A stretch of 41,426 nucleotides of DNA from an uncultured Verrucomicrobiota bacterium (GTDB taxonomy: Bacteria > Verrucomicrobiota > Verrucomicrobiia > Limisphaerales > UBA9464). The stretch lies in contig CAJAHH010000084.1 of the NCBI GenBank assembly GCA_903939515.1, forward strand, positions 1 to 41,426, given 5' to 3'. The notes beneath the pieces are model-generated. The model was given only the letters and a program-made list of their open reading frames with translations, searched no databases and was not told the origin of the DNA. Of the stretch, positions 1 to 41,426 are shown in pieces (position 1 is the first letter of the stretch; the number at the start of each line of letters is the position of its first letter). Position numbers and translations under genes: made by a program.

Positions 1-272
1 AACCGGTTCGGCTCAGTCAAATTTCCTCCACCCGGTCTTGGTGATGACTTTCTGATTTTCACCTAATCGTCGCCTTCTGCCTCACAATGGACAGGCTCCT
101 CACAAGGGACAGGCTCCTCACAAGGGACAGGCTCCTCACAAGGGACAGGCTCCTCACAAGCAATGGGCCAACCGGTGAGGGCGGCAAAATAGGTGTCTGA
201 CAAAAATCGGTAAGATTCTCGTTTCAGGATGAAAGGAATCCGAGCGATGACGCGAATCCTTGGATAGCTGCC
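1..272. other. Left-edge non-coding region
   Basis: I find no convincing gene here. The main content is an 18-bp tandem repeat at 91-160, listed separately. The leader of the pseudopilin gene follows and shows no clear promoter hexamers or Shine-Dalgarno sequence. Confidence 0.6.
91..160. repeat. 18-bp direct tandem repeat, about 3.9 copies
   Basis: The unit ACAGGCTCCTCACAAGGG occurs perfectly at 91-108, 109-126 and 127-144, and again at 145-160 without its last two bases. A partial unit (CTCACAATGG) precedes it at 81-90. The array lies upstream of the pseudopilin gene and outside any gene I can support. The identity of the copies suggests recent slippage or a length-variable minisatellite. 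Confidence 0.9.
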
Positions 273-938
273 ATGAGTGCCTCAACTCCCAGAATGCTAT
301 CTCTATCCAAGGCTTTCACCTTGCTCGAACTACTGGTGGTTCTGAGTGTGATCGGAATCCTTACGTTACTGCTGCTGCCAGCCTTGGCTCGTACTCGGGA
401 TACCGCACGCACCAGCTCTTGCCTCTCCCACCTTAAGCAATGGGGCATCGCCACCCATTTATATGAGATGGATTCTGGCGGTTGGTTGCCCCCCGATGGA
501 GCTCCCAATGGCATCTCCACCCACAATGCTTGGTACGCCAACTTGCCCCCGATGATAGGAGTCCCTAGCTACCACGACGAGGGACCTTGGCGGACCAATG
601 CGCTCGCGCCACTAGGCAACCGACTCTGGTTTTGTCCGTCCAACCCGCGACGTAGCAACGGTCATCTGCTCTTCCACTTTGCCCTGAACCGCCTCATCAA
701 CGGCAGCGGACGGGAATCCCGGAGAGTGCGCCTGGAGTCCCTCCCGGCTCCGTCCCGAACCGTCTGGCTCTTCGATAACGGCCAGCGAGCAGCAGTGGCC
801 GGGCCCGGCAACCTCCACCGCAAACTCCATCGGGGTGCGGCCAACATTCTTTTCCTCGATGGCGGTGTTCGCCGAATCCAGCCAACTGGGGAGAGGGCGC
901 TGGCGACTCAAGATCAACCCCTTTGGAACCCTAGATGA
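273..938 (+). CDS. Type IV pilin-like (pseudopilin) protein with H-X9-DG C-terminus
   Basis: This 221-residue protein starts with a class III (prepilin) signal: a short basic leader followed by AFTLLELLVVLSVIGIL around residues 14-30. Glu is at +5 of the predicted mature protein, and Ala rather than Gly sits before the cleavage point. A single hydrophobic helix follows. Near the C-terminus the segment HRGAANILFLDG matches the H-X9-DG motif seen in the large prepilin-like families of Planctomycetes and Verrucomicrobia. Such proteins are processed by a prepilin peptidase and assembled at the inner membrane in type II secretion-like or pilus-like structures, but the role of individual paralogues is unknown. 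The stop overlaps the ATG at 935 by four bases (ATGA), which may couple it to the next gene. Met8 (MLSLSKAF) is a possible alternative start. Confidence 0.85.
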   Translation: MSASTPRMLSLSKAFTLLELLVVLSVIGILTLLLLPALARTRDTARTSSCLSHLKQWGIATHLYEMDSGGWLPPDGAPNGISTHNAWYANLPPMIGVPSYHDEGPWRTNALAPLGNRLWFCPSNPRRSNGHLLFHFALNRLINGSGRESRRVRLESLPAPSRTVWLFDNGQRAAVAGPGNLHRKLHRGAANILFLDGGVRRIQPTGERALATQDQPLWNPR

Positions 939-1081
939 AACTGCTTCGTCAAAGATCCAGCTTCCGAAGCCTCGCCTCGGTTCCAAAGATTCCACCATCG
1001 ACCCGCGCAGCAAACTTCCGTTGGGCTCTAGACCGAGAATTCAATGGCCCCCCGCTCCAGAAGTCCCGAAAGTACCTACCC

Positions 1082-2221
1082 ATGGAAGTCACACCGACCG
1101 CATTCGGCACCTGGAATGGGGGCCGGTTCATGAACTACGGACAGGCTCTTGACGATGCCCAATGGATCGCACTGGTGCGCCATGCCTGGGACCGAGGCAT
1201 CCGAACTTTCCTGACTGCCGATGTGTATGGTTCGGGTCAGGCAGATAGCCTCCTAGGACAGGCGTTGTCCGGGGTGCCGCGCGAGAGTTACTGCCTCGTG
1301 GGTTGTATCGGACATGATTTTTACTCGGCTCGGCGCGATGGTGCGAAGGGCTTCCCGCGCTTCACCCAATCCGGGCTGCGGGTGCCGGCCGACTACGCTT
1401 CGTATCTGCGGATGGCTACCGAGAAATCACTGGAGCGGTGCCGAGCCGATCAGTTCGACCTGGTCCTCCTCCACAATCCCGACCACAGCGGCTACACGAG
1501 CGACCGAGTCTGGAACGGAATGCAGACCTTGCGTGAGGCCGGTCTGACACGTTCCCTCGGAATAGCGCCGGGCCCGGCCAATGGATTCACGCTGGACCTA
1601 ATCCAGTGTTTCGAACGCTTCGGACCTCTCATCGACTGGGCGATGATCATTCTTGGCCCACTGGAGCCATGGCCCGGTAAACTCGTCCTGCCTGCGGCTC
1701 ATCGCCATCACGTCCAACTCATCACGCGTGTGGTGGATTACGGCGGCATCTTCCATGACGATGTCCGTTCCGGACACCGCTTCGGCCCGTCCGACCACCG
1801 ATCGTTTCGACCTGCTGGTTGGGTCGAGGCCGCCGTTGAAAAACTCGAATCCTTGCGACCCATCGCTCAACGCCATGGCATCACTCCGTTGCAGTTGGCC
1901 TGCACCTGGAACCTACACCAGCCGTCCGTGCAGAGTGTGATTCCGACCCTCATCCAAGAGCTGGGGGAAGGAGCCCGACCGATTGCTTCCAAGGTCGATG
2001 AACTGGCCGCTTTGAAGGCGATCCGACTCACACCGGACGAGTTGTCCGAGATTGCCCTGATCGGCGACAATACCGGCTGCATGGCACTGAAAGGTTCCAG
2101 TCGCCGCCATGTGGGCTCAGCACTGCCCGATCAATGGGAGCTGGACAGCGAACTTGAATCCCTGGCCGCGCGCTGGCAGATCGATCCGGACATCGACCTC
2201 GCTCTGACCCATTCCCATTAA
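1082..2221 (+). CDS. Aldo/keto reductase family protein with an altered catalytic tetrad
   Basis: The protein has the AKR TIM-barrel pattern: [14 protein letters not shown] at the start, then [15 protein letters not shown] (Tyr-containing loop), DLVLLHNPD (the His strand), and a C-terminal segment with [18 protein letters not shown], typical of the cofactor side. Two of the four classical residues are changed. The usual fDTA motif reads FLTA, so Asp becomes Leu. The iATK motif aligns with LVGC, so Lys becomes Cys. Tyr and His remain. Ordinary NAD(P)H-dependent carbonyl reduction is therefore doubtful. I chose the ATG at 1082 because family similarity begins there. An in-frame ATG at 935, overlapping the pseudopilin stop, would add 49 basic residues that look unrelated. 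recA follows after 46 bases. Confidence 0.82.
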
Positions 2222-2267
2222 TTTCAAACTGAACCATTTCTCTAACCTCATTCCAACCGACTCCCCT

Positions 2268-3416
2268 ATGGCCGAAAAACTCCCCGAAAAGAAAACCCCA
2301 ACCACCGAAACCAAACTCGCCGAGACTAAACCCGCCGAGATCAAAGCCACCGCCGTTGCCGAGGTGCCCAAGATCTCCGCAGCCAAACAGCGGGAACTCG
2401 ATTCCGCCATTGCCTCCATCACCAAGGCTTACGGCGAGGGGGCGATCATGCGCCTCGGATCTCAGGTCTCCCGACCCATCGAGGTCATCCCCACCGGGGC
2501 ACTCGCTATCGATCTTGCGCTGGGTGTGGGCGGCGTGCCCCGTGGCCGTGTGGTGGAGATCTATGGTCCAGAATCCTCCGGAAAAACGACTCTGATGCTG
2601 CACCTGATTGCCAACGCCCAGAAGGCCGGTGGTGTCGCTGCTTTCATCGATGCTGAGCACGCTCTGGACCCTTCCTACGCCAAGAAACTTGGAGTGAATG
2701 TCGATGAACTTCTGGTCTCCCAACCCGACTCCGGCGAAGAGGCGCTGACCATCTGCGAGACGCTGGCCCGTTCTGGAGCCATCGACATCATCGTCATCGA
2801 TTCGGTGGCCGCGCTGGTGCCCAAGGCCGAACTCGAAGGCGAGATGGGCATGGCCACCATGGGCATGCAAGCGCGCCTCATGAGCCAGGCGTTGCGCAAG
2901 CTCACTGCCATCCTCAGCAAGGCCAAGACTACCTGCCTTTTCACCAACCAATTGCGCGAGAAGGTGGGCGTGATGTTCGGCAGCCCCGAGACCACCCCAG
3001 GCGGTAAAGCCCTGAAGTTCTACGCTAGCGTCCGCATCGACATCCGACGCAAAGAGGCGATCAAAGACGGCTCAGGCGCAACGATCGGCAACCATGTGAA
3101 GGTGAAGATCGTGAAGAACAAGGTCGCCCCCCCGTTTGCCGAGGCAGAGTTCGATATTCTCTTTAATCACGGCATCGACAAGGAGGGCTCGCTGCTCGAT
3201 GTGGCTCTCAGCGTCGGTACCGTGGATAAGAAGGGTGCATGGATTCAGTTCCAGGGTGAACTCATCGGTCAGGGCAAGGATGCCGCCCGCAGGACGCTGG
3301 CTGAGAAGCCCGAATTGGCGAAGAAAATCCAAGAGGCGACCCTCGCTAAGCGCCTCGCCGAACTCACGGCCGCTACCGCTTCCAACGGTCCTGCGGCCCC
3401 TGCTGCAGGTCGATGA
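2268..3416 (+). CDS. recA: Recombinase RecA
   Basis: RecA is the ATP-dependent strand-exchange protein of homologous recombination and the SOS co-protease. The 382-residue product carries the Walker A motif GPESSGKTT at residues 100-108, Walker B IIVIDSV near 174-180, and the following [13 protein letters not shown] stretch. [15 protein letters not shown] and [15 protein letters not shown] mark the L2 and core regions. The first 45 or so residues are an additional Lys/Glu/Thr/Ala-rich tail with KLAE and KPAE repeats before the conserved [18 protein letters not shown]. The C-terminus ends in an Ala/Pro tail. It sits 46 bases behind the aldo/keto reductase gene, so it may be read from the same transcript. 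I see no convincing LexA-type operator in that gap. Confidence 0.97.
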
Positions 3417-3514
3417 GTCCGAGTTCACCAAAACCCAGAAAGACTGAGAGCCTGACAGCAGAGCCAACCCGACGACCATTGGTTGCTCACTGAAGGCGCT
3501 GGGTTCGACCCAAG

Positions 3515-3539
3515 GCCCGCCCGAATACTTCGGGCGGGC
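3515..3539 (+). terminator. Hairpin downstream of recA, probable terminator
   Basis: A perfect 11-bp stem GCCCGCCCGAA / TTCGGGCGGGC with a three-base loop lies about 100 bases after the recA stop. Only two T residues follow, so it is a strong hairpin with a weak U-tract. It could also act on the convergent strand. Confidence 0.6.
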
Positions 3540-3778
3540 TTGCACTGTCAGTGACGGTGTGAAAACTCATGAAATCTGCAGGTTTAAAAACCCCTGAGCC
3601 CAGAAACTCAACGGATCATCGATCCGGCCTGAGCTTGTCGGTTGCTCGAAACGAATTCTGATTAACTCTGGTGGTCCCCGGACGCATTCGGCCTCCTCTT
3701 GAAGAATGAAGAAGCGCGGGCGCTCACCTCGGAAGAAAACCGATCCGAGGATCCGGCAAAACCGCGGGTTTCAAACCG

Positions 3779-3807
3779 GCAACTTTCCGTGAATTACGGA
3801 ACGTTGC
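3779..3807 (-). terminator. Hairpin downstream of rnc, possible terminator
   Basis: Arms 3779-3790 and 3796-3807 pair over 12 positions with one mismatch and a five-base loop. The hairpin lies 35 bases past the rnc stop. There is no clear U-tract, so this is tentative. Confidence 0.4.
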
Positions 3808-3841
3808 TGAGCTTGCACTCCTTCGAAGGTTTAAAGAGGGC

Positions 3842-4558
3842 TTAAGAGCCCTGAGGGGCAGGTGTCGCGAGGGAGGCCTTGAGTTTCTGGAGGGCTAAGA
3901 AAGCCGCGTTGCTCTCCGCAGCCTTTTTACTTCGACCCACACCTCGAGCCAACTCCACGCCGCCGTGCAAGACGGCGCACCGGAAGATCCGGTCATGATC
4001 GGGCCCCTCGGTATCGAGCAATTCGTAACTAGGGGCTTCGGGTGAACTGGCCTGCAATTTCTCCTGTAGGTCACCCTTGGGATTGTCGAGGTTGGGCAAT
4101 TCGACCATCTCGGTTCCTCCCGCCCGGATCAGGTCCATGAGCCTCTGGCGAGCGGCTTCGAATCCGGCATCCACATACACCGCTCCAATGATCGCCTCGA
4201 AGGCATCGGCCAAGGTCGAGCTGCGGGATCGCCCACCGCTGGAATCTTCGCCGCGGCTGAGGATGACGTGCTTTCCTAGCTCGAGACGCCGAGCCTGCCC
4301 GGCCAGCGATGTTCGATTGACCAACTGCGCCCGCGCCTGCGTGAGAGCCCCCTCACCCAGTCCAGGAAACCGTTGATATAACTCCGAAGTGATCGCCAAC
4401 TGGATCACCGCATCCCCCAAAAACTCCAACCGCTGATTGTGGTTCTGCCCTCCACCCTCCTCATGCGCCACGGACGGATGAGTCAACGCCAGGGACAAAA
4501 GTGATGGATCGCGAAAACGGTACCCCAGTGCGACTTGGAGATTTTCGAGAGCGGACAT
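3842..4558 (-). CDS. rnc: Ribonuclease III
   Basis: RNase III cleaves double-stranded RNA in rRNA maturation, mRNA processing and turnover. The 238-residue protein has the standard two-domain layout. The catalytic domain carries the signature QRLEFLGDAV (Glu45, Asp49) and DAFEAIIGAVYVDAG (Asp118, Glu121), the four acidic metal ligands. A C-terminal double-stranded RNA-binding domain occupies roughly residues 165-232, with GRSKKAAESNAAFLAL as its last helix. The length is typical for the family. It lies 53 bases downstream of a same-strand unknown gene, probably in one transcript. No Shine-Dalgarno sequence precedes the ATG. Confidence 0.96.
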   Translation of the reverse strand: MSALENLQVALGYRFRDPSLLSLALTHPSVAHEEGGGQNHNQRLEFLGDAVIQLAITSELYQRFPGLGEGALTQARAQLVNRTSLAGQARRLELGKHVILSRGEDSSGGRSRSSTLADAFEAIIGAVYVDAGFEAARQRLMDLIRAGGTEMVELPNLDNPKGDLQEKLQASSPEAPSYELLDTEGPDHDRIFRCAVLHGGVELARGVGRSKKAAESNAAFLALQKLKASLATPAPQGS

Positions 4559-4611
4559 GGGAATCGTTGGATGGACTGCAGGCGAAACCTCTGAGGTGCT
4601 GGCGGCCAGGA

Positions 4612-5211
4612 TCAGACCGGAGCCAATGACGGAATCTCGCTCGGCGCATTGAAGGGTTCTTCAGTGGGCTCTGCAGGCAAGGATGCTAGAGCCAGAACTT
4701 CGTCCGGCAGCCCGTGCTCCAAAAGATGGGCCACATCGCTCTGTACGGCCGCCAATTGGTTCAATTGGAGATCGGGGTCTACAATGGTGAACAAATCGCC
4801 CGACTTCGGATGTTCATACACAAAGATCCGCCGACCATTGTCCCGCGACTGACCCTTGACCCGCAGGATGCGCTTACGCTCCAGCATCACCGCCAAGATG
4901 TAGGCAACGGCCGAATGCCGCTCCTCGCGCCGTTCAAGAAGCTTCCTCAGCAGCGACTCGGCGTCATCCTTGCGGATAGCATCCGGAGGCACCGGAGGCG
5001 GGGCCTCATACACACCCTTCCAATGGGAGACCAAGTTGACCTTGGCGAGCAGTTCCGCAGCAGACTCCTTGAAGGCATCCACGCAGAGGTCCATCCGTTC
5101 AAAGCCCGCTTTCGTATCAAGAAGCAGGGTGTGATAGGTCTCACCATCATGGAACTGCCGCCCGGATAGCCTGCAGGCGTGGGCCCGCGACTGGATATGC
5201 CATTCAATCAT
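4612..5211 (-). CDS. Conserved-looking hypothetical protein upstream of rnc
   Basis: I do not recognise this 199-residue protein. It has no signal peptide or membrane segment, so it is probably cytoplasmic. The N-terminus is rich in His, Cys and Arg (MIEWHIQSRAHACRLSGR). A central helical part contains DAESLLRKLLERREERHSAVAYILAVMLERKRIL, followed by a segment (FVYEHPKSGDLFTIVDPDLQLNQL) that looks like a beta-sheet region. The C-terminal 30 residues are Pro/Glu/Ala-rich and probably disordered. It precedes rnc on the same strand with a 53-base gap, so a link to RNA metabolism is possible, but that rests on position only. Confidence 0.75.
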   Translation of the reverse strand: MIEWHIQSRAHACRLSGRQFHDGETYHTLLLDTKAGFERMDLCVDAFKESAAELLAKVNLVSHWKGVYEAPPPVPPDAIRKDDAESLLRKLLERREERHSAVAYILAVMLERKRILRVKGQSRDNGRRIFVYEHPKSGDLFTIVDPDLQLNQLAAVQSDVAHLLEHGLPDEVLALASLPAEPTEEPFNAPSEIPSLAPV

Positions 5212-5338
5212 CGAATCAAGTGCCCAAGTATCGGGGGTCCCCTCTACGGTGCAACAGGCTTTTGCACCCGGTACCCAAACCCCAAACCAGACTCTTTCCG
5301 AGGCTGGCTCTATCCGGAGAAAATAACCTCAAACGATC

Positions 5339-5379
5339 GGTGGGCACCCAGATCTCTAAAATAGCACCCGCTGCCCACC
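5339..5379 (-). terminator. Hairpin downstream of pckG, possible terminator
   Basis: Eight-base arms GGTGGGCA (5339-5346) and TGCCCACC (5372-5379) pair perfectly around a 25-base loop, just past the pckG stop. The loop is long and no U-tract follows, so it is only a candidate 3' structure. A second hairpin, GGTGCAA/TTGCACC, lies at 5249-5268. Confidence 0.35.
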
Positions 5380-5397
5380 GCCAGCCACGGAGGACTC

Positions 5398-7245
5398 TCA
5401 AAGGCGTGCGACCAACAATTGCTCCTGAAAGACCATTTCCTTGGGAAGGTGGGTGTAGAGCTTCATGAACAACTCGTCCGTCGACAGCAAATCCCGGCGC
5501 CATTCCTCAGGGTCCATGCGCTGCAACTGAGCAAATCGCTCCCGGCTGAATCCCTCGAGGCCTTCCGTGTCAAAATCTTCATAGCGCGGAACCCATCCCA
5601 GCGCGGTCTCGGCCGCTCCGGTTGTGCCGGCGCATCGATCCAAGATCCACTTCAGAACGCGCATATTCTCTCCGAATCCCGGCCAAAGGAATTGCCCCGC
5701 CTCATCCTTGCGAAACCAGTTCACGTGAAAAATTCGGGGCGGCTCGGTCAGCTTCTTGCGCATGTCTAGCCAATGCCGGAAGTACCGCCCCATGTTGTAG
5801 CCGCAGAACGGCAGCATGGCCATCGGGTCGCGACGCACCTGACCGACGGTGCCGGCCGCCGCCGCGGTCATCTCACTACCCATCGTCGCGCCCAGGAAGA
5901 CCCCGTGGCTCCAGTTGAACGCCTCGAAAACCAGAGGCACGACGTTCGCACGACGCCCTCCGAAAATGATGGCGGAAATCGGCACTCCCTGCGGATCGAG
6001 CGCCTCGGGAGCCATGGCCGGGTTGTTGGTGGCCGGCGCAGTGAATCGTGAATTGGGGTGGGCTGCTTTCTCTTTGGAGGCCGGTGTCCAAAGATGACCC
6101 TTCCAGTCCAGACACTCGGCCGGAGGCGGGTCATCGTGCCCTTCCCACCACACCGTGCCGTCCGGCTTGAGCGCCACGTTGGTGTAGATCGTGTCCCGTG
6201 CAATGGTCACCATCGCATTCGGATTGGTCTTGGCATTGGTGCCCGGCGCCACCCCGAAGTAGCCCGCCTCAGGATTGATAGCCCACAGGCGCCCGTCCGG
6301 ACCCGGCCGCATCCAGGCAATGTCATCGCCCACGGTCCCTATCTTCCAACCCTGAAACCGCTCCGGCGGAATCATCATCGCGAAGTTGGTCTTGCCGCAG
6401 GCGCTCGGGAAGGCTGCTGCGACGTAGCGCCGTTCCCCCTCGGGAGACTCCACTGACAGGATAAGCATGTGCTCCGCCAACCACCCCTGCCGCCGCCCCA
6501 GGTAAGACCCAATGCGCAAGGCTAAGCATTTTTTGCCCAGCAACACATTGCCCCCATAGCCCGAGCCCACCGAGATGATCTCATTGGTCTCGGGAAAGTG
6601 GCAGATGAAACGCCGATCGGGATGGCCATCGAGGAGACAATGAAGCCCCCGATTGAAGTGATTCGACTGCCCGAGATGATCCACGGCGATGCGGCCCATC
6701 CGAGTCATGATCCTCATGTTGAGCACCACGTAGAGGGAGTCGGTCAACTCGATACCGACCTGAGCCAATGGGGATCCTGGCGGACCCATCAGGTAGGGCA
6801 CCACATAGAGCGTGCGACCCTTCATACCGCCGCGCGCCAATCCCAAGAGCTTCTTACGCATGGACGCGGGCTCGGCCCAGTTGTTGGTGGGCCCAGCATC
6901 CTCGGCCAACTCGGTGCAAATGAAGGTGCAATGCTCCACCCGTGCCACATCGTTGGAGTTGGACCGGTGATAGTAGCAACCCGGCAACTTGTCCTGATTG
7001 AGGGGAACCAACACTCCCTGGCGCACCGCCTCGGCATAGAGGTAATCCTTTTCAGCCTCAGACCCGTCACACCAGAACACCGAGTCGGGCTGCGTGAGAG
7101 CCACTGTGGCGGTTACCCATTCCTGCAAGGCAGGATGGGCGATGGGTTGGGTGCCGTGGGGCGGCGTTGGGGTGCTACTCACTAGTCCCAGCCTACGCCG
7201 GTCCTTGCTCGAGGCACTCCGAATCTTGTCGCCCGAAGGGCTCAT
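5398..7245 (-). CDS. pckG: Phosphoenolpyruvate carboxykinase (GTP)
   Basis: This enzyme converts oxaloacetate and GTP to phosphoenolpyruvate, GDP and CO2, the entry step of gluconeogenesis. Starting at 7245 the protein has 615 residues, the usual size for the GTP family. It contains the phosphate-binding loop with the reactive cysteine, [12 protein letters not shown] (Cys near residue 282). It also has GDDIAWM (metal-binding), [12 protein letters not shown], and the C-terminal nucleotide-site stretch [14 protein letters not shown]. The reading frame is open upstream to 7440, but those 65 residues are Arg/Cys-rich and unlike the family. A purine-rich stretch (GAGGCAGGGG) precedes the 7245 ATG at a somewhat long distance. 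It is transcribed away from the LOG gene and appears monocistronic. Confidence 0.95.
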
Positions 7246-7644
7246 CTTGGCCGCCCCTGCCTCGATCACGCAGCGGCGACTAGCGCCGCGAGAAAAGCGT
7301 CGGTGAAGCACCTCCAAGGAACACCGGCAGTCTTCGCTCGATCCCATTACAACGTAGCACTGGAAGGATCGATCACCTGAGCGCAACGGGACGTCAGAAG
7401 TCAGACGGAAGACCCAATTCGGCATCGCCAAAAATCGCATCTGCGAAGCCCAAGACCCCGGTAAATAATAGTATTAGCAGAATCACCACGGCCGATCGGC
7501 AAACGCTCAGAAACGGTCGGCAAAACTCATCGGTCGCAAGAGACTGTTGATCTGCCCCCTCATTGTGGAGAGGAACTTTCCGACCCTGAAATCGGGTGTA
7601 TCTTTTGACCCGCCCACCTCACCACTCTAAATCATCCATGAACT
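7246..7644. other. Intergenic region between divergent pckG and LOG-family gene
   Basis: No supported gene apart from the improbable upstream extension of pckG. A short AT-rich patch (GTAAATAATAGTATTAG, about 7460-7476) stands out from the GC-rich surroundings and is a plausible place for promoters of either gene, but I cannot assign hexamers with confidence. Confidence 0.45.
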
Positions 7645-7665
7645 GTGGATGAACCCAAAAACACC

Positions 7666-8379
7666 ATGCCCCTGCACGAAATCCGATTTCTCGAAGGCCC
7701 CCGTTCCCGGTGGGACAATCTCAAGTTCGTCGTCGATATCGCCTGGGAATTTATTCGGGGCTTCCGGGCGCTGCACTTCTCAGGGTCGTGCGTCGCCGTG
7801 TTTGGCTCGGCGCGATTCACCGAGGCCAGCCCCTATTATGGATTGACGCGACAACTGTCCGCTGAGATCGCCAAACTGGGCTTCACCATCATGACCGGAG
7901 GCGGGCCCGGGCTGATGGAAGCCGCCAATCGAGGGGCTCGCGATGTGGGAGGTCGCTCGGTAGGTTGCAATATCGTGCTGCCGATGGAGCAAGAGCCCAA
8001 CCCCTACTTGGATAAATGGGTCAATATCCGCTACTTCTTCGTCCGGAAGACGCTGCTCATTAAATACTCGTACGCCTTCGTCATCGTCCCCGGAGGATTT
8101 GGTACGCTCGATGAGCTCTTCGAGGCCGTGACCCTCATCCAGACCGGAAAAATTAAAGACTTTCCGGTCATCATCTTTGGCCGCGAGTTTCATCAGGAAC
8201 TCGTGGCGCACCTCGAGAAAATGCGTCAGCTCAAGACCATCTCAGAAACCGACCTCCAACTGTTCTTGGTGACCGATTCCATCGATGAAGCCGTGGAGTT
8301 GCTTCGCAAGACCATCAAGAAGTTCGGGCTCACACAGGCTAAACGCACACCGAGTCGACTCTTGGGTGAGCGCTGGTAG
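7666..8379 (+). CDS. LOG family protein (TIGR00730-type Rossmann fold)
   Basis: The 237-residue protein has both hallmark motifs of the LOG/TIGR00730 family: GGGPGLMEAAN at residues 78-88 and PGGFGTLDE at 142-150. These form the nucleotide-monophosphate site of the Rossmann fold. Characterised relatives hydrolyse the N-glycosidic bond of nucleoside 5'-monophosphates, either cytokinin precursors or ordinary purine and pyrimidine nucleotides. Which substrate applies here cannot be read from sequence. The ATG at 7666 is preferred. A GTG at 7645 is in frame and adds seven residues; neither has a Shine-Dalgarno sequence. It stands alone between divergent pckG and the convergent large secreted protein. 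Confidence 0.88.
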   Translation: MPLHEIRFLEGPRSRWDNLKFVVDIAWEFIRGFRALHFSGSCVAVFGSARFTEASPYYGLTRQLSAEIAKLGFTIMTGGGPGLMEAANRGARDVGGRSVGCNIVLPMEQEPNPYLDKWVNIRYFFVRKTLLIKYSYAFVIVPGGFGTLDELFEAVTLIQTGKIKDFPVIIFGREFHQELVAHLEKMRQLKTISETDLQLFLVTDSIDEAVELLRKTIKKFGLTQAKRTPSRLLGERW

Positions 8380-8519
8380 TCGTTGGACGGATCGGCCCGG
8401 TCGGCTGCCTCGAGCAGGCGCCCATGAGGTACAAAAGCCGCCTCTACCTCGCCGTGTCCATGAGGTCCATAGGCACGGGCTCTACTGCGAAGGAACGCCG
8501 CGGACCCTGGCGCACAACG

Positions 8520-8551
8520 AAAAGAGGGGCCGAAGCGAACTTCGACCCCTC
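8520..8551 (-). terminator. Rho-independent terminator of the large secreted protein gene
   Basis: On the minus strand a 12-bp stem (GAGGGGTCGAAG / CTTCGGCCCCTC, one G-U pair) closes a UUCG tetraloop and is followed directly by UUUU. It lies about 20 bases after the stop at 8573. This is a textbook intrinsic terminator. Confidence 0.9.
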
Positions 8552-8572
8552 CGTGACTGAATCCGCGTACGA

Positions 8573-11500
8573 TTACTTGCGGATGCGCGCGAACTGGGCG
8601 GCCTGATCGGCCGGCACCGTCAGCGGGCTGGTGGCACCCGCGACATCGGTCCAAGGACCGCTGAGCGAGGGAGCCGACTGGAGAACGCCAGCACCGGTCC
8701 AAGTGATGGTGACCGTACCGCCAGCATTGGCCTTGATGCCAGTGAAGCGAGGAGCATCACCGCTGCCGCCCGAAGCCGTACCCAGCAGGGCGATTTCAGC
8801 GACCTGCATCGAGTTAGCCGCCTTGGGAGCATTCACGATGGTCGGGAAGACCACCTTGTAGCTGGTGTAGGACTTGGTGTTGGAGAACGCCAGCGTCGTG
8901 GTGTTGAACCGCGTCGGGTTGGCAGCCAACGATCCCGAGGCGACGGCCTCGAAGTCGGTGCCGTTGTTGGATCCGAGGATCTGCCAAGTGGCCGGATCAC
9001 GATCAGGAGCGTCGTTCGCGGTCGTGATGGTGATCGCGGAGATGACCGAGGCGCCCGCCTTCGGAGTCACCGTGAAGCCGGTGTTCACCTTGTCGAAGTT
9101 CAGGTACTTCGTGGTGCTGAGACCGTCGATAACCTTCGGAGCAGCCTCGCCGCCCGGATGGTTGCTGGAGCTCGGAACGATGGTGTCGTCCTTGCTGAGC
9201 ACGTTGCCCGGGAGGGCCGGGGTGAACAGCAAGAAGTCGAAGTCACCGTTCGAGGAGTTGTAACGCACCGTCTGCTGACCAGTGAGCTTGACCGAGGCCA
9301 GGCTACCGTCGGCATTGCGCATGGCCACGAGGGCGTTGTTGCCCCAACCGCCGGTGGAGGGCGACTCGAAGCTGCCGACGACCGTCGCGTTGCCGCTGGC
9401 GACCGTGGCGAACTGACCCTTCATGCGGGTGGCGCTGTCGACACCGTCACCGTGGGAGAGACCCGCGTAGACGTTGTAGTCGCCCGCCGGGAAGGTGCGG
9501 GTGTACTGGTACCACTGGCCGTCGCCGATCCAACCCATCTTGAAGTTGACATCGAGTTCACCCACGCCGCGGTCGCGGTCGCCGGTGCGGTCCATCGGAA
9601 CCTGAGGATCTTCACCGATACGGTAGATGGGCGAAGCGCCTTCATTGCCGCGGGTGTAGTCCTTGTTGTTGCCAGCAGACTGGCCCGCGAGGGCGCCGCC
9701 GCGGTAGGGCATCACGCTGGTCGCGGCCGGGGCCACGCCGTTGTTGTCGAAGTCTTCAGCCTCGATCGCGAAGACCGGGGTGCGGATGTTGGCCACACCG
9801 AAGGTCCACGACACAGTGCGGTCGATGATCGTGAGGTCGACCTTGTGGGTCGAACCACCCGCCCAGCCAGCGGCCGGAGCGGCGACAGTGACGGTGGCGA
9901 TACCGTCCACCGTGGTCACGGTCGCGGTTGCAGCAGCGCCGTCCACCTTAACGGAGACGTTGGCGGTGCTGAGGGCCGGGCCGGTGCCCTGGGACACCTT
10001 GGCGACGATGGCAGCATCAGTACCAGCACGGTACGGAGCGGCGCTCGAAGCGCGACCGGTCTGGGCCGGAGCGTAAGACTTCACGAACGGAACACCCTTG
10101 CTGCTCAGCGGATACTGATAAGCCTTGATGCCGCCGTCGGCGTTGATGAGGTTGCCGCTCAGGACGTCACCGGTGACGGGGTCGAACTGACGGGCGCTGA
10201 ACTCAACGTTCGCGCCACCGCCGCCCTCGTACCAAACGAGGCGAGCCGGATACAGACCGTCCTTCTCCACATTGAAGAAGAAGGTGGTGCCAGAGCCAAC
10301 GCCGCCGCCATTGCCGCGGCCGCCGGAGAACTCGCCGACCACCACCGGGAAGGTGAAGGCCTCACCCGGGTTGCCGATGTCCAGACGGAAACCGTCGTCA
10401 CTGTTCACGTTGAAGGCGTAGAAGCCAGCCTTCAGGTCGAGGACCGTGAGGACCTCTTGAGTGAAGTTGTCGGTGCTGCCGGTGGTGCCCGGGATGCCCG
10501 GGACGCCCGGATCATCAGGGAAGTAACCGCTGGAGGCGGCGTCCTGGTTGTAGTTGATGACACCGGTCTCAACGTAGTAGCCATTGGCGCCAAAGAGGGC
10601 GAGGTCGGCCACATTCTTGGTGCCGATCAGGCCGGCGATGTGGGTCAGACCCCGGTAGGTGTCGTTGCCCATGCTCTCACCATTCTCCGACTGGATGGTC
10701 TTCACGAGGAAGCCCTTGTTGGCGGTGTTCACCGCAGAGGCCGGCAGAGCGAGGCTGCCCGCGACGCTGGCGGCGTTGACAGTGCTGAAGGAGTTGGTCG
10801 CATCATACTTCTGCGCACCCGCGGTGAAGCGGACGATCACCGTGTGCTTGCCCGCAGCGAAGTTCGCGGCCGGCTTGTAGGTGAAGGTGGTCACGCCAGC
10901 GGCAGAAGCCTTGGTCGGGGTAACCTTCACATCGTCCACGAGGAGGGCGAAGGAGGCCTGGTCGACCGCAGTGCTGCCGTCAGCCACTGACACCACAACC
11001 GGAGCGGTCGGGATGTAGTCGCCGCCGGAACCACGGAACGGGTGGATGAAGGACACGGCCGCCGGGGTGGCGCCGCTAGCGGCACGGAACGCCTTCACGG
11101 CATCCGCAGCAGCGTCATTGATGAGGTAGCGAGCTGAGGGGCTCGGGGCCACGCGCTGAGCGGACCACTCGAGGTTGGCCCCGCCGCCGCCTTCGAACCA
11201 CACCGTGCGGAACGGATAGGCACCGGCCACCGCGACGAACACCGTCGCATTGATGTCGCTGGCGCCCTTGCCGTAGTCGGCCTCGCTCACGACGAGCGAG
11301 TTGAGCACTTCCTTGTTGTTGCCACCGACGGTGGTGCGGAAGCCGTCATCGCTGTTGAAGGTCAGCGTGTAAACGCCGGCCGTCGGGAACTGCAAGTAGG
11401 TGGTGATTTCCGCAGCAATGTTGTCGGTGTACAGGTCGCCGTTCGACTGGAACTCGGTGGCGCTGGGCACACCCGGGATCGCGTTGTCGGCGATCTGGCG

Positions 11501-13030
11501 TTCCACGGCACCGGCGGAGGAGGAGAAGGCACCATTCTGACCCGGGGTCGCATCCGAACCGGAGGTCGGCTGGCTGTAGTTGATGACACCGGTCTCGGCA
11601 TAGACGCCGCCGGTGAAACCAGTCAGGTCGGCCACGTTGTCACCACGGAGACCGAGGAGTTGCTGCTCGGCGCGGGCGATGGTGTTGGGCTGATCACGAC
11701 GGGCGGTCTGATGGGTGCGCACGTTGAAACCCTTCTTCGAGGTGTCCACGCTGCTGACAGCGAGGCTCGGCGGGATGGTCACGTAGGAACCCACCACGAA
11801 CTCGCGGGTGGCGCTCACGGTGCGGCCCAGGGTGTCCTTGACGCTGATTTCGACCTTGTTGGTTGAGCCAGAGGCCAAGGGAGCGGCGGCGTCACCGTAG
11901 GCGATGCTGGAGGTGATGCCATCCTTGGCGACAGACACCTTCGAGGAGATGTCGGTGCCATTGAGCTTGACGGACAAGCCCGTGGTGACAGCGATCGCCG
12001 TTCCGGAATCCACCGTGCTGATGGAGAAGCCGATCGGGCTGCCGGTCGCACCACCGATGATGACATCATTGGCCGGGACGGTCTCTAGGCGGATGTTGTC
12101 AACATGGTGCACTTCCCAAGCGCCACCGGTGCGGCCGCCGAAAACGAGGCGACCCGGGGCCGGAGAGAAGGAGCTGGACAGACCACCGGCCGGGGTCAAT
12201 TCGACACCCTTCCAGAAAATCTTGACCTTGCCTTCTTCAGTCAACACGGCTTTGAACTTCTCCCACTTCAGGTTCTTCACCCACAGACCCCAGCTCGGGT
12301 CATCGAAAGTCACCTGACCCACGTTGGCGTCATTGCCCGCCGTACCGTCGGCATTGAGATCGTCGGTGGTGTTCAGGGCACCGGTTTGCATCGAGGACGC
12401 ATAGTTGGAATCAGTGGTCGCGAGGTTCCGGAACGGAGCCTCGTCGTAGGTACCACCGGGCCAGACGTTGCCGGGGCGCAGGGGCACCGGGAGCTGGGTG
12501 AGCAACTCACCTTCAACACGGATGCTAATACCCACGACGTCGCGGATGCCGCCCGGATGGTCACCGGACTGCCAGGTGTCAAAACCGATGCCCAGACCGG
12601 TCAAGGAACCTTCTTCGGGGAGATCGTTCTCACCAGCGGTACCAGCGAACGGCGAGCCATTGGAGGCCAAGGGATCGCTAGCACGAACGTAGTTCAGCGA
12701 GAAACCGTCGGCGGGCTGTGCAGTACCGCCACCAATGCGCAAATCGCACTCGAAGGTGAAGGCCTTGACGACGAGACCCTTGTCGAGGTCGTCGAACACC
12801 ACAGTAGCGCGCTGGCCGCTCTTGGCGTCGGTAATGGAGAGGTAACCATCGGTGGCGCCGCCGGTTGCACCGCCACTGGAACGATACTCCGCCGCGGCCG
12901 CGCCCACTTCTTTGAAGGGGAGCTCCGTTGCGGTGTTGAAGTTAACCACGTTGGTGGCGGCATACGCCGAGCTACAGACCAGCCCGGCTGCCGTCATCCA
13001 GCGCAGCAGATTTTTGTGTTTTTGACTCAT
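8573..13030 (-). CDS. Large secreted multidomain carbohydrate-binding protein
   Basis: The 1485-residue product begins with a Sec signal peptide (MSQKHKNLLRWMTAAG, then SSAYA). I chose 13030 because this signal starts there; the open frame runs on to 13150. An N-terminal lectin/LamG-like part (ADGFSLNYVRASDP, GLGIGFDTW) is followed by two PA14-like modules. Each has an NSDDGFR motif (near residues 560 and 878) and a WxEGGGGAN motif (near 615 and 935). A CBM6/CBM35-like module begins at AIEAEDFDNNG near 1092 (MGWIGDGQWYQYTRTFPAG). An F5/8 type C (discoidin-like) module covers about 1295-1435. The last 45 residues resemble the end of the 1002-residue protein at 18538-21546. No catalytic domain is evident, so a role in binding polysaccharide or surface adhesion is inferred. 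It ends at a strong terminator. Confidence 0.88.
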   Translation of the reverse strand: MSQKHKNLLRWMTAAGLVCSSAYAATNVVNFNTATELPFKEVGAAAAEYRSSGGATGGATDGYLSITDAKSGQRATVVFDDLDKGLVVKAFTFECDLRIGGGTAQPADGFSLNYVRASDPLASNGSPFAGTAGENDLPEEGSLTGLGIGFDTWQSGDHPGGIRDVVGISIRVEGELLTQLPVPLRPGNVWPGGTYDEAPFRNLATTDSNYASSMQTGALNTTDDLNADGTAGNDANVGQVTFDDPSWGLWVKNLKWEKFKAVLTEEGKVKIFWKGVELTPAGGLSSSFSPAPGRLVFGGRTGGAWEVHHVDNIRLETVPANDVIIGGATGSPIGFSISTVDSGTAIAVTTGLSVKLNGTDISSKVSVAKDGITSSIAYGDAAAPLASGSTNKVEISVKDTLGRTVSATREFVVGSYVTIPPSLAVSSVDTSKKGFNVRTHQTARRDQPNTIARAEQQLLGLRGDNVADLTGFTGGVYAETGVINYSQPTSGSDATPGQNGAFSSSAGAVERQIADNAIPGVPSATEFQSNGDLYTDNIAAEITTYLQFPTAGVYTLTFNSDDGFRTTVGGNNKEVLNSLVVSEADYGKGASDINATVFVAVAGAYPFRTVWFEGGGGANLEWSAQRVAPSPSARYLINDAAADAVKAFRAASGATPAAVSFIHPFRGSGGDYIPTAPVVVSVADGSTAVDQASFALLVDDVKVTPTKASAAGVTTFTYKPAANFAAGKHTVIVRFTAGAQKYDATNSFSTVNAASVAGSLALPASAVNTANKGFLVKTIQSENGESMGNDTYRGLTHIAGLIGTKNVADLALFGANGYYVETGVINYNQDAASSGYFPDDPGVPGIPGTTGSTDNFTQEVLTVLDLKAGFYAFNVNSDDGFRLDIGNPGEAFTFPVVVGEFSGGRGNGGGVGSGTTFFFNVEKDGLYPARLVWYEGGGGANVEFSARQFDPVTGDVLSGNLINADGGIKAYQYPLSSKGVPFVKSYAPAQTGRASSAAPYRAGTDAAIVAKVSQGTGPALSTANVSVKVDGAAATATVTTVDGIATVTVAAPAAGWAGGSTHKVDLTIIDRTVSWTFGVANIRTPVFAIEAEDFDNNGVAPAATSVMPYRGGALAGQSAGNNKDYTRGNEGASPIYRIGEDPQVPMDRTGDRDRGVGELDVNFKMGWIGDGQWYQYTRTFPAGDYNVYAGLSHGDGVDSATRMKGQFATVASGNATVVGSFESPSTGGWGNNALVAMRNADGSLASVKLTGQQTVRYNSSNGDFDFLLFTPALPGNVLSKDDTIVPSSSNHPGGEAAPKVIDGLSTTKYLNFDKVNTGFTVTPKAGASVISAITITTANDAPDRDPATWQILGSNNGTDFEAVASGSLAANPTRFNTTTLAFSNTKSYTSYKVVFPTIVNAPKAANSMQVAEIALLGTASGGSGDAPRFTGIKANAGGTVTITWTGAGVLQSAPSLSGPWTDVAGATSPLTVPADQAAQFARIRK

Positions 13031-13282
13031 AGGACTCGTGTTTTCCCGACGACACTCAGCGGCAGACAAGTGTTCCGAAACTTTCACAAGTTCGGGACAT
13101 TTGCCGACGACAAAGCACTGTCGAGTTTGGGTGACACATGATCGATACACTTCGATTAAAAAGCCGGCAACCGCTTTTTTTCAGTCAACAGCACGGCCGC
13201 AAGTAAAAACTCCTCCCACCTTGGTTTAAAATTTCCCGCAAAGTTTGGTCTTTTTGAAAGGTGGGAGGATCTCCCGACGAAG

Positions 13283-13288
13283 AGGAGG
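13283..13288 (+). promoter_or_regulatory. Strong Shine-Dalgarno sequence of the PEP-CTERM gene
   Basis: AGGAGG lies seven bases before the ATG at 13296 and decides this start over the upstream in-frame codons. Most other genes in the window lack such a site, so high translation of this gene is plausible. Confidence 0.8.
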
Positions 13289-13295
13289 GAAGACT

Positions 13296-14039
13296 ATGAT
13301 GTTAAACCCCTCTTCCTCCCTCAGACTTGCCGCCAAAATTCAGATCATCGGACTGCTCAGTTTGGCTCAGAGTCTGTCCGGGCAAATCCTCATATCCCAT
13401 TGGGATTTTAATTCTGGATCGCTGAACCCGCAGTCCGGGCTGGGAGAGGCTCGGTTGGTCGGAGGAACCGCTGCAACCTTTGCAGCCGGTTATGAGGGCG
13501 AACCCGCCGGAGCGTGGAATATTAAGAGTTTTCCAGCCCAGGGAACCCTCCCAGGAACCGCAGGGGTTCAATTCAGCCTGTCCACCGCCGGGTATTCTTC
13601 TGTCGGGCTCTCGTTCCAAATTCGACACAGCAACACCTCAGCCAACTCCGAACGCGTACTCTGGTCCATCGATGGCCAACAGTTCACCGAGGCTACTCGC
13701 TTCAACCTCGCCCCGGCCAGCACAGGGACCGGTGAAACCTGGTATCAACGGTCGGTGGATTTGCCCTTGGCGGCGGCCAATCAGGCCAACTTGTCGGTAC
13801 GCATCGTCTCCGATTTCGATCTGGGGACCGAGAGTCGTTATTTGGCTTCCCGACTGAGTTCCAGCTATTCCACCAGCGGCACTTGGCGCTTCGATAACGT
13901 TAACTTCTCTGCGGTCCCAGAACCTGAGGAGTACGCAGCACTGAGTGCGCTGACGTTGGTAGGATTTGGGTTGTGGCGGCGGCGGTTTGCAGCAAACCGA
14001 GGCCCCTTGGCTACCACAGAAACGAGTGAGTTTCGGTAA
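13296..14039 (+). CDS. PEP-CTERM sorting domain protein
   Basis: A signal peptide (about residues 1-30, ending near SLSGQ) leads into a beta-rich Ser/Thr/Asn region. The C-terminus has the exosortase sorting signal: VPEPEEYAALSALTLVGFGLWRRRF, meaning the PEP motif, a hydrophobic helix and an Arg cluster. PEP-CTERM proteins are cut and anchored or released by an exosortase and often belong to exopolysaccharide matrices. No exosortase is in the window. The start at 13296 is fixed by an excellent Shine-Dalgarno sequence, AGGAGG at 13283-13288, seven bases before the ATG; the frame is open to 13245. About 20 residues follow the Arg cluster, which is unusual because the signal normally ends the protein. 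The 3' end overlaps the convergent gene by 29 bases. Confidence 0.85.
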   Translation: MMLNPSSSLRLAAKIQIIGLLSLAQSLSGQILISHWDFNSGSLNPQSGLGEARLVGGTAATFAAGYEGEPAGAWNIKSFPAQGTLPGTAGVQFSLSTAGYSSVGLSFQIRHSNTSANSERVLWSIDGQQFTEATRFNLAPASTGTGETWYQRSVDLPLAAANQANLSVRIVSDFDLGTESRYLASRLSSSYSTSGTWRFDNVNFSAVPEPEEYAALSALTLVGFGLWRRRFAANRGPLATTETSEFR

Positions 14040-14451
14040 CAGGATGCTTGTTATCTAACAATTCGGCTTTCCAGGCAGCCACAGTTCCCAACCGAGCCAA
14101 CTGTTTGGAGTCGAGGATCACCCGAGACCATCGACGTCCGAGAAACCCCCGTTTTACTTCCATCTCCACTGTTTCAAGAGATCCCGACTCGGTGCCCCGC
14201 AGTTCCATCCGAAGGCGCAACGGACCGGAAAATGGACCAGAAACCTTCCAAAGCACCTCAAACTGCATCCCAGCCCGCTTTTCGGGATGATTTCGAAGCA
14301 ACTCCTGATAGGCATCCCGCTCGTACAAGCTGGGAGAAAGGGTGTGACGGCCTTGAAAATCGACAAAATGCGGCAGCACCTTGATCACCTTACCCTCGGC
14401 ACCCAACAGCACGCCGGCTGATAGCCCCAATGCAAACAACAGCAGTTTCAT
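14011..14451 (-). CDS. Small exported hypothetical protein
   Basis: This 146-residue protein has a clean signal peptide (MKLLLFALGLSAGVLLGAEG) and a mature part with alternating hydrophobic residues suggesting a beta-sandwich. It has no motif I can name. Its ATG directly follows the stop of the upstream gene (TGAATG), indicating translational coupling as the last member of the SMP-30/dgoK/dgoA run. The 3' end overlaps that of the convergent PEP-CTERM gene. The conserved-looking segment VLPHFVDFQGRHTLSPSLYE may define a family. Confidence 0.75.
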   Translation of the reverse strand: MKLLLFALGLSAGVLLGAEGKVIKVLPHFVDFQGRHTLSPSLYERDAYQELLRNHPEKRAGMQFEVLWKVSGPFSGPLRLRMELRGTESGSLETVEMEVKRGFLGRRWSRVILDSKQLARLGTVAAWKAELLDNKHPVTETHSFLW

Positions 14452-15609
14452 TCAGAAAGGACCACGTTGAGGGAAAGAAAGGACCGCCGGACGCGGCGTA
14501 AAGCTAGGCGCAGATCGGAGCGCCGAGGACGCATCTGAGGCAGGTGCGGTGAAGAGCGACCGCGCCGAATTCTCAAAACTGCGGGCTCCACCCGCGTTGC
14601 CAAAGGATCCAAACCCGCCATCGCTGGCCGCGGGCGACGCTCCTCCACCCGATTTCGAGAAGATCCCTGCATCGGGTGTGGAGATAGGAGAACCCGGCGC
14701 AACGGTCGGATCAAAACGGCGACCGGGATCGCCATCAATGCCACCGGCCGGAGCCACGGGATTACCCAGCGGGTTGGCCGCCGCCGGATTGGAAAAACCC
14801 GAACCCGTACCTGTACCAGGGCCTGTCGAGCCAGCGAAGCCATCTGCCCCAGATCCACCGAACCCAGCCCCAGACCGGGCAGACGGAGAATTGAACGAAA
14901 AAGTCCCACCCGAAGAAGAATCAGACTTTGATCCGCTGAACCACGTCCGGTGATCGGCTTCAGGCGAGAGAATATCTGAGATGGATCGGGACGGCGCCGA
15001 ATCGGTCAACGTCCCGTCGCGCCGGAGCGATTCTGAATTGGCATTCCTGACCGAACTCCCCACCGAGCGATCGGCATCGTCCGCAAGCTTGGACGCCTTA
15101 CGCGGTTTGGACGGTTCGTCGGACCCACCATCCTCGAAGTCGGTCTTCTGGGACGCATCGTTGCGGGAACGGCGGGAACGGCCGCGTTCCCGGCTGAAAT
15201 TGGGAACTTCATCGGTCTCGGCCTGTTTACCCGACTCGATTTGATCGGACTTTTCAACCTCCCGGGGCTTCACCGAGCCCGGTTCGGCCAACCAGTTCTT
15301 CTTGCGATCGTATTCATCCATCAGGCGCTGCTGCGCCTTGGGATCCAGATTGGGAATAGCCGTAGATGGAGTGGGCAAGGACACATCAATGGCACCCCCC
15401 AGCGAATTGCCGGCACGAAACACGTCGAACTGACGGTTGCGCAGAAGCTTGTTCATGGTGCCCACACGCTCAGCCTCAGACTGAAGTCGGTATCCGGCAC
15501 CTTCTTCAGGCCGTAAGGCTCCGGAGGTTTGCGCCTTGTCGCCCGCTAGGATCGGCAACACTGCCAACCCTACGACGCCGAGCATGATGGATACTCTGCA
15601 GCGGTTCAT
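14452..15609 (-). CDS. Exported Ser/Gly-rich low-complexity protein
   Basis: The 385-residue protein starts with a signal peptide (MNRCRVSIMLGVVGLAVLPILAG). The N-terminal 110 residues include a plausible folded helical part (DPKAQQRLMDEYDRKKNWL). The rest is strongly biased: first charged (Arg/Asp/Ser-rich), then Gly/Ser/Ala/Pro-rich, as in disordered surface or periplasmic linkers. I do not recognise a family. The start at 15609 is supported by the signal peptide; the frame is open to 15840 but would overlap dgoA. It lies 50 bases behind dgoA and is coupled to the next gene by TGAATG, so it belongs to the same transcript although its role in sugar-acid use is unclear. Confidence 0.7.
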   Translation of the reverse strand: MNRCRVSIMLGVVGLAVLPILAGDKAQTSGALRPEEGAGYRLQSEAERVGTMNKLLRNRQFDVFRAGNSLGGAIDVSLPTPSTAIPNLDPKAQQRLMDEYDRKKNWLAEPGSVKPREVEKSDQIESGKQAETDEVPNFSRERGRSRRSRNDASQKTDFEDGGSDEPSKPRKASKLADDADRSVGSSVRNANSESLRRDGTLTDSAPSRSISDILSPEADHRTWFSGSKSDSSSGGTFSFNSPSARSGAGFGGSGADGFAGSTGPGTGTGSGFSNPAAANPLGNPVAPAGGIDGDPGRRFDPTVAPGSPISTPDAGIFSKSGGGASPAASDGGFGSFGNAGGARSFENSARSLFTAPASDASSALRSAPSFTPRPAVLSFPQRGPF

Positions 15610-15659
15610 GAACAATAGATAAGGCCGAAACCGGGGATGCGTCAAAGGCCTTTGCTGGT

Positions 15660-16349
15660 CTATCCCTGGGCGACCGCGGAACCTATCGCCGAACCGGATC
15701 CCCCTCCGGATCGGGCGCTCAGATACGCCTCGCGAAACTGGGAAGCCCGTACGCGAAACCAATCCCAATTGGCGGCGGCCACCTGACGGGAGTCGAACAA
15801 GGGGCTTCCGACCCCAAAGGCATCGGCTCCGGCGTGGCAAAAGGAGGCCAGTGTCTCGACGGTGACCCCACCGGTGGGCATCAGCGGAATTTCCGGGAAT
15901 GGAGCCTTCACGGCCCGGAGGTGATTCGGGCCCAACTGGTCTGCCGGGAACACCTTCACCATCGTAGCCCCAAGGCTCCAGGCGGTGAAGATTTCGGTGG
16001 GAGTCATCGCTCCTGGCAAAATGGGAACACCCAAATCAACACAGGCGCGAATAACCTCCGGCAACACCACGGGGGTAACGATGAAACTCGCCCCCGCGTC
16101 CAGAGCCAGCTTGAGACCCTCCATCGAAGTGACCGTCCCGGCACCCACATTGCCGCGGTCACCCAACAAATCTCGGGTGAGGCGGATGAGGTCGGCCGCC
16201 CCGGGACTGTTCAAGGTAACCTCTAGATTAACCAGACCCCCGGCCATCACCGCAGGAACCAACTGCTCGACTTGAGCTCGGGGAATGAAACGAAGGATGC
16301 CAACAATGGGCATCGAACGGAACAACGTGTCATTGAAGGGCTTGCTCAT
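15660..16349 (-). CDS. dgoA: KDPG/KDPGal aldolase family (2-dehydro-3-deoxy-6-phosphogalactonate aldolase likely)
   Basis: This class I aldolase splits a 2-keto-3-deoxy-6-phospho sugar acid into pyruvate and glyceraldehyde 3-phosphate. Motifs of the family are LEVTLNSP (catalytic Glu), GAGTV, PGAMTPTEI, and VKVFPA with the Schiff-base Lys132. The LNSP sequence, LGPNHLRAVKAPFP and VGSPLF resemble E. coli DgoA (LNSP, FGPQYIKALKAVLP) more than Eda, which has Arg after TL. With dgoK directly upstream (33-base gap) the phosphogalactonate substrate is the better guess, though dual specificity is common. About 20 extra Gly/Ser/Ala residues follow the usual C-terminus. Confidence 0.88.
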   Translation of the reverse strand: MSKPFNDTLFRSMPIVGILRFIPRAQVEQLVPAVMAGGLVNLEVTLNSPGAADLIRLTRDLLGDRGNVGAGTVTSMEGLKLALDAGASFIVTPVVLPEVIRACVDLGVPILPGAMTPTEIFTAWSLGATMVKVFPADQLGPNHLRAVKAPFPEIPLMPTGGVTVETLASFCHAGADAFGVGSPLFDSRQVAAANWDWFRVRASQFREAYLSARSGGGSGSAIGSAVAQG

Positions 16350-16382
16350 TGAAAACGCGGAAGACTCTTTTTTGGAGGCGGG

Positions 16383-17297
16383 TCACTGGCCGGGGGCTAA
16401 TCGGCGCCAGACCCGACGCTGCCCCATTTCGGCCAACCCGTCGACTTCGATGGCATTCCAGCGCGGGCTCAAACCGCATTCGGTAGCGGCCATCGTGTAG
16501 GCCTCTCGCAACGCCTCTCCCGCTGCCAGAATGATGGGCGACTCCCCTGCCTCAAGAGAACGCAACTCCGACCCGATTAATAATCCGCTGAGGAAGGAGC
16601 GGTTGGAGGCCCCGGAGCAACCTCTGAGTACCTGGCGGGTCCTCACCTGAAACAAGTTCGCGGCAAGCCCGGCCCGAGCCGACGCCGCCACACCTTCCCT
16701 GAAGGCGTCCCAGTGCATCGCTCCCTCTGGCTCGCCGCTCGCTGCAAGATCCATGGAATGCCGAAGCATGCTTTGCGTGCGCAGCATCTCGAAAAGTTCC
16801 CCGGTCATGAAGGTCGTGATCGCAGTGAGAACGCCCGATTCGAGATGGAGGTGTTTTGAATGAGTTCCCGGCAACACCAGCGTGGCCCGAAGCGGTAAGA
16901 CGTCGCAGACCTGTTCGGCCCAACCCAGGGCCTGGGTTTCTTCACCGCGCATCATGTCGTTCTCCCCGCGAACCCCTGAAATCAAATACACACCTGGCTC
17001 AACCCACTGACCCACTACGCTCGAACCCTCCAGAGAGAACGGCAGGGGGGCATACGGCAACTCGCGCCAGCCAATGCTCGAACTGGCCATTCCTGAAACC
17101 ATCACCGGCAGCCCCACCGGTGCACCTAAGCGCAACAGTGCAGTCTGAAGCGCCTCGCGAAACACCAAAGCCCGATCTCCGCCACGAGCCGCCAAACGCG
17201 CGGCACCCTCTTCAGAAGCAACCTCTCGAAGCCCCTCCGGGCCATGCCACCGGAGGCGCAGTCGTGAAGTTCCCCAATCACAGGCGATAAAATTCAT
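16383..17297 (-). CDS. dgoK: 2-dehydro-3-deoxygalactonokinase
   Basis: DgoK phosphorylates 2-keto-3-deoxygalactonate at C6 with ATP, the second intracellular step of galactonate breakdown. The 304-residue protein starts with the kinase phosphate loop FIACDWGTSRLRLRW. It contains GVRGENDMMRGEETQ and VLPGTHSKH, characteristic of the DgoK family, which belongs to the ASKHA superfamily. The start at 17297 is set by this motif; the open frame extends to 17393. The ATG overlaps the stop of the SMP-30 gene by four bases (ATGA), so translation is probably coupled. The aldolase that uses its product is the next gene. Confidence 0.93.
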   Translation of the reverse strand: MNFIACDWGTSRLRLRWHGPEGLREVASEEGAARLAARGGDRALVFREALQTALLRLGAPVGLPVMVSGMASSSIGWRELPYAPLPFSLEGSSVVGQWVEPGVYLISGVRGENDMMRGEETQALGWAEQVCDVLPLRATLVLPGTHSKHLHLESGVLTAITTFMTGELFEMLRTQSMLRHSMDLAASGEPEGAMHWDAFREGVAASARAGLAANLFQVRTRQVLRGCSGASNRSFLSGLLIGSELRSLEAGESPIILAAGEALREAYTMAATECGLSPRWNAIEVDGLAEMGQRRVWRRLAPGQ

Positions 17298-18196
17298 TGT
17301 GCTGACTTCCATCGGCTCCATTCCAGACCCGGGCGATCGACCCGAAAGCTCACCAAGCGTTTCTCGTGAGCCTCGGTCACATAAACGGTGCAACCGTCGA
17401 CCCCCCCGAAGCAGAGATTGCTCGGATTGGGCCCAAGCACGTCGATCTCCCGAAGAATCTCAGCGGTGGGGGAGAGTTTCACAACAGTACCCTTCCCGTG
17501 GCGGGTCGCATAAAGGTTGCCATCAACATCACACCGCATGCCGTCGAAGCCATGATCCGGAAACTCCTTAAAAAGACGTCGATGTTCCAGCGAACCGTCG
17601 CTACGGATATCAAAGACCCAGATGCGCCGCTGAATGCTTTCGTTGACGTACAACCGCTTTCCGTCCGGGCTGACTTCGATGCCATTGGTTGTGCCCATTC
17701 CTTCGGCCTCCCGGTGGGCCTTGCCATCCGTATCAATTCGCCACAACTGACCGGTGCCGTCCTTCCAGTTCGGATCGCTGGCATACAAGGTTCCGTTGGC
17801 GGCGATGGCTAGATCGTTGGGCTGATTCATCCGACCCTCGTGAACCACTTGCACCACTTCCCGAGTGACTGGGTCGATCCGATGAATCTTGTGAGCGGTA
17901 TAATCGGCGACATACATCCGACCGGAACGATCGAAGCGGATGCCATTGCCGGCACTTCCCTCGGGCAAGGCGACGAAGCGTTCGGCGCGTCCGTCTGGGG
18001 TCACCCGTGCGATGTTTCTCGGATCGCCAAATCCGACACAGAACACAAAACCCTTGCGGTCACAGGCCGGGCCTTCGATGCCGCGGGTGAAGCCTTCCGA
18101 AGAGAAGGGTTTGGCTAACCACAGCGTCTCGGCAGAGGTCGATAAGGCCCACTGCAAGGCAATCACTCCGATCGCATAAAAACCACGGGAAATCAT
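17294..18196 (-). CDS. Exported SMP-30/gluconolactonase/LRE family protein
   Basis: The 300-residue protein is a six-bladed propeller of the SMP-30/gluconolactonase family, which hydrolyses sugar lactones. The metal ligands of the family can be placed: Glu41 in GIEGPACD, Asn171 in TNGIEVSPDGKRLYV, and Asp218 in FDGMRCDVDGNLYA. A signal peptide (MISRGFYAIGVIALQWALSTSAE) argues for action outside the cytoplasm. The start at 18196 fits this signal; the frame stays open to 18466 through the repeat element. As first gene of the dgoK/dgoA run, an aldonolactonase supplying galactonate is a sensible inference. The exact sugar is unknown. Confidence 0.85.
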   Translation of the reverse strand: MISRGFYAIGVIALQWALSTSAETLWLAKPFSSEGFTRGIEGPACDRKGFVFCVGFGDPRNIARVTPDGRAERFVALPEGSAGNGIRFDRSGRMYVADYTAHKIHRIDPVTREVVQVVHEGRMNQPNDLAIAANGTLYASDPNWKDGTGQLWRIDTDGKAHREAEGMGTTNGIEVSPDGKRLYVNESIQRRIWVFDIRSDGSLEHRRLFKEFPDHGFDGMRCDVDGNLYATRHGKGTVVKLSPTAEILREIDVLGPNPSNLCFGGVDGCTVYVTEAHEKRLVSFRVDRPGLEWSRWKSAQ

Positions 18197-18317
18197 GGGG
18201 TCACGATGGCTGGAAGTTTTCCAAAATACCAGCCACCGCGCAGGAAAATGGACCGCTGCGGAAGTCATGCCCCCGGTCCCCCCAGCTGGCAGGCATGCCC
18301 CAAGAAACCGGCCCCCG

Positions 18318-18487
18318 CCGGAACGATTCAGTTGGGAGGAAAGGGATGGCGTGGCGGATTCTTTCGCAAGACGAGGCGAGAGCGAGGCGCGGGCCAATGG
18401 AAGGCCCGTAACGAGTGAACAACGAAGCTCTTGCGGAAGAAGACGCAGCCAGCACGACCGATCCAATTGAATCGTTCCGGCTAAGAA
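18318..18487. repeat. Family-1 inverted-repeat (MITE/REP-like) element, compact copy
   Basis: Terminal inverted repeats are CCGGAACGATTCAGTTGG (18318-18335) and its complement at 18463-18480, with one mismatch in 18. Subterminal parts also pair: CTTTCGCAAG (18361-18370) against CTTGCGGAAG (18430-18439). The centre has CGGGCC/GGCCCG around AATGGAA, so the whole unit can fold into one long imperfect hairpin. The left 45 bases and right 40 bases match the ends of the larger element at 35136-35660; right-end similarity continues through GGCT-AGAA to 18487. There is no coding capacity and no visible target-site duplication. Confidence 0.75.
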
Positions 18488-18514
18488 AAAGGGGGATGGA
18501 TTGCTCCACCCCCC
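18484..18514 (-). terminator. Rho-independent terminator of the 1002-residue protein gene
   Basis: On the minus strand GGGGGGTGGA / TCCATCCCCC forms a 10-bp stem with one G-U pair closed by a GCAA tetraloop, followed by UUUUUCUU. It starts about 23 bases past the stop at 18538. The U-tract abuts the end of the family-1 element. Confidence 0.9.
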
Positions 18515-18537
18515 TTTCCTGCGAACTAAACCCTTCT

Positions 18538-21500
18538 TCAGCGCTTAATGGCGCGGAGGAATTGGGCGGAATCGGTACCTAGAGGCACTGTGATCGGAGT
18601 GTTTACTCCCGACTGCAACACCCACGGACCGTTGAGGCTCGGAGCGACCTCGAGGACGAATCCGGCCGGCAGCGGTTGCGGATTGGAGGTGATCGTGAGC
18701 TGACCATTAACCAAGGCCACCGAGATGCGCGGAGCCGTAGTGACCGGACCGCCCACCGGCGGGGTCGGATCATCCTTCGGAGCCGGGTGCGAGATGACGG
18801 TATAGAAGTTCACTTCCTTGGGGGAATTGGCTCCTTGATCCGGCTTGTTCTGCAAGTTGATCTCACCCTTAGCAGCCACGAGGATTTGCTGGGTTGTCAT
18901 GGCGACACTCATGCCGACCGAGCGGATACCACCCACCGGCGAGGTGTTGACGAAGGGCAGGAAGCTCGGCGTGAGCGGCTTGACTGTCTTGGTGGCCGCC
19001 TCGAATTCAAACACACGGGCAGCCACCTGCTGGGCTTCATAACCGTCGGGCTTGGAAACCCAGGCAACCGTGAAACGACCCAGACCGTCAGCAGCAACCA
19101 CCGCGCGATCGGCATCGGCTCGGAAACCGCCCTCGCTCACATCGGCCAAGGCCGCGAGCGTGCGAGTGGTTCCGTCCCAAATGGCCACGCGGATGGCCGT
19201 AGAGGCCACAACCCGACCCACGAGGAATACCCACGGTTGGTTGATGTGGCCACCCAGGCGGGTGCCATCTCCGCGACCCGCGTCGAAGTTCTCACCCGAG
19301 ATGGCCTGTGCCACCGGTTCGCCCTGAAGTGCGCCGGCATTGTTGTAGAAGTAGAATTTGCCCGCGACACGCACGGCAAAACCACCCTTGAAGGCGGCCA
19401 CGTTGCCCCACAGATCGCCGTCGGCAACCTTGAAGGATTCCTTAACCACCTTGCCATCGGCCGAGAAAATGGTCGCGGTGGCGCAATTGCCGTCGGTACG
19501 CAATTGGTTGGAACGGTCTTCGACCACGGACACGAAGTTACCGTCACTGAGACACACCACATCGCCACCGAAGCGGGAGATTTGGTTGCCCGGAGCCGTG
19601 CCAGATGCGCGGCGGCCATTGGCTGAATCCTGTGCCTTGCTCAGAGCGGTTTGTGCGAGCGTGGTCGGATCGAGCTTGAAGGTCTGCACCGTGCCATAGC
19701 GACCATCACCCAGGCGATCGAAGCCACCGGTGAAGCGATTGTCGCTGTTGAACCCTTCCACCACATGCGGGGAGGCCTCGATACCCGTAATGAAGTTCAC
19801 GGCACCCGGACGAGCATCACCCGCAACACGGCCCGGATTACCATTTTGCCGAGAAGCATTGATTGCCCCCTTGAACGGAACACCCGCGTCGTTGAAGGAC
19901 GCTTCACCCAACTTCATGGCACCGCCGTTGGCTGGCTGCATCGCCACCACATAACGCTGCTCAGTAGTGCTGCCATCGGCAAAGGTATTGCCCTCGATGA
20001 GGAACGTGGAGGTGCCCACCACGGAAGCAAACGGCTCCCAGTTGCCCAGCGCATCGGCCGCCGGAACGATCATCGCAGTGTCGGAGACGATACGCTTGAG
20101 ACCGGCCGACTCGATGCTGCCCGGGCGCACCGGAATGACGAATTGGCGCAGCGCCACAACGCGCTTATCGGCCTCACCGCTATTACGACTCTCCCAAACC
20201 ACGGCAATGGAATCATTGCGGAAGGCCACACGCGCATTCTTAGATTCCAAGGTCTCCGGAGCCGGAAGCTCCTTCTCGCTGACATAGAATGTCTTGCCCA
20301 AGGCCTTGCCCGTGGCGTCAAACACACGGCCTAGGATGATCCGGCCATTGCCGACCGCACCGGCCGTGTCGTCGAAAACCACCGCAACGCGTCCGAGCGA
20401 ATCCATGCCCACATCGCAGCGTCCCGGAGCCAAGAGCTCCATGTCATCGGCCACCGTCTTGCTCCAACGCAGCGTGCCATTGGCATTGAGGACCGTGAGC
20501 CAAACGTGGTTTTTACCGGCCTCATCCTTACCAATGGCCACCGAAGCGTAGGCATCATTGCCGTTGCCGTGGAAACCCACGCCGTCACCGCGTCCGCCAT
20601 TGCCGGCGATCGGATTGCCCGAGACCGCAGCGAGATCGATGTTGGTTGAAACTGCCGTACCCGCATTGTCAAACAACCGGACGCGACCTGCGCCGTTGTC
20701 CGAAAAGCGCACCGCGAATCCGGTCTTGGTGACACCGGACCCATGCCACATTTCAGCCTTGGTGGCGGTGGCGCTGGCCAACTGGGTGGCCTTGATCTCC
20801 TTACCGGTCTTGTCCACCACGCGAACGGTCACGTGATTGGCCGCGGCCTCGCCCTTGTACAGGGTGACCAAATCATCGCCCTGACGGCTTTCACCAATCA
20901 CGACCACATTGCCTGTAGAGAGAAACTCCCAATCGCCGATGCGAATATTCCCAGTGCGGGCGCCGTATTCGACAGGGACACCATTCACGATCCCCACTGG
21001 AATGCCCGCGTCGGTCAACAACTGCACTGAGGGCCAATCGCCGCCATCCTGATAGCCCGCGAACTCCACCACCTCGAGGCCGAGGTCGAAGGACGTCGAG
21101 CCCATGCCCAAACCATCACCGAAGAGGTTGGACTTAATCTTGGGTCCCCAACCCGTGCGGCCAGAGATCGCGCTCCCGTCCTTGCGGAAGTAGGAAAGGA
21201 AACGCGAGGTGAGCGTTTGTCCAACAAAAGCGGGATCCACCGAAGTGATGGTCGTCTCCGCAGTAACCGGCTTGCTGTCGCGGTCAAACAAAGTCCAAAC
21301 CGCTTCCAAATCGGCCAGATCGGAACCGTCATCCTCCCAACCGACCATCACGTTACCATTCCGGCCAATGGCCACACCGAGGCTCTCAGTGCTGCCATTG
21401 TTGATAATGTCGGAGGTGTTGACATACACAGTCTCGCCCACGGGGCTGACACCGTTGTCCTCTGGCTTAGTTGGAAGCGCTTGGCCGTAGACCTGACTCG

Positions 21501-21546
21501 CCAGTAGCGCAGCAGTCAGGAATGGCAGTGATTTGGAGGGTTTCAT
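18538..21546 (-). CDS. Large secreted protein of unknown function with shared C-terminal module
   Basis: The 1002-residue product has a signal peptide (MKPSKSLPFLTAALLASQVYGQ) and a long Gly/Asn/Asp/Val-rich mature region that looks entirely beta-structured. Recurrent segments such as GVAIGRNGNVMVGWEDDG, DSLGRVAVVFDD and DGLGRFTVAWVSK suggest propeller-like blades. I cannot assign a named domain. After a Pro/Thr linker (DDPTPPVGGPVTT) the last 60 residues (LEVAPSLNGPWVLQSG, ITVPLGTDSAQFLRAIKR) match the end of the 1485-residue protein at 8573-13030, suggesting a common surface or secretion module. It is flanked by its own terminator and appears monocistronic. Confidence 0.82.
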   Translation of the reverse strand: MKPSKSLPFLTAALLASQVYGQALPTKPEDNGVSPVGETVYVNTSDIINNGSTESLGVAIGRNGNVMVGWEDDGSDLADLEAVWTLFDRDSKPVTAETTITSVDPAFVGQTLTSRFLSYFRKDGSAISGRTGWGPKIKSNLFGDGLGMGSTSFDLGLEVVEFAGYQDGGDWPSVQLLTDAGIPVGIVNGVPVEYGARTGNIRIGDWEFLSTGNVVVIGESRQGDDLVTLYKGEAAANHVTVRVVDKTGKEIKATQLASATATKAEMWHGSGVTKTGFAVRFSDNGAGRVRLFDNAGTAVSTNIDLAAVSGNPIAGNGGRGDGVGFHGNGNDAYASVAIGKDEAGKNHVWLTVLNANGTLRWSKTVADDMELLAPGRCDVGMDSLGRVAVVFDDTAGAVGNGRIILGRVFDATGKALGKTFYVSEKELPAPETLESKNARVAFRNDSIAVVWESRNSGEADKRVVALRQFVIPVRPGSIESAGLKRIVSDTAMIVPAADALGNWEPFASVVGTSTFLIEGNTFADGSTTEQRYVVAMQPANGGAMKLGEASFNDAGVPFKGAINASRQNGNPGRVAGDARPGAVNFITGIEASPHVVEGFNSDNRFTGGFDRLGDGRYGTVQTFKLDPTTLAQTALSKAQDSANGRRASGTAPGNQISRFGGDVVCLSDGNFVSVVEDRSNQLRTDGNCATATIFSADGKVVKESFKVADGDLWGNVAAFKGGFAVRVAGKFYFYNNAGALQGEPVAQAISGENFDAGRGDGTRLGGHINQPWVFLVGRVVASTAIRVAIWDGTTRTLAALADVSEGGFRADADRAVVAADGLGRFTVAWVSKPDGYEAQQVAARVFEFEAATKTVKPLTPSFLPFVNTSPVGGIRSVGMSVAMTTQQILVAAKGEINLQNKPDQGANSPKEVNFYTVISHPAPKDDPTPPVGGPVTTAPRISVALVNGQLTITSNPQPLPAGFVLEVAPSLNGPWVLQSGVNTPITVPLGTDSAQFLRAIKR

Positions 21547-21753
21547 TAGCAGATGACGTAGTGCGTTGATGACACCCCTGGCACGAGACCAGCACCCAGC
21601 AGAGCCTTAGAGCGAGTGCGCCAAAGGGGGATGGGTTGTCTGGAGACCTCCGGGGGAATTAGAACGATTGCTACGCCCGCCTCGGATTGCCCGCAACTGT
21701 TTTCAGGATTTTTCCAAAAAAAGCATCAAAACCCAATAAATCATGCAGTTTTA

Positions 21754-21776
21754 GCCTGGGTTAAAGCAACCCAGGC
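21754..21776 (-). terminator. Hairpin downstream of the RND efflux genes
   Basis: GCCTGGGTT (21754-21762) and AACCCAGGC (21768-21776) form a perfect 9-bp stem with a five-base loop, 60 bases past the efflux pump stop. On the minus strand the sequence after it (TAAAAC) has no U-tract, so its terminator role is uncertain. Confidence 0.45.
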
Positions 21777-21837
21777 CAGACTCCGACCATCTAGATCTAG
21801 GCCTCGGAGACGCAATCCACTGCTCCAACACCGGGAC

Positions 21838-24800
21838 TTACTTGGCAGTCGACCGACCCACCCGCTTCATGATCTCCACGTAGAAGACCGGCGTCAGGAA
21901 GAGCCCGAAGACCGTGACTCCAATCATGCCTGAGAATACCGCAACCCCCATGGCCTGCCGCATCTCAGCGCCCGCTCCGGAGGAAATCACCAAGGGATAA
22001 ACCCCCGCGATGAAGGCGATGGACGTCATCAAGATCGGGCGCAGGCGCAGCTTGCACGCCTCGAGCGCAGCCGAGACGGGGTCTTGTCCCTCACGCTGTT
22101 TCTCCCGGGCGAACTCCACGATGAGGATGGCGTTCTTGCAGGCCAACCCGACCAGGACGATCAGGCCAATCTGGGTGAAGATGTTGTTGTCGGAACCCTT
22201 GAGCAAGACGCCCACCATGGCACTGAGCAAGGTCATGGGCACAATGAGGAGGATGACCAACGGCAAACTGAGGCTTTCGTACTGGGCCGCCAGAACCAGA
22301 AAAACCAGCAAGATGCACAGCGGGAAGATGTACATGGCGGTGTTGCCGGCGATGCGCTGCTGGTAGGTCAACTCGGTCCACTCATAGGCCATGCCCGGCG
22401 GCAGGGTCTGCTTCACCAAACCCTCGATAAAGGCCTCAGCCTGGCCCGAGCTGTAGCCCGGGGCCGGCGCGCCATTGATTTCTGCAGCCGGATAGCCGTT
22501 GTAGCGCATCACGCGGTCGGGACCAAAAGCCTCCCGCACCGTCACCAAGGTGCCCATCGGCACCATCTGACCGCGCTCGTTGCGGACCTTGAGACGACGG
22601 ATGTCGTCGGCCCCATCGCGGAACTTCGAATCGGCCTGGGCCACCACCTGATAAGTGCGACCGAACTGGTTGAAGTCATTCACGTAGAGCGAGCCCAGGT
22701 AAACTTGCAAGGTCTCGTACAAACTGCTCAGCGAAACCCCCAGCGACTTGGCCTTCACGCGGTCCACGTCGAGGTCGATCTGAGGCACATTGATTTGATA
22801 CGTCGAATAGACCCCTTGCAGCACATTGGTGGCGTAGGCCGCACCAATGGTTCCCCACGTCGCACCATAGAGCGCCTCGGGGCCGAGGTTGGCCCGGTCC
22901 TCGATGTACATCTTGAAGCCGCCGCCCGTGCTCAAGCCATTCACCGCTGGGGCGTTGATGACGATCATTCGCGCCTCCTGGATCTCGCCAAAAGCCTGGT
23001 ACAGTTTGCCGATAATGGCGTTGGCCGAAAGGTCCGGGCTCCGACGCTTTTCGAAGTCATCGAGCGTGATGAAGGCGATGCCCGAGTTGGGACTAGCCGT
23101 GAACCCATTGGGCGAAAGACCCGGGAACGCCACCGAGGCCGCCACGCCGGGCACCTTCATGGCCAAATCACTCATGCGTCGGATGACCGCGTCGGTGCGG
23201 TCCAAAGAAGCAGCATCCGGCAATTGGGCGACACAAATGAGGAACTGCTTGTCTTGCGACGGGATGAACCCGGCCGGAACCGCCTGGAAGATCCGCCCCG
23301 TCAGAAAGATCAACCCCACATACACCGCCAAGGCCACAACACTCACCCGGATCACCCGCGCCACGGCCTTGGAATACTGACCCGATGCCCAATCAAAGAA
23401 TCGATTGAAGGGCCTGAAGAACCACCCCAGCAGGCGATCCAGAACCCGGGTGAGCCCATCCTTCGGTGCATGGTGATCACGGAGCAGCAGGGCCGAAAGG
23501 GCCGGCGACAGCGTCAGGGAATTGAAGGCCGAAATCACCGTCGAGATGGCGATGGTGATGGCGAATTGCTTGTAGAACATCCCACTCAATCCGCTGATGA
23601 AGGCCGTGGGAATGAACACGGCACACAAGACCAGGGCTGTCGCGACAATCGGCCCGGTCACCTCATCCATGGCGCGCCGGGTGGCGTCCACCGGAGACAA
23701 CCCCAGGGCGATGTTCCGCTCCACATTCTCCACCACCACGATGGCGTCATCGACCACGATGCCGATGGCCAGCACCAGACCGAACAAGGAGAGCGCATTA
23801 ATTGAGAACCCCAACGCCGACATCACGGCGAAGGTGCCGATCAGCGAGACAGGCACGGCGGCCAGCGGGATGATTGAGGCCCGCCAGGTTTGAAGGAAAA
23901 TGAGCACTACCAGAACGACCAGGAGGATGGCCTCAAAGAGCGTATGAATGACGGCATCAATGGACTTCTTGACGAAAACCGTGGGGTCATAGGCCACCGC
24001 GTAATCGAGGCCGCGCGGAAAGTTCTTCTTCAGCAATTCCATCGTGGAGCGAACTTCTTGCGAGAGCCGTAAGGCGTTGGAGCCGGGTTGCTGGAAGATG
24101 GGAATGGCCACTGCGGATCGGTTGTTGAGCAACGAGCGGAGGGCGAATTCACCGGCACCCAATTCGACGCGCGCGACGTCCTTGAGCAGCAGCGTTTCAC
24201 CATGAGCCCCGCGCTTCACCACGATGTTGCCGAACTCCTCCACCGAGACCAATCGGCCTCGGGTGTTGATTTGAAGCTCAAAGGCCACCGGGCTCTGGAC
24301 CGGCTGTTGCCCCACCGCACCGGCGGCCACCTGCATGTTCTGTTCGCGGATGGCGTTGACCACGTCGCCCGGAGCCATGCTCCGCGCCGCCAGTCGCTCC
24401 GGGTCCAGCCACACCCGCATGGCATAGTCGCCCGAGCCGAATAACTGCACCTGTCCGACCCCGTCGATGCGGGCTAGCACATCCTTCACCTGAAGCGTGG
24501 CATAGTTGCGCACGAAGATGTCGTCGTAGGTGGCATCTGGGGAATACAAGTGGACCACCATCGTCAGGTCCGGCGTCGACTTGATGGTGAGCACCCCCAG
24601 TCGACGGACTTCTTCGGGCAATTTAGGCAGCGCCTGCGCCACCCGGTTTTGGACCAACTGCTGGGCTTGGTCGATATCGGTACCCAGCTTGAAGGTCACC
24701 GTGAGGGTCATGACGCCATCGCTGGTGGCCTGAGAGAAGGTGTAGAGCGAATTCTCCACGCCATTGAGCTGCTGCTCCAGCGGCACCGACACCGTCTCGG

Positions 24801-24978
24801 AAATGGTCTTCGGATTGGCTCCGGGATACACCGCGCGAACAACGACTTGCGGCGGGACCACCTCGGGGTACTCGCTGATGGGCAGCCGGTACATCGAGAT
24901 GAGCCCCACCAGGAAGATCACCACCGAAAGCACTCCGGCAAAGATCGGACGCTGGATAAAGAAGTGGGAAAATTTCAT
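21838..24978 (-). CDS. RND efflux transporter permease (HAE1/AcrB type)
   Basis: This 1046-residue inner-membrane pump belongs to the hydrophobe/amphiphile efflux family, which exports drugs, dyes or bile-type compounds using the proton gradient. The N-terminus MKFSHFFIQRPIFAGVLSVVIFLVGLISM is the usual first segment. The TM4 proton-relay pair is present at Asp410-Asp411 in IGIVVDDAIVVVENV, and the TM10 lysine at Lys948 in GLACKNAILIVEF. PAPGYSSGQAEAF marks the second porter domain. Length and topology (two halves of six helices with large periplasmic loops) are typical of AcrB and MexB. It follows its adaptor after 51 bases; no TolC-like outer-membrane gene is nearby. Confidence 0.95.
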   Translation of the reverse strand: MKFSHFFIQRPIFAGVLSVVIFLVGLISMYRLPISEYPEVVPPQVVVRAVYPGANPKTISETVSVPLEQQLNGVENSLYTFSQATSDGVMTLTVTFKLGTDIDQAQQLVQNRVAQALPKLPEEVRRLGVLTIKSTPDLTMVVHLYSPDATYDDIFVRNYATLQVKDVLARIDGVGQVQLFGSGDYAMRVWLDPERLAARSMAPGDVVNAIREQNMQVAAGAVGQQPVQSPVAFELQINTRGRLVSVEEFGNIVVKRGAHGETLLLKDVARVELGAGEFALRSLLNNRSAVAIPIFQQPGSNALRLSQEVRSTMELLKKNFPRGLDYAVAYDPTVFVKKSIDAVIHTLFEAILLVVLVVLIFLQTWRASIIPLAAVPVSLIGTFAVMSALGFSINALSLFGLVLAIGIVVDDAIVVVENVERNIALGLSPVDATRRAMDEVTGPIVATALVLCAVFIPTAFISGLSGMFYKQFAITIAISTVISAFNSLTLSPALSALLLRDHHAPKDGLTRVLDRLLGWFFRPFNRFFDWASGQYSKAVARVIRVSVVALAVYVGLIFLTGRIFQAVPAGFIPSQDKQFLICVAQLPDAASLDRTDAVIRRMSDLAMKVPGVAASVAFPGLSPNGFTASPNSGIAFITLDDFEKRRSPDLSANAIIGKLYQAFGEIQEARMIVINAPAVNGLSTGGGFKMYIEDRANLGPEALYGATWGTIGAAYATNVLQGVYSTYQINVPQIDLDVDRVKAKSLGVSLSSLYETLQVYLGSLYVNDFNQFGRTYQVVAQADSKFRDGADDIRRLKVRNERGQMVPMGTLVTVREAFGPDRVMRYNGYPAAEINGAPAPGYSSGQAEAFIEGLVKQTLPPGMAYEWTELTYQQRIAGNTAMYIFPLCILLVFLVLAAQYESLSLPLVILLIVPMTLLSAMVGVLLKGSDNNIFTQIGLIVLVGLACKNAILIVEFAREKQREGQDPVSAALEACKLRLRPILMTSIAFIAGVYPLVISSGAGAEMRQAMGVAVFSGMIGVTVFGLFLTPVFYVEIMKRVGRSTAK

Positions 24979-25029
24979 GGGACCCGGTTCAGAACCTGGA
25001 GGGAGCTGGGATTGGATCGGCTCGAGCGA

Positions 25030-26226
25030 TTAATGGGCCGAACCCGCTTTGGGCGTCGACGGTGCTGCAGCCGGGGCCTCCTGCGGCTGGACGGGTTGCC
25101 CAGCGAAGAGCACCCGAAGTGTGCCGTTGACGATCACCCGCTCGCCCTCCTTGAGCCCGGAGAGAATGATCCGCTTGCCGTGGACCAGTGGCCCCGGCAC
25201 CACGAAGCGCTTCTCCACCGTGTTCGACGACGAAACCGTGTAGGCGAACTTCAAGTTCTGCTCGGTGCCGATCACCGAATCCGGCACTACCAACGCCGTG
25301 CCCGCAGGCCCGACAGGAATGCTAATCCGGGCAAACAATCCGGGCACCAACCGTTCGTCGGGATTGGGCAACAGCACACGGAAGAGGAGACTGCCCGTGT
25401 CCCGATCCAGACGGTTATCCAACGATTCGACCACTCCCTCATGAGGAAAGCCTTCTTCATCGGCCAATCCCAAACCCACTCGAATGCGCCCCTGCTCATC
25501 CATCGGGAGTTTTTTCTCGGCGCGGAATCGGTTGAGTCGCAAGAGGACCGCTTCATCGAGATCGGCGTAGGCGTGGACCGGGTCGACGGAAACCACCGTC
25601 GCCAGCAAGGAGTTCATGCCATCCACTCCAGAAACATTGTTGCCCAAGGTCATCAGCGCCCGGCCCACCCGACCGTCGATGGGCGATCGGATCTGGGTGT
25701 AGTCTAGGTTGAGTTTAGCCATCTCGAGATGGGCCGTCGCAGCCGCTAAGGCGGCCTTGGATTCGCCCATCCGGGCATCCCTTTGATCAGCACCTTCCAC
25801 CGAAATGGCCTGAGTCTTCAGCAGTTGCTCGGCTCGAACCGACTCCCGCCCCGCCGAGGCCAGCCGGACCTTCGCCGAATCCACCTCTGCCTCGGCCCGC
25901 TGGACTGCCGCAACGAAGGGTCTTGGGTCGATGACGAAGAGCACCTGTCCCTTGCGGACCGCCTGTCCGGCCTGGAAACGCACCTCCGTGAGGTAGCCCG
26001 AAACGCGAGGACGGATCTCAACCGATTCCACGGCTTCAATGCGACCGCTGAGGGTCTCCGTCGGCGTGAACGGGATAGACTCCGGCGGGGCGACCGTCAC
26101 CACCGCTGGCGCTGCGGCCGAAGCGGCGGGCGATGGAGATTCGGACCGAGAACACCCGGTGATGAGTTGAGTCACGAAGCACAGTGCAACCCAAGGGCCA
26201 ATGGAGGAACGCAGGAACGGAATCAT
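25030..26226 (-). CDS. RND efflux periplasmic adaptor (membrane fusion) lipoprotein
   Basis: The 398-residue adaptor bridges the RND pump and an outer-membrane channel. A lipoprotein signal with lipobox LITGC places the acylated Cys at residue 25. The barrel-sandwich half-motifs are visible: RPRVSGYLTEVRFQAGQAVRKGQVLFVIDPRPF before, and LDYTQIRSPIDGRVGRAL after a helical hairpin (about residues 100-160). A beta-barrel and membrane-proximal domain follow (GLKEGERVIVNGTLRVLFAGQPV). It is the first gene of the efflux pair. Its upstream gap carries a palindrome (26310-26325) that could be a repressor site. Confidence 0.93.
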   Translation of the reverse strand: MIPFLRSSIGPWVALCFVTQLITGCSRSESPSPAASAAAPAVVTVAPPESIPFTPTETLSGRIEAVESVEIRPRVSGYLTEVRFQAGQAVRKGQVLFVIDPRPFVAAVQRAEAEVDSAKVRLASAGRESVRAEQLLKTQAISVEGADQRDARMGESKAALAAATAHLEMAKLNLDYTQIRSPIDGRVGRALMTLGNNVSGVDGMNSLLATVVSVDPVHAYADLDEAVLLRLNRFRAEKKLPMDEQGRIRVGLGLADEEGFPHEGVVESLDNRLDRDTGSLLFRVLLPNPDERLVPGLFARISIPVGPAGTALVVPDSVIGTEQNLKFAYTVSSSNTVEKRFVVPGPLVHGKRIILSGLKEGERVIVNGTLRVLFAGQPVQPQEAPAAAPSTPKAGSAH

Positions 26227-26309
26227 GGAAACTCAATCAATCGAAGCAATGGCAGAGCCGGAACAGTCGTCACCGAACGCCTTCCGACGGGCGCCGAACG
26301 GTGCCTGGG

Positions 26310-26325
26310 TTGACGCCCAAGTCAA
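26310..26325. promoter_or_regulatory. Candidate operator palindrome upstream of efflux operon
   Basis: TTGAC-GCCCAA-GTCAA is a perfect 5-bp inverted repeat with a 6-base spacer, 84 bases before the adaptor start. An overlapping palindrome, TGGG-TTGACG-CCCA, is at 26307-26320. Efflux operons are commonly controlled by TetR- or MarR-type repressors binding such sites. No regulator gene lies beside it, so this is speculative. Confidence 0.3.
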
Positions 26326-26423
26326 ACCCCTGCCAAAACACCTTTTAAAAACCATCCGGCATCCATCTTGTCAGTGGGCAGCGACGGATTCCCCGGCGAG
26401 AGTATCGCACCACTCAAATCATC

Positions 26424-27248
26424 TCATCTGGGTTTCGCCGAATCGAGCCACGCCTTGAGTTCGGCCGGGTGATCGGTTTGAACCCCATCGACCCCCAGGC
26501 CCAAAAACTTCTCCCAATAACCCGGCCGCTCATCGGGGCGCTGAATATCGGGCCACACTCGAATACCCAAATTTCGGCACCAATCCACGAACTCCCGGGA
26601 CGGCGCCAGATCCACCACCTCAGGGCGATATTGGGAAACAAAATGCCGTAGCGCTTCCTCATCACGCAGCGCCTCCGCCGGCGGACTCAGGATCATTCGG
26701 ACACCGGGCAACGCCTTGCGCCACCGCACCGCACCACCCGGATGGTCATACACCCAGACCTTCGAATCCATCCCCGCTTGTTTCAAGATGCGCACCACAT
26801 CGGCCGGATCCCCCGCCTTGAAATCCAAGTAAACCTGGATCCGACCTCGGCACGCCTCCAGCGCTTCCTGAAGGCGCGGAATACGAGAAGCGGCCACATT
26901 CGTCAGCGCCTTGCCCGCAACTCGGAGAGCCGACAACTCCGCCCAAGACTTCTCAGAAACCCGACCCTTGCCATCGGTCATCCGGTCGACCGTGGCATCG
27001 TGCATGAGCAAGTACTGCCCATCACTGGAACGACGCACATCCATCTCGACCAAGTCCGCGCCCGCTTGGATCGCGCCTTCAATGGCCTCGAGGGTATTCT
27101 CGTGATTCCGCACATGCTCCCCCCGATGGGCCACCACCATCCAGCGCAGAGCCCCAGGCAACGAATTGACCGGCCGATCTGCCGCACAGACAACCGCAGC
27201 CAACAAAAACCCAAGAATCCCGCATCCAAATATCCCACCCCGTTTCAT
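26424..27248 (-). CDS. Exported glycerophosphodiester phosphodiesterase
   Basis: GDPD enzymes hydrolyse glycerophosphodiesters from lipids to glycerol 3-phosphate and an alcohol. The 274-residue protein has a signal peptide (MKRGGIFGCGILGFLLAAVVCAAD). The active-site series of the family follows: VVAHRGE, NHENTLEAIEGAIQAGADLVEMDVRR, and LLMHDATVDRMTDGKG, then YLDFK and the C-terminal GVDGVQTDHP. These supply the two catalytic His and the metal-binding Glu/Asp residues. The start at 27248 is fixed by the signal peptide; the frame is open to 27422 through Gly-rich unlikely sequence. It is separated from the efflux genes by about 200 bases and is probably an independent unit. Confidence 0.92.
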   Translation of the reverse strand: MKRGGIFGCGILGFLLAAVVCAADRPVNSLPGALRWMVVAHRGEHVRNHENTLEAIEGAIQAGADLVEMDVRRSSDGQYLLMHDATVDRMTDGKGRVSEKSWAELSALRVAGKALTNVAASRIPRLQEALEACRGRIQVYLDFKAGDPADVVRILKQAGMDSKVWVYDHPGGAVRWRKALPGVRMILSPPAEALRDEEALRHFVSQYRPEVVDLAPSREFVDWCRNLGIRVWPDIQRPDERPGYWEKFLGLGVDGVQTDHPAELKAWLDSAKPR

Positions 27249-27701
27249 TGATAAACACCCTGACTCACTCCCACTTCCAAGCCCAGCCAGAACCCACCCG
27301 CCCCATCCTCCGCACCCACCAGCAAAGCCCTCACAACCGACACCCATTGATCCGCCGGATCGCCGCAATGAGACTGGGCCTGCTGAACACGAAGCGGAGC
27401 GGGACCGGGCCGGAGCGAGCATTGGAACGTCGACACCCTGATATCCCCATCGCGCGGCCGCGCGAAAGCCGAGCCTGTCCCCACGTTCCCTGCGAGCGCA
27501 GGACCGATCCCGCGAAGCCTACGCCCAGCAACGCACCAAAAAACCACCCCCCTTCGCAGCCCACTTCTCATTACTAGAAATAATTGAGAGTGACCCCTTT
27601 TGTGTAAATAGGTGGGACCGACCCCGAGAGCTGTCACCGACCCTCAGTTGACGGGACGCTTTCCTATTCCAAGATGCACCCGTAGCCTGTTCCTCATCAC
27701 C
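27249..27701. other. Intergenic region with family-2 repeat element
   Basis: No supported gene; the open frames crossing it are C-rich strand artefacts. It holds an inverted-repeat element (27399-27513), then an AT-richer patch with a small hairpin (CTCATTA ... TAATTGAG, 27567-27589) and the leader of the haem protein gene. Confidence 0.6.
27399..27513. repeat. Family-2 inverted-repeat element, copy 1
   Basis: The 22-bp termini at 27399-27420 (GCGGGACCGGGCCGGAGCGA then GC) and 27492-27513 are inverted repeats with 16 of 22 positions matching. The interior contains GCGCGGCCGCGC, a self-complementary core near 27456-27467, followed by GAAAGCC. Order and sequence of these parts match the unit at 41277-41387, including sequence just beyond the right end (AAGCC-ACG-CCAGCAACG). 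Confidence 0.65.
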
Positions 27702-29870
27702 ATGAAGCCCGGTTTAGCCCATTGTCTTGGTTGGCTGTTGGCCTTTGCGGCCATGGCTGCGGGCACAGCAGGCGAGCCCGAGACTCGGTACCTCCAAGAG
27801 GTCAAACCACTGCTAACCCGGCACTGCGTCAGTTGCCACGGAGCCGAACACCCCAAAGCCCACCTCCGCCTAGATACCGCCGCCGGTGCTCGGAAAGGGG
27901 GCGAATCGGGACCCTCAATCGCCCCTGGAAAACCCACCGAAAGCCTGCTGATACAAGTCCTAGACGGAACCCATCCGCAGATCGAACGGATGCCCTACCA
28001 CAGGCCTCCACTTCAAACCCACGAAATCGAGACCCTCCGACGTTGGATTGCCGACGGATCGGCCGCTCCAGCCCACGAAGTCTCAGGCGTCTTCGTCCAC
28101 TGGTCCTTCATTCGTCCCCAACGCCCCCCAACGCCCCGAACCGCCGCCACACACCATCCGATCGACGCCTTCATCCGCGACACCTTGCAACGCCTCCGCG
28201 TTCGACCCTCGGCCCCGGCCGACTCCGCCACCTGGTTGCGCCGGGTCCATCTCGATCTCATCGGCCTGCCCCCCGAACCCGAGGTCGCCGCCCGGTTTGT
28301 CACCACCGACAGCCCAACCGAACGCGACCGCATCCTCGAACACCTGCTCGCCTCACCGCATCACGGAGAACGCTGGGGCCGCTGGTGGCTCGACGTCGCC
28401 CGATATGCCGACTCTAACGGATACAGCGTCGATGCCCCTCGATCCATTTGGCCCTACCGCGATGGCGTCGTCGCTGCTTTCAACGCCGATCAACCCTTCG
28501 ATCAATTCCTCATCGAGCAACTCGCCGGAGACCTCTTGCCCCAGGCCACCGTGGCTCAGCGCGCAGCCACCGGCTTCCACCGCAACACCCAGATTAACCA
28601 AGAAGGCGGTATCGATCCGGAACAATTCCGCATCGAATCGATCTTCGACCGCGTCGCCACCACCGGATCGGCCTTGCTCGGCCTGAGCGTCGGCTGCGCC
28701 CAGTGTCATGACCACAAGTTCGACCCCATTTCCCACCGCGACTACTACGGCCTGTTTGCTTTTTTCAACGATCAGGACGAACCCACCCTCGAAATCGAAG
28801 GACTCCCCTCAGGCATCAACGAACCCAAAGCAAAGTCTCCGGGATGGGCCACCACGTTGGTCTTGAGCGAACGCACCCAACCGCGCAAAACCCAACGCTT
28901 CGTCCAGGGAGATTTTACACGCCCTGCTGAACCAGTGCTGCCCGCGACACCGAAGATCCTGCCGCCCCTGCCTCCGAAGAATGGCCGGTACCAGCGCCTC
29001 GACCTCGCCCGATGGCTCGTGTCACCCAATCATCCCCTCACCGCCCGCGTGCTCGTTAATCGAGTGTGGCAGCAATACTTCGGGCGCGGCCTCGTGGAGA
29101 CGGAGAACGACTTCGGTACCCAAGGCACCCCGCCCACCCATCCAGAACTGCTCGACTGGCTGGCTGTTGAGTTCCAGGAATCCGGCTGGAGCCTCAAGCA
29201 CTTGCACCGATGTATCGTGAAGTCGGAGACCTACGGGCAGTCATCCATCGCACGGCCTGACCTGCGCGAAATCGACCCCCTCAACCGGTGGCTGGCGCGG
29301 CAAAACCGCCTCCGCCTCGACGCCGAAATCATCCGCGACGTGGCGCTGGCCGCCTCCGGTCAGCTCGATCGCTCTCTGGGTGGCCCCCCGGTGCAACCCC
29401 CGCAACCCGCCGGACTCGGCGCCTTCACACAAAGCAACCGCGACTGGATGGCGAGCGGCGGCGGACAGCGAGTCCGACGCGCGCTCTACACCCGGATCCA
29501 GCGCGCCACGCTGCATCCCGCACTGGCCGTCTTCGACGCACCGGACACCTTCACCACGTGCACCCGCCGACTGCGGAGCAACACCCCGTTGCAGGCGCTG
29601 ACGTTGCTCAATGACACCCAGTTCCACGAACTGGCCCTGCACATCGCCCGTCAAATGGTTTCCACACGGGGAACGGATGCCGATCGAATTGCCGGCGGGT
29701 TCCTCCGATGCACCGCACGGCACCCAGCGCCCGCGGAATCACAGCGACTGCTGCGCCTGCTCCGCGAAGAGCGGTCGGCCGGCGGATCTAACGGAGCCCC
29801 ACCTGAGGGCGGATGGCTCGCCGTGGCCCGCGTGTTGCTCAACCTCGACGAAACCATCACCCGGGAGTGA
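27702..29870 (+). CDS. PSD1-type cytochrome c protein with DUF1549 and DUF1553
   Basis: The 722-residue exported protein has a signal peptide (MKPGLAHCLGWLLAFAAMAAG). A planctomycete cytochrome c (PSC1) domain carries CVSCH at residues 42-46. DUF1549 starts near residue 152 and includes LRRVHLDLIGLPP and ARYADSNGYSVD; a second haem-type motif CAQCH lies near residue 332 in GCAQCHDHKFDPISHRDYYGLF. DUF1553 follows from about residue 426 (LARWLVSPNHPLTARVLVNRVWQQYFGRGLVETENDFG). Genes of this type are almost always paired with DUF1501 genes, as here. The process they serve is unsettled; polysaccharide or sulfated-glycan catabolism has been proposed. The spacer between DUF1549 and DUF1553 is short. 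Confidence 0.92.
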   Translation: MKPGLAHCLGWLLAFAAMAAGTAGEPETRYLQEVKPLLTRHCVSCHGAEHPKAHLRLDTAAGARKGGESGPSIAPGKPTESLLIQVLDGTHPQIERMPYHRPPLQTHEIETLRRWIADGSAAPAHEVSGVFVHWSFIRPQRPPTPRTAATHHPIDAFIRDTLQRLRVRPSAPADSATWLRRVHLDLIGLPPEPEVAARFVTTDSPTERDRILEHLLASPHHGERWGRWWLDVARYADSNGYSVDAPRSIWPYRDGVVAAFNADQPFDQFLIEQLAGDLLPQATVAQRAATGFHRNTQINQEGGIDPEQFRIESIFDRVATTGSALLGLSVGCAQCHDHKFDPISHRDYYGLFAFFNDQDEPTLEIEGLPSGINEPKAKSPGWATTLVLSERTQPRKTQRFVQGDFTRPAEPVLPATPKILPPLPPKNGRYQRLDLARWLVSPNHPLTARVLVNRVWQQYFGRGLVETENDFGTQGTPPTHPELLDWLAVEFQESGWSLKHLHRCIVKSETYGQSSIARPDLREIDPLNRWLARQNRLRLDAEIIRDVALAASGQLDRSLGGPPVQPPQPAGLGAFTQSNRDWMASGGGQRVRRALYTRIQRATLHPALAVFDAPDTFTTCTRRLRSNTPLQALTLLNDTQFHELALHIARQMVSTRGTDADRIAGGFLRCTARHPAPAESQRLLRLLREERSAGGSNGAPPEGGWLAVARVLLNLDETITRE

Positions 29871-29887
29871 CCCAACCCGCCGCCGCC

Positions 29888-31372
29888 ATGGAAAACCACC
29901 CCCTCCCTCAATCGCTGCAAGACCTGACCCGAAGGCACTTCTTCGGACGGTGCGCCATGGGCTTGGGCAACCTGGCACTGGCCTCGATGCTGGCCGAAGG
30001 GCAAACCGGCCCAACTTCAGGCCCAACTTCAGGCCCAACTTCTGCGCCGGCCACAGCGGAATCGCTCAAGACCCCGGCCACGCATCACCCGGCCCGCGCC
30101 AAGAGTATCATTTACTTGTTCATGGCCGGCGGCCCCAGCCAGCTCGAACTCTTCGACGCCAAACCGCGGCTCAACCAACTTAGCGGTCAACCCATTCCCG
30201 ACTCCTTCCTCGAGGGCAAGCGCTTCGCCTTCATGGACTCGTCCTTCAAGAACAAGTCCACCCTCCTGGGCTCCAAGCGCACCTTCCGCCAGTACGGACA
30301 ATCCGGAGCTAGCGTCAGTGATTTGCTGCCGCACACCGCAGGCATCGTCGACGACATCGCCCTGGTAAAGACCTGCGCCACCAACCTCTTCAACCACGCC
30401 CCGGCCAAGCTCTTCATGAACACCGGCAGCGGGCAGTTCGGCCGGCCGAGCATGGGATCGTGGGTGACCTACGGAATCGGCAGCGAATCGCGCGACCTTC
30501 CTGGATTTGTCGTGCTTCAAAGCGGGCCGCGCGGGCCGCGAGGTGGGGCCGTCAATTGGTCCAGCGGATTCTTACCCACCAGCCACCAAGGGGTTCCGCT
30601 GCGAGGCTCGGGCGATCCGATTTTAAACTTGGGCCGACCCGAAGGCATTAGCGCCGAATCGCAGCGCCGAACCCTCGACGCTCTGAGCGACTTGAATTTG
30701 CGCCGAGCCTCTGAAACCGGCGACCCGGAGATCGCCACCCGCATTGCCAGCTACGAGATGGCCTATCGGATGCAATCCAGCGCGCCCGAACTGACCAACC
30801 TTCAGGGCGAGACCGATGCCACACTGGCGCTGTATGGCTGCACCCGCGACACCCCCAGTTTCGCCCGCAACTGCCTGTTGGCCCGCCGACTCGTTGAACG
30901 CGGCGTGCGCTTCGTCCAATTGTACCACACCAACTGGGATTCCCACGGCGGCCCCGGCGAAACCCTCGAGACCGACCTCGCGAAGGTGGCCCATCAAGTG
31001 GACCAAGGCTGCGCGGCCTTGATTAAGGACCTAAAATCCCGCGGCCTGCTCGAGGATGTGCTGGTCGTTTGGGGCGGCGAATTCGGTCGTACCCCCATGG
31101 GCGAGACACGCGAGAAGACCGGACGCAACCACCACATCGACGCCTTCACCATGTGGTTTGCCGGCGCGGGCATCCGGGCCGGGCAAGTTCTGGGCGAGAC
31201 CGATGAACTGGGTTTCAACCCCGTGGTCGACCGCGCCCATGTGCATGACATTCACGCTACTCTGCTCCACCTGCTCGGATTGGATCACCAACGCCTGACG
31301 TTTCGATTCCAAGGCCGCGACTTCCGGCTCACCGACATCCATGGACAGCTGCTGCACAAGCTTTTGGCGTGA
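29888..31372 (+). CDS. DUF1501 family protein, Tat-type signal
   Basis: The 494-residue protein begins with a twin-arginine motif (TRRHFFGRCAMG, Arg15-Arg16), suggesting export in folded form. A low-complexity stretch GPTSGPTSGPTS follows, encoded by a perfect-to-near-perfect 12-bp repeat. The DUF1501 body contains SIIYLFMAGGPSQLELFDAKP and VVWGGEFGRTPMGETREKTGRNHHIDAFTMW. The latter places conserved Asp/His residues as in the alkaline phosphatase/sulfatase-like superfamily to which the family belongs. It starts 17 bases after the DUF1553 gene, so the two are co-transcribed. Activity is not established for the family. Confidence 0.92.
   Translation: MENHPLPQSLQDLTRRHFFGRCAMGLGNLALASMLAEGQTGPTSGPTSGPTSAPATAESLKTPATHHPARAKSIIYLFMAGGPSQLELFDAKPRLNQLSGQPIPDSFLEGKRFAFMDSSFKNKSTLLGSKRTFRQYGQSGASVSDLLPHTAGIVDDIALVKTCATNLFNHAPAKLFMNTGSGQFGRPSMGSWVTYGIGSESRDLPGFVVLQSGPRGPRGGAVNWSSGFLPTSHQGVPLRGSGDPILNLGRPEGISAESQRRTLDALSDLNLRRASETGDPEIATRIASYEMAYRMQSSAPELTNLQGETDATLALYGCTRDTPSFARNCLLARRLVERGVRFVQLYHTNWDSHGGPGETLETDLAKVAHQVDQGCAALIKDLKSRGLLEDVLVVWGGEFGRTPMGETREKTGRNHHIDAFTMWFAGAGIRAGQVLGETDELGFNPVVDRAHVHDIHATLLHLLGLDHQRLTFRFQGRDFRLTDIHGQLLHKLLA
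30008..30043 (+). repeat. 12-bp coding tandem repeat, 3 copies
   Basis: GGCCCAACTTCA is repeated three times, the last copy ending in T instead of A. It encodes Gly-Pro-Thr-Ser repeats just after the signal region of the DUF1501 protein and should form a flexible linker whose length could vary by slippage. Confidence 0.9.
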
Positions 31373-31429
31373 GCCGGAGTTTGAATTTCCCTCGGCTCCT
31401 GGATCGACTATTCCCAACCCAGACACTGC

Positions 31430-34400
31430 ATGAATCCCCTGCGTCAATTGCTGCCCTTCTTGGTCGCCGCCGCACCTCTGGCTGCCGCCATTGAAGAACT
31501 GCGTCCCAAGAGCGACTTAACCCCTCTGCCCTACCAACAGACCCCGCACCCGATGCCCAACTACCTGGCGGGTCAGCGCTGGGGCATCGAAGGCGAAAAA
31601 ATCACTCGAATGCAGGAACCCTTGGCGCCCGCCAAATCCGCCGAGCGGATCGTTCTGCGTTCGGGTTTCCAAGCAGAACTATGGGCGGCCGAGCCCCTCC
31701 TCCTGAAACCCATCAGCATGGCGTTTGACGGACGCGGACGGCTGTGGATTGCCGAGACGGTCGATTATCCGAATGAATTGCAGAAACCCGGCGAAGGACG
31801 CGACCGGATCAAAATCTGCGAAGACACCGACGGCGATGGCAAGGCCGACAAGTTCACCATCTTCGCCGACAAGCTCTCCATCCCGACAGGCCTCTGCCAC
31901 GCCAACGGTGGACTCATCGTCATCGAGGGCGGGCAGACGCTCTTCTTGCGCGACACCAACGGCGACGATCAGGCCGACGAACGCACGGTGCTCTTCAAGG
32001 GGTGGAACATGGGCGACACCCATGCCACGGCGAGCAACATCCGCTACGGGCACGACAACTGGGTCTGGGGCGTGGTCGGCTACAGCGGGTTCGACGGCGA
32101 GGTGGGCGGCAAGCGCGTCAAATTTGGTATGGGTGTTTTCCGCTTCAGGCCCGACGGATCGGCCCTTGAGTTCGTCCGCTCCAGCAACAACAACACCTGG
32201 GGGCTGGGCTTGTCCGAAGAAGGCTACGTGTTTGGCTCTACGGCCAATGGCAATGCCGCGTGGTACATGCCCATCGCCAACCGCTACTATGAGGCGGTCA
32301 ACGGATGGTCGGCGGCCCGCATGGAATCCATCGCCGACAATCAGCTTTACCACCCCATCGCCCAGAACGTCCGCCAAGTAGACTGGCACGGCAAATACAC
32401 CGCGGGCGCCGGCTCAGCCCTGTATACCGCCCGCAGCTTCCCCAAGGATTACTGGAATCAGGTCTCCTTTGTCACCGAACCGACGGGCCACCTCATCGGG
32501 CAATTCCGTTTTCAGGGATCCGGGGCCGACTTCAAGGCGATCAACGAGAAGAACTTCCTGGCCAGCGACGACGAATGGTTCTCGCCCATCATGGCCGAGG
32601 TGGGCCCAGACGGTGCTCTGTGGGTGCTCGATTGGTACAACTTTATCATCCAGCACAACCCCGTGCCCAACGGGTTCAAGAACGGCAAGGGCAACGCCTA
32701 TGAGACTCCGTTGCGGGACAAGACCCACGGGCGAATTTATCGGATCACCCACCGCGACGGCCAGACCGCTCCGAAGGTCGATTTGTCGGGCCAGGACAGT
32801 GCCCGTTGGCTGCAGGCCCTGGGATCGCCTGTCATGGAGGTCCGCCTCCAGGCCCAACGCCGGTTGGTCGAAACGCACGACCGCTCCCTCGTGCCGGAAT
32901 TGGTACGGATGACCTCGAACACCACCGTCGATGAGTTGAACCTGAACCCGCGGGTGCTCCACGCGCTCTGGACCTTGCACGGGGTGGGCGCATCGGACGC
33001 CGCCCCGCTGTCTGTCCTGAGCCACGCCTCACCGGCCGTGCGTCGGGCCGCGGTCATGACACTGCCTGCCGACGGATGGACCGCCGCAGACTGGAAACAA
33101 CTGGTTGTCTCGGAAACCAATGCCCAAGTCCGTCTGGCAGCACTCCTGACGATCGCCGACCGAGGCAACACCGCCTCGATCTTTCCATTGATCGAAGCCT
33201 TCCAGAACCCACAGAACACCACCGACCCTTGGCTCAAGGACGCCCTCACTGCAGCAGGAACTCAGCACCATCAAGCCTTCCTGACCTCATCCCTCTCGGT
33301 GGCCCCAACGACCCCCGGTGCGCTGGAGGTGCTGCGCACCGTCGCTCGCCATCACGCGGCCACTGAACCCAATGCCCTGAGATTGGCCATGGCTGCCGCC
33401 GGCGCCCCACCCGCGATCTCCGCCGCCATCCTAGAAGGATTGACCGCCGGATGGCCCGCCCAACGCATCCCCTCACTCACGCCCAGTACCATCGCCCAAA
33501 TTCAGGCCGCCGTGGCCAAGGCCCCCGACGCAGGCAAGGTGGCTTTGGTGCAACTCACCACGCAGTGGGGACGGAGCGACCTTCTCGCCCCCCAAATTCC
33601 CGCGATCTCCGAACGGCTGGTCCAGGCTCTTTCACAAGGCACCGCCACGGATTCCGACCGGATCGAGGCCGCTCGTCGCCTGATTGCCATCAACGACTCA
33701 AAAGCCTCGGTCACGGCGATCCTGGGCCAGATTCATGTGCTCAGCACCCCAGGCCTGGCCAACGGGTTTATCGGAACGCTGGCTGCTTCGCGGATTCCGG
33801 AAACCTCCCCGGCGGTCTTGGCTCATTGGACAGAGCTTTCACCCACCATGCGCCGTAACGCCACCGCCCTGCTGCTGCGGCGCAAGGAATGGGCCCTGGG
33901 ACTCTTGGGCGCGGTGGAAGCCGGCACCTTGCTGGCTGGCGACCTCAGCCGAGATCATTGGAGCCAACTCAGCGGCCATTCCGACGCATCGGTCTCGGCC
34001 AAGGCTCGATCCCTGCAGAAGACCGGTTCACCGAAGTCCTCAGCAGCCATGGAGGCGTTGATCACCCAACTCCAGCCGGTGGCCCTCAAAGCGGGCAAAG
34101 CGGACCATGGCCGGGAGGTTTTTGAGAAAAACTGTATCGCTTGCCATGTGCTCGATGGCAAGGGCGGCCGCATCGGACCGGAATTAACCGGAATCGGGGT
34201 CCGACCGAAGACAGAGATCCTCACCGAGATTCTCGATCCGAACCGCTCGGTCGAGGCCAACTACAAGCTGTGGACACTCACCCAGAAGGACGGCGAAAGC
34301 CTATCCGGGCGACTGGACGCCGAAACAGCCACCTCGGTGGAGATCCTCGACACCACCGGAACCAAACACGTCATCCAGCGCAGCGCCATCGCCAAGCTCG

Positions 34401-34504
34401 AATCATCCGGCCAGTCCATCATGCCCGGTGGCTTTGAACAGTTGCCGACTCAAGACCTGACCGATTTGCTGGAATATCTGGCCACGGCTGGAGCCAAACA
34501 TTGA
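31430..34504 (+). CDS. PVC-type haem-binding protein with beta-propeller and HEAT-like region
   Basis: This 1024-residue exported protein (signal peptide MNPLRQLLPFLVAAAPLAAA) has the Pirellula/Verrucomicrobium architecture. A propeller domain (about residues 65-440) contains RLWIAETVDYPNELQ, RIKICEDTDGDGKADKFTIFAD and LPT-like repeats. It is followed by an alpha-helical HEAT-like region (about 450-860). A C-terminal cytochrome c domain carries CIACH at residues 902-906 and GGRIGPELTGIGVR, the PVC-specific pattern. Such proteins are thought to be periplasmic electron carriers or sugar dehydrogenases. It lies 57 bases after the DUF1501 gene on the same strand, so the three probably form one unit with two haem-bearing members. 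Confidence 0.92.
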   Translation: MNPLRQLLPFLVAAAPLAAAIEELRPKSDLTPLPYQQTPHPMPNYLAGQRWGIEGEKITRMQEPLAPAKSAERIVLRSGFQAELWAAEPLLLKPISMAFDGRGRLWIAETVDYPNELQKPGEGRDRIKICEDTDGDGKADKFTIFADKLSIPTGLCHANGGLIVIEGGQTLFLRDTNGDDQADERTVLFKGWNMGDTHATASNIRYGHDNWVWGVVGYSGFDGEVGGKRVKFGMGVFRFRPDGSALEFVRSSNNNTWGLGLSEEGYVFGSTANGNAAWYMPIANRYYEAVNGWSAARMESIADNQLYHPIAQNVRQVDWHGKYTAGAGSALYTARSFPKDYWNQVSFVTEPTGHLIGQFRFQGSGADFKAINEKNFLASDDEWFSPIMAEVGPDGALWVLDWYNFIIQHNPVPNGFKNGKGNAYETPLRDKTHGRIYRITHRDGQTAPKVDLSGQDSARWLQALGSPVMEVRLQAQRRLVETHDRSLVPELVRMTSNTTVDELNLNPRVLHALWTLHGVGASDAAPLSVLSHASPAVRRAAVMTLPADGWTAADWKQLVVSETNAQVRLAALLTIADRGNTASIFPLIEAFQNPQNTTDPWLKDALTAAGTQHHQAFLTSSLSVAPTTPGALEVLRTVARHHAATEPNALRLAMAAAGAPPAISAAILEGLTAGWPAQRIPSLTPSTIAQIQAAVAKAPDAGKVALVQLTTQWGRSDLLAPQIPAISERLVQALSQGTATDSDRIEAARRLIAINDSKASVTAILGQIHVLSTPGLANGFIGTLAASRIPETSPAVLAHWTELSPTMRRNATALLLRRKEWALGLLGAVEAGTLLAGDLSRDHWSQLSGHSDASVSAKARSLQKTGSPKSSAAMEALITQLQPVALKAGKADHGREVFEKNCIACHVLDGKGGRIGPELTGIGVRPKTEILTEILDPNRSVEANYKLWTLTQKDGESLSGRLDAETATSVEILDTTGTKHVIQRSAIAKLESSGQSIMPGGFEQLPTQDLTDLLEYLATAGAKH

Positions 34505-34585
34505 GCCTTCCCGCGAACGCTCATTGGACGGGTAAACAGGCCCTGAAAACAGGCCCTTAAAACAAAAACGTCTGCCCCTTAAAAC

Positions 34586-34618
34586 AACAACGGCTCCCGG
34601 AAAACGGGAGCCGTTGTT
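34586..34618 (-). terminator. Strong hairpin shared by convergent haem-protein gene and rpmB
   Basis: A perfect 14-bp stem (34586-34599 with 34605-34618) closes a GAAAA loop. On the minus strand it is followed by GTTTTAAGG, a fair U-tract, so it should terminate rpmB. It could also stop plus-strand transcription. Two smaller hairpins (CCCTAGG/CCTAGGG at 34624-34647 and GCCTGC-AAAA-GCAGGC at 34651-34666) lie between it and the rpmB stop. Confidence 0.8.
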
Positions 34619-34668
34619 CGTTACCCTAGGATTAAAACAACCTAGGGCGTGCCTGCAAAAGCAGGCGG

Positions 34669-34938
34669 TTACTTGGCTGCGACGTCGGCCTTCTTCCAGG
34701 TACGACGCGGGGCCTTGGTTACCATGCCGGCCTTCAAAGCCTTCACGGAGACTCGCATGTAGCGAACCTCTCCACTGGGCAAGAGCGCCTTCACGCGCTG
34801 CAAGTTCGGGTAGAACTTGCGCTTAGTGATCGCGGTGACGTGGGTACCAATACCACCTTTTTTCTTGGCCTTACCCGAGCGCCAGATGTGATTGCCTTTC
34901 ACCGGGCGGCGACCCGTCAGCGGACAAATGCGTGCCAT
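34669..34938 (-). CDS. rpmB: 50S ribosomal protein L28
   Basis: The 89-residue protein is a full-length bacterial L28. The start MARICPLTGRRPVKGNH is typical, followed by the basic segment KFYPNLQRVKALLPSGEVRYMRVSVKALKAG. L28 joins the large subunit late in assembly. It is an isolated gene, not linked to rpmG as in many bacteria, and ends at three successive hairpins. No Shine-Dalgarno sequence is visible before the ATG. Confidence 0.96.
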   Translation of the reverse strand: MARICPLTGRRPVKGNHIWRSGKAKKKGGIGTHVTAITKRKFYPNLQRVKALLPSGEVRYMRVSVKALKAGMVTKAPRRTWKKADVAAK

Positions 34939-35135
34939 AATCGAAGGATTCTTAAATTAAAGGAACGGATGACCTACCAGCCCGAGGAGCCTTGGTGCAA
35001 GCAGCATTTTCAGATACGTGAGCGCTGAGCGAATAGCTTCATGCCTTCTTGAGCCCATAAACAGGTGGCTCAGAGCGTATTCAACGCCCTCTGAACCCGA
35101 ACAATTTTTTGTTGGATCGGTCCGGCGGAGCGGGC

Positions 35136-35660
35136 CTGAGCGGTAATGATTCGTCGGGAGGAAATTGATGCCGTGGCGAATCTTCTGAAAGCGCCAACGT
35201 CTGCGGTGCCGGACCGCTCGGAGATCGGTCCCTACCTCGGAAGTCTTCGGGCTACATCCAGGGGTTTTACCATAAACTCAGCCTTGCCTGGGCACCTCCG
35301 AGGTAAGGCGATTTCTCCGAAAGCGTCACGTCCACAGACATGGCCCACCGCAGAGCCGGACTGCCGCAGGGCCGGACCGCTCGGAGATCGGTCCCTACCT
35401 CGGAAGTCTTCGGGCTACATCCAGGGGTTTTACCATAAACTCAGCCTTGCCTGGGCACCTCCGAGGTAAGGCGATTTCTCCGAAAGCGCCACGTCCACAG
35501 ACATGGACCACCGCAGAGCCGGACCGCCGCAGGGCCGGACCGCTCGGAGATCGGTCCCTACCTCGGAAGTCTTCGGACTACATTCACGGTCGTAACACAG
35601 GGTCGTACCACAGCCTGAGCCAACACGACCGATCCCACTCAAAATCGTTCCGGCTTAGAA
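35136..35660. repeat. Family-1 inverted-repeat element, enlarged copy
   Basis: The left end (35136-35183: CTGAGCGGTAATGATTC, then GGGAGGAAATTGATGCCGTG) matches the left end of the compact copy at 18318 in about 80% of positions. The right end (ACACGACCGATCC at 35624-35636, ATCGTTCCGGCTTAGAA at 35644-35660) matches that copy's right end almost exactly. The two ends are imperfect inverted repeats (12 of 16 terminal bases). The compact copy's centre is absent and replaced by 2.3 copies of a 163-bp repeat. A 12-bp duplication (GGTCGTA-CACA) follows at 35588-35613. Confidence 0.7.
35208..35584. repeat. 163-bp tandem repeat, about 2.3 copies
   Basis: Copies start with GCCGGACCGCTCGGAGATCG at 35208, 35371 and 35534. 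The first two are full length and differ at only three positions that I can see; the third stops after about 50 bases. Each full unit holds inverted arms that pair 11 of 12 (35230-35241 with 35297-35308; 35393-35404 with 35460-35471), plus an inner CCAGG/CCTGG pair. This suggests a conserved stem-loop in DNA or RNA. Confidence 0.92.
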
Positions 35661-35685
35661 TGGCCTGGGGGGAGGCAACTTGAAA

Positions 35686-35714
35686 GCGACAGCAGCGGGC
35701 CCAAGAGCTATAAT
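35686..35714 (+). promoter_or_regulatory. Candidate sigma-70-type promoter, leaderless start
   Basis: A perfect -10 hexamer TATAAT (35709-35714) is preceded at 17 bases by GCGACA (4 of 6 to TTGACA, 35686-35691). Transcription would be expected about seven bases after the -10, at the A of the ATG (35721). The S41-like mRNA would then have no leader and no ribosome-binding site. Confidence 0.45.
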
Positions 35715-35720
35715 ATTACC

Positions 35721-36767
35721 ATGCGTGAGACCCTGCGGTGGATTGAAGTCCTGGCGCTGTTTCTGGCGATAGTTCTGTCTCCAGGCCTCCGGGGCGATAC
35801 GCCGTCCTCGACGACGCGCCTGCCGGAGTTGATCCAAGTGCTTCGAACCCACCTCGACCTAGGCTCGGCGGAGTTCGAGGCCCAAGCCTCTCAAGCGTTG
35901 ATCGAACGATTCGGTGCCCGGCCGGTGCAGGAAGTCTCGAGCACTGGATCCACAAACAATCCAGCCCCGGAGCTAATCGCCCGGCGGGAGCGGCTCGACG
36001 GAGGCATTTTGTACCTCCGCATGGGCCGGGTAGACTTGGGATTGCCCACGGCACTCCGGGTCGCATTGAACGACAAGACGTGGTCCACCAACGCCTCCGG
36101 TCTGGTCCTAGACCTCCGGTTTGCTTCAGGCGACTCCCTGCCGGCTGCCGGCGAGACCGCCAGCCTCTTTTCCGACCGAACCGAGGCTATCCTCCACTGG
36201 GGTAGCAATTCGATTGCAGGCTCAGGCGCCCAGCGCCTCTGGAGCCTCCCTATGGCCGTCTTGGTCAACAACCGAACCCAAGGGGCTGCCGAAGCGTTGG
36301 CCGCCGTGTTAAGGCAAGAGACCGGAAGCCCTCTGGTCGGACAACCCACCGCCGGACGGCATGGAGTCTTCCGTGAGGTCGGCCTTGGAGACGGTACCCG
36401 CCTTCAGGTACCCGCAGGGCGCATCCGACTGGGCGATGGATCAACTTTGGCTGCGGGGCCTATCCCGCCGGACATTCGGATCCCGGTCCCGGAAAACACC
36501 GAACGTGGATTCATCAAAAACCCCATCGCGGCCCTCAAACCCAACGGAACCAATGGCATTAGCGGTGCCATGGGCTCTGCCCCCCTTCCACGACGCAAAG
36601 TCACTGAAGCCGATCTGGTTCGCGCGCAACGGAGCGAACCGAACGAGTCGACGAACCAGACCCATACAGTGGAAAAGGCCGCGGTGCCCGTCCGGTTGGC
36701 CGATCCTGTCTTGGCCCGAGCGGCGGACCTTGTTCGCGGGTTGAGCGCCTTCCAGAAGGCTCGTTGA
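35721..36767 (+). CDS. S41 (C-terminal processing) peptidase homologue lacking catalytic Ser and Lys
   Basis: The 348-residue protein has an N-terminal signal or anchor (LALFLAIVLSPGL). It then has the S41 core: GGILYLRMGRVDLG, GLVLDLRFASGDS, PMAVLVNNRTQGAAEALAAVL, and SPLVGQPTAGRHGVFREVGLGDG. In active CtpA/Tsp proteins the nucleophile lies three residues before the Glu of SASE and the base Lys 25 residues later. Here these positions are Gly188 and Arg213, with the 25-residue spacing kept. No PDZ domain is evident. It is therefore probably a non-proteolytic paralogue, for example a peptide-binding or scaffold protein. The C-terminal 80 residues are Pro/Asn-rich. It may have a leaderless mRNA. 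Confidence 0.78.
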   Translation: MRETLRWIEVLALFLAIVLSPGLRGDTPSSTTRLPELIQVLRTHLDLGSAEFEAQASQALIERFGARPVQEVSSTGSTNNPAPELIARRERLDGGILYLRMGRVDLGLPTALRVALNDKTWSTNASGLVLDLRFASGDSLPAAGETASLFSDRTEAILHWGSNSIAGSGAQRLWSLPMAVLVNNRTQGAAEALAAVLRQETGSPLVGQPTAGRHGVFREVGLGDGTRLQVPAGRIRLGDGSTLAAGPIPPDIRIPVPENTERGFIKNPIAALKPNGTNGISGAMGSAPLPRRKVTEADLVRAQRSEPNESTNQTHTVEKAAVPVRLADPVLARAADLVRGLSAFQKAR

Positions 36768-36815
36768 AACAGGCTTCCGGCTTACGGGAACAAGGCCCGA
36801 CTCGGACCGGCTCTT

Positions 36816-38087
36816 TTAGGGCCGGGCTGGCAAGAATTTCCAGCGCCGGGCCTTCAACTCGAACCGGGGCAGAGATCCAGCAGAGACGGGGATCACAGAA
36901 ATCCTCAATGACAACGCCTCATGAAGGCGGTCGGCCAGATCGCGACACACCAACTCCGAGGCCTCGGCTTCGATAGACACCGCCGCCAAGTCGCCCGTCT
37001 GGTCCACCGTCACCCGGTACTCGCCCACCGAATCCAAGGATCGTACGACTACATCCACAGCCGAGGGATAGAGATTCACACCGCGGACGACCACCATGTC
37101 GTCCACCCGCCCCAAAATTCCACCCTCGAACGTCCACCGCCCCCGCCATTGTCGCGGGCAGACCCAATCTCCAGTCCGGTAGCGGATGAGGGGCGAACCC
37201 ACCCGCTTCAAGGTCGTCAGCACCAACTCACCGCGCGTCCCCTCGGACACGGGAAGCAATGTCTGAGGATCCACGATCTCCGCAAAAAACTGGGAATCGA
37301 GCAGCACCAGGCTTCCCGGTAGTTCGGCCGATTCATAAGTCACCGGACCCGTCTCGGTCATCCCGTGATGATCGAACACTTGGGCACCCGGCCAGGCGGC
37401 TTCGATACGCGAACGGACAGTCGCCTGACTCCCCCCTGGCTCGCCGGCCACAATGATTCGCCGCACCCGACACGGACTCAAATCGATCCCCTCGGCGCGG
37501 GCCGTCTCGGCCAAGTGCAGCGCGTAAGTCGGCGTGCAGCACATCACGGTGAAGCCTTGTTCCATCAGCACTCTCAAGCGGAGCAAAGAACTCATCCCGC
37601 CCCCCGATACTGAGAGCACACCCAGGCGCTGGGCCGCCTCAAAGGCCAACCAAAAGCCCAGAAACGGGCCAAAACTAAACGGGAAGAACGCCCGGTCGCT
37701 CGAACCCACACCGGCCTGCCTCAACACCTCCACCCAACCGTCGGTCATGGCCGACCAACTCTCCGGGGTGTCCAACCACCGCATGGGAGCTCCGTGGGTC
37801 CCGCTGGTTTGGTGGCAGCGCGTGTAGGCGGCCACCGGGAAGGTGAGGTTGGACCCGTAGGGCCGAAAGGCGGCCTGATCAGCCACCAGTTCGGCCTTAG
37901 TCGTTAGCGGAAAGCGCGTTTGAAAATCTTCCAACGACGAGGGCAAGGCCGAACACCCCACCGATGCATACTTGCGCCCATAAAACGGATTGGTGGGCAC
38001 AACTGCCCCCAGTAGGGATCGAATCGCATCCAACGGGGGCATTCCTGCAAAGGACGCCCCAGTGGACGAGTGTCCGGTATCGCTCAC
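36816..38087 (-). CDS. Phenylacetate-CoA ligase-like (PaaK family) adenylate-forming enzyme
   Basis: The 423-residue protein has the PaaK-type adenylate-forming motifs. These are the phosphate loop TSGTHGAPM at residues 94-102, HHGMTETGPV for adenine and acyl binding, SPLIRYRTGDW, and GRVDDMVVVRGVNLYPSAVD. A C-terminal Lys lies in RFELKARRW. The family activates carboxylic acids as acyl-adenylates and passes them to CoA or a carrier. The substrate cannot be inferred; no phenylacetate genes are nearby. It is the downstream member of a two-gene unit with the membrane protein, 43 bases apart. The length is typical of compact PaaK homologues. Confidence 0.85.
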   Translation of the reverse strand: MSDTGHSSTGASFAGMPPLDAIRSLLGAVVPTNPFYGRKYASVGCSALPSSLEDFQTRFPLTTKAELVADQAAFRPYGSNLTFPVAAYTRCHQTSGTHGAPMRWLDTPESWSAMTDGWVEVLRQAGVGSSDRAFFPFSFGPFLGFWLAFEAAQRLGVLSVSGGGMSSLLRLRVLMEQGFTVMCCTPTYALHLAETARAEGIDLSPCRVRRIIVAGEPGGSQATVRSRIEAAWPGAQVFDHHGMTETGPVTYESAELPGSLVLLDSQFFAEIVDPQTLLPVSEGTRGELVLTTLKRVGSPLIRYRTGDWVCPRQWRGRWTFEGGILGRVDDMVVVRGVNLYPSAVDVVVRSLDSVGEYRVTVDQTGDLAAVSIEAEASELVCRDLADRLHEALSLRISVIPVSAGSLPRFELKARRWKFLPARP

Positions 38088-38130
38088 ATGCTTGGGTTCT
38101 CAGCCACGACGAGGCGCTGAATGGACCAGC

Positions 38131-38733
38131 TCAATGAGCGTTGGTAGATCCGCCCGCGGAAATGGCGGGAGCCACAACACCGGCTGCCGGCTTGGCCGGA
38201 CCCCCTGTGTTCGACGGCGCGTACTTGGCCACCATGAACGCACCGGTCGCCGCCAGGACGCAGCCCAGAAGGAACGGCAGCGGAAGGGTCTTAATGCCTC
38301 CCTGCGGCGGATGCAGCAGCATGGCGACCAGCGTATTGATGACCGGAGCCCCACCGAAGACGATGGGCATCACGGCCGCGGCTGCGGCTCCCTTGTAAAT
38401 GGGCGCAGCGGCCCCCAGCGCGAGCACCAAGGTGAATGCACCCAAGGCACCGGTGACACCCGCAATCAGACTCCATTGAATACCCATCGGAGTGAGACTC
38501 CAATCCGAACCACGAACCTTCAGCAAGACCGCCGAGGCGACGCCAATAATCGCATAGGCGATGCAGACAAACAGGAAGGCCTTCAGACCCGCATGCGGGG
38601 TTTCGGACCCCATCGGCATGTAGCCGCGACCCTTGTGCAGGATCACTCCGTACACACCCCAAGAGAGCACCGTCAGGAGGGCGAAAATTAGCCACGTATT
38701 ACCAGGACCAGCCGCCGCAGGAGCAGGATTCAT
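38131..38733 (-). CDS. Five-helix integral membrane protein, DMT/EamA-like
   Basis: The 200-residue protein has five hydrophobic segments: NTWLIFALLTVLSWGVYGVI, AFLFVCIAYAIIGVASAVLL, SLIAGVTGALGAFTLVLALG, AVMPIVFGGAPVINTLVAML, and PFLLGCVLAATGAFMVAKYA. GWGVYG-type and LxPPxG loops and the five-helix size recall one half of a drug/metabolite transporter (EamA) protein. The C-terminal 30 residues are Ala/Pro/Gly-rich and probably disordered. The ATG at 38733 is preferred over a GTG three codons earlier. Its substrate, and whether it works as a dimer, are unknown. The PaaK-like gene follows after 43 bases. Confidence 0.75.
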   Translation of the reverse strand: MNPAPAAAGPGNTWLIFALLTVLSWGVYGVILHKGRGYMPMGSETPHAGLKAFLFVCIAYAIIGVASAVLLKVRGSDWSLTPMGIQWSLIAGVTGALGAFTLVLALGAAAPIYKGAAAAAVMPIVFGGAPVINTLVAMLLHPPQGGIKTLPLPFLLGCVLAATGAFMVAKYAPSNTGGPAKPAAGVVAPAISAGGSTNAH

Positions 38734-38829
38734 TATCCGCACAGGTTACGCGCAGTCGCTGCAAACGGCAACAAGTCCGGCAGCGGACAGGTGACACGGA
38801 GGGGTGTCTCACCGCACCCTCTCCCACCG

Positions 38830-39708
38830 ATGCAAGAATTGATCTCCAAGGCAGCGGCCTTGTTGGAAGCCCTGCCCTACATCCAACGCTTCTCCGGACA
38901 GACTTTTGTGGTGAAGTACGGTGGCAGTTTCATGGACTCGCCCGATCCGTCCATTCGCAACGGCGTCGCCCGAGACATCGTATTTTTGGAAGCGGTAGAG
39001 ATTAACCCAGTGGTCGTCCACGGCGGAGGCAAGGCCATCACCCGAGCCATGGAAGCCGCAGGCTTGAAGGCCCACTTCATCCAGGGACAACGCGTCACCG
39101 ACGCGGCGACCGTCGAAGTGGTGGACCAAGTCTTGTCTCGGGAAATCAACCCCGAGGTGGTGAAGACCCTTCAGTCACTGGGTGGTGTGGCCCGAGGGTT
39201 TGCCGGGACCGACATCTTCACCTGCAAGAAACTCTGGCTTCAAGATGCCGCCGGGAACCCGGTGGATATAGGCTTCGTCGGAGAAGTCACTGCCGTAAAC
39301 ACTGAGCCCTTGATGGACTGCATCCGACAGGGAATCACCCCAGTCATTAGTCCGACGGCCCGCGGCGAAGACGGGCATGTCTACAACTGCAACGCCGACG
39401 TCGCCGCCGCCATGGCCGCCATCGCCCTCAAAGCATGCCGGTTAGTCTTCATGTCGGATGTCCCGGGCTTGATGCGCGACCCGAAGGATCCCGCCACCGT
39501 CATCCCGCACCTGTCGATCTCCGAAGTTCCCGCCCTCAAGGCCGCCGGCGTGGTGGATAAAGGCATGATCCCCAAGGTAGACAGCGCGGTTTCGGCGCTA
39601 AAATCCGGCATCGAAAAAGTCTCCTTCGTAGACGGCCGCGTGCCGCATTCTGTCTTGCTAGAGATCTTCACCGACGCCGGCGTGGGCACCGAAGTGGTGC
39701 TGCTGTAA
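38830..39708 (+). CDS. argB: Acetylglutamate kinase
   Basis: ArgB phosphorylates N-acetylglutamate in the second step of arginine synthesis. The 292-residue protein shows the amino-acid kinase motifs: VVKYGGSFMDS, NPVVVHGGGKAITRAMEAAG, and YNCNADVAAAMAAIALKA. KGMIPKVDSAVSALKSGIEKVSFVDGRVPHSVLLEIFTDAGVGTEV forms the ATP-side and C-terminal region. The N-terminal helix (ISKAAALLEALPYIQRF) is of the kind found in arginine-sensitive hexameric enzymes, so feedback inhibition is likely. The start at 38830 matches family N-termini; the frame opens 13 codons earlier. It is isolated from other arg genes in the window and converges with the ATP-grasp-like gene 12 bases away. Confidence 0.96.
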   Translation: MQELISKAAALLEALPYIQRFSGQTFVVKYGGSFMDSPDPSIRNGVARDIVFLEAVEINPVVVHGGGKAITRAMEAAGLKAHFIQGQRVTDAATVEVVDQVLSREINPEVVKTLQSLGGVARGFAGTDIFTCKKLWLQDAAGNPVDIGFVGEVTAVNTEPLMDCIRQGITPVISPTARGEDGHVYNCNADVAAAMAAIALKACRLVFMSDVPGLMRDPKDPATVIPHLSISEVPALKAAGVVDKGMIPKVDSAVSALKSGIEKVSFVDGRVPHSVLLEIFTDAGVGTEVVLL

Positions 39709-39720
39709 TTGGGCGATTTC

Positions 39721-41028
39721 TCAAGCACTGCACGGAGCGAGAATCGCATCGCTCATGCCGTGGATGATTTTTTTATCCGCCGGATTGAGCGTCGCTAAGA
39801 TGCCTCCGAGTTTCGGACGGGCCTGATCCCCATCACCAGACACGAAGTAATACGGGCACAAGCGGGCACGGACTGGCTGACGAGTGATCTCCCCCGTATC
39901 GAGGTCCAAAGCCTCGGCCTCCAGCAGTCGCGGTTTGTGGTACTGCTGCAACAAGTAGGGCGACCCGGGCCAAGCCCCGAGAGCCCGATCTACCGCCGAA
40001 CCCCATTCACCGGCGCTCAAATCGGACCCCAGATAAACGCCCCGAGAACCCCAGGCCTGCGGACTGAACCCAGAGATCTTTAACACCAGCGCCCGATCTC
40101 GCTGGGATAGCCCCTTCAGCTGAGACCACTCGGTGATTTCTAACCCAGGATAAGCGCCATGGGGCGGCAGCGGCGTCGGATCCAGCAACCAACTGCGCGG
40201 CACAATCTTCAGCAACCGGAGGTAGAACCCCTCCCCCAATTCCTGCCGCCAGAACTCCCTCAGGTTTCGATTCCACAACAGGGCAAAGAGCAGCTTCTCC
40301 TCGAAAATGGGCCTCGGCGGCGGCGTCAGCCGGATGCGCTTTTCCAAAGCCTTCTGAATCAACGCGCCCGATCCCTGCACCTGAGGCAAATCGAACAACT
40401 CGAAGAAGCGGTACACCGCCTCACCATCGGCCGGTGCATCAAAATCTCCTCCGTGCACCTGGAAACGGCCCGATCCCAACTGTGCAGCCAGCCAAGCCAT
40501 TTCCGGGCGATAAGACGCAGCCTCCTCAGACACCACAATATGAACCTTCGAGGCCTCCCCAAAAATGGACGCGAATCCATCCTGCATGCCAGAGCCTCCC
40601 CCAATGACCGCATCACCCAGAGCCGCGTAAGTTTGGTTCAGCCACTGAGTCAGACCGATCCCCCCGGGCACCGAATCCAACTCGGAGATAATGAACCCCT
40701 CCTCGGTGAGCAGCAGGTCTGGACGAATCACCCGAGGCAGTTCATTGCGCAACGCGGCCGCCCGTTGGATCGCCACCAATTCCGGCGGCTTTCCCTGATC
40801 TAGCACCTCCGCAACCCAAGCCGGCGCGCGCCCCTCGACACTCCGCCGGTACAACTGGTTCACGGCCTTATAGAACTGGTGAAACACCCGCCCTAGCGAC
40901 TCGATCTCCGCAGCCAACGATTCGCCCAAGGCCAGCGGCCGCGCCGCCGATTTCCAGCTCATCCCCCCAAAGAGCCCTCCCTCCGGCATGGCTTGGCGCA
41001 GCGACTGAGCCCGATCAACAGCGGTCAT
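39721..41028 (-). CDS. Unknown protein with ATP-grasp-like features
   Basis: I cannot name this 435-residue cytoplasmic protein. Several segments resemble circularly permuted ATP-grasp enzymes of the glutathionylspermidine-synthase kind. These are PDLLLTEEGFIISELDSVPGG near residues 103-123, LVLKISGFSPQAWGSRGVYLG near 318-338 (a Lys and glycine-rich loop), and SPYLLQQYHKPRLLEAEALD. RARLCPYYFVSGDGDQARPKLGG follows near the C-terminus. If correct it would ligate a carboxylate to an amine using ATP. It has no signal peptide or membrane segment and no partner gene in view, and it is convergent with argB. Confidence 0.7.
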   Translation of the reverse strand: MTAVDRAQSLRQAMPEGGLFGGMSWKSAARPLALGESLAAEIESLGRVFHQFYKAVNQLYRRSVEGRAPAWVAEVLDQGKPPELVAIQRAAALRNELPRVIRPDLLLTEEGFIISELDSVPGGIGLTQWLNQTYAALGDAVIGGGSGMQDGFASIFGEASKVHIVVSEEAASYRPEMAWLAAQLGSGRFQVHGGDFDAPADGEAVYRFFELFDLPQVQGSGALIQKALEKRIRLTPPPRPIFEEKLLFALLWNRNLREFWRQELGEGFYLRLLKIVPRSWLLDPTPLPPHGAYPGLEITEWSQLKGLSQRDRALVLKISGFSPQAWGSRGVYLGSDLSAGEWGSAVDRALGAWPGSPYLLQQYHKPRLLEAEALDLDTGEITRQPVRARLCPYYFVSGDGDQARPKLGGILATLNPADKKIIHGMSDAILAPCSA

Positions 41029-41140
41029 GTGCCCTCACCCTACGAACCCACACCGTCTCCCTCAACCTCATCTGCTCTCAGAATGGCAGCCCAGCCAAGA
41101 CCACTACGCAGCCGACCACCACGCCCAACCCACCAACGCT

Positions 41141-41202
41141 CCCGGTAAGGCTTCGATCTCCGAACGGAGCGCACGGGCCCCGGCGCTTTCGGAGAAATCG
41201 CC
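41141..41202 (-). repeat. Decayed relative of the 163-bp repeat
   Basis: Positions 41182-41202 are identical over 21 bases, in reverse orientation, to 35470-35490 inside the second 163-bp unit. Next to it, CGTTCGGAGATCG...CCTTACC on the minus strand resembles CGCTCGGAGATCGGTCCCTACC of the unit, with the stretch between shortened. It appears to be an internally deleted copy. Confidence 0.65.
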
Positions 41203-41276
41203 CTACCCCCTGAGCTGCCGCCTGACTCAAACAACCGGCACCGTCGCCCTAGCGACACAATTGCCCCCGGGCGGCA

Positions 41277-41387
41277 GCGGGACACGGCCGAAGCGAGCCT
41301 TGGAGGCGAACAAACCACCCCCTCGCGCACAGCGCGAAAGCCCCATCCTTTCAGAAGCCTCCTCAGCCCGCGCAGGCCGAGTCCCGC
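41277..41387. repeat. Family-2 inverted-repeat element, copy 2
   Basis: Termini at 41277-41298 (GCGGGACACGGCCGAAGCGA then GC) and 41366-41387 form a 22-bp inverted repeat with about 17 matches. Interior GCGCACAGCGC and GAAAGCC match the corresponding parts of the copy at 27399-27513. The outer flank GGAGCC-CC-GCAGCAAG also matches, so the homologous segment may reach 41410 or beyond the window edge. Confidence 0.65.
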
Positions 41388-41426
41388 GGAGCCCCACCGT
41401 GCAGCAAGCCACACGAGCCCCGGCGC

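Follow-up and report, generated by a model that had tools for sequence, protein, structure and literature searches.

Tandem REPIN-like units between the ends of a divided MITE beside rpmB in an uncultured Verrucomicrobiota bacterium: a probable case of nested repeats

The DNA analysed here, referred to as the window, is a stretch of 41,426 nucleotides from the draft assembly of an uncultured Verrucomicrobiota bacterium (160 contigs, 4.71 Mb; genome G000). Between rpmB, which is encoded on the minus strand, and a plus-strand open reading frame that we take to encode an S41-type peptidase, there is a composite element at 35140-35654 (Table 1). Its two ends resemble those of a compact repeat found elsewhere in the window, here called family 1, and its interior is a tandem array of a 163-bp unit. 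The first-pass annotation had placed the element at 35136-35660. An element is indeed present there, and 35140-35654 are its borders when it is delimited by its terminal repeats and its target triplets. Other repeats of the window include an 18-bp tandem repeat, CCTCACAAGGGACAGGCT, at 80-160 (4.5 copies, 98%), and a third repeat family at 27394-27536 and 41271-41412 (70% alike, E 5e-9), which is present in 20 of the loci examined and adjoins a Y1-transposase match in L100, L263 and L264.

Table 1. Parts of the composite element, its neighbouring genes and the compact family-1 copy (positions in the window).
Feature	Position	Strand	Basis
rpmB (ribosomal protein L28), divergent neighbour	34669..34938	-	match in 19/19 genus genomes; name from reading the translation
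Left target triplet TGA (TTA in G014, G002)	35137..35139	.	sequence and TNA rule
Left end of family 1, comprising the terminal inverted repeat GCGGTAATGATTC and the left arm as far as profile position ~49	35140..35187	+	alignment; profile 2-49 in G001 homologue
REP-b-like copy, 3' half, at left junction, CTGAAAGCGCC	35185..35195	+	sequence
163-bp tandem array, 2.3 units	35208..35583	+	Tandem Repeats Finder and REP scans
REP-a copy 1, exact, GTAGGGACCGATCTCCGAGCGGTCC	35211..35235	-	pattern scan
REP-b copy 1, 2 mismatches, tag GTAA	35303..35327	+	pattern scan
REP-a copy 2, exact	35374..35398	-	pattern scan
REP-b copy 2, 1 mismatch, tag GTAA	35466..35490	+	pattern scan
REP-a copy 3, exact	35537..35561	-	pattern scan
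Right end of family 1, comprising the right arm and the terminal inverted repeat CGTTCCGGC	35614..35654	+	alignment; profile 128-167 in G001 homologue
Right target triplet TTA	35655..35657	.	sequence and TNA rule
ORF read as S41-type peptidase, second anchor of the site	35721..36767	+	ORF and homologous sites in relatives
Compact undivided family-1 copy	18317..18481	+	searches and alignments

In alignments within the window, the left end of the element (35133-35191) matched 18310-18370 at the compact copy (74%, E 5e-3), and for the right end (35618-35660) the match was 18447-18487 (84%, E 7e-4). These matches are modest when taken singly, and both have the order and orientation of the compact copy. 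The split copy of the window falls below the threshold of the family-1 profile, and its homologue in a related genome (G001) passes the profile at both ends (model positions 2-49 and 128-167). Since the homologue fits the profile at both ends, the similarity to family 1 cannot be put down to chance, and the earlier statement that the ends are like those of the compact copy holds. The interior had been described as wholly different from that of the compact copy, which is confirmed, and as 2.3 copies of a 163-bp unit, in agreement with Tandem Repeats Finder (period 163, 2.3 copies, 98% matches). Each unit of the array comprises a head-to-head dimer of two short palindromes, REP-b and REP-a (96 bp including a 46-bp linker), and a spacer of 67 bp.

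Family 1 is about 165 bp long and near-palindromic, with short terminal inverted repeats close to GCCGGAACGATTC, and as judged by eye the ~165-bp sequence has no coding capacity. Used as queries, the compact copy gave 44 matches in this genome and a second copy gave 45, the latter search finding the family in 12 of the 19 genomes of the genus. Target triplets were compared at 57 of 75 two-ended copies, which were kept by eye after homologous sites and tandem-pair rows had been left out. Both flanks of these 57 loci favour T-N-A, and the middle base is identical on the two sides at 34 of them against 15.4 expected, a count that none of 20000 shuffles reached; the middle base is complementary in four of the 57, and other offsets have little or no excess. 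Since this agreement of the flanks represents a 3-bp target duplication, family 1 is a transposon family, namely a MITE that duplicates a 3-bp TNA target. Family 1 also occurs as tandem pairs, at L032 and L285, and relatives have one copy each at the corresponding homologous sites. In a search for a parent transposon by end pattern, no facing ends 0.7-3 kb apart were seen among about 100 of the 142 end matches, inspected by eye.

The two palindromes of the 163-bp unit, REP-a (GTAGGGACCGATCTCCGAGCGGTCC) and REP-b (GTAGGGCGATTTCTCCGAAAGCGCC), lie in opposite orientation, each beside a GTAG-type tag. When up to three mismatches were allowed, this genome was found to hold 73 REP-a and 87 REP-b, which is 160 REPs in 4.71 Mb, and reversed-pattern controls at the same setting gave no REP matches in it. 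From lists read by eye, roughly four fifths of the 73 REP-a and half of the 87 REP-b have the tag GTAG, the other REP-b tags being mostly GTGG or GTAA. In the dimer REP-b is followed by a linker and by an inverted REP-a, so that the two stand head-to-head with their tags outside; the linker measures 46 bp in the window array (35328-35373) and about 14 bp at many other loci. Judged by this layout, the 163-bp unit is a REPIN with its flanks, tandemly repeated. Hairpins are predicted for both REPs, with 81% and 80% of cells paired in the stems and double changes within the range of shuffles, in a set whose strands are mixed because the REP bodies are palindromic. At 41154-41207 the window also has a lone REPIN-like hairpin without tandem expansion, which includes an exact REP-b (41182-41206).

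Matches to the unit type were found in 13 of 30 genomes, all 13 belonging to the genus, and two of these have one weak match each. Among the matches listed, the exact 21-base core occurs mostly in metagenome-assembled genomes of Verrucomicrobia, the titles of which suggest freshwater, and in other genomes the cores listed are spaced by 48, 68, ~131-133, 150 and more. Single exact REP-a cores were seen, by record title and among the matches listed, in Neomarinimicrobiota (L139), Akkermansiaceae (L151) and Opitutaceae (L185); the genome titled Neomarinimicrobiota may be mislabelled or mixed.

The REPINs were presumably moved by an HUH (Y1) REP transposase. Y1 transposase domains are present in 18 of the 19 genomes of the genus. 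A scan for REP-a and REP-b at up to 6 mismatches of 25, reaching up to 1.5 kb to each side, found neither beside the domain at any of 39 Y1_Tnp loci (11 here and 28 of the genus matches, several of them cut by contig ends and two representing one gene). The identical scan was positive at 29 of 29 array loci and gave no hits in shuffled controls. This means that the usual link between REPINs and a neighbouring REP transposase was not encountered at these loci, and mobilisation would then have occurred in trans or by a gene that has been lost or was left unassembled. A weak protein match near a REP in L215, taken for a transposase gene, proved to be the third repeat family.

The site between rpmB and the S41-type gene differs considerably between relatives. 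In G007, G003, G018 and G015 it is a short intergenic stretch upstream of rpmB in which neither repeat is present. In G002 a nearly complete family 1 (profile 7-161) precedes REPINs that run to the end of the contig. This genome and G001 have 2.3 units in the split form, and G005 has a split form in which not even one unit is complete. The left end and the REP sequence of the split form are also present in G014 until its contig ends, and G017 has the right side of the split form on a separate contig (L063) with fewer units. The rpmB contig of G017 (L083, C59) departs near the family-1 left end into different sequence until the contig end, which represents either a further insertion or a join made during assembly. 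TTA is the triplet on the left side in G002 and G014 and on the right side in G000, G005 and G017, and the window element itself has unequal triplets, TGA on the left and TTA on the right.

We propose, with a probability of roughly 0.78, that the composite element consists of nested repeats. A family-1 MITE of ~165 bp, moved by a transposase recognising its terminal repeats, would have inserted at a TNA target between rpmB and the S41-type gene, and a REPIN, composed of two GTAG-tagged REP hairpins in inverted orientation, would then have joined this copy or inserted into it. The middle of family 1 may have been lost by deletion between short similar stretches (by eye, approximately GGCGRATTCT on the left and CAGCC on the right), and the REPIN together with its flanks would have expanded and contracted in tandem as the 163-bp unit, presumably through recombination or slippage. 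The sequence of insertion and deletion given here is the one we infer for this site. The proposal is supported by the fact that tandem units which include the flanks match the published REPIN clusters, as these are portrayed in the cluster passages of PMC3116915. Against it counts a left flank that is ~10 bp longer here than in G002, which would allow G002 and this clade to share one insertion or to stem from two. The unequal triplets of the window element, the 39 Y1 loci without REP-a or REP-b nearby and the double changes in REP stems, which do not exceed those of shuffles, also count against it. Insertion of one repeat into another followed by tandem expansion had also been suggested in the first-pass annotation, and it is borne out by sites that are empty, that carry family 1 and then REPINs, or that carry the split form with differing unit number.

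It could also be supposed that a role as structured RNA or as regulatory element accounts for the retention of family 1 or of the REPIN array at the rpmB-S41 site, since strong hairpins are predicted, the element sits between divergent genes and the split form has been retained in several species. A fold tool applied to 28 family-1 copies gives a common consensus hairpin of 39 pairs, nine of which have two-sided change (a script-made consensus fold, which yielded almost no family-1 structure, was not relied on). In 68 copies 91% of cells pair, and the 33 two-sided changes exceed those of all 300 shuffles (maximum 24). However, the covariation term is near zero (-0.12), and slid partners in the same 68 copies give 31-40 two-sided changes, as many as the true pairing. 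A shared hairpin is equally expected of a palindromic transposon, and the site is empty in at least four relatives. We consider maintenance as a structured element to be very unlikely. An RNA gene in the window was ruled against by Rfam, which gave no match there at the gathering threshold.

Another suggestion of the earlier annotation was a modular element, in which the inverted ends of family 1 mobilise whatever they enclose. In its favour, the window ends survive around another repeat, and pieces of family 1 lie on both sides of an array at L042 (by eye), L214/L305 and L175. However, most family-1 copies examined are without a right-side array, the interiors in the subset of copies viewed are native variants, deletions or REPINs with no cargo other than REPINs among them, and L332 is an internally deleted family-1 form that carries no cargo. 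Furthermore, the split form is confined to one identical site in all species having it, and the other two-sided loci differ structurally both from it and from each other, so that there is no sign that the split form has moved as such. The notion of swappable cargo is not supported by these findings, and we consider it very unlikely.

Contacts between arrays and family 1 occur at other loci as well, and for this reason the possibility that the 163-bp repeat is always found without family-1 ends can be set aside. In partial sets taken from family-1 search matches, with the window element, L022 (G000) and L078 (G007) outside the counts, a right-side array was found at 3 of 38 family-1 copies in G000, where two adjoin the right end and one lies at profile 89, and at 9 of 17 in G002. 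Eight of the latter share one orientation, seven of them at profile 161-167 and the other at 150, and the ninth, at 95, has the opposite orientation. There was no right-side array at any of 13 copies in G003 (one of them truncated where its contig ends), eight in G018 or 14 in G007. Taken from the side of the arrays, a family-1 profile match lies within 60 bp at 5 of the 41 array places of G000, or six with the window element. This may be an undercount, since 14 of the 41 places lie no more than 60 bp from the end of a contig or locus, and for the same reason it is probable that the arrays explain part of the fragmentation of the assembly.

One junction recurs in the same orientation, in which the right end of family 1 (profile 161-167) is followed within about 25 bp by the array at unit positions 39-68. 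It was found in 11 rows representing 10 sites (L057 and L162 are homologous), and the tally becomes 11 with L306 and 12 with L291, where 48 bp lie between; in loci chosen by REP content, such contact counts are tallies and give no rate. When flanks were compared among the junction loci, no homology was found beyond L057/L162, and L130 is without family 1 and without array where L057 (G000) and L162 carry both. In the opposite orientation, L022/L078/L120 represent one site with contact at the right end, and L304/L175/L207 represent another with contact at profile 95. Interior contacts are those of L004/L060 and L137, L067, L211, L140 and the window element; L128 and L223 are spaced contacts, and L177 and L308 are left-side contacts. 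We tentatively raise the possibility, doubtful as yet, that REPINs dock preferentially, and in a specific orientation, at the right terminal repeat of a MITE that is already in place. If true, this would mean that the insertion of a mobile repeat is guided by a second one, and that MITE homologues with and without an array represent REP insertion before and after the event, which is otherwise rarely seen.

The junction at these 11 sites and the twelfth at 48 bp, as well as the G002 arrays, eight of nine in one orientation, would also be accounted for if a REPIN array had at one time been taken up at the right end of a family-1 element and the larger element had since transposed by means of the family-1 terminal repeats. 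In a tree of 98 family-1 copies the composites are slightly clustered, needing 10 changes against 13.2 when shuffled (2 of 500 shuffles as low). However, 10 changes are still needed, although a single composite clade is not rejected (AU p 0.09, with 5 of 95 inner branches starred), and the tree does not decide between the two. Homologous loci also speak against joint movement. At L037 (G000) and L302 (G002), whose left flanks align at 94% over 609 bp, family 1 is plain in G000 and is followed by an array in G002, providing a second line of evidence for insertion of one repeat into the other. A weaker case is the compact copy of the window (L031) and L306, the array-bearing and likely homologous locus of G002, which match over 424 bp at 85%, 185 bp off the element. 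Such pairs imply that arrays came to, or left, resident family-1 copies. At L060 (G000) and L137, with flanks at 96%, the array meets family 1 at 89 in one species and at 131 in the other, and L022 (G000) and L078 (G007) represent one family-1 copy with differing unit numbers. These homologous loci fit the arrival of arrays at resident family-1 copies, and the later erosion of those copies by them, better than the movement of a whole composite, and we regard joint movement as unlikely. It is possible that at individual sites an array was lost in G000 rather than gained in relatives, the direction of change being read from a few homologous loci that are mostly anchored on one side, since arrays break contigs.

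TNA target duplication is a property of MITEs of the IS1031 group of the IS5 family. Family 1 is like these MITEs in being short and non-coding, with terminal inverted repeats and a 3-bp TNA duplication, and is unlike them in that no autonomous parent was seen among the end matches inspected. Mosaics of REPs are known as BIMEs, and the window array resembles them in having REPs at regular intervals whose orientation alternates, whereas it differs in its sequences, in its phylum and in being nested in a MITE. A verrucomicrobium, Opitutus terrae (O. terrae), enters the comparison with GTAG-tagged REPs given below.

BIMEs are described in the abstract of PMC2817692. For REPINs, the cluster passages of Bertels and Rainey 2011 (PMC3116915) give the inverted REP pair as the unit, with ordered clusters that repeat the flanks too, the largest exceeding 700 bp, and with three clusters adjoining RAYT genes. 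The window array shares with these clusters the inverted REP pair as unit and the tandem repetition including flanks, and it differs in that no RAYT gene was found near REP-a or REP-b (39 Y1 loci). The spread of REP elements is called poorly understood in the abstract of PMC8266576. In this genus, for which many draft genomes exist, individual MITE copies can be compared in the presence and in the absence of REPIN arrays, and arrays at one site differ in length, so that junctions and target choice could be read directly.

GTAG-tagged REPs, as outlined in the relevant sections of Di Nocera et al. 2013 (PMC3733652), consist of a short palindrome and form head-to-head dimers with the tags outside and tandem groups that include the flanks; O. 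terrae is a named host, and the REPtron is absent from some REP hosts. REP-a and REP-b are like them in tag, palindrome, head-to-head dimers and flank-containing tandem groups, a likeness of architecture. Insertion of REP dimers into long palindromes is reported there for A. variabilis and H. neapolitanus, so that such nesting is already known and the window element is a new example. Among the matches listed from the open-licence PMC literature, none was recognised as describing the pairing of family 1 with these REPs. Compared with the host palindromes of Di Nocera et al. 2013, family 1 also stands alone in dozens of copies and duplicates its TNA target. What may be new is therefore that the host palindrome is a TNA-duplicating MITE with an existence of its own, and that the arrays repeatedly meet its right end in one orientation.
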